Source of the DNA: Forficula auricularia
Lineage: Eukaryota; Arthropoda; Insecta; Dermaptera; Forficulidae
Assembly (NCBI GenBank): GCA_024734495.1
Contig: JALMQS010000055.1
Coordinates: 12,980,863-13,044,862 of the forward strand
Length of the DNA stretch: 64,000 nt
Reading direction: 5' to 3'
How positions within the stretch are numbered: the first letter of the stretch is position 1; the number at the start of each line of letters is the position of its first letter. This document shows positions 1-64,000 of this stretch, in pieces. Below the pieces are notes generated by a model. That model saw only the letters and a list, made by a program, of their open reading frames with translations. It was not told the DNA's origin and searched no databases. Position numbers and translations under genes: made by a program.

Positions 1-380
1 TATGCTCCAATATCTTCAATAGCAACTTCCTGTTTTCTAAGCTGATTGAGGAGGAGCATAGTAGTTTTTGTTTTGAATTAAACCCCATTTTTGCTTGGGC
101 AATTCTTGATTTAATTTCGTTTTCGCTCCTCCCATCCCATGTTATTTTACTTCCTAGGTAGCGGAATTTCTTAACTCCTTCTAGGTTTCCTTGGTTAATT
201 TTGATACATTCCTGTCTCGTTTGTTCTTTTTTTGTACATACTAGGACCTTGGTTTTATTCTTGTTTATTTTCATTTTGATTTCTTTTATTAGGATTTGGT
301 TAATTCCATTCAGGGCGTCCTCTAATTCTTTTTTATTGCTTCCTAGAAGGGCAATGCCATCGGCAAATCTTAACATTATG
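1..380 (-). pseudogene. LINE reverse transcriptase fragment
   Basis: Read on the minus strand, this encodes part of the reverse transcriptase of a non-LTR retrotransposon, running off the left edge. The palm motif that should read FADD (metal-binding aspartates) reads FADG at about 352-368, so this copy is probably dead. It is followed by a run of Lys/Glu-rich sequence, then the RYLGSKIT and NEIKSRI motifs typical of this region in RTE/jockey-type elements. The 5' side stops abruptly near 381, as expected of a truncated or broken insertion. The same family recurs at 57680-58255 and 62940-63222. The clade is not certain. Confidence 0.8.
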
Positions 381-1674
381 TAGTATGTATATGTAGAGAA
401 AAACATATTTTCTAATTGTTAACTATGTTGAGGTCCAAAAATTAAAAAACTAAACGTTTCTTAAACAGTAAATAAGAGTTTCATTAAAGTATCCTTTTTT
501 CTAATACTTCACACACTTTTTTTAAATTAAATTTTAAATAAATTTTTAATTAATTTTTTGTAATATTGTTATTTAGAAATTTAAGCGGAGTAAATGTGAA
601 AGTAACGATGTGTTCGTTTATAAAACAAGCCATAATTTTTTTTATTAAACAAAAATATTCTGTTCATAATTTTAACAATTGTATCGGAGCTGTTTTTGGA
701 GTGGTTTATTTTTCATTTTATATATAGATCAATACTTACCTTTGGAAGATTTATTATTCCCGAGAGATTGCTTTTATTTTTTTTTCTTGCACACAAATCT
801 CGGAAGTTTTTGAAATAAATATTTCATGAAGAGAATCTTTTCTAATGCATAAGATATCGAAGAAAAGAAATATACTTAGTTCTTGTTCAAAATTACCAAA
901 TAAAATATCTACCCTACTTTAAAGAAATTAAGTAATAATTATAAGATTATCAATTTTAAATAATAATAATAAAAGAAAAATATTTATTTAAAATAAATTT
1001 AATATTTTAATTTTGTAAATAAGTACCATCTATACTGTTTAAAAATATTTTATAAGTTAAAGATTTTGTTGTTTTAGATTTTTGAGAAAATAATTTTTTG
1101 AAAAAACTAGTATTTTTTAATATTTAATATTATAATTACAAGCTAGGCTAGATTTTAATACGTCCTTTTGGGTGATTGTTAAAAAGTCAGATGAGCAGTT
1201 GAGAATACTATTCAGGCAGTTCGCCAGATGTAATTATGCTTACCAGCTGCTCACCTAACTCGATATCTTGAAAACGATCACAGATATATAGTGATTTAAA
1301 CGTTGTTTAGTGTTATATTTTAAAAATAAATAAAAATTAAAAACTATTTACAAAATGCATGATTATTTAAAAAAAATTCTCTAAAATATTTAATAAACAA
1401 ATAGCTGAGTAAGATTATAATTCTTCCTTGATGATTCATTATAATATTTAGCAATATTTCATGTCTTTTTAAGCCCTTAAATAAGAAATTATTTTAAAAT
1501 AATATAGATTAAATAATTACAAAATAGAACAGAGCACGGTATGTATTTTTTTTAATTATAAGTAAATGCCTGTTTCTTGTTTGATTCTATTTTCTTATTA
1601 AGCTGATTAGAAGGCGTGTGGCCGGTTGCTGACTCTCTAGGCGAACTGGATTGGTGATGGATAAAGCGAAACGA
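381..1674. other. AT-rich DNA without recognised features
   Basis: Very AT-rich non-coding sequence. I see no gene, RNA or repeat structure that I can name. Confidence 0.5.
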
Positions 1675-2408
1675 GGGTGAACCGTGATTAGAATTAGGTG
1701 TATACTGTCTTTGGAATTATATGGAACTAGCTGTACCCGGCGTGCCTGTCCCAGCTAGGTCCTCCAGGCGGGTTGCCCTGGCGGGCAGCGTCTCGGGGTT
1801 GAAGTATTAGCTGTCCAAAATTGATTACCGTTTATGTAAATTGTTTATATATCTATATATATTTCTTGGGTGACTTTGACCATTTAAAGAAAGATTCAAA
1901 TTCTTTGAAAATATTCGTTTATTAAAATGCAAATAAAAAATAAATCGAAAAATGCTTGAAAATTTTTTCATAAATATAAAAGGGCAAGTGAACAATCCAT
2001 CTACCCTTTTCTGAATGAATAGGTCTGAAAAGGTCTAACAATAATCCTTCTTTTGTTCTCTCTTTATTCTTATTATAACAAAAAATCTATTCATTCATAT
2101 TTATTTTAAGGGCTGTGAATAAAATTGAAAAATTAAATTGATTTTAAATTGATGATACTAAATCAGTGCGATCCGCGAAAGTGAGAAAATAATGTATACA
2201 AAATTTCATCTCAATCAGACAAATGGTGTCGGACTCCATTAACGTCAAACAGACAGACAGACCAACAAACATCCAAATTTATATATGGTATATATATATA
2301 GATTATTTTGGAAATTATTAGATAATACCCCTTCATCTATTATCCTTTACTTGGAAATGAAAGTGGAAATGGAAGTAGGTGTACACGATATTAGGTCGCG
2401 GTTCACCC
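1675..2408. mobile_element. MITE split by a later insertion
   Basis: The ends GGGTGAACCG...CGGTTCACCC are imperfect inverted repeats of about 35 bp. An uninterrupted 152-bp relative lies at 38525-38676. The two align outward from both ends, and the extra 575 bp here (about 1727-2302) is a different element inserted in the middle. It is probably a non-autonomous DNA transposon of unknown superfamily. Confidence 0.65.
1727..2302 (+). mobile_element. CTAGCTG-type repeat inserted in MITE
   Basis: It starts CTAGCTGTACCCGGCG, has a short GC-rich head with a CCCTGGCGGGCAGCGTC-like stretch, then AT-rich sequence with a CAGACAGACAGACC motif, and ends in TATATATATAGA. The same head and tail recur at 36619-37556, and the head alone at 51687. 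The boundaries are defined by the empty MITE at 38525-38676. The class is unknown and no coding region is visible. Confidence 0.55.
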
Positions 2409-3590
2409 CTCTTTGCGAAAGGAAAGAGATTTTGCGATATTGTTAAGCACTCTGAACTGCCATAAAATATTGATAATTATTGATGATACATATATTGTAA
2501 GTTAATGTTATAAAAATCGTGTAAATTTAGCCTAGAAAAATCATTTAATAATAATTTTATACAAATTTGTTGTTCAAAAAATGTATCACTCCCAACTTTT
2601 TTTTATTTTAACATATTAAATACTGGATAAATTACTTGGGTGTAATAAGTGAAACATATTATCAGCCATCTTCGGAAATGGCAGAAATTTCTGAATTACA
2701 TATTTCACACATTATTATTATTATTATTTTTTTTTTAGATTTTTAAAATTTTCGAAAACCTTTTATCGTTCGATGCTAAAAATTAATAAAAATAATTTTT
2801 ACAAAATATATTATACTATATATTGATTATTTTATTATAATGAAATAAGTATGTTTTATTTTATTATATGAATTTAATAGCTAAAAAAAGTTATTTTTCC
2901 TTTCAGTTTATTAAGGTTGCTAGTTTTTAAAATGTCTCTTTCAATTTAATTTAAAAAAATTATAGGCAGTGAAACATCCAGTTTTATAAGTATAGTCTAA
3001 CGATTTGAATTTTTATTTTATTTTATTTGTTTTAATTATTTCTATGTATAAGTTAAAAAAATCTGTAAATATTTGCAATTAGTAAACCATGTAAATAATA
3101 AAATTATTTAATTTGTACTATCATTCATGAATATATTGGAAACATGATTTTATTAATTATTTTTATGTATATTAATATTTTAAAACAATAAAACAAATAA
3201 AATAATATGTATGAAGTGTGTTTAGATTATGACTAAACTTTTAAGTTCTTAACGTTTGATTTTTGAACAAAAATTCGAAATTCTTGTATTTCACTTTTTA
3301 ATGAAATTTTTTACATATAAATTTAAAATTTCAATTATGTTGACCGAAATTCAATTTAGATAACTTTAGTATTGTATGAAGAATTTTGATAATTCAAAGA
3401 TCTGAAGGTTATATATTCAAAAATGTGTCTCCTTATAACAAAAAATAATTAATTTTTTTTCAAATAGCAATGTTCAAAAGATCTTTCGAATATACATTTA
3501 CATGCCTGTCTGCAGAGAAAGAATCTTAGTTTTCAAATACACCCATAGGTAGGTCTGTTTTAGTATATATGATGTACATAATTATTACGG
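2409..3590. other. AT-rich DNA without recognised features
   Basis: Non-coding, with a short TTA microsatellite around 2710-2730. Nothing else recognised. Confidence 0.5.
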
Positions 3591-4465
3591 CTTTTTTCGC
3601 GACTTTTTTTACTTTCACATTTATATTCTATAGAAGATAAAGGGTAAGTATTGCGATGTTGCGCCAGTTGGGGTCCTGACTATTTGAGAGCTTGTATCTC
3701 AGAGATGAAAAAAGTTCATTTCATTTTGTAACTTCTAGGTGGAAGGAATCGATGCCCTTAATTAATTGAAAATCGGATTTAGGAGATAAAACCTGAAATT
3801 GTGGTCCCCAGGGGCCAAAAAGGGGCCAAAAGGCGGCGCGTCGCGACACACCTACTTTACATCCCCTTCCTTTATTTCAATCGGATTAAAAATTCGACAC
3901 AACTAATATCTCATGACACTTGATAAATAAACTAATTTTTAAAAAATCGTTAGAGCCGTTTTTGGGAAAATAAAAAAAAACGAAAAATCGTTCATGTAAA
4001 TGTCCACTTCTTGACTTCCGATTTCAAACAAAAGTTTGATGTACTCCTTCTAGCCTATATCAAGTTTAAGTTTCGAATTTCGTATCTCTGAGACTTATGG
4101 TTGCGAAACGCAGGGGGTACATTCTTACGTACTTAAACATCAACTTCCGGTTTTTCTATTTTAGCCAAAATCTTGTTATACTTCTTGTAGCTTCTAGATA
4201 GCTTAAGTTTCAAATTTCCAGGCTCTGCGACTTTCCCAAGACGAGATATGAACGATTAAAATATTTATTTTACGACACTCCTAATTTACAACCCCTTCCT
4301 TTAATTCAATCGGATTAAAAATTTGACACAACTATTAACTCATGACACTTGATAAATACACTAATTTTTTTAAAAAAATCGTTGGATTTGTCTTTGAAAA
4401 AATCAAAATAAACGAAATAAAGGAAGGGGGTGTAAATTAGTAGTGTCGCGATGACTTCAAATAAA
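3590..4465. repeat. Dispersed repeat, internally duplicated
   Basis: The module containing CCCCTTCCTTTAATTCAATC followed by CTCATGACACTTGATAAATA occurs twice here (3860-3960 and 4275-4370) and again at 49150-49240. A second module (tctcagagatgaaaaaag, through the GGTGGAAGGAATCGATGCCC part) occurs inverted at 8480-8640. No coding potential. It is probably a non-autonomous element fragment, class unknown. Confidence 0.6.
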
Positions 4466-4636
4466 TGAAAATGTGAAAGTCGTGTGGTGAACACACCAGT
4501 TGATTTTTTTCTTCAAAAATTGGCGTTTTGTTTAATTTTTTTCATAAAAATATTCTCTTTTCACTTAATGTAAATGCGTTTCGAAAATCATATCATATTC
4601 CCCATATTATGATCTAGCACTTCGAGAAAGGTTGGA

Positions 4637-4725
4637 ATGAAATACAGTCATTTCGTGAACTCAACGAACTTTTTGGCTAAGGAACAATCAGCAAAACCCA
4701 AGTTGAAAGATGGCACATACCACAT
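4637..4725 (+). pseudogene. Mariner transposase N-terminus fragment
   Basis: The + strand frame reads GWN, then a stretch resembling FRELNELFGKGTIS and VERW, which is the first helix-turn-helix of mariner transposases. It matches the minus-strand fragment at 5862-5958 almost residue for residue. It is joined at its 3' side to minus-strand transposase sequence, so the locus is rearranged. Confidence 0.65.
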
Positions 4726-4734
4726 TGCCTTCTT

Positions 4735-5102
4735 ACAGAGGACGCCTTTCGGTATTTCTTTGGGTGAAACACCTGACGAAACCCAAACCTACTTTCTTGT
4801 GACTTTTTTTAAAAGTAGCCACGATTCATCCCCAGTGTAGAGAGTTTTCAGGAACGGAGTTTGCTCGTTTCCCTTCAGTAAATCGGTGAAAATTCGGGCA
4901 CGTTCGGTTTTGTTCTTGTCGGAGAGTTCGTGGGGGATCCATCCAGCCAATTTTAATATTTTTCCGAGCTTTTTGAGAAGACGAACGATGGTTGAATGGT
5001 CCACATTGAAGTCTTCAGCCAACATTTTGGTTGTCACGCTTTCGTCCACTTCAAAGGCTCTCAAAAGTGTCTGATCGTCGAAAGTTGATGGTCGACCTCT
5101 TC
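4735..5102 (-). pseudogene. Mariner transposase middle portion
   Basis: The minus-strand frame begins with RGRPSTFDD, the AT-hook-like linker of mariner. A second helix-turn-helix follows (DFNVDHSTIVRLLKKLGK), then the WIPHEL linker, then YTGDESW, which contains the first aspartate of the DD34D catalytic triad. After about residue 90 the frame shifts but VWVSSGVSP and KKAMWYV are still readable in the next frame. The second catalytic Asp region and the C-terminus are missing, so the gene is dead. Upstream it is separated from its N-terminus (5862-5958) by the insertion at 5123-5851. Confidence 0.8.
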
Positions 5103-5122
5103 CTTATTTATCTCCGAGGTTT

Positions 5123-5851
5123 TTAACCGACTTCAAAAAAGGAGGAGGTTCTCTATTGGACTGAATTTTTTTGTGCCTATGTTACCTCATATCTCCACCA
5201 ATTGTCAACCGATTTTGAAATTTTTTTTTGCATTGGGTCCAGTCTAGCTTCCGATTGGTCCCATTTTTTTTCGTTTTTTTTTTCATAGGTATTAGACCTT
5301 TTTTATTAGGTTTGTTTAGACCTAACCTCTTTGTTTATGAACCGATTTCGATGGTTCTTTTTTATCCGAAAGGGGGTGTCTTAGGGATGGTGTCATATTA
5401 ATTTGGTCAAGTTCTGATGATATGATCACTATTAATAACATCACTAAAAAGAGAAAAATAAAAATAATTTTTAAGAAAAAAATAAAAACGGACTTCAAAA
5501 AATTAAATGCAACAAATAAAATACACTAAAAGGTATAAAATAATTATTATCTTATTTAGTTACAACTGAACTACGAAATATTAACATGAAATTACTTTTT
5601 TTAAGTCGGTGCCAAATATATACCTTTTATGAATCGCACTCGACGGATCTTACTTAGTACGTTTGGCGGGTACGCTCGCTTATAGGTATAGTTTGTTTGG
5701 TACCGACTTCAAAAAGTAATTTCATGTTAATATGTCGTAGTTCAGTTGTAACTAAATAAGATAATAATTATTTTATACTTTTTAGTGTATTTTATTTGTT
5801 GCATTTAATTTTTTGAAGTCGGTTTTTATTTTTTTCTTAAAATTATTTTTA
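5123..5851 (+). mobile_element. Composite repeat with palindromic 3' half
   Basis: It begins TTTTTAACCGACTTC and carries about 330 bp of unique sequence, then a foldback of about 390 bp with ~145-bp arms (5480-5620 and 5700-5851) containing GACTTCAAAAAATTAAATGC. A second, inverted copy is at 38891-39610. It sits inside the mariner fossil, between codons for the first HTH and the RGRPS linker. The motif AACCGACTTCAAAAAAGGAG is one I recall as common in moth and butterfly genomes, though I cannot search to confirm it. Confidence 0.7.
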
Positions 5852-5861
5852 TTATCGCCCG

Positions 5862-5958
5862 ATTTGAACTTCTTGAACCATCTTTCAACTTGGTTGCTGA
5901 TTGTTCCCTCGCTAAAAAGTTTGTTGAGTTCGTGAAATAATTGTGCTGTATTCCAACC
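5862..5958 (-). pseudogene. Mariner transposase N-terminus fragment
   Basis: The minus-strand reading gives FHELNKLFSEGTIS followed by QVERWFKKFKSG, the first HTH of mariner transposase. It continues, after the composite insertion, into the fragment at 4735-5102. Its upstream part (HFEKGWN) is displaced to 6371-6400 by another insertion. Confidence 0.7.
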
Positions 5959-6370
5959 AGGAACAGGTTACGCAGGCTGTAGCATATGAGTCCGCACCAC
6001 AAAAACAAAGGGTCTACTTTTTTTAAAAATATATTTAACAAGGTTTCAATAAAGATCCATGCACGTTTATTTTTAAGTTTTTAATCGGATAATTTCTGAA
6101 AATGCGGTTTTTTAGGTAAATTAAAAAAAAATATATTTGGGGGTCGGATTAGCCCAGGTGGTAGCGCGTCATCCTGCTAACCAAGTAGACCCGGGTTCGA
6201 ATCCGACTCGAGGCATCCGGCTAAAATCTGCCCCCGGGGGGTAGAGACACATTTGAAAAATAAATATATAGTATCGTAATGGCTTTTGGCTAAAAAAAAA
6301 TATATTTCCCGGGGCCCCCGCCACAGGTTTAGCCTAGGGGCCGGGCCTATAGATCCTAAATTCGGCCCTG
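5959..6370. mobile_element. 412-bp insertion with 9-bp duplication
   Basis: The 9-mer ATTCCAACC is present at 5950-5958 and 6371-6379, exactly where the mariner reading frame is broken, so this is a target-site duplication. The inserted DNA ends with GGGCCGGGCCTATAGATCC and contains the SINE at 6139-6291. The class is not determined. Confidence 0.65.
6139..6291 (+). mobile_element. tRNA-derived SINE, full length
   Basis: The head is a degenerate tRNA: GTCGGAT pairs with ATCCGAC as an acceptor-like stem, box A lies in TAGCCCAGGTGGTAGCGC, and box B is GGTTCGAATCC. A GC-rich linker (GCCCCCGGGGGGTAGAGAC) and an AT-rich tail follow. A perfect 16-bp target duplication, AAAAAAAAATATATTT, flanks it (6123-6138 and 6292-6307). 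A second copy in the opposite orientation is at 19520-19705. Confidence 0.85.
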
Positions 6371-6520
6371 ATTCCAACCTTTTTCGAAGTGGTAGAGTAT
6401 AATATGGCGAATATGGATATGATTTTCGATATACGAATTTTCATTAACTGAAAAGAGAAGATTATTTTTATAAAAAAATAAAGTAAAAATTAAACAAAAC
6501 TCTATTTTTAAAGAAAAAAG

Positions 6521-7100
6521 TCTCGAAAAAAGCCGCAATAATTATGCACCAGGCAAACATATAAATAATTTCAAATATTCGAATTTCGAAATATAATACT
6601 TTTCTATATATGTCTATTAAACATTTCAACAAAAAACAACGAAATTTTACTCTCTTTTTTCTATAAGTAACTCATTCTCAACTAATTACTATCATTTTTG
6701 TTGAGGGAGAATCGTACCTAGACTTGCTCCTTATATTCTTTTAGCTGAGCCAGACTCTGTAAATAAATCTCTTCTACAATCATGACTTACTCCTTTCAAT
6801 ATATTTGAAGATGGATAATATTTAATTACAAATCTAAAAGCTCTATATATAGTTACGAATGAAACAATTCAATAAATTAAATACTTATGAAACTTATAAA
6901 GATTTAAACATTATGTTTTAGATAAACTAGTTTATTATACACTAATAAAAATTAATTTTAGCTAGGAAAAACCTTTATATAAACTAATATAACTATATGT
7001 AGTTTACACATTTGATTAACATTTCTCGCCCTCTTCCGACAAATTTTCTGCAGAGATCCATGGTAAAATGACTAGGTTTCATATTATTTATAGATTTCTT
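6521..7100. other. AT-rich DNA without recognised features
   Basis: Non-coding; nothing recognised. It ends in an (AT)n run at 7106-7128. Confidence 0.5.
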
Positions 7101-7126
7101 GATCGAATATATATATATATATATAT

Positions 7127-7690
7127 ATTTACTACAATTCCCATCTGTCTGATTATTTGGGGATTCGAAACAGATGAATTTTGTTCAGATATTCAATAAT
7201 AAATTTTATTTAGAATGTTTATATGTTAACATTAAATGAAAGCGAAAGTTAAAACTTTTATCTGGTCACTGCCCTATTTTGGTGCAATTGGGAGCAGACT
7301 CGTTTTGATAGTGAACCAAGAGTTGAAAAAAGACACAGGACCCAGCCGGGTATGATCCGACATCTTCTGCCAGCCCGCAGATGCCTTCTCCATTTAGGCG
7401 ATGGATCCCCTGACTAGATCCTAAAATCAAATTTTATATATATTCAACTCTAGTTCAGTCGCGTTTTCTTCTATTTTTCTAATAGTATGGTTCTTAGAAA
7501 TTTACTACAATTCCCATCTGTCTGATTCTTTGGGGATTCGAAACAGATGGATTTTGTTCAGATATTCAATATTTTTTTTTCAACTCTTGGTTCACTATCA
7601 AAACGAGTCTGGTCCCAATTGCACCAAAATAGGGCAGTGACCAGATAAAAGTTTTAACTTTCGCTTTCATTTAATGTTAACATATATATA
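7127..7690. repeat. Foldback with tRNA-like centre
   Basis: Two arms of about 110 bp (7217-7330 and 7577-7690) are inverted copies, both containing CACTGCCCTATTTTGGTGCA or its complement. In addition, a 65-bp segment (TTACTACAATTCCCATCTGT...) is present as a direct repeat at 7129-7192 and 7501-7570. A tRNA-like sequence sits between the arms. Confidence 0.7.
7338..7408 (-). tRNA. Degenerate tRNA-Arg-like sequence
   Basis: On the minus strand this is 71 nt, the size of a tRNA. The ends GGATCCA and TGGGTCC form a 7-bp acceptor stem with one G-T pair. A D-arm like TCGCCTAAATGGA and an anticodon stem TCTG/CAGA follow. The T-loop reads GATCATACC where GTTCGAATCC is expected, so box B is damaged. 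It resembles an arginine tRNA or a SINE head derived from one. It is probably not functional. Confidence 0.45.
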
Positions 7691-7703
7691 TATATATATA
7701 TAT

Positions 7704-7740
<37 letters not shown>
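7683..7740. repeat. (TA)n-(GA)n microsatellite
   Basis: About 22 bp of TA repeats is followed, after a short A-rich link, by about 30 bp of GA repeats. Confidence 0.9.
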
Positions 7741-7744
<4 letters not shown>

Positions 7745-8335
7745 CGGATTGTATATAAGAAATGGAACACTGAAAGAAGCTCTTTAAATCTTGGTCTCGG
7801 TAATTGGAGAGTAGTGGTCCTGGACCGTTACGCCTGGTTGGGGACCACGAAAGCAGCTTTAGGGCTTTATGCCCTGTAACTTCCGATAGAATAGTAAGTA
7901 AGAGAAGAATTACATTTGTCCGTAAGAAAAAGTTGTTAAATTTTCAATATATTTTCAAATGACTATGTATAGTTTCCCATAACAGCAAGTGTGTTTAGAG
8001 CAGTGGTCGGCAGCCTTTTAGATATCGTGGGCCACCAAATTTTCAATTTAAAATTTCGCGGACCACTAACATAATTTTTAAAGGTGCGAATTGTTTACAA
8101 GCATTGAGTATGATATACATTATACCGGGTGAGTTTTTATCTTGAGACAATCTTATAATTCAAAAACAGTGCATTATATGGAAAAAAGTTTCAAATAAAA
8201 GTTTATTTACATCAGGGGGAAACTAAGCTACGCCATTGTTTGTCGACCTAGAACAAGCTTTCAAAGGTGTTTCAAGGTCAAGTCTGTTTTTTAAATAGAA
8301 CCCTATATTTTTCTATACGTCTACTTAATCTACAA
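7741..8335. other. Non-coding, hAT-end-like sequence at 8001
   Basis: Around 8001-8066, CAGTGGTCGGCAGCC and later GGGCCACC resemble the ends of hAT-type elements. No partner end was found. Nothing else recognised. Confidence 0.3.
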
Positions 8336-8339
8336 AAAA

Positions 8340-8660
8340 AAACTGAACAACTTTCATAAGAACTATTTTTTGTACTCCTTCTAGCCTATATCGAGCTTAA
8401 GTTTCGAATTTCGTAGGTCTGAGACTTATGATTGCGAAACGGAGGGGGTTCATACGTACATACGCACAGACCAATGAATTTTTGGCCCCTTTTTAGCCCC
8501 AGGGACCACAATATCCGGTTTTAATTCCCAAATCCGGTTCCCAACTATTAAGGGCATCGATTCCTCCACCTAGAAGTTACAAAATGAAATTAACATTTTT
8601 CATTTCTGAGAATGTCTCAAATTGTCAGGACCCAGGAAAGCGATCGCAAAACTTCAGATT
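8340..8660. repeat. Dispersed repeat, inverted relative of 3660-4130
   Basis: 8370-8440 matches 4040-4110 in the same orientation (TACTCCTTCTAGCCTATATC). 8480-8640 matches 3670-3810 in reverse complement. The repeat family is therefore internally rearranged between copies. Confidence 0.6.
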
Positions 8661-9028
8661 ACTATGTTCTATAGAATAAAAATGCGAAAGTAAAAAAATT
8701 ACTTATACGTAAAATAAAATAAAAATAATTTTTTTTTGGAAAATCATTATTTACTATGAGTTATTCTCTGGGTCACTTTTTACACGTGTAACAAGTGACC
8801 TAGTAAATACTCCCTCCGTCCGAAAATATGGTATACATTTTAATATTTTTTTTGTCTGAGAATATTGTATGTATTTGCGAAAAAAATCAAATAAAACTAA
8901 AATTAAATATAGAAAAAATATTACAATTCATTTTATTATCACAAATAACTAAATATAAATAATTTGAGTGTAAACCAAACTTAGTTAAAGCGAGATTTAG
9001 CGCCTTGTTGAATGCTTCTTCAGAACAT

Positions 9029-9472
9029 ATATACAGGGTGTTTCAGGAGGAATAGTATATATTTTAGGAGGTGATAGTATAGACGAATTGCAATAAAAAA
9101 TGCCATATAACATGTGTCCCATTTTTAGTGAGTACAGAGATACAGCTATTAGTATGTAACCCAATATTGGCATACTCAGCATGTGTAAATAAATACGCGC
9201 GGCATGTTTAAACGCTACAGTACAAGTAGACTTGGCCAGAAAATCACAATGAAAACTTCAAAAACTAAAGCACAACTTCACAACTGGAACATCAACACGC
9301 CAATAGCAACCGGAGTACCAAGACACGAAACGAAAATGCATTGAACTCAGCTGTATCTCTGTACTCAATAAAAATTGGAGACATGTTATATGGCATTTTT
9401 TATTGCAATCGCCTATACTACCACCTCCTAAAATATTTACTATTCCTCCTGAAATACCCTGTATACCTACTT
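9029..9472. mobile_element. Foldback MITE, 110-bp inverted ends
   Basis: The left arm starts TATACAGGGTGTTTCAGGAG and the right arm ends with its near-complement CTCCTGAAATACCCTGTATA. Both arms extend about 110 bp through a TGCCATATAACATG segment. The unique centre is ~220 bp with no coding potential. A TA-type target duplication is possible. It is probably a non-autonomous DNA transposon. Confidence 0.75.
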
Positions 9473-10410
9473 TTCAGCTAATCGACCTTCACGATGAAGT
9501 TTTACCTTATTTACCTATATGAGGGGTTTCCCCTCCTTTCAACATGATTGATTCAATAGACGTTTGTAATGTTATAAAACCTTTATCAAGAGTAGATATT
9601 TCTCTCTAGTTTACTAAATGCATCTTGAACACATTCCATCAATTTTTATTAATACCACCATGTTCTAATTTTTCTTTGTTCTTCAAATACTGTAATGGCT
9701 GTTGCAAGATACCATAACGTTTTCATTAGTCAATTCACTGTGAAACTACACACCCTTTACTCTATTAACTAACATCATGTTTCACCTAAAACCTACACCA
9801 CTTTCCATAAGTAAAATTAGTCAATTGCTTCAATTTGGCATCTCTTCTTTGTAAATTCACGTTATTTGAGTTAAAATTTTCCATTTTGAAATAACAGCGG
9901 TGATTATTTTATTTTTCTTAAAAATACTAAACTTTGGTCTTCAAATTTCCTGGTTAACTCAAAATCAACGCCTGTCAAATATGTTAAGATATTTAGTTAT
10001 CAATGTGAACAATAACAATATAATGAGTATTGCCAGTTTCTTTCGAAACTCGAGATAATCTAAGATTTTCTTTCAAATGTATACAATATTTTCACTTTTA
10101 TTAAAATATGTTCACCTCGCAGCAACACCAGACTCCCTAAAAATTATTATTTATACGTATTTGCTGAAACTAATAAATTTTTAATAAAAAATCAATAGCA
10201 GCCATCATCATATTGAAATCCTTGACCCAATCAACACAGGAAGCCCTATGTAGAGGTAAATTTTTTCGAAAACATAGCATCTAGTCACGCAAGTATTTTG
10301 TCACAAGCACCACCCAATTAGATTTAGACGTAGCCTACTTAAAAAATTAAATTTAATTATATATAAACTAAATTGAAATTTTATTTTTGTGACGTAGTAG
10401 AATGTTTATA
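9473..10410. other. AT-rich DNA without recognised features
   Basis: Non-coding; no repeat or gene recognised. Confidence 0.5.
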
Positions 10411-10411
10411 A

Positions 10412-10562
10412 ATTAAAGAAGACAATAAAAGAGTGTGTCTTCTGCTGGAAAAATAAAGTTTTGGCTGGCAAGGCACTCGAAATTATAGTCTCGTCATAAA
10501 TAAATTAAATAAAAAAAATATTTTTCCAGCAGAAGAGACACTCTTTTACTGTCTCCTTTAAT
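10412..10562. mobile_element. Degenerate foldback of hammerhead family
   Basis: The arms AAGACAATAAAAGAGTGTG and its inverted partner with TCTTCTGCTGGAA match the ends of 25651-25897 and 43454-43751. The middle retains CTCGAAATTATAGTCTCG, a decayed version of the GAAA-CTATAG-TC segment. The CTGATGA part is lost. Confidence 0.7.
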
Positions 10563-10739
10563 ATATATAAACTGTTAGTTATTTAATTTTATTTTTATTT
10601 AATCAACCATATATTAAATTTTTTTAATTTTCATATATTTTAATATTTGTAATGAACTATTAGTGAGTTAAACCAACCTAATTAATAAAGTTAAATATCA
10701 ATAAAATCATTTAAAAAAGATATTTCCTTTTATAATTAA

Positions 10740-10870
10740 AATTTCTGAAACTAGCCAGAAAGTCGATTTCTAATCAATTCTCGACATTAGAAATATGTAT
10801 TTTGACACCAGAACGAACTTTTCACGTTCTTTTCGTTCTTGAGTTAACGTTGGAAGTGGAATTCAGACAT
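10740..10870. repeat. Dispersed 'CACCAGAACGAAC' repeat
   Basis: A module running from ACACCAGAACGAACTT through a TTTCGTTCTTGAGTTA-like part to an ACATAGGGACAGA-like tail. Diverged copies are near 25018-25145, 35290-35370, 43330-43400 (inverted) and 63740-63820. Probably the tail of a common element. Confidence 0.45.
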
Positions 10871-11001
10871 AGGGACAGAAAAATAATCATGGCTGAAAAT
10901 AATTTTTCTTCTATTGTTATTTCCTAAAAAATTTCAACTCCTATACTAGGGCCGCCCATAGACAGGCGAAGCGACCAACATTTTTGAAGAAAAAAGAGCA
11001 A

Positions 11002-12069
11002 TGGTTAAATATAAGTAATCATATAGAGAATTCAAAATCCACGCCAATTCGGTTTCTCGGCGCTAGGGATTTTTGTGCCCTAGAAACACCCTAAGATGCA
11101 TCCTTTTCGAACTCAACCTCCCTTTGATATCGTAATTTTTCCACCCTTCTTATTTCAAACTTCTTCGATTCAACATCTGAATAATTATCGCACCACATTT
11201 TACGCTGGTATATTCATTCGACTATATTTTTCGTCATAGTCAATAAATATTTAGTTTAATAACTAAATAAAAGTTAGTTTGTTGAAATAAGCAAGCATAT
11301 TATTAAAGGTGACCTGAAGGTTAGTAAACCCGTTTTCTCTTTATTGTGCTAATATATATTAAAAGGTTTCTAATTAATAATAATCAACTTGTATTTGTTT
11401 CTTATTATTACTGAAGGTATAATCAATTCTCTGAAAGGTTCCTAAAATAAAACACTGCAGGTTTATACACTGCTGCAGTTTTGGCACACCCTACATCAAA
11501 AAAGCATTCATCATTGGTTCTGAGACAAAAGAACACTTATTCATCTCTCCAAGATAATTCAGAGGCTGCCCTTTACCACCACTGAAACCATTCATTTGTA
11601 ATTAGACATATAATAAAATATATTATATGTCTAAAAGTTTAAGTATTTAGTTATAAAGTGTATATATATATCTACGTATATATACCTACAATCTAAGTTA
11701 ATTTTCTTTGTTTTCATTTTATCTTTTGGTTTTATCAACACATTCATTAGTTTACATTAAAAAATATAGTTTTTGTTAAAGAGAAATTTATCTTTCATTT
11801 CTTTCCTAGACATCCATCCTTTAGAGATACTAATTTAAGATTTCGAACAGTTATATATATAGTTAAGAACTAGCGTCCTATCGAAGATATATTTGATATC
11901 GATTGTTTAGTGGAATAGACTTACAATTTATTCGCGGCGAGATTTACAACCTCGTTGGTAAGCTAAACAATAGATATATAACCTGGTCCTTCGTTTTTCT
12001 CTATATCTTTCTCAAATTTGGAGAAAGCATATAAAAAATTAAAGTAAATTTAAACCCCGCATTTAACCA
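11002..12069 (+). repeat. Left LTR of BEL/Pao element
   Basis: 1068 bp, starting TGGTTAAATATAAG and ending CCGCATTTAACCA. It matches 16194-17264 with only scattered substitutions and small indels. It contains AAAATATATTATATGTC-type palindromic AT sequence around 11611-11635. Confidence 0.9.
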
Positions 12070-12165
12070 TTAAATGGTCCTCCAAGAGCCAGATTGATTA
12101 GATTATCGATCATAGATATATATAGCTGATTGAACTCTCCTAGTTTTGTTCTTTGTATCTTTAGG

Positions 12166-13176
12166 ATGTCTAAGGAAATGAATAGAATAAAAAAAGCTCT
12201 CGACTTCATTCAGAAGGAAGTAGAAGAGATAAATTTAGAAATAAACAGTAATTCTAATAAAAATAATATTAACTTTCTTTATTATGAATTAAAGGAAAAG
12301 AAAGCAGAAATCGACAAACTAAAACTCCGCATTGAAGACCTTTCAGACATAGAATCCGAAATAATGTACAGTACAGCGAGAGAAACGTCGAAACGCCTCA
12401 GGTCACTTTTAATGGCAGGTCATGGAATGATAAATAATACGATTATCAATACAGGTAACCCTTGCCTATCTCCTAACCTATCTACTACGCCTTCCACCTC
12501 TACAATATACGCCAACCCTCAAACTTCCAATGTCCAAGTCACTGCTTTAGTTAGTGAAATAAATGATGCCGGGAGCGAATTTCCCGCTAAAATACACAGT
12601 GGTAGTCAATACCCACGAGTTAGCGAGGTTTGCGCGAAAATTCTTAATGGTCAAATAAAAAATAATTCAATTGAAAATATAGGTGCTCATGCACAAATGG
12701 CTTCCAAAGCGAAGCAATCCATTTCACACATTCAAGATCTTCATTTAGCTGATCCCACCCATAAAGTAAGCAGTCAAATAGAAATCATCCTTGGGGGAGC
12801 ATTAGCATTTGATAGTCTTTTTAGGCATAATAAGATTGATTTCCTTACGGGTACTCATATCCCCATAGCCACAACTCTAGATCACATCTTATTAAGCAAC
12901 TACAAATCAGCGTTAGCTCCTGTATTACATTCAGGACTAACAGGGAAAAATTCACCTCAAGTTTTAATTTCCAAACAATGGAAATTAGAAAATATATCTC
13001 CCAGCAGAAAATTACTCCCAAAAAATGATAGGCATTATAAGGATCTATTTGCAAAATCTAAAACTTTTGAAGCACGCGGTTATTCACCAACATTCTCAAT
13101 TAAATTTTATAGTCAAATTAATCCAGTTAAATTAAAAATAGATTATTTTATTCGGATTAAAGATTCTAATGACTAA
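12166..13176 (+). CDS. BEL/Pao Gag-protease-like ORF
   Basis: An intact ORF of about 336 codons from the ATG at 12166. An in-frame TTG at 12130 is not a plausible eukaryotic start. Residues 1-70 are Lys/Glu-rich and should form a coiled coil. A Ser/Thr/Pro-rich linker follows, around residues 95-130. Near residues 195-215 the sequence LADPTHKVSSQIEIILGG mirrors the stretch that follows the aspartic peptidase (A17) core in Pao polyproteins, LADP..F..P..IDLLLG. The Asp-Ser/Thr-Gly active site is not visible. The ORF stops where pol should continue. It is therefore likely a fused, internally deleted Gag-protease that is still open. Confidence 0.65.
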   Translation: MSKEMNRIKKALDFIQKEVEEINLEINSNSNKNNINFLYYELKEKKAEIDKLKLRIEDLSDIESEIMYSTARETSKRLRSLLMAGHGMINNTIINTGNPCLSPNLSTTPSTSTIYANPQTSNVQVTALVSEINDAGSEFPAKIHSGSQYPRVSEVCAKILNGQIKNNSIENIGAHAQMASKAKQSISHIQDLHLADPTHKVSSQIEIILGGALAFDSLFRHNKIDFLTGTHIPIATTLDHILLSNYKSALAPVLHSGLTGKNSPQVLISKQWKLENISPSRKLLPKNDRHYKDLFAKSKTFEARGYSPTFSIKFYSQINPVKLKIDYFIRIKDSND

Positions 13177-13179
13177 AAT

Positions 13180-14240
13180 ATAGGTACAAACACTCAATTA
13201 AATGGTCTTATTCAAAGACAAAATGTACAAAAATAAAACTCAATTTAAAATTATTATAAAGTTCAAAAATGTTTATTTTTTCTGATCAATTTGAATCTTG
13301 CAAATTGAATAGTGTTCAATTTATAAATATTATAAATTCGAAAATGTTTATATTTTTCTATACAATTATAATCTTGCAAATTAAAAAGTTTTCAATTCAT
13401 GAATATTATAAATTCTAAATAGTTACATCTCTTCTAAACAAGTAAAACTTGCGAAATTAAATAACATTTAATTCATAATATAAATTTTAAATTTTTTATA
13501 TCAATTGAACTCATTTACAGTTTTGCAATTAAAGTAAATGTTCTTGTTCAAAAGGAATTATAAGGCATTAAATATTCAATTTATAAATAACATATAAAAT
13601 TTTAAAGCTTTTCTCACTTAAACTAATACAAATTTCGCAATTTAAATTGAATGCTCTTATTCAAAAGCAATTATAAAGCATTTAATATTCAATATATAAA
13701 TAATTTAAAAATTTTTAAATCTTTTATAACACTTAAACTCATTTTTAATTTTTGCAATTAACGTAAATGCTCTTATTCAAAGGGAATAATTATCAAGCAT
13801 TTTAACACTCAATTTATTAATAATATAAATTTGAAAACTTTTATATTTTTCTAAACAATTTTATAGTGCAAGATTACATTTCATTCAATATATAAATTTG
13901 AAAACTTTTATATCTTCCTAAACGATTTAATAGTGCAGGATTAAATATCATTCAATTTATAAACAATACAATTTTAAAATCTTTGACATCATTAAAACTA
14001 ATATAACATTTTTGCAATTTCACTTAAATACTCTTATTCAAAAGGAATTATAAAGTATTTAACATTTAACAATTTATAAACAATATAAATTTTGAATATT
14101 TGATTACTTGAACTTTTATACACATTTTTGCAATTTCACATAAATACTCTTATTCAAAAGGAATTATAAAGTATTTAACATTTAACAATTTATAAATAAT
14201 ATAAATTTTAAAGCTTCAATAACACTAAGGATTTTGCAAT
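13180..14240. repeat. AT-rich tandem array inside LTR element
   Basis: About nine imperfect units of roughly 100-120 bp. The most recognisable part is CTCTTATTCAAAAGGAATTA followed by ATTTATAAATAATATAAATT and an 'ACTTTTGCAATTAAA'-like spacer. It occupies the place where protease and reverse transcriptase should be. Confidence 0.7.
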
Positions 14241-14384
14241 TAAATCAAATCTCTCAATTTCATGTTCTTCAGCAGGTAACAGATAATTAATTCAAAGAAA
14301 TCACTTTTTTCAAATATAGTATATCTTCTCGATAACTTATTGTTTTATTGTAAAAAATCTTTTAGACAAATCGTTAATTAAAAT

Positions 14385-14650
14385 TTAAGAAACGGTCTAA
14401 ATACTCTTTTATCAACGGATCAAACTAATCAAATTAAAGTCATATATAGCTTAATACAGTTTTCTATAAAAACAGTCTGAATACTCTTTTATAAATGGAA
14501 CAATCTAAACAATTTTAAGTCTTATAGGTATATATCTTATTACAGTTTTTTTTGAAAAACCTTGAATTTTAAACGCTCTAACTACTCTTTTATAAATAGA
14601 TCAACGTACCTAAACAATTTAAAATCACACACTTTAAATATATAATAAAA
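14385..14650. repeat. Second short tandem array in LTR element
   Basis: Three units of roughly 90-110 bp built on TCTAAATACTCTTTTATAAA, followed by a GATCAAACTAATCAA-like part. It is distinct from the array at 13180-14240. Confidence 0.6.
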
Positions 14651-15269
14651 TTTTGTTGAAAAACTTATAATCAATTGAAAATCTTTGTTTATTTATTTTT
14701 TAAGATAATATAGTTTAAAATTTTGTTTAAACTACAGTTTCAAAATTGTTCATTGAGAAAAAAGATTCAATTAAGTAATAAATGTTTGATCCATTAATAA
14801 AATTTCTATGATTTTCATTATAAATCACTATTCATATAAAGACAATAAACAATAATCAATAATTTAATTTGAAATCTCCAAACTTAATGGGTATAGCATA
14901 TTTGGAAAGTATGATAGTTATTTCAGACAAATATCTACTAATATTTTTACAATCGTTCTTTTAAAAAAGCTTCGTTATTAACTCTCTTATATTCATCCAC
15001 CACCTTAAGTATAAATTGGAGCATTGATTCACCATAGATTTATCGTTTAAATTCGAACCACCATCATCTGTTACACTAACTAAAAGCATACTTTTAAGTA
15101 TACGCATTCGCCGTATTTTCCATCATTTGATATTCCATATATCTAATATTTGCAAAGTCAAAGCTATCGCCTTTATATTTCGTTACAATTGCACATCTTC
15201 ATCATCTAAGTTTTCATCTATTAATGACATCGTATCAATTTTACAACCCAATTATGCCAATTAAATAAT

Positions 15270-15590
15270 GTCTAATTTTTATTCGGACTCGCAAATAGCT
15301 TGTCATAGATCAAATCGAAAAATCTTCAATTCAAAACATTTGTCGCGAACAGAGTTCATGATATAAATTCACTTGTTCCAGAAGTTATTTGGAAGTATGT
15401 TAATACTTCAATTAATCTAGTTGAGATAGTATCTAGAGAAATTTCAATTTCGAAACTTCCTAATACTAAATTATGGTTACAAGGACCTTTCCATGAACTA
15501 TCATTTAAAGAAAATTTGAAAAATTCCAGTCCCTTAGAAACTTTTGCAATCTTCCTAAGACAAAAAGAACATTTCTCTTTATAATACAAA
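15270..15590 (+). pseudogene. Pao RNase H/connection remnant
   Basis: Scattered + strand frames read SDSQIACHRSNRKIFNSKHL and, further on, KLWLQGPFHELSF. These correspond to the RNase H-like SDS..VL.W....WK.FV segment and the LWW.GP.WL segment of Pao polyproteins. Stops and frameshifts interrupt them. Confidence 0.5.
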
Positions 15591-15674
15591 TTATTAAAAA
15601 TTCAAAAGCAATATCAAATAATTCTAATTTAAAATCATTGAATTCATTCTTCGACAAAAATCTAAATTAAAAGA

Positions 15675-16165
15675 TTGACACATTCGTCGCTGTCATACAA
15701 CACTAACATAAATACCCTATTAGGATTGCTTATCAATGTAATTTGTCTACATTCATTGTGCGGCAAGCACATTATCAATTTAAATACGCAGATTTTTCTA
15801 ACTCTAGCAGTTTATATTCGAAATCATTATTGGATTCCGAGATTAAGGAATATTATTCGTCGCATCACTCATGAATGCACGATATATCATCGATTTAAGG
15901 TATTGCGCTTTTCAACTCAAGCCATACATTTAGAATATCTTTCATTATCAACCGAATTTTTTTGTTAACTTGATCGATTCATTTCTCCACCTGGTTGTCC
16001 ACAACAAGTCTTCTCCGATTGTGGAACAAATTTCGTTGGGTGTCACAAAGAGCTAAAAGAAATTTACGACTTCTTTTTGAAGCTTACTGATGATCCTCAA
16101 GCAGTTCAATATGCCCCTTTACTTACAGATACCCGCTGGACACTCTCGAAAAATAAATAATCGTT
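15675..16165 (+). pseudogene. Pao integrase remnant
   Basis: The + strand frame reads HYWIPRLRNIIRR, then a Cys-x2-Y/H remnant of the zinc-binding arm, then AIHLEYLSLSTEFF, a stop at 15966, and in the same frame FISPPGCPQQVFSDCGTNFVG. The last motif carries the second catalytic aspartate of the DDE triad (usual SDNGTNF). The third catalytic residue and the C-terminal domain are not seen. The element goes straight to the polypurine tract and right LTR. Confidence 0.75.
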
Positions 16166-16193
16166 AGTTATTTATTTCGAAGAGGTGGCAGTA

Positions 16194-17264
16194 TGGTTAA
16201 ATATAAGTAATCATATAGAAAATTCAAAATCCACGCCAATTCGGTTTCTCGGCGCTAGGGATTTTTGTGCCCTAGAAACACCCTAAGATGCATCCTTTTC
16301 GAACCCAACTTCCTTTTGATATCGTATTACGCCATTCTTCTTATTTCAAACTTCTTCGATTCAACATCTGAATAAATATCGCACCACATTTTTACGCTGG
16401 TATACTCATTCGACTATAATTTTCGTCATAGTCAATAAATATTTAGTTTAATAACTAAATAAAAGTTAGTTTGTTGAAATAAGCAAGCATATCGTTAAAG
16501 GTGACTTGAAGGTTAGTAAACCCGTTTTCTCTTTATTGTGCTAATATATATTAAAAGGTCTCTAATTAATAATAATCTATTTGTATTTGTTTCTTATTAT
16601 TACTGAAGGTATAATCAATTTCTCTGAAAGGTTCCTAAAATAAAACACTGCAGGTTTATACACTGCTGCAGTTTTGGCACACCCTACATCAAAAAAGCAT
16701 TCATCATTGGTTCTGAGACAAAAGAACACTTATTCATCTCTCCAAGATAATTCAGAGGCTGCCCTTTACCACCACTGAAACCATTCACTTTGTAATTAGA
16801 CATATAATAAAATATATTATATGTCTAAAAGTTTAAGTATTTAGTTATAAAGTGTATATATATATCTACGTATATATACCTACAATCTAAGTTAATTTTC
16901 TTTGTTTTCATTTTATCTTTTGGTTTTATCAACACATTCATTAGTTTACATTAAAAAATATAGTTTTTGTTAAAGAGAAATTTATCTTTCATTTCTTTCC
17001 TATAGACATCCATCCTTTAGAGATACTAATTTAAGATTTCGAACAGTTATATATATAGTTAAGAACTAGCGTCCTATCGAAGATATATTTGATATCGATT
17101 GTTTAGTGGAATAGACTTACAATTTATTCGCGGCGAGATTTACAACCTCGTTGGTAAGCTAAACAATTGATATAACGTGGTCCTTCGTTTTTCTCTATAT
17201 CTTTCTCAAATTTGGAGAAAGCATATAAAAAAGTTAAAGTAAATTTAAACCCCGCATTTAACCC
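16194..17264 (+). repeat. Right LTR of BEL/Pao element
   Basis: 1071 bp, matching the left LTR. The last base is C where the left LTR has A. Confidence 0.9.
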
Positions 17265-17319
17265 AGACAAAGTTGTTTAAAAATGTCTAAAACTTGAAGA
17301 AAAATCATTTTCAATATTT

Positions 17320-19245
17320 TTTTTGACGGTGTCTATCTGGATTCCGTTTTCTTGGATAACCGAAAGCCGAATAAAGTTCATTCTGGTGCCAATTCCAATG
17401 CGAAGAACTGACTCTGGGCTCTCTGGTTTTAGAACTTTAGAAACTAATTTTTTCACAAGATAATTAAAATAAAAAAAATAAATTTCTATAGTTTAATATA
17501 TTTAAGCTTATTATTAGGGCGCCTAGCTTTAACTCGCTAGCGTATTGAGTCTTGAAAAAGTTTTTAATTTTTCCTCCTTGATTAATAAAAAGTGAATTTT
17601 TGAATGCAAAATCTAAACAAAATATTGAAAAAATAAATCAAATGATACTGAGAGATGATATTTAATTTTTTGAGATAAAAGATCCCTCTTTTTTTTCAGT
17701 GATTTTTTTCATGAGATTCTCGAACGAAAGGTCATTTTATCAATTCCCCTATAGAGTGATCAGAATCAATTTTTAAATTCTCATTTCAATTTTTCCCTAG
17801 CCCCCAAGTGGATAGGACAATTTTTTTCTGTCGGTGTCCATCTGGATTCCGTTATCGGAAAGCCGTATAAAGTTCATTCTGGTTCCAAAAGTAAGTATTT
17901 CCAATACGGAGAACTGACTTGGCTCTGGTTCTTCAGAAACTATAATTTTTTTAATTAAAATAAATAAATGAATTTCTAATAATTTAATATAATTAAACTT
18001 ATTATTAGGGCGGCTAGCTTTATCTGGGGAACGTATTGAGTCTTGAAAAAAAATTTAATTTTTCCTCCTTGATTTATAAAAAGTTTAATTTTTAGTGCAA
18101 AATTTGTACAAAATATTAAGATAATTTTTTCCTAAATTTGATATACAAATAAAAATAAAAAATATATAAAATAATACTGAGTGATGATATATAATTTCTT
18201 GAGATAAAAGATCCATCTTTTTTTCAGTGATTTTTTCATGAGATTCTAGAACGAAATGTCATTTTATCAATTCCCCTATAGAGTATGATTAAATTAAATT
18301 TTTTTTATAATAATTTAATATATTTAAGCTTAATATTAGGGGAGGGGGCTAGCTTCTCTGGCGAACGTATTGAGCTTGAAAAAGTTTTTAATTTTTCCTC
18401 CTTGATTTATAAAAAAGTTAAATTTTGAGTGCAAAATATGTACAAAATATTAAGATAATTTTTTCCCAAATTTGATAAAAAATAAAAATAAAAAATATAT
18501 TAAATAATACTGGGCGATGATATTTAATTTCTTGAGATAAAAAATCCCTCTTTTATTCAATGATTTTTTCATGAGATTCTCGAACGAAAAGTCATTTTAT
18601 CAATTCCCCTATAGAGTGATCAGAATCAATTTTTAAATTCTCATTTCAATTTTTCCCTAGCCCCCAAGTGGATCGAACAATTGTTCGTGGGGGAACCGGG
18701 GAGCTTCAAGAGTCTATCTTGATTCCGTTATCCAAGATAACGGAAAGCCGGAAATAAAAGTTCATTCTGGTGCCAATTCCAATGCGTAGAACTGACTCTG
18801 GCTCTCTGGTTTTAGAACTTTAGAAACTATAATTTTATCAAAAAGATAATTATAATAAACAAACAAATTTTTAATAGTTTAATATATTTAAGCTTATTAT
18901 TAGGGCAGCTAGCTTGATCTGGCGAGCGTAATGAGTCTTGAAAAAGTTTTTAATTTTTCCTCCTTGTTAAATTTTGAGTGCAAAATCTGTACAAAATATT
19001 AAAATAATTTTTTCCCAAATTTGATAAAAAATAAAAATAAAAAAAACTTCTGAGAGATGATACTTAATTTCTTGAGATAAAAGTTTCCTCTTTTTTTCAG
19101 TGATTTTTTCATGAGATTCTAGAAGGAAAGGTCATTTTATCAATTCTCCTATAGAGTGATCAGAATCAATTTTTAAATTCTCATTTCAATTTTTCCCTAG
19201 CCCCCAAGTGGATCGAACAATTGTTCGTGGGGGATCCGCGGGGAC
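17320..19245. repeat. ~500-bp tandem repeat ending at gene promoter
   Basis: Four direct units start near 17329, 17842, 18290 (head missing) and 18715. Each carries GATTCCGTTATC..., AAAGTTCATTCTGGTGCCAA, TTAAGCTTATTATTAGGGC, AGTTTTTAATTTTTCCTCCT, AATTCCCCTATAGAGTGATC and CCCTAGCCCCCAAGTGGAT. Units 3 and 4 end in a perfect palindrome, CGAACAATTGTTCG, followed by a GGGGGA-CCG-GGGG-CTCAAGAG-like segment. The last unit runs directly into the CpG-rich first exon. Confidence 0.8.
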
Positions 19246-19383
19246 TCAAGAGAGGCTCAATGACCACGCCCCGCTTGACAGCTCGGCGAGCAGCCGCCAG
19301 TTGAGCGCAGCCCCCGGCCGGGAGCGCAACCAGCCAGTCAGACACTCTTAAGCCTTTACCGGAAGACACCATCCGCACGAGGG
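19230..19383 (+). other. Probable non-coding first exon and promoter
   Basis: A GC- and CpG-rich island in otherwise AT-rich DNA. It ends GCACGAGGG|GTGAGT, a near-consensus splice donor at 19384. No TATA box is evident. The start of transcription is a guess; the island begins after the tandem repeat at about 19230. A 740-bp intron would connect it to the exon at 20124. The only ATG on this strand in the island (ATGACC near 19259) would be a short upstream ORF. Confidence 0.55.
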
Positions 19384-20123
19384 GTGAGTCTTCCTTTTCA
19401 AACAATACCATACTAATCACACTTTTGGCATTTTATCCAAATTTTATATAAATAAATACACTAATTTCTAAAATAAATTAATTATACTATACGACTTTCG
19501 GCGAGCGAAACCCGCCGGTTTTTTTTGGCTTTAGGGCCTTTCTAGCCATAAGCCAATTTGAGATACTAATTATTTATATTTTAAATTTGTCTCTACCTCC
19601 CCCGGGGTCAGGTTTTAACCGGATGCTTCGAGTCGGATTCGAACCCGGGTCCACTTGGTTAGCAGGCTGGCATGCTAACCGCTAGCCTACCCAACCCCCC
19701 AACATGCCGGTTGACAAGAGTTTTAAATTCACTTAAAAATTTCCAATTATGTAATTTGCTTAGCAGTGATATTTCTATCTATTTATCTGGATTCTGATAC
19801 CGATGATAAAGAGAAAAAGTAAAAAATCGTAGAAAGTTTGTTCTACTGCCAAAATTTTTGTATTTTTTTTTCTTACAAAAAATTAATTAGATTTTGATTT
19901 TTGAGCTTAAAAAAAAATTTCTGTTCAAATAATATAAATCACTTTTGAACGGTTGTAGCTGTTGAGGTAAAAATTGGCAGAGAATTTTGAATTAATCAAT
20001 CATGTGTCAGTTTTTAGCTCAAGTTATACAAATTTTTCAAAATTTGTGAAAAGAAAATCAAATGATTTTTTTTTTAATTTTCCTAAAATTCTGTATTAAT
20101 TTTTCTTTTCTTTTGTCAAACAG
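19384..20123 (+). other. Probable first intron
   Basis: It runs from the GTGAGT donor to a strong pyrimidine tract (TTTTTCTTTTCTTTTGTC) and CAG at 20121-20123. It contains the minus-strand SINE at 19520-19705. Confidence 0.55.
19520..19705 (-). mobile_element. tRNA-derived SINE, second copy
   Basis: On the minus strand, box A is TAGCGGTTAGCATGCC-like and box B is GGTTCGAATCC. The body (AACCAAGTGGACCCGGG, TAGAGACAAATTT, GGCTTATGGCTAGAAAGG) matches the SINE at 6139-6291, with an A-rich 3' tail. GCCGGTT on both sides (19513-19519 and 19706-19711 region) is a likely short target duplication. It lies within the first intron of the host gene, antisense to it. Confidence 0.8.
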
Positions 20124-20432
20124 GTCGGAGATGATTGTAATAATGGACCAAGTGATAACAAAAATCAGTTAGGTGTGCCACTTAAACGTTAATCGAGTGC
20201 AATTTAAATAGTGCTCCAATTGTGCCAAAAAACTGGAAACTTTGATGATGGAATCGAATACGGTGTCTCCGTTGCCCCCCGGGGAAGAAACAGACCCCGA
20301 TGGATCTACCAAATCTCCATTACCACCCCCGACTGAGGCCGATGAAGAGGATCTGCCGCCCCCGCCACCCACAGCGCCGAGTGCCGCCCCCAGTGCCGCC
20401 CCCAGCGCCGCAGATGCCCGGTCCATTGAAAA
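20124..20432 (+). CDS. Host gene exon 2, acidic Pro/Ala-rich N-terminus
   Basis: The exon follows a good acceptor and ends GAAAA|GTAAGT, a consensus donor. A 5' UTR of about 120 nt includes a short upstream ORF (ATG at 20131). Translation probably starts at 20245 or 20248 (two adjacent ATGs). The 188 coding bases leave the reading frame in phase 2. The peptide starts MESNTVSPLPPGEE, is acidic with SPLPPP and DLPPPPP tracts, then three APSA repeats, then ADARSIE. This is low-complexity, intrinsically disordered sequence as found at the N-terminus of nuclear or signalling proteins. It has no recognisable domain, so I do not name it. The first in-frame stop is created by reading into the donor (TAA). 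Real coding sequence must continue in an exon I could not find in this window. Confidence 0.6.
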
Positions 20433-20700
20433 GTAAGTCAAATTCGGACTATCCCAAGGTTAGGCCTATTGATTCGGGATGTAAGGCACCTGGGCCCGGG
20501 ATGTTTTGGTTGGGCTGCTGAGGGTTGACGCCACCCCCAAAAGGGGTCATCGTCCCGGCCCAGGGCCCGCGCAATTGATTCGCGGGATCGATCACGTGAC
20601 ACACGGGGTGTGTTTGCATCCTTTATACAACCACCCCGCCATTCAAATGATAACAATAACAACAAACAAATGACAGAAGATGACGGGTTCAATGGGGCTG
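20433..20700 (+). promoter_or_regulatory. GC-rich start of intron 2, CpG island tail
   Basis: GC-rich sequence downstream of the exon 2 donor with GGCCCAGGGCCC and ATCACGTGAC, a canonical E-box (CACGTG at about 20592). It is consistent with an unmethylated CpG-island promoter spanning 19230-20700, or with an alternative promoter. Confidence 0.4.
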
Positions 20701-20780
20701 TTGAGGGCGAGCCAAATGGTTTGCTGTCTTCTGATAAAAATTCGATTTATTCTTCTTTATTTTTGACAGACGGAGAGTAA
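20670..20780 (+). CDS. Short acidic ORF, uncertain
   Basis: ATG at 20670 in a decent Kozak context (CAAATGA) opens 36 codons: MTEDDGFNGAVEGEPNG..., with codon use unlike the AT-rich background. It ends at TAA 20778. The end overlaps a pyrimidine-rich TTTATTTTTGACAG acceptor-like site. It could be an alternative first coding exon or chance. No donor is obvious. Confidence 0.25.
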   Translation: MTEDDGFNGAVEGEPNGLLSSDKNSIYSSLFLTDGE

Positions 20781-20789
20781 AAAAAAATC

Positions 20790-21170
20790 TTAAAAAAAAA
20801 ACTAATTAACTTTTCAATTATAATTTTAGAAGGATATCAAAATTAAAAAGAATTAATTAAAAAAGACCATTTCTTTGTGTTTAAAATTGAAAAATCTCAC
20901 AATAAAATTTTCATCTCTGGTAATAATCCAAGTAACTCACAACCCAGAGTTTTGTAGTTTTTTAACCTGGCATATATTCAAATAAATTATTTTATTTCAG
21001 CTAATATCATTAAAACTACCCCCCACGAAATTACTTTCGTGAATTTTTTCAGATTTTTAAACATAAGCATTGCAAAGATAGAGTGACAAATTCATGAGCT
21101 TATACCAAGTGGCGAGAGTGTGAATATACTATATAAATGACAAAAGAATTTTTGTAAAACATTTTTAAAA
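20790..21170. other. AT-rich intronic-looking DNA
   Basis: Nothing recognised. Confidence 0.4.
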
Positions 21171-21174
21171 GAAA

Positions 21175-21355
21175 GTAAAGAAAATTTTGAAAAATTTAAG
21201 AAACTTTTCAAAATTTAAAATATAAAATACTAGGTAGCTTTCACAAAAATAAAAGATAAGATGTTTGTTTAGAACTTATTTTTGTGAAACCTACCTAGTA
21301 TTTTATATTTTAAATTTTAAAAAGTTTATTAAATTTTTCAAAATTTCCTTTACTT
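21175..21355. mobile_element. Foldback MITE
   Basis: Arms of about 75 bp are inverted copies, each containing ATATAAAATACTAGGTAG or its complement, around a loop of about 35 bp. No coding content. Confidence 0.65.
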
Positions 21356-22220
21356 TATTTAAAATATTTCACCAAGAACCTACACCATTCTCCCTTAACA
21401 AAATTTTTAAAAGATGTAGATATTAAGGGAGTTCGAGACTGCTTATCTATCTAGTTGATCTTCGAAAAAATCTTTTGCATTTCTCCAGAGTGACAACGTC
21501 TGCATACCAAATTTTTTAATAAAAAAATGTTGATAATGAGGTTAATTTCGAATAAAAATCTTTGTTTTGATAATATTAATAATAACAATATTGAGATAAT
21601 TTTTTTCTCATTATAAAAACATTTATTTAACACACAAACGATTTCAACAAATAGAGTTCTAGTGCTTTTGTCATATTTTGTTGGCTGCAAATAACTTTTT
21701 ATTTTTACATTTATGAATAACTAATTAACTAGACTGTAAAATCTATTGAAAAATACATCATTTGATTCAAAAAAGTTGAATTATTGATCTGTATAAATTT
21801 GTTGAAAATAGAATAATTTGTATAGAAGTTATAGCCCTTTTAAAAGATCGGTCCATTTACTTCTATGTTCAAAGGACAATTTTTAATAATTTATTTCACG
21901 GTAATGAGACAGACGATCAACTTCAAAATTCGGTAATAAATATTTAATGCATCAATGATTCGATGGTAAAAATTTGAGAATTTTCTTATAAAAATGATAA
22001 ACAGACACTATTGATAGAGTGACAATATTGTTTCCATCATCTTTTTCAATATTTGGAAGTTTTTTTTTCAATTTCCTTATACCTTTAACATTCGGGAATA
22101 TTTAAAGAATATGCTTATGCAATTTTATCAAAAAATGGTAAATTCTAGAAACTGGCAGAGGGATAGACGGATATAAGGAGAGACAGACTGATAAAACGAT
22201 CCTTTTACTAAACGATTGAA
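21356..22220. other. AT-rich DNA without recognised features
   Basis: Nothing recognised beyond simple AT sequence. Confidence 0.45.
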
Positions 22221-22224
22221 GTAG

Positions 22225-22410
22225 TTTTAGGGGACGGACTGGTAAGTGAATTGAATGGATTTTAATGAGGTATTCCAAGCAAAGTTAAAAAAAAGAGAGA
22301 AAATTGGTATATCTATCTTTTTATTCAAAGCCGACGTTTTGGACGTTTCTTCCCTCCTTCTTCAGGGGTTTGAAAGGTCAGGGAAGAAAGTTATAACGTG
22401 ACAATCCCTG
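22225..22410 (-). mobile_element. Remnant with hammerhead-like motif
   Basis: It shares the GACGGACTGGTAAG end with the foldback at 44161-44410. On the minus strand it reads CCCTGAAGAAGGAGGGAAGAAACGTC: the CTGAAGA and GAAAC-GTC parts are kept but no convincing stem II remains. Confidence 0.5.
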
Positions 22411-22789
22411 TATCCTCTTTCAGTGGCAGTAATAACTAATATTCTACAATTATTCATTATCAGTAGAATCTAGCTTGCGGCCCTCAAAAAATCTGGACCC
22501 GAGGGAAATCCTCCTCTCGCCAGGGCTGGTCATAATAAAAAAAAAGCTTTTTGTTAGCGACCTCGCAAAAAAATTAGGCCTAGCTAATTTAGTTTATCAG
22601 GTACAAATAATAATACTCTGACAGACAGACAGGAAAATACTACATTAATAGGGTTCCGTTTTATGTTTGTATGAATCCCTATAAAACGAGAGGATTTTAT
22701 TTAGATTCTATGGATAGCAATTAATTTTCATAAATTTTACCTTTATATTTATTTTTCAACATATTTCAACCACTTGATTGTCTAATTTA

Positions 22790-22865
22790 TTGATGAGCCG
22801 GTTTTCTATAGAAGAGCACTTGCTAGTCGAGCATGCTAATCACTCGGCTCTTGGCCCCTCACTTT
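22790..22865 (-). repeat. Partial tRNA-derived SINE head
   Basis: On the minus strand GAGCCGAGTGATTAGCATGC resembles the box A half of a Ser/Leu-type tRNA head of SINEs. No box B is found, so it is a fragment. Confidence 0.35.
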
Positions 22866-22929
22866 TTCTCTTCAGCGGGAAATTGCGCAGACTACAATAA
22901 CGATCAATTTTATAAATTATCTTGAGCTA

Positions 22930-23430
22930 AGTGGTATATACTTTATATTTCCTTGCTCTGATTACATATTTGAATATTTTTCTCTTTTCCTCAATTTTTT
23001 AGTGATTAAAATATTCTATTGTTTATCAATTTCGAAAATATATATATTTTAATATATTATTTCTTAAATTTCTTCCAGAACTTAAGTGACTTGATTTAAA
23101 TTTTTCGTTAAATTGAAGGGTTGGTTTTGTCACAAATATAATAAAACAATAATATAATATAATAATAATATTATTTCTGTAAGTTAAATAAAAGCAGCAA
23201 ATCTATTTGAAATTCATTTCTATTATTAATTAATTTTATTATTACCACGATATTTATAAAACAGGGGTGCCTACAGAGGAGTGGGGATTAAGATGAGTGG
23301 GTCATTGAAATTTCTGGGGGGGGGGGGGTTGAAAATTGTTTCAAAATTAGCATTATATGAAAAAAATAAAAACTGTCTAGTTCATAACTACAACATAAGT
23401 TAACTAAAACTATTATTATCATTTCCGTCC
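22930..23430. other. AT-rich DNA, poly-G run
   Basis: Includes a run of ten or more G near 23318-23330. Otherwise nothing recognised. Confidence 0.4.
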
Positions 23431-23447
23431 ATAATTTGTATTAATTT

Positions 23448-23612
23448 GAAAGTTTATCATAGGAAAATAAGGACAAGTTTTTATGTGTGACTTTGTGAAA
23501 ATTTAGACGAATGTGTGACATGAAGAAGTCGGCAAAGTCGACGAAACGTTGGCTGATAAATAAAAAAGTCACACATAAAAACTTGTCCTTATTTCCCTAT
23601 TATAAACTTTCA
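23448..23612. mobile_element. Foldback with decayed hammerhead-like motif
   Basis: Arms of about 48 bp (AATAAGGACAAGTTTTTATG and its complement). Between them, on the + strand, GTCGGCAAAGTCGAC forms a stem flanked by ATGAAGA (expected CTGAAGA) and GAAACGTTGG. One core base is mutated. Confidence 0.65.
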
Positions 23613-24104
23613 AGGTAATAAAAACCTCTTCTAATTCTTTAGAAGTGAATAAAATATATTGTACAAGGGGGTTCTTACATTTCATGAAATGTGTGGGGGT
23701 GGGTGGGGGTGAGTCATGAAGCTAGGGAGGATGGGCCCCCTGTATAAAATAATTAAATAGAGGAAAAAATAAAACTTGTTTTCAATACTTTGTAAGCTCT
23801 CCACACATGATGGTTTGATCATCTTTTGCAAACAATCGTTTGAATTAGAAAGCTGAAGCTAGGCGCAAAGATAGATAGCACCTATAAGCCTTGTACCAAA
23901 TTTTATCTTATTACCATAGATTGACACGATTTTTTTTTTTTTTTTGATTTAAGGTAGTTCTTTCACAAATGTAAAAATTCAAGAAGTCTTCGAAACTTGG
24001 AATATAAGTCATTAAAAGCATAATAAACACACTGTTAAAATTTGAAGACGATTTACCACACCAAACATGAAATAATTGCAATTAAAAATGAAATTTTTAC
24101 ATAT

Positions 24105-24630
24105 CCTAGATTTTTTTTTTTTTTTTTTTTTTAATGCAATCGAATGCAATGAAGGGGTGCACCAGTCAAGATGTAGCCCCTATGGATCTCGAAAGACCCT
24201 GCATTACCGAAGAGAAGGGAAAGTTGATTAAGTGGAGGGTGTAGACGTAGGTGTCTATGCACCTGGTTTTGAAGGTTTGAAGATCATAGGTGCTGGGAAA
24301 GATAGAGGCTGGGAGAGAGTTCCAGTTCCTTGAAGTCATGGGGATATATGAATTCGCGAATGAAGTGGTCCGGCACTTTTCTAATTTGACCGCGAAAGAG
24401 TGTTGGGAGTCGGCAAAACGTAAGCTGCGTGCAAAGCATGCTTTGGGGGGGAATTATTGATTTTATCTCACTAGAGCACCTGCCGTGATAGTATCTATAG
24501 AAAAGGGAAAGGGCGGAGACATCTCCTTCGATGAGTCAGCGAGTCGAGGGAGTCGGTGAGGGTAGAATCGTCAATTAGCCTGACGGCTCGTTTTTGGGAA
24601 AGGGTGGGAAAATGATCATTATTTTATTTT
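24105..24630 (-). pseudogene. LINE 3' end with reverse transcriptase C-terminus
   Basis: On the minus strand, frames read RAVRLIDDSTLTDSLDSL-HRR, a YRY-HG--SSEI segment, SYIPMTSRNWNSLPASIFP and LQTFKTR, the signature C-terminal region of CR1/jockey-like ORF2 proteins. A stop and frameshifts break it. The element ends at a 20-nt poly-A tail (poly-T on + strand at 24112-24132), the normal 3' terminus of a LINE. It is 5'-truncated near 24630. Confidence 0.8.
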
Positions 24631-24639
24631 TTTTCATTG

Positions 24640-25630
24640 AAGGAGTTTCTACCATCTTGATGAAAAACTAATATTTGTTAGAATAATATATTCGGAGAAA
24701 CTTAAATAAAAAAATTTAAATTATTTACATTGTAGTTTTGATTAAAAAAAAACAACATATTTGGGCGATTATTTTTAGTGGAGGGGATATAAGATCAATG
24801 GCGAAACGATCCATTCATAAAGAGAGTATAGTAGTGTAAAAAATACAGTCACGTTAAAAAAACATAACCTAAAATTTGAGCACCATTCATATTTATAGAG
24901 TGGTTACGAGGCTAAAAGTTTTTGTGTGGATTGTCGCGAAAGAAACTCCTTCCTTAATCCTTAATGCATTCTTCCTCCAAAAGTTCAAAACCTAGAAATT
25001 TTTAAATCAAAGCAGTCCTTTGTTTTGGAAATACAAATTTTTGATCCCAGGACAAACTTCTTACGACCTTCCGTTCTTGAATAATCGTGAGAATTGTAAT
25101 ACAGATACATACACACACCAGACATAAACAAGTCATGCATGAAAATAATTTTTTTTCATGTTTCTGAAATTTTTTAACATACATAATAATAATAATAATA
25201 ATTAGTAAATTCATCACTCCGGGTACCTTTGTTGGTTGAGTATAACAATTAATAGACTAAATCAAAGAAAGGGGATGTTTCTTTTTGATTAGTTTTAAAA
25301 TAACGTTATTTTAACGTTAATTAATGTTTGTTTAATTTATTAATCATATATTTGTCTTTTAATTTGAGCATATAAGATTTAGGATAAGACTAAATAAATT
25401 AGAAAAAAAAATGAAAGAAATCTCTCTTCTATGAACTACTAGAACTAGATAATCTATTTACTAGTTTAACTAATGGCCACTCAGGATGTTGTCGACGAGA
25501 GGGGACACAAATTAGAAAGAAAAATTATGTTCACATTCCAAACAGATTTAAATCTAGGATTTTTTAAAATTATTTAGTTAGTGACGAACAAATAATATAT
25601 TTAACAAAAATAAAAGCATGGGTGCTTTTA
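24640..25630. other. AT-rich DNA, dispersed-repeat copy
   Basis: It contains a diverged 'CACCAGAACGAAC'-type repeat at about 25018-25145. It also has an (ATA)n run at 25185-25200. No gene recognised. Confidence 0.4.
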
Positions 25631-25650
25631 GCTTGAAATTTAATTAAAAT

Positions 25651-25897
25651 TAAAATGAAATTTTTTGCCGAGAGTAGCAGAATTTTTTATATATTGAAGG
25701 AGACAATAAAAGAGTGTCTGCTGGAATTATAAATTTTATTTATTTATAACGAGACTATAGTTTCGAGGGCTTTGCCCTCTTCATCATTCCATTGTAATAG
25801 ACTGATGAAGAGGGCAAAGCCCTCGAAACTATAGTCTCGTTATAAATAAATAAAATTTATAATTCCAGCAGAAGACTCTCTTTTTATTGTCTCCTTC
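25651..25897. mobile_element. Hammerhead foldback element, copy 1
   Basis: Arms of about 100 bp begin GAAGGAGACAATAAAAGAGT and are inverted around a short centre. The left side has an extra GCCGAGAGTAGCAGAATT head. A perfect 14-bp target duplication AATTTAATTAAAAT flanks it (25637-25650 and 25898-25911). The right arm carries an intact hammerhead-like core on + (25802-25836). The left arm carries its complement with one core mutation. No protein-coding capacity. Confidence 0.85.
25793..25848 (+). ncRNA. Candidate hammerhead ribozyme
   Basis: CTGATGA (25802-25808), one extra A, stem II GAGGGC/GCCCTC with an AAA loop, GAAA (25825-25828), then ACTATAGT as a self-complementary stem III and C at 25836, after which cleavage would be expected. 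Stem I can form from GTAATAGA upstream and TCGTTAT downstream. The single extra residue before stem II departs from the consensus. I recall an equivalent insertion in a natural viroid hammerhead. Confidence 0.55.
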
Positions 25898-26084
25898 AAT
25901 TTAATTAAAATAATCGTGGAGATTTTCCGGATACTGTAGAATTGATTTTTTATTTTATATAGTATTTTTCTTTTTGGTAGTTGTTTCGCGACAATACTAG
26001 CAAAAAGTTAATGCTAGAGTACTTATATAGAGCAGACAATAAGGATTCATAATTCATAAGCCCAAAAGTTTTTGCTGTTTATGT

Positions 26085-26695
26085 AGCACTACTAGCCAAT
26101 CCCGCGCTCGTTTGACAAATCTGGCAACACTGTCAGAGCTTGTATATGTTTAATCATAGAAATTTCAGATAAATTACATTATAAAGGGAGATTTATCAAA
26201 CAAAAATTTTTTAAAAAGGGATTGAAAGCTGTTGCGATAATGGCTGAAGTGATAAAAGGTCAAAAAAATTACTAAAGTTAACACACTTTTTAGGTTAAAT
26301 AAATGCGTTGTTGCCAGCTTGTTTTAAGTGTAAATTTTTCATTATACATTTTTCATTATTTATTAATTATTATCTCAGAAACTGTGTTATAACTATGAAT
26401 TAAAATTTTCTTAAAAAATGTATTAGTTTTTGTTTAATGTTGGTTTAGTTTTTTATAACAATGGTAAGAAGAGTTTCTTAATTATAATTAAATATGTATG
26501 TAAACTTTCCGATATCCTGTATAGTGCAATGTATTAGAGTCTGAAAAATTCTATCTTTGGAATTTAATATCTCCGGAACTATATTGTTAATAAATTTCGT
26601 TTTGCCACCAATTGATGCAGAAATATGTAAATAATAATCTGTCTAAATGACAAAAAAATCGTAATAAATTCCATTTGGTGAAACAACTAACTAAA
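26085..26695 (+). repeat. 600-bp dispersed repeat, copy A
   Basis: It matches 59350-59935 in the same orientation over about 600 bp, including GCGTTGTTGCCAGCTTGTTT and TTCCGATATCC/CGTATAGTGCAATGTAT. No ORF. Class unknown. Confidence 0.75.
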
Positions 26696-26722
26696 TATTG
26701 ATATAATGATGCTAGACCGGTT

Positions 26723-26805
26723 TTATTATATTTTAAACAATTTTCGATGCTCTTTTAAAAGACCGAGTAAAAGAGCATCGAAAATAGTTTAAAATATAAC
26801 TTAAT
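26723..26805. repeat. Perfect long hairpin
   Basis: ATATTTTAAAC-ATTTTCGATGCTCTTTTA and its complement form arms of about 33 bp around a 12-nt loop. It could be a small MITE or a transcribed hairpin. Confidence 0.65.
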
Positions 26806-27054
26806 ATTTATTTATTTTATACGGTTTAATCTTTATTTAGATAGAAAACACCTATATATCAAAGAGCATTTAGATAATTATCTTTGAATCGTAAAACATC
26901 TTGTAAGGCATGAGATTTTTGTTAATGTTTACATTATATTTTTTAAAGTTGATTTTTTCTATTAATTCAGGAATTGACAGGGTGATAACTAAAGGTTCCC
27001 TACGGCCCCATCAAAACTAGGTGCGTCCTCCAATCGAACCCTATATTTTGAAAT

Positions 27055-27500
27055 ATATGAAATAAGTATTTTATATAGAGATCAAAAAATCTGAATTCGT
27101 TAAAATTTCTTTGAAAAAAACAATGTATTTATTTGAGCCCTCATCAGAGGAAAACATTTTACAAACTTTACCCATTTTTGAGTAATTTATTTATTTTGAT
27201 AAGAAAAATAAAATTTCATTTCTACTGAAATTTTACTTTTATTTGAATGAGTATTTTATATATCGAATAAAAATCTAATATAGTTAAAAATATGTTTTTT
27301 CACCCTTCGTCAAAGGAAAACTCACATTTTACAAAGTTTCTGATTTTGACAGGAAAATGAAATTTCATTTCTACGGAAATTATACTTTTATTTAAATGAG
27401 TATTTTATAAACAGGTGAAAATTTATATTATTAAAATATCTTGAAAAAATAACTTTTTTGCCCCCTTTGTCAAGGGGAAATTTTTTGGAAAGATTACTTT
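27055..27500. repeat. Three-unit tandem repeat
   Basis: Units of about 183 and 149 bp built on GAGTATTTTATA, then a 'CATCAGAGGAAAAC'-like core, then AAATTTCATTTCTAC. The phrase 'CCC...GTCAAAGGAAAA' recurs in each. Confidence 0.6.
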
Positions 27501-28490
27501 TGCCAACACCTTTGGTTAGCTCTCTCTAAAAACCGCTATATTTTAATTTTTTTGTGAGGGGGTTTCGTATTCCGTCGCCTTAGCCCTTGCTTCCTCGGGA
27601 ATATAAGGGAAAATTCAATTCTACCAATGAAAGAGATAGAAAGACGATTCAAATTGAATAAAAGCACATAAAAAGGGAATCGTTTCTGCACTGGACCAAG
27701 GAATCAATGAAACGGGTTGAGGCTGAATATCTTATCTATCCTTCTTTAATTGAGTTGTAAGGGTGGCGATAGAAATCTAGGGAAAATTTCGAGTATCCAA
27801 AATTGTGAGGAAATGAAGAAGTTTAACAAGTCTGTAAAATAAAACCAAGTGTTCCGATGCAGATTTTTCTTCAAAGAAAATATAGACATTCTAAGAAAGG
27901 TAATTGTAATTATTTGTGGTTTATCTACAATTATACAGAATATGTCTGGGATTTCTATACATTTGGGTAGTTACGGAAATATATATATACTAGTATAACA
28001 GGTACTAAAAAAATAAGTTTAATTTACGACCCCTGAAAAAAACCGGCGATGTCCCACGATGGTCGGCTAGGAAGAGTGATTACCTATTAACAGCTTAAAA
28101 GTAAATAAACTCCAACAAGGTAATTGATTGGCTTACATTGCTTAAAGCTATAACCACCCCTCAACGCTATCTATCACTCGAAGAAACATTTCTTCCATCC
28201 TTCTTTGCAATTGGGACATCCTTAATATGCATTTAATTGTTTTAGCGGTTGATAACCCGTCTTGATTAACAATAATCATAGTGTGAGTTTTTTAAATATT
28301 TTCTCACAAAATTATAAAATGATTCCTAATACGATGACGTTGTTGTGTGCATATATATGAACTTGAGAAGTCTCGCTTGATGCTCTCGTTTTTAAATTAT
28401 TTATTATAAAGTGTTCTCATATAAATAATAAATTTTTTACCCCAGTTATCCATTATCCATTATTTATATTCACTTATAAATGGAGACAAA
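27501..28490. other. AT-rich DNA without recognised features
   Basis: Nothing recognised. Confidence 0.4.
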
Positions 28491-28524
28491 ATTTTTTTAT
28501 GTTTTGCATATAATAATATCTCAT

Positions 28525-28600
28525 GTTTAGGTTTAGGCAAACTGCTCGGAGAGCAAGTTTGAGGGGTTCAACTCCTGAAGGGGTGAAACCTTCTGACATA
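28525..28600 (+). ncRNA. tRNA-like structure, family member 1
   Basis: Outer stem ATGTTTA/TAAACAT, acceptor-like AGGTTT/AAACCT, internal CAAAC/GTTTG around the conserved TGCTCGGAGAGC-type loop, and T-arm AGGGGTTCAACTCCT. The same fold is at 52945, 53590 and 54310, with paired base changes. It is not a standard tRNA. Confidence 0.55.
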
Positions 28601-28679
28601 ATTTAAACATATCTACCAGGGTCTAAGAATTGACCCTTTCTTTTTCGTATTTATTTATGGTAAATAAGAAAAAGGTGGG

Positions 28680-28890
28680 GGAGTCGGGTAGCTCAGTTAG
28701 CTAACGCACTGGCCTCACTTCAGCATCGATCGATTATGACGATGTTGGAGTGGAGGTCCGGGGTTCGATCCAATAAAAATTTCTACCGGCTGAAAACTCG
28801 GCTCCCTCACTAACCCTATTAACACTCTACTTATGTGCTGTCTAAATGGGCTTTGTTCCCGGTTAAATAAATAAAAAAAAAAAAAAGAAA
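28680..28890 (+). mobile_element. tRNA-derived SINE, second family
   Basis: Box A is TAGCTCAGTTAGCTAACG and box B is GGGGTTCGATCC. The tail has GGGCTTTGTTCCCGGTTAAA and ends in a poly-A run (28868-28884). AGAAAAAGGTGGG before and AGAAAATGGTGGC after are a likely imperfect target duplication. Confidence 0.8.
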
Positions 28891-28891
28891 A

Positions 28892-29630
28892 TGGTGGCGA
28901 TAAGGCGCTTCTGCAAGTTGTTTTTACAATGATTTTAAAATTTCCATCTATTTTTCTTAAAACACTCAAATGTTTGAATTAGTAATATTTTAAGTTTGAA
29001 AATAAATGTTCAATAAAATAAAAAATAACTATCTTTTACTTTTCCTTTAGCTCTTTCAATACTATTTATCTCGAATTCAAGCGACTAAGGTTAAAGTCTA
29101 AAATGCATGATTGCGAAGCTTGTTTAATGTCTTTTATCTCTTTCTATAAAATGGATCTGACTCAATTACAATTTTACCTTATACACATGTAGAATCTTTT
29201 AATATTCAAACTTGCGAGGCCGTTGTTAGGACAAGGTTATTATGTGTGAAAAACATACCTACTAAATATACACCGTATCTTTTCTTATATAAGACCCTAA
29301 TTAGTAAATTGGAGGAATTAGTGGAAGTTTTTCTATAAATTTTAGTAATTTGGTAAATTTTGGCAAAAGACGGTTTAAGCTAGAAAGCTGAAACTTGGCA
29401 TAAAGGTGGAGTTTATTAATAAAATTTGTGTATTGAATTTCAGCCCATCAGGAATATCCTTTAATAGCGATTCGACTTTTTCTGATTTTTCGCAATTTTC
29501 ATCTAAAAGTTCGACATAGGGACAGAAAAAAATACTTAAACTAACTTGTCTAGGCGTTTCAGGGATTTTTAATCATGAATAAGGAAAAACACTCTTGTAG
29601 CCTGAAGCTCGGCAAGCGTACCGTATAGTA
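28892..29630. other. AT-rich DNA without recognised features
   Basis: Weak copies of the 'CCCATCAGGAATATCC' and 'ACATAGGGACAGA' dispersed motifs. Otherwise nothing. Confidence 0.4.
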
Positions 29631-29639
29631 ATTATTATT

Positions 29640-29960
29640 TAATTTGTGATACACTCTGTCCGACAAGAGAACTTTTCCTGTCGAGTGTATTGAGTAATAA
29701 GTTATTTTTACATTAAAATGCGTAAATGCCAAGTTTCAGAAAAATAATTTCAACCAAAAATGTGAAATCATTAAATATAGATGGATATGTAACATGAAAA
29801 ACATGTAGTCTATTTTCAAATCATTAACTAAATTGCCGATGTTGAACTTGGCAGCACATTAGATCTCACTACTTTTATAATGTCAAATGGTTTTTATCAC
29901 TCGAACTTGGGATTTTTTATATAAGTCTTTTTGTTGGAATTTCAGCTTACGAGAAACAAT
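29640..29960 (+). repeat. Dispersed repeat, copy A
   Basis: It matches 45370-45640 over about 280 bp, including TGAACTTGGCAGCACATTAG and ATCTCACTACTTTT. No ORF. Confidence 0.65.
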
Positions 29961-30330
29961 TTTCTGACAGAAAACAAATAGCCATTGTGGCGATACTATT
30001 AGGGTCTTGTTTTACTTTTTAAACTGAACCCTAAAACAAAATGTTTACAGCCTGTGAAGTCATGTAGGATGCATTCCAGTGAAATTCGAGGCCTAAATAT
30101 GTGGAATTCTCTGAGTCGCGACCCTTCTATAAAAGTTACGGCTATACCTAAGTCCTATAGACCCAGTGCTTCCCAACCTGGAGTCGGAGAAAATTTTCAG
30201 TAGAATGTACAAATATTTATTTATGAACATTATTAAAATCTCGCGCGCAGATCCTTAAAATATGATCACATTGCGTGGGCAGCTCGAGAAGATTTGACCA
30301 TTAGAGATCAGATAATTTGATTGAAGTGTA

Positions 30331-30579
30331 ATATCGTCGCCTTAGAGTGTAAACCTGCTAACTCACAATAAGAGAATTTTACAGGGCAGAGAAAAACAAA
30401 CAAAATTTAATATTGTTGTAATGGAGAGAAACTATTTTTTTTTCTACAATTTACGATCGTAATTTTAAGTAGCAGTTTTACTTGGACGATGTTGCATCTC
30501 TTTTTCTTTCGAACGATATTAATATGTCATATATGATAAAACATGGAATTAGCAGGTTTACACTCTAAAGCGACGATAT
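30331..30579. mobile_element. MITE nested in hAT fossil
   Basis: Perfect or near-perfect 31-bp terminal inverted repeats starting ATATCGTCGCCTTAGAGTGT and ending with its complement. 249 bp, with no coding content. Confidence 0.8.
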
Positions 30580-30656
30580 AATGAAAAAAGTATTTCAGAA
30601 TTTTGGATAAGCAACGAGAGCAAGAATATTGCAAGCCTTGGTAATCCTAATTCTTT

Positions 30657-30850
30657 TTGCAACTAACTTTAGATACGTATGTGAAACAGCATTTTAATAA
30701 ACTTTTAATAAAAAATAAGCACAGATCATGCCTTTCCAAGGAGACTTTGGAAAATTCCTTACGAATTAGCATTTCTGCAATTGAACCAGATATATTGATT
30801 TGTTGTGTAAAAACATGCAACCGCAACCATCTCATTAAATTGTTATGTGA
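30657..30850 (+). pseudogene. hAT transposase C-terminal fragment
   Basis: A short + strand ORF reads KNKHRSCLSKETLENSLRIS followed by AIEPDI, the end of the dimerisation domain in hAT transposases (KKRNRL..E.DLR.AL....P.I). Just upstream, in other frames, are FWISNES and TYVCETAF, equivalent to the conserved TYLCE-FS segment. The gene is truncated and frameshifted. Confidence 0.6.
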
Positions 30851-31479
30851 TCTTCATGCTATGTATAGATTTTCTTATTTTATTTTTAAAAACTGTTTGT
30901 AAGCAAGTTACTATTATTTGTGATAAAATATAAAATGTGAATTAATCATTTTGACGACTAAAATATGTTTGTATTTAGGGGGTCCGCGGATTATTTTTTC
31001 AGATTTAAGGGGCCGTGGGAGAAAAAGGTTGGGAAATACTACTTTAGAACAAATTCAGAAAGAAAGTGAGTCACCTGCTTCGACTTGACCGGCGTAAAAA
31101 AATATACATAAACACAGTTTGTCATAGATAGCTAGCGTAGGCGCTGATAAAGCTGAAGCAGGAAGCCTGGTATATTTCTTAATTTAAGAAAAGTCGTCAT
31201 TGGTCAAAGCTGTTGAGCACATGTAGGTTCCGTAAACAAGAAGCAGAAACAGCAGAGCAAATCTTTTATTTTTTGTGAATGCAAAGTAGTAACCGGTGCG
31301 CGAGTATGGTATATCAAAAATACGTAACCACTAACGAAGTTAAGAATTCAGCTCCATAGAAGATATGGTATATTTGAAAGCCCGAAAACTATATTGATTA
31401 GGATTAGGTTAGCGACCAATTACAAAAGTTTTAATCACATTGTAGATAGGCAGCTTAAAGGTAAAAGTAAAAAAAAAAT

Positions 31480-32333
31480 TGGTATGTTCTGATGTGGCCA
31501 TCCACATGACTTTACCACACACCCCCTTGCCCCTCTCTTATATTTAATATTTAATAAAATTATTTATATGGTAATCATGTAGGGGGTTAGTTTTTTGATT
31601 TTTATTTTTCTGGAGGCCCACTGATTATGTATACAAAATTTGGTTGAGTATGGTACAAGGACCAAGATTTTCATTTTTTGACCGTACACCCCCCCCCCAT
31701 TTTGGGCGGTTGGTTTTTAGACTTCTAGGGGCCCACTGATTATGTATACAAAATTTGATTGAGTTTGATCAAATGGCCTACATATTTATTTTTTGACCCC
31801 CCCTCCCCCTAATTTTGGCCCCAGAAAAAAATATTTTCGTTATTATAGGTTCATTTTATAGTAGGTATATTTCATTTTTCTTATTTTTTTAGTTTGACAA
31901 TATTATGATTTTAATCCCCCCCCCCTTAATTTTGGGTCAATATGCACCAAAATCTAATCAGCTCTTAATCTCAATTAACCAAAACTAGAAGTGAAATTTG
32001 GTTTTGATATTCACATTAGTTTTTGAGCTAGATCGTCCAGAAAATTTGGTAACGCACAGACTAACAGACTAACTTAGCGGAGAGATTAGTGGGAGATAAA
32101 TTTAACCTAATTTATCGAACGGAGAATTTATCACTGCTCGAAGCCCCTAAAATTTTAGTAAATTGGATATTGGATTGTATCTAACTTTCTGAGATCCCGG
32201 CTTCTTTCCTTCTACTCTGTTCTTTTCACAATGGAGGGGCCATCCCATACAGGCCTTTAGGGGGTTCCCCTTCTGGTATATCTCTTTCTCACATCAATAA
32301 CGGACATTTTGACAAAACCCTGTATGGTAAAGC
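31480..32333 (-). mobile_element. TATGTATACAAAATTTG repeat element, copy 1
   Basis: The left end GATGTGGCCATCCACATGAC and the right end CCCTGTATGGTAAAG match the reverse complement of 33207-34180. Inside are two ~118-bp units with CCCACTGATTATGTATAC, a C-run and ATTTTGGGCGG. It is oriented opposite to the copies at 33207 and 61768. No ORF; probably a non-autonomous DNA element. Confidence 0.65.
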
Positions 32334-33206
32334 AAAAACTTATTTTATTCAAGTGAAAATAACTATTTTTTGTTTCTTTAATTTCTAATTATAAATTAAA
32401 ATTGATTCTTTATAAAAAAGATATACCTAAAAATTAACCGTTTCATCATGAATAAAAAAAGGATATTTCGTGTTAGTTAAAGTAAGTATACTATACACAA
32501 TGATAAATAATCTATATCAAATAGTAATAACGCACGCCTTAGACCAAAATATCTATTTAGAAATTTTTATTTTTATACACTATATTGATCCCCTTTTCAA
32601 CTGCATAGATACCACAATATTAATTATATTGACTTTGTCATTAGGATTTGTGAAAGATTTAGAGATAATTTCTTTCATCGAGAACTCTATTACTTTTTTA
32701 ATTTAACCTCAGGTGAATGAATCCAAGAAGTGAGACAAAATCCTGAACTGGATTTTATCTGATGTGACAAATCTTTGAGCATATGCGGCTTCATTGTTCA
32801 TATCCATTCATGCTTAAGTATTGAACTGATTTATGAAAAGATTGAGGGATAATGGGATCGTAGAGAGTGATAATGGGAACATTTTTACAGGGTGCTTAAA
32901 TAGAAGAGAGGACTAAATGAAATTTTCATAGATAGGAAATAATGAATAATTTCTAAATGTGTAGGATCAAGAATATGTAGAATTTGTACAAGTTGGAGGG
33001 GGGTTCTATCTTATTATCCAATTGTGGTCTGTTTTAATTGTCATAAATTTATTTTTTTAAGTGAATCACTAAATTAATGTCGCCAGAACTTTAAGAATAT
33101 GATGTTAGATACAAATGCAATAATTGACCATATAGTCGTTTAAATATTATTTATAGTAATATTCATCGAAATCGAAGTTTCGGCTTAAACCACTTAGAGT
33201 GTACAT
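32334..33206. other. AT-rich spacer between inverted copies
   Basis: No gene recognised. Confidence 0.4.
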
Positions 33207-34180
33207 TTTACTTTACCATACAGGGTATGGTCAAGTATTGTAATCGTGCATGAAAAAAGTGTTTTTTTTCCTTCTTTTTTTCGAAATATCTCAAAAACGG
33301 TTGAAACTATTTTGATTAAAAAAATTGAGCGAATCCATGGCATTTCGCTCTACAAAAAAGCTCTATTAAGTGAACATCGAAAAAATTATATTTTTCGATA
33401 TAATAATTGTTTTGTCAAAATGTCTGTTAGTCTGTCTGGTTGTCTGGTTGTCCGTTAGTCTTTGCGTTACCAACATTTTGTGGACGAGCTAGCTCAAAAA
33501 CTAGTTTGAATATCAAAACCAAATTTCACACGTAGTTTTGGTCCATTGAGATTTAGAGCTGATTAGATTTTGGTGCATATCGACCCAAAATTAGGGGGTG
33601 GAGGGGGGGGGGGCTTAAAATTAATAATCTAGGTCATTTGAGCAAACTCAACCAAATTTTATTTACATAATCAGTGAACCCCCAAAATTCTAAAAATGCA
33701 AAAACTAACCGCCCAAAATGGGGTGTAGGGTCAAAAAATGAAAATCTTGGCCATTTATCAAACTCAACCAAATTTTGTATACATAATCAGTGGACCCCCA
33801 GAAGTCTAAAAATGCGAAAACTAACGGTCAAAATGGGGGGGGGGTAGGGTCAAAAAATGAAAATCTAGGCTCTTGTACCAAACTCAACCAAATTTTGTAT
33901 ACATAATCAGTGGACCCCCAGAAGACTAAAAATGCGAAAACTAACGGCCAAAAATGGAGGGGGGGGGGTGTAGGGTCAAAAAATGAAAATCTAGGCTCTT
34001 GTACCAAACTCAACCAAATTTTGTATACATAATCAGTGGGCTCCCAGGAGTGTAAAATTGGCAAAAACCAACCCCCCTACATGAATATAAATAATTTTAT
34101 TCAATATTAAATATAAGTGAGGGGCCAGGTTGTATGGATGGAGTCAAGTGGATGGCCACATCAGAACACCTCAGCTTATT
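33207..34180 (+). mobile_element. TATGTATACAAAATTTG repeat element, copy 2
   Basis: It starts TTTACTTTACCATACAGGG and ends near TGGATGGCCACATCAGAAC. It contains four tandem ~118-bp units (33600-34070), each with CAACCAAATTTTGTATACAT, AATCAGTGGACCCC and a G-run. It forms a large inverted pair with 31480-32333. Confidence 0.7.
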
Positions 34181-35609
34181 TAATGACAAAATCGCTTCGG
34201 TTCTAGAAATAGATGTCGAAACGTCGGGCATTCTGATGAGATATTCTCATTAAAAATGTTCAATTTAGGTAGTTTAAGCCAAAACTACTCTTTTACCAAG
34301 CAAATCAAATACCATAATGATTTTCTTAAAAATTAAAATAATAAGTTTTTCTTCAAAACTTTGTTTATATTATATTTATATTGATTGATTCAACATTTTT
34401 TCTGGGCCCATTGTTTCGAGTGGAGCAGAAATCCTACAATTTTATATAGATATACATAAATTACAAGCTCCAGACCTGGTTCCTCTCTATTTTTGGTAGT
34501 CAAATTTCCCACAAAAAGTTAGTACTTCAGGGTTTTAAAGACTTTAAATTTTGCCAAGGTGGAAAAAGGGCTTAGAGGTGTATAAAGAGGTGTATTGTAT
34601 ATATATATGTCTATACATATTAATACGTGGTTGAAAATGATTATGCTCCATAGTTTCAGACATTTCTAAATACGAAATTGCCAACGTACCGAGTAATTAA
34701 TTTTACCTGCATTGTTTGAGTTATACAAGAATGAAAATCAATCTTCAAAAAAATAAAATTTATGATTTAAAGCCCAGGCCTTTTGACTTCCATGATGCAC
34801 AAAAAAACTACGCTCACCTCGGATTAAATTAATGCTCATCTGAATTAAGTTACAGAGTACGTACTATATATAATATTAATCTTAAAAATGAAATTATTTC
34901 ATTGTTTAAAAATTTCAATTAAAAGTATATTGAAAGCACATTCCAAGGTTATTGTCCGATGCATGAACGAACGATTCATTGAAAAATCAATTTTTTAAAT
35001 TATACAAATTATTATTGATCTTTAAGAAATCATAACAAAATGAAATGAAAACAAAGGGTAAAAAATAACAAATACCTATCAGAAACATTTCAAGGGGTCG
35101 TGCACCTCCCCCCAGAAATATTCAAATATAAATATAAACCCAACCCTTTGTTAATGTTTTTTCACGTCATCTTCCTAAAATGTTATTAAAATCAATTAAA
35201 AAAATAAATTTTCTGCATTTTTGAACAGAAAGTTTTGTATCAAGAAAGCCCAAAATGGAATAAATTCTCCGTATCGGAAAGACAAACATGCTGGCACCAG
35301 AACAAACTTTCTATGAGTTTTCATATTTATTTTTTTTGCTATTTCGGGTATAATACAGACAAGCCAGAAACCCAAATAAACAGAAAATTTAATCTCTCTT
35401 GTTTGTCTATAGAAATATTTATGCTTCTACTGAGACGATTGAAGAGCGGGAGGAAGAACTGGGGATCAATATGGAATTGGAATAATTATCGGAAAAGAGG
35501 TTTTTTTATTTAATTAGTTTTTTCCTCTTATTAAAAACAAGAACTAAAAAGATGATCAAGGACACTCGATGGTGGAGAAGTAATCTTCGGAGTCGAAGTC
35601 GAAATACAA
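34181..35609. other. AT-rich DNA without recognised genes
   Basis: A stray GAAACGTCGG at about 34216 and a dispersed repeat fragment at 35290-35370. No coding sequence. Confidence 0.4.
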
Positions 35610-35623
35610 TGTATACATTAATT

Positions 35624-36072
35624 TAATTGAAAAGTTTTTGTTTTGCCGAGAGTAGCAGAGTTGTTGATTCACAAAGAGAAACAAAGAGGTTGTCCTCTGC
35701 TTGATGCAAATAAACATACACACATATATATATCGAGATGATATATCTATATATATATATATTATTTATTTGTTTGAGACTATAGTTTCGAAGACTTAGT
35801 CTTCATCATCAGTCTTTCTTCAATTATAAATGTTTTTCATGGAGTCAATATCATATGGATATTGAAAACTTGGTGTTCCTTCGTCACTGCTGGTCGGCTA
35901 GGAACTAATAAAGACCTTCTCTCCGGTTCACATTCAAATATCAGATATTACCAAGTCTTCGAAACTATAGTCTCAAACAAATAAATAATATATATACAGA
36001 TATATCATCTCGATATATATGTGTGTATGTTTGTTTGCATCAGGCAGAGGACAACCTCTTTGTTTCTCTTTG
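35624..36072. mobile_element. Hammerhead foldback element, copy 2
   Basis: A variant subfamily with the same GCCGAGAGTAGCAGA head, then arms containing AAAGAGGTTGTCCTCTGCTT and AT microsatellites. A perfect 14-bp target duplication TGTATACATTAATT flanks it (35610-35623 and 36073-36086). The left arm holds an intact hammerhead-like core on the minus strand. The right arm keeps only the GTCTTC-GAAACTATAGTC half. Confidence 0.85.
35766..35824 (-). ncRNA. Candidate hammerhead ribozyme
   Basis: On the minus strand: CTGATGA (35812-35806), one extra T, stem II GAAGAC/GTCTTC with a TAA loop, GAAA (35789-35786), ACTATAGT, then C at 35778. Stem I: inner GA/TC and outer TTG/CAA. Confidence 0.5.
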
Positions 36073-36618
36073 TGTATACATTAATTCATGTAAAATAATT
36101 GGTTACGCTTCTACTATGGGCATTTCCCTTTTATATTCAAAAAGTGAATTTCTCCTCGTTTCAGACATAATAACAACATTTAAACACAATAAACAAAATT
36201 AAAAAAAAAAAAATTAAAATTTGGGCGAATTCAATACTAGCGCCGCCAGGCAGATTTGCTTGCCTACCTTCCAGGCGTACTGAGGGATTATACGAATATT
36301 GTGTATAGTCATACATATGAGCCATTTGCAGCTCTTTCAGTCTCTTATCTTGTTATTTATATATAGTATTTCACACGATAGAAGCGACTTTAGTTACATA
36401 TAAAGAGTAAAAAAAATCTAGACTAGGTACGCTTTCAATTTTAGCGATTTGGCAATTTTTTTACTAGCAAAGTGTTTAAGCTGAAAGATGAAAGTGCAAT
36501 ATATTAATACAAACATGTGTTATTGAAAATATTTTGATTTGCCGAGAGTAGCTGAGTTGTTGAATCATAAAGAGAGGCAAAGAGGTTGTCCTATGCTTGA
36601 CACATTTATATATATATA

Positions 36619-37556
36619 CTAGCTGCAAGGCCCGCCTTTGGCGGCCCTCTTGCTAGCCAGGGGGCACGCACCCTGGACCCAAAGCCCACGATCCCACCCC
36701 CCGGACCATGCCCAACCTTCGCCCTACACCACCACGCCAACTCCATCCGCACACTAACCCCCGCCTCCAACCCTGCGAACCACACCCCCGCTTAGCCCCC
36801 TGGACTCCATCCCGCACCACCACCTGCACCCCCACTCTACTTCGCCTCACTCCCTCACCCCACCCCCATTCCACCCCGCGCACCCCATACCCTAACCCAT
36901 CCCCACTCCATTCCACTCCGCACCCAGTTTTTGCATTTCTAGCCTTCTAGTGACCCATAGATTATGTATACAAAATTTGGTTGAGTTTAGTCCAAGAGAA
37001 AGAATATTCATTTTTTGCCCCCCCCCCCCCATTTTGGGTTGTTAGTTTTTCCATTTCTATCTCTCTAGAGGCCCAGAGATTATGTATACAAAATTGTTGA
37101 GTTTGCTCCAAGGGCAAGAATTTACATTTTTTCACCCCCCCCCCTTTTTTGGGTGGGTTTTTGAGGAAATTTTTTTAAACAAAAGGTGTCAGAAATCACA
37201 TCCCCTATAACTTTGTTTATCATAAAATTTGCCGTAGGGTTAATAGTTTAGGAGTTATTTGATAATTTTCATTCGTGCTCCCCCTCCCCCCTCTGGGGTC
37301 AAAATATCAAAACGTTATATAGCTAAAAACGTAAGTTAGAAGACATCTGATGTAAATATGAAATTTCATAATAATCCCTTCAGCCGTTTTTACGTGAATC
37401 GTGAGCAACTTTTCGCGGAACCCACGGAAACATACAGACAGACCGGAATTTTGTTGAGGGTGTTTTCGTTCATAACTTTGCTTGAAGCGTGTCCAACCAA
37501 AATTTGGCGTGATTTGGAGCAATGTACAGACAAAACCTTAATTTTATATATATAGA
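36619..37556 (+). mobile_element. CTAGCTG-type repeat with C-rich body
   Basis: It starts CTAGCTGCAAGGCCCGCC and ends in TTTTATATATATAGAT. Inside are a strongly C-rich, G-poor tract (36690-36930), two TATGTATACAAAATTTG units and a ACAGACAGACCGG-type tail. The open frames across the C-rich tract are low-complexity and not genes. Confidence 0.6.
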
Positions 37557-37599
37557 TATCAAATATAAATATGTATATAATATTTATATATAATTTATT

Positions 37600-37652
37600 T
37601 GTTTGAGACTAAAGTTTCGAAGGCGTTGGCTTCATCATCAGTCTTTTTAATT
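37600..37652 (-). ncRNA. Candidate hammerhead ribozyme
   Basis: On the minus strand: CTGATGA (37641-37635), an extra T, stem II GAAG-CC/CTTC-type, GAAA (37618-37615), ACTTTAGT, C. Stem II and stem III are weaker than in the other copies. Confidence 0.4.
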
Positions 37653-37725
37653 AGAAATATTTTATATATGATTGGCTTGCTATCTCAACAAATTTTCACT
37701 ATCCAATCGGTGATTGACCCCATGA

Positions 37726-38402
37726 CACTGGCGTAGCCAAGGGGGTGCAAAGGGGTACGACCGCTCCTCCCGCCCCCTATCTTTATCGCCCCAACCCTCT
37801 CACTATTTACATCTAACCAAAATCAAAAGGGAAAAAAACAAGAAACTTGGGGAAAATGAGTACGTTTTTAGGATTTTTTTTATTTATATGTTTGGTGGAT
37901 GGCTCTTTAAGTCGGTAAATCGTTTACTCAAAGAAAAAGGAATGAATTTTGTTTATTTTAATACACACCGTGCCTACCCACCCTGTTAAAAAAATTGTAA
38001 ATTTACTATTATATTTACAATACAAATTATATTATATTTACAATATTATATCAATTATATTATATTTACAATACAAATAGATAGGAAATAAAGCAGATTG
38101 CGTATAGTAAAAAAAATACTATATTATATTGGTAAAATCACATTAACTCATTGCAAAAATACAAATATAAATTGTAACTTTAATTTTTTCTTGTATTAAT
38201 TAGATACCTATTATTAAAAAATATGTTGTAAGATTACAATGCTGCTATGTAATATTATTAAAAAATTTGAGGCTTACTTACCATTTTTTATAGTAAAATT
38301 AGAAGAAATTTTTAACAATGCAGGAAAAAAATCGCTTAATTCAAATAATTTTAATCAGAGCAGTTTTGCCCCACCCGCTCCAAAAGTCTGGCTACGCCAC
38401 TG
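37726..38402. mobile_element. Non-autonomous hAT element
   Basis: Terminal inverted repeats CACTGGCGTAGCCA and TGGCTACGCCACTG. A perfect 8-bp target duplication CCCCATGA (37718-37725 and 38403-38410) is diagnostic of hAT. 677 bp, AT-rich inside, no transposase. Confidence 0.85.
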
Positions 38403-38524
38403 CCCCATGAGAAATAATAGATAAAATATTTAAAAAAGCTGATTGTGATGCCAAGACTTCGAAACTGTAATCTCAAACAAATAAATTTTATATATATATA
38501 TATATGTTTTACATTTCATACGAG

Positions 38525-38676
38525 TGGTGAACCACGATTGGAATTAGGTGTACACCGTCTTTGGAATTAGATGGAATTATTTTGTAATTCATTAGATAAT
38601 GTCCCTTCATCTATTGTCTTCTACTTGGAAATTAAAGCGGAAGTAGGTGTGCACGATATTAGGTTGCGGTTCACCC
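38525..38676. mobile_element. Uninterrupted MITE
   Basis: 152 bp with inverted ends GGTGAACC...GGTTCACC and internal AGGTGTACACCGT / AGGTGTGCACGAT. It is the empty counterpart of 1675-2408. Confidence 0.75.
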
Positions 38677-38890
38677 TTCGATTTTATATGCGTGTATGCT
38701 TATTTGTATCATTCAGAGGACAACCTCTTTGATTCTCTTTATGACAAACATGTGTGCTAAATTTCAGCTCATTTTCTACAACCATTCGATAGCTCCGTTT
38801 TGTATTTTCATCGATAGCTATAAGCCCAAATCTAATCAGCTCTTTGTTTAAGAAATACAAACATTTTGGCACCACTGCGTATAGTAAAAT

Positions 38891-39610
38891 AAAAATTTTT
38901 AAGAAAAAATAAAACCGACTTCAAAAAAATTAAATGCAACAAATAAAATACACTAAAAGGTATAAAATAATTATTATCTTATTTAGTTACAACTAAACGA
39001 CGAAATATTAACAGGAAATTACTTTTTGAAGTCGGTGCAAAACAAACTATACCTATAAGCGAGCGTACCCCCCAATCGTACTAAGTAACATCCTTCGAGT
39101 GCGATCCATAAAAAGTATATGTTTGGCACCTACTTAAAAAAGTAATTTCATGTTAATATTTCGTCGTTTAGTTGTAACTAAATAAGATAATAATTATTTT
39201 ATACCTTTTAGTGTATTTTATTTGTTGCATTTAATTTTTTTGAAGTCGGTTTTATTTTTTTCTTAAAAATTTTTATTTTTCTCTTTTTAGTGATGTTATT
39301 AATAGTGATCCTATCATCAGAACTTGACCAAATTAATATTTCACCATCCCTAAGATACCCCCTTTCCAATAAAAAAAGAATCATCGAAATCGGTTCATAA
39401 ATAAAGAAGTTAGTCCTGAACAAACCTACAAAAAAGGTCTAATACCTACGAAAAAAAAAATGGGACCAATCGGAACGTAGACTGGACCCAATGCAAATTT
39501 TTTTTTTCAAAATCGGTTCACAATTGGCGGAGATATGAGGTAACATAGGCACAAAAAAAAAATTCAGTCGAATAGAGAACCTCCTTCTTTTTATGAAGTC
39601 GGTTAAAAAA
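38891..39610 (-). mobile_element. Composite repeat, inverted second copy
   Basis: The reverse complement of 5123-5851 over its whole length. AGTAAAAT on both sides (38883-38890 and 39611-39618) is a likely 8-bp target duplication. The palindromic half is at 38891-39290. Confidence 0.8.
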
Positions 39611-39618
39611 AGTAAAAT

Positions 39619-39989
39619 TGACAATAGTGAATCAAATAAAACTTGTCACGATAAATATTTATTTTTCGAAAGAAATATTCTGAAGTGGATGGGTGGTTGT
39701 CAACTTGTCAATATCGGATATTTTGAAATGTTTTTATTGTTTGTTTATCGAATTGTAGAAAATGCGTATCACTGTTATTGTTCTCCCTCAGTTCGTACTA
39801 TTTTCTTTTCTCCTTCTTAATACAAGCCATTCTGTATTTCAATTTCAATAGAAAACAAAACTTTTTAAGAATATGTATCCTGTGTCTCCTTTTATACATT
39901 CAATTTAAGTCAAGTACTTACCATTAGGCAGAAAATAGCGAATGTTCATCAGAAGCTGATCAAACGATCGTAAATCAGAGTTATCTGAA
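39619..39989. other. AT-rich DNA without recognised features
   Basis: Nothing recognised. Confidence 0.4.
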
Positions 39990-40004
39990 AATGAATTATG
40001 TAGT

Positions 40005-40758
40005 GTTGTAAATCGTGGCTGTGATGAAATTGCAGAGGGTTGATGGAGATTTCAGCCAAAGTGGGATGCACCGGGATCAATAAAATTCACAGAATAAGAA
40101 ATTTCGGCCTGAATTTTATTGGGCAATCCTCAGTTATTGGTCAAATTTAGGGAACGCGGTGTTGGTTTATAGTGAAACATTATTAAAATTCTATTAGGTT
40201 GGAATTGATGGTTTTGTCCTTGTCAACACCTCCAACTCCAACCTAATATAATCTTAGTTATTGGGAATTATACACATATTACAATACGCATATGTGATCG
40301 AACCTAGTTTTGTTTTGGTAGATAGAGGTCATACCATCCTTGTTAAGATTTTGACCAGGTTTCCTTAACAACTTAAGGCAAATGCCGGGATGGCTAATGA
40401 GTCGCTTGCTCCTGGTATCGGGTTTTTACGCGGAATTTTTAAATTACTTTTTGTCTTTTGATGGAAATCTATGGTCATGTTATTTGTTAATGAGCATACA
40501 TTTCTATTTTTTCCTTTACCTTTTTTTTTTTTTTTACTTGTTTATTTTTTATTAAATTGTTGTAATTAATTTGTATTGATGTTTGTTAATGTATTGTAGC
40601 TTGATTGTATTGATGTTTGGAGGACCTAGCCACCGAGGGACTTGTGCTTCTAAGCAGGTCGAGGAATAAAGATTTATTTATTTGTCAACAGTAAGAATTT
40701 TGCGCCCAAGAATCAGAGATAAATCCCACTTTGGCTGATATTTCCATCAACCCACTGC
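40005..40758. mobile_element. Foldback element with 15-bp duplication
   Basis: Arms with GGGTTGATGGAGATTTCAGC and its complement (about 40025-40075 and 40700-40758). A perfect 15-bp duplication AATGAATTATGTAGT flanks it (39990-40004 and 40759-40773). On the minus strand around 40110-40140 a CTGAGGA...GAAA arrangement is visible, a weak hammerhead-like candidate. Its middle contains a LINE-like 3' end. Confidence 0.7.
40229..40681 (+). mobile_element. LINE-like 3' end insertion
   Basis: Non-coding tail ending GAGGAATAAAGATTTATTTA, a common 3' terminus of arthropod LINEs. TTGTCAACA on both sides (40220-40228 and 40682-40690) may be a target duplication. The clade is unknown. Confidence 0.45.
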
Positions 40759-40773
40759 AATGAATTATGTAGT

Positions 40774-42005
40774 TCAAAGACTTCTATATAGTTAAAACTA
40801 TCTGTTAACAATTAATTTAAATAACTACTTAAATTAACAACTAATAAAAAGTGTTTGAATTTATACTAATTATTGAGGCGTGTGTGAAGTATAAAATATT
40901 TTATTTAAAAAAAATATCTTACATAATTTTATGTATTCGTTTATATTTTTAAACTAAATATTTATTAATGCGAATTTTTCAAAAAAGAAAAAATCGGAGG
41001 AAAAATGAAAAGTTTTTTTTTAAGGCTCAGTAAGCTTTGCCTAATAAGTTTTACAAAACTTATTTTTTTATTTAATTAAATGGCGAATTAATGAAAAGGT
41101 AGTTCAAGGCTAATGAAAAAAATAATTTATTAAAACATTATTTTTATTCTCTTAATAAAACGGAAGTTTCGAAGGAACTTGACTCCTTCTTCATGTTTAA
41201 AATGGTCAACTAAGGAACATCCTTCTTTAACAATGGTTTTGCTTGAGTTGGGTTAGTTTTAACCATTAACATCAACAGAAAATTGAACCCAAGATCAAAT
41301 CAGTCCTCTGCATTTTGTATCTTAAAAAAAAGGTTTTTTCTGCTGACTAGAGTTTTTGAAAGCAAAAAAGTTCATATTTATGCAGATGTTTCAAGCCTTT
41401 AAATCCGAGCCTTACTAATAAATGACACTACTTGTTCTGATCTTTGACTAATATTTATATACAAATAATTAAAAAAAAAAAACGTTTCTATTTATTAAAA
41501 TAGGTATATACTCGATCGTATATTGACTAAGAGTAATTGGTTTTTGAACCTTTTACACATCATTAAATATACCAAATAAAAATAATAATTATTTTGAAAT
41601 TTATTCTAAACAGATGTTTTTTACAGTTTTGTTATTAGTTGATTCAGCGCTTAATCAGTTTATTTATTTTAAAATATAGATACTAATAGCTTATTACAAA
41701 TAAGTGTATATTTTAAAACTAAAAAATTAATTTAATTTAAAAATAAAATTTTAAATACATTAGAGGTATTTTTAAAGTGTATAAAATAAAATGTCAAAAA
41801 ATTGTATTCCAGTTTTGTAGCTGTTTGTACTATTGTTTTTGTTTTTAGTATTTTGGAATTTTGAAAAAGTGTGATATGAAGGTAAATTAGTGATTATTCT
41901 CTAACTGAAAAGTATGAAACATATGTAATGTTAAATTTTATCTTTTATTTTTAGATTATATAAGGGAAATTGATTTTTTATAAAAATGGGTTCAATTAGT
42001 CCCCC
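40774..42005. other. AT-rich DNA, one hammerhead-like remnant
   Basis: At 41167-41194 on the minus strand ATGAAGA, an AAGGA/TTCCTT stem and GAAAC are visible with a core mutation. Nothing else recognised. Confidence 0.4.
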
Positions 42006-42009
42006 AAGA

Positions 42010-42385
42010 TATAGGGTAGATTGGGATGAGACGCCGTATTGTACAAGATGCCGTATCACATGGTTCAACCACACGCGAAAACATCTTTCCAGTAATATGA
42101 TCATTTTTGTATTTCATTTTTTTTTAATTGATTTAATAACACTGTGCATTGATTCCACATAGAGGCATCTTACCCCAAGATTGGGGTAAGATGCCGAAAT
42201 GCAAACATTTACAAACTATTTTTTTTTTTTAGGTAAAAAATCGTTTTTCAAGGCGTAACTTATTTTTTTAGTAATTACAAAAGTACATATATTGTTAATA
42301 AAATGGTTGGTTGAAAATAAAACCAATGTGCTATTTTATATAAAATAAAGTTAAAAACTACAGCGCCTTCCCCCAGTCTACTATA
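42010..42385. mobile_element. TIR element, TAGGGTAGA family
   Basis: The left end TATAGGGTAGATTGGG and the complement of the right end TATAGTAGACTGGG are related. A central palindrome GGCATCTTACCCC/GGGGTAAGATGCC is at 42173-42203. It resembles the larger element at 49811-50573. Confidence 0.5.
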
Positions 42386-42389
42386 TTGA

Positions 42390-43440
42390 AATTAATTTTT
42401 TTTTAAAAGATTGGGAAGTTTCACAATAAAGAAATAAAACAAAATTGAGTTTTGAATTCGATATATTTTGGGGATGAGCCCAACATCAAGAGTCTAAGAA
42501 AAACTGAAACCTACCTCGCATCTTGCTTAAGTTTTATTATTATATTAAAATGTTTCACCTAGAACCAACACCTAACTCCTTAAAATGAATAGATTGGGAA
42601 GTGTTTCTTTTGATTACCCACATATATGAAGATTGAGTAAAAGAATCGAAAAATTGTATATAAATGTTTTGAACAATCATGAATATTTTCAGTTAAAAAG
42701 AATAAGTTAATTAAATAAAAAACAAGTTTTTTCGTACTTTATTATATATATTTTCATATATTACTACAATTAGAGAGCATACCGATTCTTGAGAATCTTT
42801 TAATCCTTCCTCTAGTTTATTTTCATAAAATCCTAATTACTACAAATGTAGCTTTAAATAAACTTTCTTCTTCGCATCCCTGTTTGAATGTATGCAGCAT
42901 TCCAGGAGTCGAAAGTCTGCTTTGGCAAAAAAAGAAATTGCAATTCATTCAATCCAAAAATTATTTGCACAAAAGTTATGCATCATTTTACAATATCCGA
43001 TCCAGTTATCTTGAATGAAGATCGCATTGCTATTTCTTTATATAAAAAGCAAACAAAAGGTTAGAAGAAATATACTTAATATTAGATAATCGAAAGTATT
43101 GATATAATATATTAATACTATAATTTTATATAAATAATTTTATATGCCTTAAAAATAGAAATGAATATATATTTAAATGGAATTTTCTCTTGGAACTATT
43201 GATTTACCATTAACATTGAAGAGGAAGTTAATTACTTATTAAGTAAGCAGTTAATTGAGAATAAAAAACTTTATCAAGATTTGGTACGCTTTACGCAAAT
43301 TACAATGATTTGAGATTTTTTTATCTGAGATAACTTAAGAATGAAAAGTCGAAAAAAGTTCGTTCTTGTGCTAAAATGTTTGTATTTCAAATGCGAAGTG
43401 ATTAGAATTTAGGATTTCTAGCTCAAGACATTCAGGTTAA
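42390..43440. other. AT-rich DNA without recognised genes
   Basis: An inverted fragment of the 'CACCAGAACGAAC' repeat near 43340-43390. Nothing else. Confidence 0.4.
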
Positions 43441-43453
43441 AAAATGCAAAATT

Positions 43454-43751
43454 GAAGGAGACAATAAAAGAGTGTGTCTTCTGCTGGAATTATAAATTTT
43501 ATTTATTTATAACAAGAATATAGTTTCGAGGGCTTTGCCCTTTATCAGTCTATTACAATAGATTCACAGGAATTAATTTATGAAATTCCTGTGAATCACT
43601 TGTAATAGACTGATGAAGAGGGCAAAGCCCTCGAAACTATAGTCTCGTTATAAATAAATAAAATTTATAATTCCAGCAGAAGACACACTCTTTTATTGTC
43701 TCCTTCAATATATAAAAATTCTGCTACTCTCGGCACAAAAACTTTCAATTT
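43454..43751. mobile_element. Hammerhead foldback element, copy 4
   Basis: Arms begin GAAGGAGACAATAAAAGAGT. The right side has the extra TCTGCTACTCTCGGCAC end, so it is the mirror image of copy 1. A perfect 12-bp duplication AAATGCAAAATT flanks it (43442-43453 and 43752-43763). The right-arm core is intact on +; the left-arm core reads CTGATAA. A second inner hairpin (TTCACAGGAATT) lies at the centre. Confidence 0.85.
43600..43656 (+). ncRNA. Candidate hammerhead ribozyme
   Basis: CTGATGA (43610-43616), extra A, stem II GAGGGC/GCCCTC, GAAA (43633-43636), ACTATAGT, C at 43644. It is identical through the core to the one at 25793-25848. Confidence 0.55.
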
Positions 43752-44160
43752 AAATGCAAAATTATTCAAAAATGAAATTTTCTGATATTATAAAAAATAA
43801 TAAACAATCGAACAAGTGTATTTTGCATTATTACCCAACATTGCAAACAGCGCACCGAGTGTTGAAAAATGTTCACTTTTTCCTCCAATTTTATTATTGA
43901 TAAAAAAAATTTCCCCAAAATGTGTGATGTACCTACTAACCAAAGTTATTATTGGTTGTTTTTTAAAAGGCTTATATTTCTATTTCATTTTTTTATATAT
44001 GCGAATATTATTCTATTAACTAATGTGCTGTTGAGCGATTTTTTCATTAGAATGTGATCGTGAAAATCACTAAAAAAAGGCCTGGATAATAGGATCATCT
44101 CTCCTGGCCAAATACGAGTCCAGACTTGTTTCACCCTTTTCAAGATTAATTTCTTAATTT

Positions 44161-44410
44161 TATTTATTTTCTTAGAAAGACGAACTGGTAAGCAAAATAA
44201 GTAGGTTATAATGAAAGGCAGTCCATAAATTATTTAAATTTTATTCAATTCCCGACGTTTCGGAGATTTTTCTATCCTTCTTTAGGGTTTTGAATAGTTA
44301 AACTAACCCATCAATAACTATTCAATACCCTGAAGAAGAGAGAAAAAGTCTCCGAAACGTCGGAAATTGAATAAAGTTTAAATAATTTATGGACTCCCTT
44401 TCACTATAAC
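44161..44410. mobile_element. Hammerhead foldback element, copy 5
   Basis: A different sequence family with the same plan. Arms have CCATAAATTATTTAAA and TTCCGACGTTTCGG. A perfect 15-bp duplication TTAATTTCTTAATTT flanks it (44146-44160 and 44411-44425). The + core is intact; the minus-strand core reads CTAAAGA. Confidence 0.85.
44318..44372 (+). ncRNA. Candidate hammerhead ribozyme
   Basis: CTGAAGA (44329-44335), extra A, stem II GAGA/TCTC, one extra C, GAAA (44353-44356), ACGT, C at 44360. Stem I is convincing: inner CC/GG, a small internal loop, and outer TTCAAT/ATTGAA. Confidence 0.5.
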
Positions 44411-44425
44411 TTAATTTCTTAATTT

Positions 44426-45046
44426 CAGTTATTCTAAGAATGTCCTTTTACTCTGTACTTGGACTCAAACGATACACTCACTATAAAGAGAGAAAATTCA
44501 TTGAATATAAAATACATACAAATGTCGATAATAGTAGTAAGTTTCTATAGAAATTCAAGAGAGATGGTATAATACTAGATCCGAAATTTTATGGATTATT
44601 TTTATTATGTAAGAATGGTTGTTACCTGTGCTGTAGTCGTAAAATCATCAGACGGTATACGCTATATGGATCGTAAAAATAAGAGGGTAAACGCTATATA
44701 GAATAAAATAAAATGTTTTAGTCGGGTATTTTTTTAAATTATCATTTTAAAAGCAAATTGAATCAATTTAAAATATTTAGGTGAATATTCAAAAACCACT
44801 TGAACTACTTGATTACTGGAAAGAAGTAATTGAATTTTATTCATTCTCCTTTAAAAATTAACATATACAGTACGCACCAAGCCATTTAAATTTCATATTA
44901 ATATTCAAAAAATTAATGTCTCTAAATTTTTTTAAATTCATTCATATTTTAAATAAAGCAACACTTTTTTCAAATTTGTTAAAAAATTTCATTGATAAAG
45001 TGGGAATTTCTCCCCTAAACGTTTAAAGTTTTTTACTTTACCATAT
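44426..45046. other. AT-rich DNA without recognised features
   Basis: Nothing recognised. Confidence 0.4.
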
Positions 45047-46556
45047 AAGGGGTGTCTAACCTTTTGGCTTACACGGTCCATATTTAAAGGAATAAAATTG
45101 TATAGGGTCGCGGATAAAATATTTAAATTCTATTGATATTTGTTAATCAAAAAAGATAGTTAATAATGTAGAAATAAGAACTTTATTATTATTTTAGCTC
45201 ATAGTGATCTTCTAATTTTATTTTTCGTAAATTTTATACTTATTTTATAAAATGAAAATATTAGAAGAAATAAGAATTTTTATTAAATTATTATTATTAT
45301 TGTTTGATAGGGCCTCCACCACTCCCCTCTTATTAAGATCCCATGATATGGTAACTAGTAATTCGTGACATACATAATAATGCGTAAAAGGCAAGTTTTA
45401 TGAAAATAATTTCAACTAAAAATGTGAAATCAATAAAAAATATAGAGGGACATGTGAAATGAAAAACATGCGTTTTAATTGAAGTTACTAATATATTCTC
45501 GACTCATTTAATAAATTGATGATGTTGAACTTGGCAGCACATTAGATCTCACTACTTTTTTTGGCAAACGGATTTTATTAATCGAACTTGGCCCCCTTTT
45601 ACACAAGTGTTTTTGTTGAGATTTCACTTCTTTTTGTAAGTTGGATGGGAATTTAGCCTACAAGATTCACGCATTTATTTTAAAGGCTGAATTTTCACTC
45701 CTTCATTTTATGTCCTGAAGAAGGGAAAGTTTCGCTTTTTCGATTTTTACCTTTAAATATACCCCAAACTCTATCAGTAGGCCAAATTTCAGCATGTTGT
45801 ATGTTAATTTATCCTATAAATTTAACCCCTTCATTTCGGGCCCTGAAGAAGGAAAAGTTTCGATTTTTCAATTTCGTCCTTTATTAATGTGTCAAGCTTT
45901 ACCAGTATGCCAAATTTCAGCATTCTAGGTTCATTGAATTTTTAGTTTATGTTAATTAAGCCTATAACTTTCACCCCTTCATTTCGGGCCTTGAAGAAGG
46001 AAAAGTTTCGATTTTTCAATTTCCTCCTTTATTAATGTGTCAAGCTATACCAGTATGCCAAATTTCAGCATTCTAGGTTCATTGAATTTTTAGTATATGT
46101 TAATTAAGTCTATAAATTTCACCCCTTCATTTTAGGTCCTGAAGAAGGGAAAGTTTCGATTTTTGGATTTTTCCCATTAATTGTACCCCAAACTCTACCT
46201 GCCTGCCAAATTTCAGCATTCTAGGGTTAGCGGAAGTACTCTAGAATTTTGATGAGTGAGTGAGTGAGTGCAGTGAGTGACGAAAAAGCCTATCTTTGGC
46301 TTCTTGCGAAACTTCATTATTTTTATTTCATCTTTTTATAGTTGAGCTTATAGTTTTGATTTTTAATGAATTTTATTCTTGAAAAAAGCTTTACGTATTG
46401 TACAAATGTACATTACGTATATCGAAAAAAGGAATAAATATATATCTATATATAAATCTCAATGTTTCTAATGAAGTTCATAATTTTATGTACAGGCGAC
46501 ACTCATTGCAGCGCTGGGACGCATGCGGCCCGAAGGCCACGGGTTGGACAGCCCTG
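45047..46556. mobile_element. hAT-like non-autonomous element, probable
   Basis: The right end GGTTGGACAGCCCTG is a typical hAT terminus. The left end AAGGGGTGTCTAACC is a diverged complement. Flanking octamers TACCATAT and ATTTATAT match only in part. Inside are a dispersed repeat (45370-45640) and a tandem array (45697-46240). An alternative is two unrelated fragments. Confidence 0.45.
45697..46240. repeat. Four-unit tandem repeat
   Basis: Units of about 126-150 bp start at 45697, 45823, 45973 and 46120. Each has ACCCCTTCATTTCGGGCC, GAAGAAGGAAAAGTTTCGAT and TGCCAAATTTCAGCATTCTA. A GAGT microsatellite follows at 46252-46272. Confidence 0.8.
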
Positions 46557-47780
46557 ATTTATATGATGATTCACGAAAATTCTATTTATTCAATATTCTA
46601 AAATAAAATTTGAAATTTTTTATTTTTAAACAAAACCCGCTATTATTTTCTATTCAGATGAATAGAAGATGCAATTCACTGATTTTATTTTTCATGCGGT
46701 TAATATAACAGTTAGTACTTTCTTTCTTTTTTTCTTTTTTTATAAATTACCACATTCTTCATTAGACTGCTAAATAGAGTACAAACCCATAATGAATTAG
46801 ATTGGTCGTTTTATTGATTCTTTATAGATCTATCGATATAATTCATTTTACGAAAAGACATTATATAATTAAAATCAAATCCTGATAAAGTTCAGTTTAG
46901 TTTCACTATTCAACTTTTCATTTGCTGCTCTTTAATTACTTAACATAAATTCTTTTTTTTTTAATCATGTATTTTTTTTGCCTTCAAATAATGATCTAAT
47001 AATTTATTGGAAAAGAAAACGATTGCATAAATACTCAAGTCGCTCAATTGCAATGACAATAAAATGAATCTCGAGAATAAGAATAAACGCCATTCACCAT
47101 TGATTTTCATGCGTATCTGGGTTACCTATGTTCCTGATATAAGTATTCCATGACATGGATTTTAAAGTGATCTTTACTTAGTTAAATATAAATGTATTAT
47201 GCATAAATATAAATTCTATTGATATAAGAACAGGATGCAAGTCTCGAGGATGTCGAGTGTATTCTTGACAAAATAACGACTTCAAAAAAGTGCACTTGGT
47301 TTAAAAATAACTCACATTCATAAAATGTGTTCTTTAGATGAAGGAAAGAAATGTTGCAGTTGCATCACAAACGCATATCAAGTTTTTAAAAGAAAAAAAA
47401 TACATTTGAAAAGTAATGTATTCTAAACGAATTGTTTTAAATACAAGTTAAAATTTTACGTATATCATATAGAACAGTGTTTCTTAAACTATAGGATCGC
47501 GATCAAGGACCGATGTTTTCATGTCGATGACCGATGTTTTTTATATAGATGGAAAACAACAAATGTTTTTGCCAGATGGATGTTTCTCCCCGACATCGAT
47601 GTTTTTAAAATATTTACATTATTTATTTTTGGATTAATTTTGAGAAATTGACATACTGAGTACAAAACATCATTTTTTCCATCGAATAAAAAAATAAAAA
47701 ATAAATACAATAAACATAATAATAAACATAATACAATAAACTAAATACAATAAACACCAAATACTACATTGATCAAAAAT
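46557..47780. other. AT-rich DNA without recognised features
   Basis: No gene recognised. Confidence 0.4.
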
Positions 47781-47789
47781 TTTCAGGAA

Positions 47790-48060
47790 TTTGTTTGGAA
47801 AGTGAAAAATACAAATTTAGTAATCAAAATCGATATTGTCTCCTTCAAAGTACTCCTCATCGACTGCAACACTCGTGTTTAGCGCTTTCCGATCCAATCC
47901 TCAAAACATATTTTATATTCGGTTTTCGGTTTGGCCATCAGATCATCGTCGATTTTTTCATTATTTCTACTTTGCTGCTAAAACGCGTACCCCGGAGCGG
48001 TTTTTTGAGTCGATTGAACAGGAAGAAGTCGCAGGAGACAAATCAGTTGAATTCGGTGGC
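47790..48060 (-). pseudogene. Mariner transposase C-terminus
   Basis: The minus-strand reading contains CDFFLFNRLKKPLRGTRFSS followed later by RIGSES-KHE. CDFFLF.LK..LRG..F is the block carrying the last catalytic Asp of the DD34D triad; the Asp is present. The frame is broken by at least three stops. Confidence 0.75.
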
Positions 48061-48129
48061 TATTGGAAGATATTTGTTCTGTTCTTGGTCAAAAAGTTAC
48101 GGATAACGATGGGATTGCTCGACCCCGCG

Positions 48130-48465
48130 TTACGTGGTTCCGACAAATCCTGTCTTTTTTGGCGATCTCAAAGCCAAATCATTAAACAAAATGTTTTGAA
48201 TGGTTTCATAAGCGATGTTCAAGCTCGCTGCCATCTCTCCAATGGTCAATTTACAGTTTTCGGCCATCATTTCTTTGATTTTATCGACGTTTTCGTCGGT
48301 TTTCGATGTCGACTGCTTCGACATTTTTCGACACTCCCACGAAAACTTAAACTTGGAGTCCACACATAAAGTTTGTTTTCTATAGAGTAACACTTCTTCA
48401 ACATTTTCGCCACCATTTTTAACTCGAAATTTGCTACAAACTCGTTGATGCAAAGAAGATTTCAT
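48130..48465 (-). pseudogene. Mariner transposase N-terminal HTH region
   Basis: A 111-codon minus-strand ORF. Residues about 58-95 read VDKIKEMMAENCKLTIGEMA, then SLNIAYETIQNIL, the second helix-turn-helix of mariner transposases. It ends just after. The catalytic middle is deleted between this fragment and 48060. Confidence 0.75.
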
Positions 48466-48844
48466 TTTTTAAAATCGTAAAAATCGGAAACGGCTCTGAT
48501 AGTCCATACCGAAAACCAAGTATAAAAAATGTTTAGAGGATTGTATCAGAGACCTGGGATAGGTGTGCTGCAGTCGATATGGAGTACTTTGAATGGGACA
48601 ATATCGATTTTTATTGATAAATTTGTATTTTTGATTTTCTGAATAAATTACTGAAACTTTTTGATCAAGGAAGTATTTCAGTTAATTTATGAATTTTGCC
48701 AATTTTTTTTAAACCATGATTTTTTTTAAATATACACCGATGTTTTAAGGTCGATGTTATCGTTATATCGATGGTGATCATTTATATTTTAACTATTCTA
48801 TTTTGGGACGAGTGACTGAATTTTGGGGGTCGCGAAACATAGGG

Positions 48845-49240
48845 CAACAATCACACTGAAAAAAATCAACTGGTGTGAGCACCACACGACTTTCACATTA
48901 GTATTTTCATTATTTGAAATCATCATACTAATTAATTCTTCTTCATTCAAATTACTTCAATTTTTGTTTCCCCCAAGCCGTTTTTGAAAAAATCAGAAAT
49001 AAGACGAAATAGCAAAATACTAAAAATCTTCCATACTTGCGGTTTTTCGGTCTTAATGTAATTCTTCTAGCCTCTAGATATCTCAAGTTTCAAATCCCAA
49101 AGCTATACGACTTGCTAGACGAGATATGAACTATTAAAAAAAAATTTGCGACACTCCTAATTTACACCCTCTTCCTTTAATTCAATCCGATTAAAATTAA
49201 CACACGACTAACATCTTATGACACTTGATAAGTACACCAA
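48845..49240. repeat. Dispersed repeat related to 3590-4500
   Basis: The start ATCAACTGGTGTGAGCACCA is the inverted copy of the mariner-end sequence at 4473-4510. The body at 49140-49240 matches 4275-4370. It links the two repeat families. Confidence 0.6.
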
Positions 49241-49249
49241 TTTGATATA

Positions 49250-49805
49250 GACTATAGACAATATATATATGGAAGCTAATATCATGAGCAAGAGCCAAAA
49301 TTTAATTGAAAAAATTAAAGTATAATGATTTTACGTATATCTGTCATTAAATTTCTAATAATTAGATGAAATGGCTATTTTCTATTAGATATTTATCTAT
49401 ACGAAAGCGACGTTCTCATTATTGACGATTATAAAATCAAAATACAGATTGAATTTGAAAAATGTTAAAGATGCTCAATTCTGTTTGATTATTTATTTAA
49501 TAAGAAACAATCAGATCCATTTCATTAATATTTAGATTTAGTAATTGTAATTATGTAGTTTTAATAAATGATACAATTATTATAATAGGTATGTTTACTA
49601 AAGATTGGCTCAAAATAAATTTATTTATCATTTGCTAATAAAAATGATGGTTTATGCTATCAATATAGTAATGAGTCGCGGAAAATCAATCTGTAAAAAT
49701 TGGGTCGCGAATGAAAAAGTTTAAGATGCGCTGATATAGAATATTTTCCGCTAGATTATAAACAATACTGAGTCAGAGCCATGAGGATAAAAACAATCTA
49801 TAAAA
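49250..49805. other. AT-rich DNA without recognised features
   Basis: Nothing recognised. Confidence 0.4.
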
Positions 49806-49810
49806 CTAGG

Positions 49811-50573
49811 TAGGGGAGACCGGGGCAAGTTTTCCAACTTTTTTATCATTTTATTTTTTGTATTTTGTATTTTTATCTTCTTTGAAGTAAACAGGATATC
49901 ACAGCATTCCCTATACCTTTATCTACAAAGTAGCACAATTATTTTTCAAAAAAGTAGTTATAGTTTTTGACAGCAAATGGTTAAGTCTGATCATGTGAAG
50001 TTGGAAAATGTGCCTCGTATGGGGGGCAAGTTCTTCCAGCCTACTAAAAATGTACATGGGCACATTTTCCAACTATACTTTAAATTGTAAAAAACAGGTA
50101 ATAAATCTTGCCTGTTACTTAATATGTATTTTTTATTGTAAACTAAAAAGGCATATTAATAGACCATGCCCCGTATGCTTTTGGAAAACTTGCTCCGTCG
50201 CCATTTTGAAACTTTGACACTACCCATACGAGTAGCAGGGTAAGTTATTTGCAAACCAAACGCATATCTATGTGAAGAAAGGAACCCTTTTTTAGTATAT
50301 GCAATGTCAAAATAAAGTAAAAATAAGTTTAATACTAGTACGTTTATTTTAAGTTTTATTAAAGAACTGAACATTTACTCAACGTTGAAAAAATTAAGAA
50401 AACATCTCTGCCGTCGATGTCTCAGGAACTACTAAACTAAAACTTTCGTAGATGATGGGTGCTTTGTTGCTACTTCAGCCAGTTAGTCCGCCTGGGTCAT
50501 TTAGTGGCTTATTTAAAAACTAAAGCGAGTTGGAAAACGTGCCCCTATGGAAAATATGCCCCGGTCTCCCCTA
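49811..50573. mobile_element. TIR DNA transposon, TAGGGGAGACCGGGGCA ends
   Basis: Perfect 17-bp terminal inverted repeats TAGGGGAGACCGGGGCA. A TA target duplication may be included. The motif GTTGGAAAA-(TGTGCC) recurs in both orientations inside. The short ORFs within it look like chance. 763 bp, non-autonomous. Confidence 0.8.
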
Positions 50574-51230
50574 CATGTAGGCCTTAAACCCAAATAGGGA
50601 AGAGCTGAATCAATTCAATAAATATAAAAGATATATATGATGTGAAATTTTTAGACTGGTCAATCAATTGGCTTAAAATGAAACATTGAGCCGAGCAGTT
50701 GCCTCAAACCAGTCTTTAATTTTTATAATGTATCAGAGTTTCCAATTCACAAGAAATAAATTAAAGATTATATATTATAATAATAAATGAAGATTTATCG
50801 ATAGCAACGATTCTAATGGATTCTACATCTACGAAACTAAAATGAATCCTAGTGCATTTGGTTGCCTATAAACAGGGGCTTGGGAGAATGATATTGATCC
50901 TAACTAATGTGTCATCAGTATCATTGCATAATCATAGAATATGCAATTCTAAGACTGGTTTGACTCAAACACTCGCCTCCACTGATCTCATCTTGCTTAT
51001 TCTAGTGATTTATAATGAGTTTTCATGAGACTTTCTACACTACATTTATGAATAATAAAAAAATTAAGTTAACATTCTCTGATCCATAGATTGTACTGAA
51101 ACGTTAGTTTAATTTACATTTTTAGACTAATATATTAAACAAAAAAAAATCTTCTGAATATTTCATATTGCTTGAATGTCTTGATCAAAAATAATTTGGA
51201 CCAAGCAAGTCAGTTTCTAGAAAGCAGGAT
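50574..51230. other. AT-rich DNA without recognised features
   Basis: Nothing recognised. Confidence 0.4.
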
Positions 51231-51234
51231 CGAT

Positions 51235-51450
51235 TATGTCTGTGTTCGGCCGCTTACATTTTCCTTTCCTTTTTGTATTTTTTTACGAACTGAGGGAGGA
51301 GATTTAATGCACAACCCCTTTTAGTCGCCTCTAATGACAAGCAAGTGATCATAATCAATCAGCCATTCTGGTCCACTGCTGGACGTAGGCCTCCCGTAAA
51401 ATTCTCCAAGCAAGGGATACTTTGGACCAATTCTAATCCCGGTCCACAGG
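51235..51450. repeat. LINE 3'-end-like fragment
   Basis: CCACTGCTGGACGTAGGCCT is a motif I know from the 3' part of arthropod LINEs. The strand of the parent element is not clear. Confidence 0.4.
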
Positions 51451-51686
51451 GGTATATATAGATTTATTTGTCATCGAAATATTGGAGTTAAAGAGCATTG
51501 TGCAGAAGTAAGCCTGTGATAAGATGGTCTCTATATAAATAAACGTATTCTAGATTGTATTGTAAAAGATTTGTATTTTTTAATATTTTAAATACAATCT
51601 TTATATAATTTTATATAATTTATATATTTTATATAAGAATATCCATATTAAATTTGGTATATAAATATAACTATATATATATATAT

Positions 51687-52500
51687 GAGCTGCTCCAGGC
51701 GTACCTTCGGCACGCCCTCTATAGCTCGGCCCTCCGGGTAGGTGGCCCTGACGGGAGGCGTCTCGGGATGTGATTATTAGGTCTGTAATATATATTTGTA
51801 ATAGTTTGCCCCCTTTTTCGCCCCACGCACTCATTTTGGCTATTGATTTTTACAGCATACATTTTTATATAGTCTTAAAAACTAACAATACAAAATTTGA
51901 TCTATATCGGAGAGAGTATTAATTTGTTGCCCCTACTCACATTTTGGGAGGTTGAAATTATTTTTTAGATATTTGCAAATAAATAACTCTCAGTTTTTTA
52001 AAGAGTAAATGTACTAAAAAGCTAAAAATTTCTATATTTGCTCCCCACCCTTTTCTCGCCCCCCATACAATCAATTTTGATAGTTGATTTTTACAGGAAT
52101 AATTTCTTAAAGTAATAAAGAATAACTCTACAAAATTTGATCAAGATAGGAGAGAGTTTTAATGTTTGCCCCCACTCACATTTTGGATAGTTGGGAGTCG
52201 AATTTCAAAAAATCCTGAAATTACTTTTTAGATATTTGTATTTAGAATTTTATTAAGTAAAAATCAAGTAGATATCTTATCGTTCTTAATTGAAAATTCA
52301 TAATTAGTATAAACACATTCCAAAGATATTTTGCCCCTTTTGACCCCTTTAGGGGTCGAATTTCAAAAAATCCTGAAATTAGTTTTTAGATATTTTAATT
52401 TAGTATTTTGATAAGTAAAAAGCAAGTAGATATTTTATCGTCCTTAAGAGATATCGCATAATCAGTGAAAACACACTTTTTGCCCCCTTTTCTGTCAACA
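51687..52500 (+). mobile_element. CTAGCTG-type repeat, third copy
   Basis: GAGCTGCTCCAGGCGTACC and GGTGGCCCTGACGGGAGGCG match the head of 1727-2302. It follows an (AT)n run. The body has repeated TTTTGCCCCC... and ACAAAATTTGATC units. The right end is not defined. Confidence 0.45.
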
Positions 52501-52599
52501 ATTCTGTTATTCTCAGCAAAACAAAATATTTTCAATTGGAACCCTAATAAATTAACAAATATCAAAAATTTGTTAGTGGGTATAACTACATTTTTACCA

Positions 52600-52890
52600 T
52601 GTGTATTTCAAAATACCCCAATTGTATTTTAGAAGTCTCAATTGAATAATAGAAAATCACAATTGTATTTCAGAAATCTCAATTCAATTTCAGAAAACTT
52701 CAATTGTATTTCAGCAATTGTCAATTGTTTAGCCAGTTATTTATATGTAGTATATGTTTATTTTCTGAAATACAATTGAGGTTTTCTGAAATACAAGTCA
52801 GGTTTTCTAATATTCAATCAAAAATTCTGAAATCCAATTAATATTTTCTGGAAAATGAATTGAGATTTCTGAAATACAATTGTAAATTTA
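52600..52890. repeat. Inverted array of CAATTGTATTTCAGAA units
   Basis: Five short units on the left half read CAATTGTATTTCAGAA(A)TCT. About five on the right half are the reverse complement, TTCTGAAATACAATTG. Together they can form one long imperfect hairpin. Confidence 0.75.
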
Positions 52891-52904
52891 TATTATTTAA
52901 AGAA

Positions 52905-53230
52905 AGAATTTAATTTTTAGGACAAATTCTAGGATTTTAGTAGAAATATTTTTTATATTGCGATATCCAGAGTGGATTCATGAGCTAACTGCCCGGAAAG
53001 CATGTTAGTTCTCAGGTTCGACTCTGAGAGGATGAATTCCCTCTGAAATCGCAATATAAAAAAATATTTCGAAGGAGACAATAAAAAAGTATGTCTTGTG
53101 CTGGAATTATAAATTTTATTTATTACGATTATTGTCTCCTTCAATATATAAAAATTCAGCTAGCCTCGGCACAAAAACTTACAAAAAAAAATTTCTACTA
53201 AAATCCTGTCTAAAAATTAAATTCTTTCTT
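52905..53230 (+). mobile_element. tRNA-like foldback, member 2
   Basis: ~55-bp arms (TTTAGTAGAAATATTTTT and complement) surround a tRNA-like core (52955-53065): outer GCGATATC/GAAATCGC, acceptor-like GGATTCAT/ATGAATTCC, inner CTAAC/GTTAG around TGCCCGGAAAGC, T-arm CTCAGGTTCGACTCTGAG. The right arm is split by a small hammerhead-family remnant at 53073-53180. Confidence 0.65.
53073..53190. mobile_element. Deleted hammerhead foldback remnant
   Basis: GAAGGAGACAATAAAAAAGT and its complement, with the centre lost, followed by TTCAGCTAGCCTCGGCAC, the family terminus. AAAAAAATATTTC and AAAAAAAAATTTC flank it. Confidence 0.7.
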
Positions 53231-53329
53231 TTAATATATATTGGTTAATTTTAACCCGAGCTGATTTTTGAAAAACATTCCAACTATTTATAAAAAAAAA
53301 AGGTCAAATCTTGTGTTTTATATTGAAAC

Positions 53330-53400
53330 GCCTCCCAATGAAAAGCATCGCAGCGCACACGCGAAGATCCCGGGTTCGAACCTTGGCTGATCCTTTTGTC
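53330..53400 (+). repeat. tRNA-like box B fragment
   Basis: GATCCCGGGTTCGAACCTTG contains a good pol III box B and T-arm. A box A is not clear. Possibly a SINE or tRNA pseudogene between foldback members. Confidence 0.4.
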
Positions 53401-53569
53401 TATAATATAAAAACATATTTTCTTCGTTCCCCAATTTACTTTAGTTTTATATTTAAATAAGAGGTCTTGTATGAAAAATTGTTTTTCATTTTAAGCTGAA
53501 TTTTTAAATTTCGGTTATAGAAGAATGGAGTAAAAATTTCTGTGCTTAATAATATATTGCGATTCAGAG

Positions 53570-53760
53570 TTGAGTTTTTTGTCTCGAAGGTGTGAGCTGA
53601 CTGCCCGGAAAGCATGTTAGTTCTCAGGTTCGACTCCTGAGGGGATGAATCCTCTCTGATATCGCAATATAAAAAATATTTCTACTAAAATCCTAGAATT
53701 TGTCCTAAAAATTAAATTCTTTCTTTTAATATATATTGGTTAATTTTAACTCAGAGCTGA
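53570..53760 (+). mobile_element. tRNA-like foldback, member 3
   Basis: It has the core with TGCCCGGAAAGCATGTTAG and T-arm CTCAGGTTCGACTCCTGAG, and the outer stem GCGAT-TCAGAG/CTCTGATATCGC. Only the right arm is present. Confidence 0.65.
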
Positions 53761-53961
53761 TTTTTTGAAAAACATTCCAACTATTTTCAAAAAAAAGATG
53801 CTCAAATCTTTAGTTTTATATTTTATATTATTCTATTGAGAATTCTGACATATACAATTTGGATTTTCTGAAATTAACTAGATATTTTTTGAAATAGAAT
53901 AGGAAAAGTTGTAGTTTTGAAAATGGTTTTATTTTTGTTATTCTCCAACAAAAATATTCGA

Positions 53962-54089
53962 TTAAGAAGTGAATTTAATTTTATTTAGAAACAATCAAAA
54001 ATTTTAGTAGAAATATTTTTACAATGTAAAAATATTTCTACTAAAATCTTTGATTTGTTTCCTAAATAAAATTAAATTCACTTCTTAAT
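53962..54089. repeat. Core-less foldback hairpin
   Basis: Two ~60-bp arms meet with only ACAATGT between them. The arm sequence equals the right arm of member 4, so this looks like a member that lost its tRNA-like core. Confidence 0.7.
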
Positions 54090-54279
54090 ATTATATGATT
54101 GGGTTGATTTTTGAAAAAATTCCATCTTTTTCAAAAAAGAAACTCAAAAAAGATGCTTAAATCTTTACATCAATTATTTAAATAAAGGACCCGACACTGA
54201 AAACTTTTTTCAGTTTAGCCTGATTTTTTACTATTCCCTTCGAGTTGAAAGGAGTGAAAAATTTGTAGCTTTATTTCTT

Positions 54280-54546
54280 ATATATGTTGCATATCGGAGA
54301 GAGATTTGTCTTAAGGGTTTGGCTAACGGCCCGGAAAGCTTAGTTAGCGCTTGGGTTCGATTCCCAAGGGGACGAAACCCTCTGATATGCAATGTAAAAA
54401 TATTTCTACTAAAATCTTTGATTTGTTTCCTAAATAAAATTAAATTCACTTCTTAATATTATATAATTGGGTTGATTTTTGAAAAAATTCCATCTTTTTC
54501 AAAAAAAGAAACTCAAAAAAGATGCTTAAATCTTTACATCAATTAT
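54280..54546 (+). mobile_element. tRNA-like foldback, member 4
   Basis: Outer TGCATATC-GGAGAG/CTCTGATATGCA, acceptor-like GGGTTT/AAACCC, inner CTAAC/GTTAG around GGCCCGGAAAGC, T-arm TTGGGTTCGATTCCCAA. Box A TGGCTAACGG and box B GGTTCGATTCC both fit pol III consensus. The right arm and tail repeat 54026-54176 almost exactly. Confidence 0.7.
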
Positions 54547-54639
54547 AAAAATATTTCCTCTTGAGGTTGTTTTGTAAGGTTTCCCAGGTGAACCCTTTGG
54601 CTGCCCATCTCAGGAAGAAAGAACAAGTATCTGGCTCAT

Positions 54640-54790
54640 TATGGAGTGTCCGTTCCGCTTCCCGTGCTCGATGGCCGAATCGAACCGCGTGCTCTCCATT
54701 GGTGACAATTGGCCGCGGATTGGCCACTTCCGGTCCCGCACTCGACGCCCCCATCAAATGAGCCACTTCCTTCGCGGCGGAGGCGCAAAA
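54640..54790. promoter_or_regulatory. CpG-rich promoter-like island
   Basis: Inverted CCAAT boxes (ATTGG) at 54698, 54708 and 54719, and an ETS/GABP-type site ACTTCCGGT at 54726-54734, in GC-rich DNA. This layout is common in TATA-less housekeeping promoters. No convincing exon or donor is seen beside it, and the direction is not clear. The 100-codon ORF on the minus strand (54539-54841) may be a by-product of GC content. Confidence 0.45.
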
Positions 54791-54919
54791 GCACACGCTC
54801 ATCTTCTCTTTAGGTTGCATCTTGCTCTGTTGAGCTATCACCCCCGCAGGCCATCATCTCTTGTCTCATCTAATCAACAAAATGCTCTTTTCTTCATTCA
54901 ACCAACAAGTTTTTATTAA

Positions 54920-55600
54920 TCTATTTGCTTTCGGCACGCTTCGCTTGGACTCTACTACTCCATTAGGATAAATACTGTTTCTCTCGACAAATCGATCGTG
55001 TTCAGTGGTTCGGATGGGGAAACGAAAATATGCAAATTTGGTAGCAGATGTTGTTAACATACTAATGGAATAGAACCCTCTTATTTTTCGACACATGACG
55101 AATTTCATTTCATATGGCTGATTCTAAAAAAAAAATCGAAAAATGACTTTGATGGAATTTTTTTTAATTATTATGGAATTTCTTTTGTAAATTCGACAGT
55201 ACATGTGCTAATTGTCTAAAACGTTATAGTGGTCCCCAACTTTTTTGAGTTTAAAGGGGGGGGGTGAGGGGGTCCATATAGTTATGGGTTCAGAATAGTT
55301 CCAAAAAAAATATATGATACCTGGAAAAAATATGATAAATGGCGAGAGACAACATGGAACATTGTTTTTGACTGGTTTACTGGGCCGTCGCTTAGAATAC
55401 CAACACCAATAAATTGCATGAGGGAGGTGAGGGGATGAGAAAACAAAACATTATTGGAAATAAACTGCAACGGATCGTTGCTAAACTTTATCCAAATTCA
55501 TTTGAAATATTAATATGTTTGTTCCTTTATTATTAATCAGATATCAATTGCAATTTGTAGTTCATATTGACATTAATTCAAAAATAATTCTCATTTAATA
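54920..55600. other. Non-coding, poly-G run at 55256
   Basis: TAGTGGTCCCCAACTTTTTTG at 55228 resembles a hAT terminus, without a partner. Nothing else. Confidence 0.35.
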
Positions 55601-55604
55601 GTCG

Positions 55605-56505
55605 AGGAATAACTATTCTACATTGGATTTTTGACATTTCGGTTATTATTGTAACCATTGCTGAAGAAACCAATAAAAACCGAAACGTCAAAAATTCAAT
55701 ATAGAATGGTTATTCCTCAAGTATCAGATGAGAATCAATCGCTACTTTTGATTTTAACTCGATTCCTCTATGTCTTCAGCAATGGTTACCAATAAAAACC
55801 GAAACGTCAAAAATCCAATATAGAATGGTTATTCCTCAAGTACTAGATGAGAATCAATCGCTATTTTTGGTTTAAAGTCGATTCCTCTATGTCTTCAGCA
55901 ATGGTTATCAATAAAAACCGAAATGTCAAAAATTCAATATAGAATGGTTATTCCTCAAGTACTAGATGAGAATCAATCGCTATTTTTGGTTTAAAGTCGA
56001 TTCCTCTATGTCTTCAGCAATGGTTACCAATAAAAACCGAAACGTCAAAAATCCAATATAGAATGGTTATTCCTCAAGTACTAGATGAGAATCAATCGCT
56101 ATTTTTGGTTTAAAGTCGATTCCTCTATGTCTTCAGCAATGGTTACCAATAAAAACCGAAATGTCAAAAATCCAATATAGAATGGTTATTCCTCAAGTAC
56201 TAGATGAGAATCAATCGCTATTTTTGGTTTAAAGTCGATTCCTCTATGTCTTCAGCAATGGTTACCAATAAAAACCGAAACGTCAAAATTCCAATATAGA
56301 CTGATTATTCCTCAAGTACTAGATGAGAATCAATAGCTATTTTTGGTTTAAAGTCGATTTCTCTATGTCTTCAGCAATGGTCACTAATAAAAACCGAAAC
56401 GTCAAAAATCCAATATAGAATGATTATTTCTCAAGTACGAGATGAGAATCAATCGCTATTTTTGGTTTAAAGTCGATTTCTCTATGTCTTAAGCAAAGGT
56501 AACGG
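55605..56505. repeat. 120-bp tandem array from a foldback
   Basis: It starts as an inverted repeat (GAGGAATAACTATTCTA / TAGAATGGTTATTCCTC) around CATTGCTGAAGAAACC. It continues as seven direct units of 119-121 bp with CTATGTCTTCAGCAATGG, ACCGAAACGTCAAAAATCC and CAAGTACTAGATGAGAATCA. Units differ by only a few bases. Confidence 0.9.
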
Positions 56506-57675
56506 ATAAGAAAACAACGCAGTTGCTATGGTTACTTATAAAAATTTCTCCCAAATTTTTAGCATTTTACAGAGAGAAGGCTATCCATTCTTACTTAATC
56601 AAGGCTAAATGAGCTATATTAAAACTTTCAAATGAATAAATTTTAAAGAATTTAAAAAATTAAAAAAAGTACTCTCTTACTCTAGAGTAAAGTACTTTAA
56701 AATATAATTTTACTAAAAACTTTATTTAACCTTTTTTGTGGTCCCCAAGGTACTTAATTAGGATATTAAATTTAATCAAAATTGGTTAAGTCATTTTCAA
56801 GATATTTCGAAAAAACTAAAAAGTACTGTAATAAAGTACTAATGTTTGTGGGCCGATATGTACCAAAAACTAATCAGCGCTTCATTTTGTTAAAAGAATG
56901 CCATGTTTTCAATTTCATTTCAATCGGTTCAGCGGTGTGGAAAAAATCGTGGGCCAAAAAAACGATAACATACATCCATCCATACATACATACATACATA
57001 CATCCGCACGCACTAAATGAAAAAATCGCACTTTTTGGCCTCTCGACGAGACCCCATGTAATTTTTGGCAAAACCGTCACGTGCTAAAATTCAACCTAAT
57101 TGAATACTACAATTTGTGACTTTAATTGAGTCCATGGGTTCCGTAGTCTTTACCTGAGGACCCTTTGAAGCCACGCTTGCCCCGAGAGCGATTACAATAC
57201 TTTACCCATGCTTTGCATTGGATAAAGTAAAAAGTAGAAAAAATAACCTTATAATTTCCCATGTGAATATACGATACTTTATTAATACTAGAAACACCCA
57301 CAAATATATGATAAATGATACATAAATAAGCGCTTAACTTTTTAAAACACGGGATGAGGGAATGACGGCCCAAAATGTAAACATGGAAAAAAATTTTTTT
57401 AATAGTTTTAACATTAAATCTCATAACTCATAGTCCAGTCTGGCATATTTTTAGAATGCAAATATTGCCAACTTCTAAAAACAATAAGGAGGTGTTCACT
57501 ATATAATTTGAAATTATGTTTTAATCCTACTTTTACACAAGGGTGAGGGAATGATGCGTTTTTTAAGGACGAATTTAAAAATATATTTTGGGACTTTTCC
57601 GTTTGTCGTGTTTAAACTAAATACACATTTATGTATAGCCAGTACTATTATATATGAATAAATAATAAGATAGTA
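56506..57675. other. AT-rich DNA, (CATA)n microsatellite
   Basis: A CATACATC-type microsatellite at 56970-57005, preceded by an ATCGGTTCAGC dispersed motif. The minus-strand ORF at 57122-57424 is not recognisable as a protein. Confidence 0.4.
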
Positions 57676-57679
57676 GACA

Positions 57680-58255
57680 GTTAAGGAATTCCGCTACCTA
57701 GGAAGTAAAATAACTTGAGATGGGAGGAGCGAAAACGAAATTAAATCAAGAATTGTCCAAGCAAAAATGGGGTTTAATTCAAAACAAAAACTACTATGCT
57801 CCTCCTCAATCAGTTTAGAAAACAGGAAGATGCTATTGAAGACATATGTATGGAGCATAGCCATGTACGGGTGTGAAACCTGGACAATTAGAGAAGAGGA
57901 GAGAAAGAAATTAGAGGCTTTCGAAATGTGGTGCTACAGAAGAATGATGAATATCAAATGGATGGATAAAATTACAAATGAAGAAGTTCTTGGAAGAATC
58001 GGAGAAAGAAGAACCTTGTCTTCTGAAGAAGAGAAGAGGTCAGATGATGGGGCACCCACTGAGACATGGGGGACTGCTTAGGGGATATCTTGGAGGGGGA
58101 GGTGGGAAAGAAAAGGGGAAGGGGAAGACCCAGATTAGAATATTTCAACCAAATAATTGGGGATATGGGATGCCAGATATTTAGAGAGGTCAAACAGTTG
58201 GCGGGGGGACAGATTGTTGCATCAAACCAGTCTTAGGACTGTATACTCAATCATG
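57680..58255 (+). pseudogene. LINE reverse transcriptase C-terminal part and 3' end
   Basis: It overlaps the family member at 1-380. It reads EFRYLGSKIT, stop, NEIKSRI, then RKMLLKTYVWSIAMYGCETW, LEAFEMWCYRRMMNIKW and TNEEVLGRIGE, the classic post-RT 'thumb' segment of these LINEs. A frameshift near 57975-58020 moves the rest (RRGQMMGHPLRHGGLLRG) to another frame. It ends after CAAACCAGTCTTAGGACTGT around 58245. Confidence 0.85.
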
Positions 58256-58511
58256 ATGAGACAGTTATAAGAAACTTTTCGAATTAGGTCTTTGAATCTA
58301 TGCGAATTTGGCGGTTGGGACACGGTGAGAGAATGATTTTTAGGGTATTTACTTGAACATATAGGTATGTTATATAGGGATGTAGTTTCATAAAAAATTC
58401 TTTGTTAAGAAAACTTAGGATCCCATTTAACAGGAATCAACAAGGACATCAATTTCGATTTTTTTGAGAATCAGCCATATACAAAATATATAATTTTTGT
58501 TTGAATTTAAA

Positions 58512-58675
58512 CCTTTACACAGTGGTTTCCATCCCACAGGCGAGCGTTAAATGAACCCGACACAAAAGCGTAAACTTCTTATAAATTTTAAAATACTTTT
58601 TATTAAAAAAATTGTCGCAAAATCCCGTTAATATGCACTTGTAAAAAATCTTTAAAAATACTCAATTTATTTATG
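58512..58675 (+). repeat. Direct repeat, left copy
   Basis: A 165-bp segment with CTTTACACAGTGGTTTCCAT and AACCCGACACAAAAGCGTAA. Its partner is at 59935-60095. Confidence 0.8.
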
Positions 58676-59340
58676 TGCTTCAGAATTATATTAATAAGTA
58701 GATACTTCGAATATATATAATCATTGTGAACCAGATTTGATTTTCAGATGAATACATTTTTATAAAAAATTGAAGACAGATTCGTTTCGATATGTTAATA
58801 TGAGGATTCTTTTATTAATTAACTCATGACTATGAATTTGTAAAAAGTGATTTTTATATTTTTTTTGTTGTTTTACTTATTTAAGGACTTCAAAACATAT
58901 ATAACATCATGTTGACATACAAATAAGTATTTTTTACATATATTATGTGAAGGACATAACACAATTATGTATATTTTCATTTAATTTTAACCTTTCTCCG
59001 AGCAATGTTATATTTATATTGTATATATATTTTTATAACATTACAAAAATGTAATTGAAACATATCAAATGCTTTTCTTACTGTATACTATGCACGTACA
59101 TGGAGTTCTGTATAATTCAAACATTGACTGATGATGGTGGAGAGTCTCCGCCGAAACCGTCTTGTGATTTGAAAATAAAACATCTAAACAAGACAATACA
59201 TCTCAATATTCAACCTGAATAAAATTCATTGTCTTCATCTGAACACCACGTCTGGTTTAAAGGGCTTAAATACCTCAAGACAGCATCTAATTATTCTACA
59301 TAAGCCATCAGCGCCTTCATCAATCGAAATTATATTATTT
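58676..59340. other. AT-rich DNA with one ribozyme candidate
   Basis: Apart from the hammerhead-like motif at 59118-59171, nothing recognised. Confidence 0.4.
59118..59171 (+). ncRNA. Candidate hammerhead ribozyme, solo
   Basis: CTGATGA (59128-59134), extra T, stem II GGTGGA/TCCGCC with a 5-nt loop, GAAA (59153-59156), ACCGT, C at 59161. Stem I: outer CAAA/TTTG, a 3x3 internal loop, inner TGA/TTG with wobble pairs. It is not in a foldback. Confidence 0.5.
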
Positions 59341-59349
59341 TCATTTTCG

Positions 59350-59935
59350 TCAAAACAGCTGCTCCTTTGACAAATCTGGGAACACGGTCCGAGCTTGTAT
59401 ATATTTTATCATAGAAATTTCAGGTAAAGTACATTATAAAGGGAGATTTATAAAACAAAAAGTTGATAATAAGCGATTGAAAGCTGTTGCGACAATGGCT
59501 GAAGCGAAAAAACGTCAAAAAAGTACTAAAGTTAACTCACTTTTTAGGTTAAATAAATGCGTTGTTGCCAGCTTGTTTTTAGTGTAAATTTTTCATTATT
59601 TATTAATTATAATCTCAGAAACTGTGTTGTAACTTAAAATTTTCTTAAAAAATGTAATAGTTATTGTTTAATGTTGGTTTAGTTTTTTATAACAATGGTA
59701 AAAAGAGTTTCTTAATTATAATTAAATATGTAAGTAAACTTTCCGATATCCCGTATAGTGCAATGTATACATAAGAGTCTGAAAAAATCTATCTTTGGAA
59801 TTTAATATCTCCGGAACTATATTGTTAATAAATTTCTTTTTGCCACCAATCGATGCAGAAGTATTTAAATAGTAATCTGTTTAAATTTCAAAAAATCCTA
59901 AGAAAACCCATATGATGAAACAACTACATTAAAGC
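59350..59935 (+). repeat. 600-bp dispersed repeat, copy B
   Basis: It matches 26085-26695 in the same orientation. Confidence 0.75.
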
Positions 59936-60095
59936 TTTACACAGGGGTGTCCATCCCACGACCTAGCACTTATATGAACCCGACACAAAAGCGTAAACTT
60001 CTTATAAATTTTTAAATACTTTTTATTAAAAAAAATTGTCTCAAAATCCCGTTAATATGGAGCTATAAAGTGTCTTTAAAAATACTCAATTTATT
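59935..60095 (+). repeat. Direct repeat, right copy
   Basis: It matches 58512-58675. It lies directly after the 600-bp repeat. Confidence 0.8.
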
Positions 60096-60407
60096 AATAT
60101 TTTTCACAATTTATAGTACACGAAATATATATGTCTTCACACTCCTCAAAACAGCGATAAAGCATATAATTAAATAATAATAGAGATTTAAGTCGTTTTA
60201 ATTGTTTAATTTATTCTTCCTTTTTGTGTTCAAGCCACAGCTACCAAATCTGGAAATTTTAGAGGTACACCAAAGAAATAAAACCAATGTTTATTTAATA
60301 AAGGGGTTTTTTTTATAGGTTAACAACTTTAAATTAAAATAAAACAAAGAAAAATATTTTTAATATCAATGAAACTGGCTTTATTGAAAAATTAATTTCA
60401 TGTCATT

Positions 60408-60490
60408 AATGTTTGAATATGATTTCGGCCATGTGGGCCCTCGCGGCGTAGATGGCGTAATCTGGATTTCCAATTTTCACAGTTTTCGCA
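60408..60490 (-). pseudogene. Tc1/mariner-type transposase C-terminus, left arm
   Basis: The minus-strand reading ends in AHMAEIIFKH and a stop, with an ENWKSRLRHLRREG-like sequence before it in another frame. The GGHL..IIF-type ending is typical of this transposase group. A frameshift is present. Confidence 0.55.
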
Positions 60491-60986
60491 CCAATTGGGT
60501 ACCGCGACATTTCAGCCCCCGAAAAAATATCCCCCGACATAATATCTTCTGACAAAATATTCCCCAGTATAAGGAGAATACAAAAGAGATTAAGTGAGAA
60601 GCTTATAATCATAGTTTTGAATAATATAAACAGACTTTCATATTTTGGCGGCTAATTAGCCGTTTGAACGTGCTGCTGTGTGTCGTGTTTGATTAGGGAA
60701 AAATGGGAGCCCCAAACACCCCCCCCCCGACGATTGGCTGGTTCGGTTTTCAATGTGTGTTTGATTAGAAAAAAAATTGGGAGCCCGAAACACACCCTGC
60801 CCGGACTAAACTCTCGGAGGTTCGGTTAATATATATTAACCGAACCGGAGTCAATTTGCATTACTCATAAGATTCACGAGGGGAAGGGTTAGTCATGAGA
60901 TATTTTGTCTGAAGGATATTTTGTCGGGGGATGTTTTGTCAGGGATATTTAAGGATATTTTGTCGGCTGAAATGTCGCGGAATCCA
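60491..60986. mobile_element. Nested TIR element in left arm
   Basis: The ends carry GTACCGCGACATTTCAGCC and GGCTGAAATGTCGCGG. Inside are (GA)TATTTTGTC repeats and an AT palindrome at 60825-60848 (GGTTCGGTTAATATATATTAA). The exact boundaries come from comparing with the intact right arm. Confidence 0.75.
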
Positions 60987-61039
60987 GCAATTGCGGTCGT
61001 ATTTCGCCAATAATTCGCCGAATGTTGTGTTCCAAGTGT

Positions 61040-61235
61040 TCAATCCTCTCTGGTTTATCGGCGTAGACAAGTGACTTGACATATCCCAAAAGACGATTGA
61101 ACACTTGGAACACAACATTCGGCGAATTATTGGCGAAATACGGCCGCAATTGCTGCGAAAACTGTGTGAAATTTGGAAATCCAGAGTGTGCTATCTACGC
61201 CGCGGGGCCCACATGGCCGAAATCATATTCAAACA
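61040..61235 (+). pseudogene. Tc1/mariner-type transposase C-terminus, right arm
   Basis: On + near 61140-61232, CVKFGNPE and then AGPTWPKS/AHMAEIIFKH-type readings in two frames. The minus strand of the inner arm (60987-61090) reads WGYVKSLVY-like and ERIEHLEHNIRRIIGEIRPQ, the conserved block before the C-terminus. The gene is broken by frameshifts. Confidence 0.55.
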
Positions 61236-61352
61236 TTAATGACATAAAATTGATTTTCCATAAAGTCAGTTTCATTGATATTAAAAATATTTTTCTTTGT
61301 TTTATTTTAATTTAAAGTTGTGAACCTCTAAAAAAACACTCTTTATTTATTA

Positions 61353-61765
61353 TTAAAATCAATATAATATGAAAAGATGTTTAATGAGAAATGTGAGTCT
61401 GCTTAATTAAGCACAGGCGACAGACAAAATTTGGAGCAATCGTTGATAAGGCTGGTCTCATCTCTTGCCACCCGCATAACTCTCAGCTATGGGTAGGTGC
61501 ATTATCTTCACAAAACTTGATATTTTTCGACGGCACACCAACTAATGACCACGGTACACCAGTGTGCCGTGGCACACTCTTTGCAGAACACTGACTTAAA
61601 TAATTCTAGATTTATTTCTTGAAATTTCAAAAGTTGGTAATTTTGTAAATTATTATTATTTATTATTATTTTTAATTCATCATATAGTTTTCTCACCACT
61701 GGTAGACCATTTTCAGTAGTTAATGTCATATTAGTTACTAGAGATTATCAATAGCGACATCTCAT
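61353..61765. other. Non-coding, CACACCA/GTGTGCC inverted motif
   Basis: GGCACACCAACTAATGACCA and ACCAGTGTGCCGTGGCACAC near 61530-61580 suggest an element end. Otherwise nothing. Confidence 0.35.
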
Positions 61766-61767
61766 TT

Positions 61768-62555
61768 TACTTTACCATACAGGGTATATGGTCAAGTATT
61801 GTAATCGTGCATGAAAAAAGTGGTTTTTTTCCTTCTTTTTTTCAAAATATCTCAAAAACGGCTGAAACTATTTGGATTAAAAAAATTGAGCGAAACCAGG
61901 GCATTTCGGTCTAGAAAAAATCCCTAATAAGTGAACATCGAAAAAATTATATTTTTCGAGATAATAATACCAAATTACCAAATTTTTGTGGACGAGCGAG
62001 CTCAAAAACTAGTGTGAATATCGAAACCAAATTTCACACGTAGTTTTGGTCCAATGAGATTAAGAGCTGATTAAATTTTGGTGCATATTTATCTAAAATT
62101 AAGGGGGGTGGAGGGGGGTTAAAAATTAAAAATCTAGGCCATATGAGCAAACTCAACCAAATTTTGTATACATAATGAGTGGGACCCAGAAGTCTAAAAA
62201 TGCAAAAACTAACCTCCTAAAATTGGGGCGGGGGTCAAAAAATGAAAATCTAGGCCATTTGAGCAAACTCAACCAAATTTTGTATACATAATCAGTGGGA
62301 CCCCAGAAGTCTAAAAATGCAAAAACTAACCTCCCGAAAATCGGATGGGGGTGAGTCAAAATAAAATCTTGGCCATTTACCAAATTCAACCAAATTTTGT
62401 ATACATATTCAGTGGGCCCCAGAGTCTAAAATGCAAACTACCCCCCTTCGGCGATTTATAAATAATTTTATTAAATATTAAATATAAGTGAGGGCACAGG
62501 TTGTATGGTAAAGTCAAGTGGATGGCTACACTCAGAACACGTCAGCTTATTTCCT
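61768..62555 (+). mobile_element. TATGTATACAAAATTTG repeat element, copy 3
   Basis: It starts TTTACTTTACCATACAGGG and ends TGGATGGCTACACTCAGAAC. It has three to four ~118-bp units with CAACCAAATTTTGTATACAT. It is collinear with 33207-34180. Confidence 0.75.
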
Positions 62556-62584
62556 TTGTTTTCAAAAATATTCATTCATATATA

Positions 62585-62930
62585 CAGTGGCGTAGCCAGA
62601 AAATTTTCATGGGGGGGGGAATCCACAATGAAAAATATTTAATGGGAATTTTTTTTTATTAAAACAAATAGTCCAGTTAAATTGTGTTTTTACACGGAAA
62701 GTGCGGTTACATTTTTTTTTTCATAAGATACATTAAATCAAAACTACCCCAGAATATCGCTAGCTTCTTTTTACAGCAAACACTTCAATTCGATTTATTT
62801 CTGATTTTCAGGATTTTTTTAATCTGGAAGTTCCAAAGCTAACGAGCCCCAAACTTAATCAGTTCTTCACAATGAATATCCAAACATTACAACCCCATTC
62901 ATACATTCTACGAGTTTGTAGAATTGTTTT
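62585..62930. other. Solo hAT-like terminus and AT-rich DNA
   Basis: ACAGTGGCGTAGCCAG at 62586 matches the terminus of the hAT at 37726-38402. No right end was found. Confidence 0.4.
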
Positions 62931-62939
62931 TTTTTCACG

Positions 62940-63222
62940 TGTCAGAAATTTCTAATATGAATATCATCATTGAGTATACAGTCCTAAGACTGGTTTGATG
63001 CAACAATCCGTCTCCACTCGACTCTGTCCCCCGCCAGCTGTTTAACCTCTCTAAATGTCTGGCATCCCATATCCCCCAATTATTTGGTTGAAATATTCTA
63101 ATCTGGGTCTTCCTTCCCCTTTTCTTTCCCACCTCCCCCTCCAAGATATCCCTAAGCAGTCCCCCATGTCTCAGTGTGTGCCCCATCATCTGACCTCTTC
63201 TCTTCTTCAGACTCTTCCATGA
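62940..63222 (-). pseudogene. LINE 3' end, third family member
   Basis: The minus-strand reading gives RRGQMMGHTLRHGGLLRDIL, then a Gly/Lys/Arg-rich stretch, then FNQIIGDMGCQTF-like in another frame, and the CAAACCAGTCTTAGGACTGT 3' end. It is homologous to 58020-58250. Confidence 0.8.
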
Positions 63223-64000
63223 ATAAGGAAAAACAAAATTATGAAATTTGTTATCAATTCAATATCTACTCTGATCGTTCAGCGAGTAGAGTGCATTAAG
63301 TAATAGAGTAATATTGTTTAGAACGGCCTAAAGAGGTTAGTAGGTGTGATAACAAACCCAATGGGGTTGATTTTACAGGCAAAAGACTACTACTACACTA
63401 CTAGTGTCTATACCTATATATGTATTCATAAAATTGATTAACATTGTTATCATTTTTAGTAAAATATATGCTCAAGGTATAGTATAAAATAATCCTTAAA
63501 CTCAATTTGACTTGGGATTTACAATAGTGAATAGTCAAGTTAGAGGAAAAATTGAAAACTTTTTCACGATTTGTGAAAATGTTGGTGTTGCAGAACAGCC
63601 AGAAAAAAGGTTTAGGAGTTAGAAAGTTTAAGCTTGTTAATTAAATATCAGATGTATAGAATTGAATTTTTCTGATTTTCTTCATTTTTCATTTGTTTTG
63701 AATTTGGGAAACCTAAAATCTAAGCCTTTCTTCGTTTTAGCAATAATTTTAGAACCGCAACAAACTTTCTACAGTCTTCGGTACTTGCGTCATGGGAATT
63801 TAGGCATACATACAGACAAATATTTTGGTAACTCTCAACAATAGGTACTAAATAACCTAATAGTCTTGGAGATAGTCTTCATCTCAAAAACGATTTTTTT
63901 GCATTGACAAGATTTTCAAATATATTTTTTTACCTATTAAAAATTTGTGAAGGACAAATTTCTTTCTAGATGTTTTCACTCAAATAAACGTTCTATCGAT
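63223..64000. other. AT-rich DNA, dispersed-repeat fragment
   Basis: 63740-63820 carries the 'AACAAACTTTCTAC...CATACATACAGAC' dispersed motif. No gene recognised. Confidence 0.4.

Follow-up and report, generated by a model that had tools for sequence, protein, structure and literature searches.

Short non-coding foldback elements with a predicted hammerhead motif in Forficula auricularia bear marks of Penelope-like insertion

The genome of the dermapteran Forficula auricularia contains short, non-coding elements with a predicted hammerhead ribozyme, which were probably put in place by the enzymes of Penelope-like elements (PLEs) copying RNA from both nicked strands of the target. These elements, designated family A, are represented by a foldback (A1) at positions 25651–25897 of a 64,000-nucleotide stretch of contig JALMQS010000055.1, referred to here as the window. 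The mode of PLE insertion and the role of PLE hammerheads are questions in the literature, and PLEs are only proposed as helpers of retrozymes in the available text of PMC7229834. The many short A copies make PLE-type insertion products countable genome-wide, because their outer ends are fixed, their 3' ends fall into two discrete types, end repeats flank them and their inner junctions vary. If A is moved by PLE enzymes, it would provide a test case for the mobility of ribozyme-bearing elements.

Results

Structure of element A1 and its hammerhead motif

A1 consists of two inverted arms, one of which carries a tail. Its features are as follows.

25637..25650, no strand: left copy of the target site duplication, AATTTAATTAAAAT, exact 14-bp repeat
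25651..25695, minus strand: one-sided tail of the left arm (AATATATAAAAAATTCTGCTACTCTCGGC...), on one end only
25696..25786, minus strand: left arm, shortened within the hammerhead core, where it reads ATGATGA
25787..25790, no strand: filler at the inner junction between the arms, read directly from the sequence
25791..25897, plus strand: right arm, tailless, with the intact motif
25792..25845, plus strand: predicted type I hammerhead, cut expected after 25836
25898..25911, no strand: right copy of the target site duplication, AATTTAATTAAAAT, exact 14-bp repeat

The arms are 97% complementary over 77 nt (25717–25793 versus 25796–25872). An earlier sequence-only reading of the element had claimed a 14-bp target duplication and the absence of coding sequence. 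Both claims hold: exact repeats at 25637–25650 and 25898–25911 flank 25651–25897, and no reading frame of at least 80 amino acids overlaps A1. By chance, an exact common word of at least 12 bp is expected in about 0.25% of random pairs of 20 × 20-base windows.

The motif in the right arm runs from CTGATGA (25802–25808) through A25809, stem II (25810–25815/25819–25824) and GAA (25825–25827) to the stem III segment ACTATAGT (25828–25835), which is followed by C25836. Stem II comprises 6 bp (GAGGGC/GCCCTC) with an AAA loop. Stem I comprises 2 bp (25800–25801/25837–25838) plus a 6-bp outer helix (25792–25797/25840–25845). The elements of a type I core (CUGANGA, GAA, an A-U pair at stem III and H at the cut site) are all present, whereas the textbook spacing, in which A9 lies directly beside stem II, is broken by the unpaired A25809. 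The order and spacing of a type I hammerhead had been proposed for A1; the order of CTGATGA, 6-bp stem II, GAA, ACTATAGT and C stands, but the spacing does not because A25809 intervenes. The cut position predicted after 25836 agrees with the motif layout. The proposal of one ribozyme per arm is not supported. In the left arm, on the minus strand, CTGATGA is replaced by ATGATGA and the counterpart of the stem I strand is missing, so that A1 contains a single intact motif. With these two corrections, the unpaired A and the shortened left arm, the hammerhead motif of A1 is, as judged from its sequence, real. It had been assigned to a non-coding mobile element of the Penelope and retrozyme world with a tiny palindromic stem III, and this assignment is retained. 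Palindromic tiny stems III of this kind are reported to work as dimers.

Hammerhead-like cores exceed chance and stem II covaries

A strict descriptor, which requires the core, a stem III and no fewer than 5 bp in stem II, yielded 4 hits in the window, two in A copies and one each in B1 and D (both described below), versus 7 in 300 Markov shuffles together. In 182,812 bp, made up of the window and twelve 9.9-kb loci fetched for the D family, CTGANGA-N9..29-GAAAC cores numbered 37, whereas shuffles averaged 0.95. D motifs within the twelve loci account for 10 of these cores, and the other 27 are not of this kind. Cores with a stem II of at least 4 bp numbered 23 versus 0.1 per shuffle, and all 23 have one unpaired base between CTGANGA and stem II. 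This base is A or T in most motifs and G in the B-type motif of L054 at 3495, which has a 6-bp stem. Four 10-kb regions taken at round-number positions (40 kb) contained 3 core matches. About ten distinct stem II families of hammerhead-like motifs appear in 183 kb (L048–L059 plus the window), and the genome is seemingly rich in them.

In a gap-free alignment of stem II from six families, 36 of 36 cells are paired and 5 of the 6 pairs are altered on both sides; the families were picked for equal length (three-base loop) and four of them (A1, B1, B3, B4) are mutually related. The G-C pair beside the core is invariant across the six families, and slid partners pair in only 28–44% of cases. Stem II thus has both the G-C pair next to the core and support from covariation in these six families; families C, D, E, H and I stand outside this count. 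When only A and B arms are considered, two stem II pairs alter on both sides, a count equaled by 60 of 500 shuffles, and the covariation score is reached by 7 of 500. A dispersed repeat at window positions 5414 (plus strand) and 39320 (minus strand) contains CTGATGA...GAAA; it was ruled out as a hammerhead and is considered a look-alike because its stem II is unconvincing.

Folding and conservation of the motif

Several results speak against a working ribozyme. A search with Rfam release 15 gave no match at the gathering score across the whole window. At E values up to 10, no hammerhead family was among the 32 matches in 25600–25950, and no hammerhead was called in the D and C motif regions. 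The covariance-model check proposed in the sequence-only reading thus has a negative outcome, in that the hammerhead models fail to recognize the A1 motif. Stem I, with 2 bp and a 6-bp outer helix in both A1 and A2, does not exceed background in strength: 27% (A1) and 25% (A2) of background pairs equal it, although this duplex test is uninformative in AT-rich sequence. Stem I is also weak in the B family. RNAfold gave -154.5 kcal/mol for whole A1 versus -92.1 kcal/mol with the hammerhead enforced, favoring the long hairpin by about 62 kcal/mol. For the right arm alone, the values were -22.8 versus -12.2 kcal/mol, and the favored fold, which runs stem I through the core, gains about 11 kcal/mol; all of these energies leave out tertiary folding and dimers. 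In a transcript of the whole foldback, the ribozyme is predicted to be locked within the long hairpin.

Drift of core positions at the rate of their neighbors had been put forward as evidence against the motif. Such drift is found within the A family, where mean non-consensus is 0.028 for the core versus 0.033 for neighboring positions, so the core is not slower-evolving; between families, however, the core stays and stem II covaries. Equal drift is expected for copies that are dead on arrival and hence is not decisive. Scans of viral, bacterial and archaeal contigs for the exact core found 0 stretches, collections that say little about an animal element. At unit position 37 (the first A of stem III), 6 of 81 arms have G instead of A, and no element carries the change in both of its arms; it may represent a template variant, recurrent mutation or RNA editing.

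Copies, ends and junctions of the A family

A search of the 1.06-Gb assembly (845 contigs) with A1 returned 2,251 first-look candidates, a figure that is not a copy count, and 40 of these were scored. The 39 scored places apart from the window's own are 86–95% identical over nearly the whole element. On these alignments, A1 is one copy of a dispersed family that is spread over many contigs. Three further copies lie in the window.

10358..10573, plus strand: A3, third A copy, flanked by the 12-bp repeat TATATATAAACT, with the tail on the left and a much shortened left arm
43442..43763, plus strand: A2, second A copy, tail right, 12-bp end repeats AAATGCAAAATT, palindromic junction
43600–43653, plus strand: intact motif of A2; the core of the left arm is mutated
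53064..53184, plus strand: A4, fourth A copy, with the tail on the right and two much shortened arms; no exact end repeat exceeds 8 bp

Near A3 there is a second 12-bp repeat. In the 39 fetched copies, exact end repeats reach 12 bp or more in 27, measure 8–11 bp in 8 and are absent from 4. The two flanks of a copy share a word of at least 12 bp in 27 of 39 cases, versus 6 of 1,482 comparisons across copies and 1.4% of random pairs of that size. With tighter end windows, a repeat of at least 12 bp was found in 18 of 41 elements (the 39 copies plus A1 and A2), a setting that missed A1's own repeat. A single tail was found in 40 of these 41 elements at one cut-off and in 34 at a looser one; the 39-copy set is biased for tails and junctions because it was chosen by similarity to a one-tailed query. 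L014 seemingly has two tails.

A census was made of 222,812 bp, comprising the window, which was included on account of A1, together with the twelve D loci and the four 10-kb round-number regions. It contains 8 A elements. Four are A1–A4 of the window; L051 has two, and L048 and L053 have one each. The four round-number regions contain 0. One L051 cluster was split in two, and two L053 clusters were joined across a 333-bp gap because their 12-bp end repeats agree. Clusters in L054, L082 and at window positions 35754 and 37587 (77–81% identity, no tail matched) were set aside as B-type; the one in L054 matched on one arm only. All 8 elements are head-to-head, with 0 single and 0 tandem, and all 8 have a tail of about 43 nt at exactly one outer end. 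Exact end repeats of 12–15 bp, as expected of target duplications, flank 7 of the 8: 14 bp in A1, 12 bp in A2, A3 (two equal candidates), L048 and L053, and 15 bp (three bases of which may belong to the element) and 12 bp in L051. The core region is present in both arms of 2 elements (the left core being mutated in A2), in one arm of 2 and in neither arm of 4, which are too short to hold it.

The second arm begins within or past the core in 30 of the 41 similarity-picked elements, as far as fuzzy BLAST ends allow, and starts at 18 different unit positions. The gap between the two unit starts is at most 41 nt in the 41 elements compared. The A unit measures about 110–180 nt. Its outer ends are fixed, its 3' end takes one of two forms, which differ by the tail of about 43 nt, and its inner ends vary. 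The inverted foldback had been thought to move as a unit; the fixed outer ends and inner junctions that vary among copies do not support this. Recurrent variants found in 6, 6 and 8 arms are common to the two arms of an element in 0, 0 and 1 cases, versus 0.2, 0.2 and 0.4 expected under independence. This rare sharing fits two templates per insertion, although the numbers are small and recurrent mutation is possible. Another recurrent variant, at unit position 11 (6 arms), was rejected as a junction artefact. A link between inner length and second-arm start in the 41 elements was likewise discarded as a by-product of choosing similar total lengths. Enrichment of arm ends at the ribozyme cut is not claimed, with few census arms at or near the cut and 0 listed D arm starts there.

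Other families and neighboring elements

The window also contains elements of the related family B and of other families with hammerhead-like motifs.

23435–23624: further foldback with 60-nt arms that are 92% complementary and a truncated PLE-type motif (minus strand), the motif belonging to a family also present in L049; no end repeat found
35610..36086, minus strand: B1, tail left, intact core at 35812 (minus strand), stem II GAAGAC/GTCTTC, 14-bp end repeats TGTATACATTAATT
36509..38755, minus strand: B2, interrupted by later insertions, decayed core at 37641 (minus strand), 12-bp end repeats ACAAACATGTGT
44146..44425, plus strand: C foldback, minimal motif CTGAAGA...GAAACGTC at 44330, tail left, 15-bp end repeats
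58752..59324, plus strand: D arm, motif at 59128 (CTGATGA T GGTGGAG...CTCCGCC GAAACCGTC)

A search with C (44161–44410) gave 1,664 first-look candidates, 40 of which were scored. Among 20 fetched copies, 18 have the motif in at least one arm and 7 have exact end repeats of at least 12 bp. D gave 265 candidates, 40 of which were scored. The 12 loci fetched have unequal head-to-head arms with longer upstream parts that extend at least about 370 nt upstream of the motif. One of the insertions that split B2 has TGGCGTAGCCA-type ends near 37729–38400, as judged by eye. Pfam gave no match above its cut-off for ten of the 53 window reading frames of at least 80 amino acids. Remains of other elements, as judged by eye, include a mariner-like transposon at 4789–5103 (minus strand), a BEL-like element at 15666–15968 (plus strand), with an integrase zinc-binding Pfam match below threshold, and a reverse-transcriptase tail at 57719–58081 (plus strand).

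Link to Penelope-like elements

The A elements of the census share several marks with PLEs: inverted head-to-head units (8/8), a 3' tail on one unit (8/8) and target duplication (7/8). In the available text of PMC3846280, PLEs of Adineta have inverted pLTRs, one of which may carry a 31-bp tail, together with duplications and palindromic junctions, and the inverted layout is already described there as a result of insertion. For PAc, a PLE of Anolis, the available text of PMC11167929 reports that the enzyme cleaves and extends both strands, that the tail corresponds to the stretch between the two start sites and that unprocessed RNA is the main substrate in vitro. The A copies in the window contain 0 frames of at least 80 amino acids, and thus neither reverse transcriptase nor GIY-YIG endonuclease; A is for this reason not classed as an autonomous PLE.

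A possible helper lies in L053. Its minus strand contains a 110-amino-acid frame with 12 database relatives, the closest of which (P0001; 94% identity over 80%) reaches the Pfam cut-off for GIY-YIG (22.7 versus 22.6 bits). The L053 frame alone is not called by Pfam and is broken in its upstream part; no intact PLE frame was found in the sequences examined. About 510 nt past the stop of this frame there is a family H hammerhead, and ACAAAACCAACCCTTCAATTTAA lies about 100 nt further. The tails of A end in ACAAAAACTTTCAATTTAA, compared with ACAAAACCAACCCTTCAATTTAA near the L053 frame. A pattern common to the two, built after both had been seen, occurs 5 times in 235,834 bp and 0 times in 10 shuffles; the matches are three A elements, the L053 end and one fragment near window position 23,100. 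The drifted tail of A1 does not match.

23099–23176, minus strand: fragment like the 3' end beside the L053 frame, with ACAAAACCAACCCTTCAATTTAA, 88.6% over 79 nt

Ownership of the L053 3' end is uncertain because another foldback adjoins it. The succession of a PLE-type endonuclease frame and a hammerhead makes L053 a possible candidate for the helper.

Discussion

The fixed outer ends, variable inner ends and duplications of A suggest that reverse transcription proceeds from the outer ends inwards on both strands. The same marks on short non-coding units as in PLEs lead us to infer that PLE enzymes insert them. Two cDNAs primed from both nicked strands would cause the copies to meet head to head, and insertion accounts for the inverted layout better than a foldback that replicates as such. 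We propose a model in which A RNA is transcribed from a master copy outside the sequences examined. The ribozyme would cut this RNA, probably as a dimer formed through the self-complementary ACUAUAGU, and thereby trim longer transcripts to unit length. Acting in trans, a PLE enzyme would recognize the AC-rich 3' end of A RNA and nick the two strands of AT-rich DNA 12–15 bp apart. Reverse transcription would begin on each strand, from the tailed end in one case and from the shorter end in the other, and the two cDNAs, shortened variably, would then be joined in the middle.

Other origins deserve consideration. The foldbacks could be severely shortened copies of an autonomous PLE with this hammerhead in its pLTR rather than a separate non-coding family. 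PLEs are known to produce tailed pairs of inverted pLTRs (PMC3846280, available text), the D arms (at least about 370 nt upstream of the motif) reveal that longer units exist in the genome, and the PLE-type endonuclease frame of L053 lies upstream of a hammerhead. We nevertheless regard this origin as somewhat doubtful, given that unit starts lie at most 41 nt apart in the 41 similarity-picked elements, that the census contains no longer arms, that the unit of A2, the only copy translated, has stops in all three frames and that none of the A copies seen has a coding region. It is unlikely that A is a metazoan retrozyme, whose RNA would be self-cleaved and circularized before reverse transcription. 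In 5 of 8 census elements, one arm or both extend beyond the cut site, which indicates that the template was uncut there. By eye, few arms end near the cut (one exactly, in L053; others 1–4 nt off, in L048, L051 and L053), no listed D arm starts at it, and for PAc the main substrate in vitro was unprocessed RNA (PMC11167929, available text). The animal retrozymes in the available text of PMC7229834 are tandem, an arrangement found in 0 of 8 census elements. What A does share with retrozymes is an AT-rich, non-coding unit near 180 nt and a possible two-pair stem III with a UAUA tetraloop, like that of invertebrate motifs; the same text names PLEs as a strong candidate for retrozyme mobilization.

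Self-priming, in which the first cDNA folds back and is copied into the second arm without independent priming, has been proposed for palindromic PLE junctions (PMC3846280, available text), and some junctions here, such as that of A2, are palindromic. This explanation seems quite improbable for A, since the outer ends of the two arms differ (tail versus none) in all 8 census elements and recurrent variants are rarely found in both arms, with the reservation that these numbers are small and recurrent mutation is possible. A foldback or MITE-like DNA transposon, with the hammerhead pattern a by-product of palindromic sequence, would account for the long inverted repeats, which end in GAAGGAGACAAT.. 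and ..ATTGTCTCCTTC on both sides, for the target duplications and for the Rfam results, which are mainly microRNA-like hairpins below their cut-offs. However, one end exceeds the inverted repeat by the tail and the inner junctions vary. Moreover, 37 cores versus 0.95 expected and a stem II that covaries in several families argue against a palindrome effect, and we consider a DNA transposon very improbable indeed.

We favor insertion by PLE enzymes primed on both strands. This model predicts that each insertion has one tail, that its arms come from different RNAs and that a helper PLE shares the 3' end of A. It is tempting to speculate further, at somewhat short of an even chance, that A and B are SINE-like parasites of PLEs: non-coding hammerhead RNAs that mimic the PLE 3' end with its succession of hammerhead, about 100 nt and AC-rich tail. 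Nearly all their insertions would then be head-to-head pairs because the PLE enzyme primes both nicked strands, one at each of two start sites. If true, A and B would constitute a genomic record of two-strand priming by PLEs and would directly support the movement of retrozyme-like RNAs by PLEs.

The motifs of Lunse et al. 2017 reportedly combine a hammerhead core with a tiny stem III in the context of repeated elements. As far as these motifs are known from citations and reviews, families C, F, G and H look alike to them, whereas A and B differ in that their stem III segment is an 8-nt palindrome. Metazoan non-LTR retrozymes consist of tandem repeats with type I motifs, and PLEs are strong candidates for their helper (PMC7229834, PMC7761336 and PMC8969392, available text). 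In PMC7229834, these retrozymes resemble A in their lack of coding sequence, low GC content, unit size, type I motif and suspected PLE helper; A differs in forming inverted pairs instead of tandem repeats and in the unpaired base before stem II. As in the motifs described here, A9 is separated from the first pair of stem II by an extra base in the hammerhead of CChMVd(+), a plant viroid and thus a replicon unrelated to A. In the available text of PMC3705267, this extra A10 moderately lowers the cleavage rate; U at this position raises the rate, and C or G is harmful. The PLEs of Adineta vaga (Penelope; PMC3846280) and Anolis (PAc; PMC11167929), as described in the available texts, are like A in their head-to-head units, optional tail on one unit, target duplications and AT-rich targets, and PAc also has a type I hammerhead within the repeated unit. 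A has no coding region, and a whole A insertion is at most a pair of units of about 110–180 nt. Its tail is about 43 nt versus 31, and its duplications are 12–15 bp versus 8–10 bp. Short non-coding head-to-head hammerhead elements were absent from the titles and abstract starts of the open-literature matches listed, a result that argues only weakly for novelty. Both Penelope-style insertion and hammerheads in PLEs are already known; a non-coding family of such pairs appears to be new.
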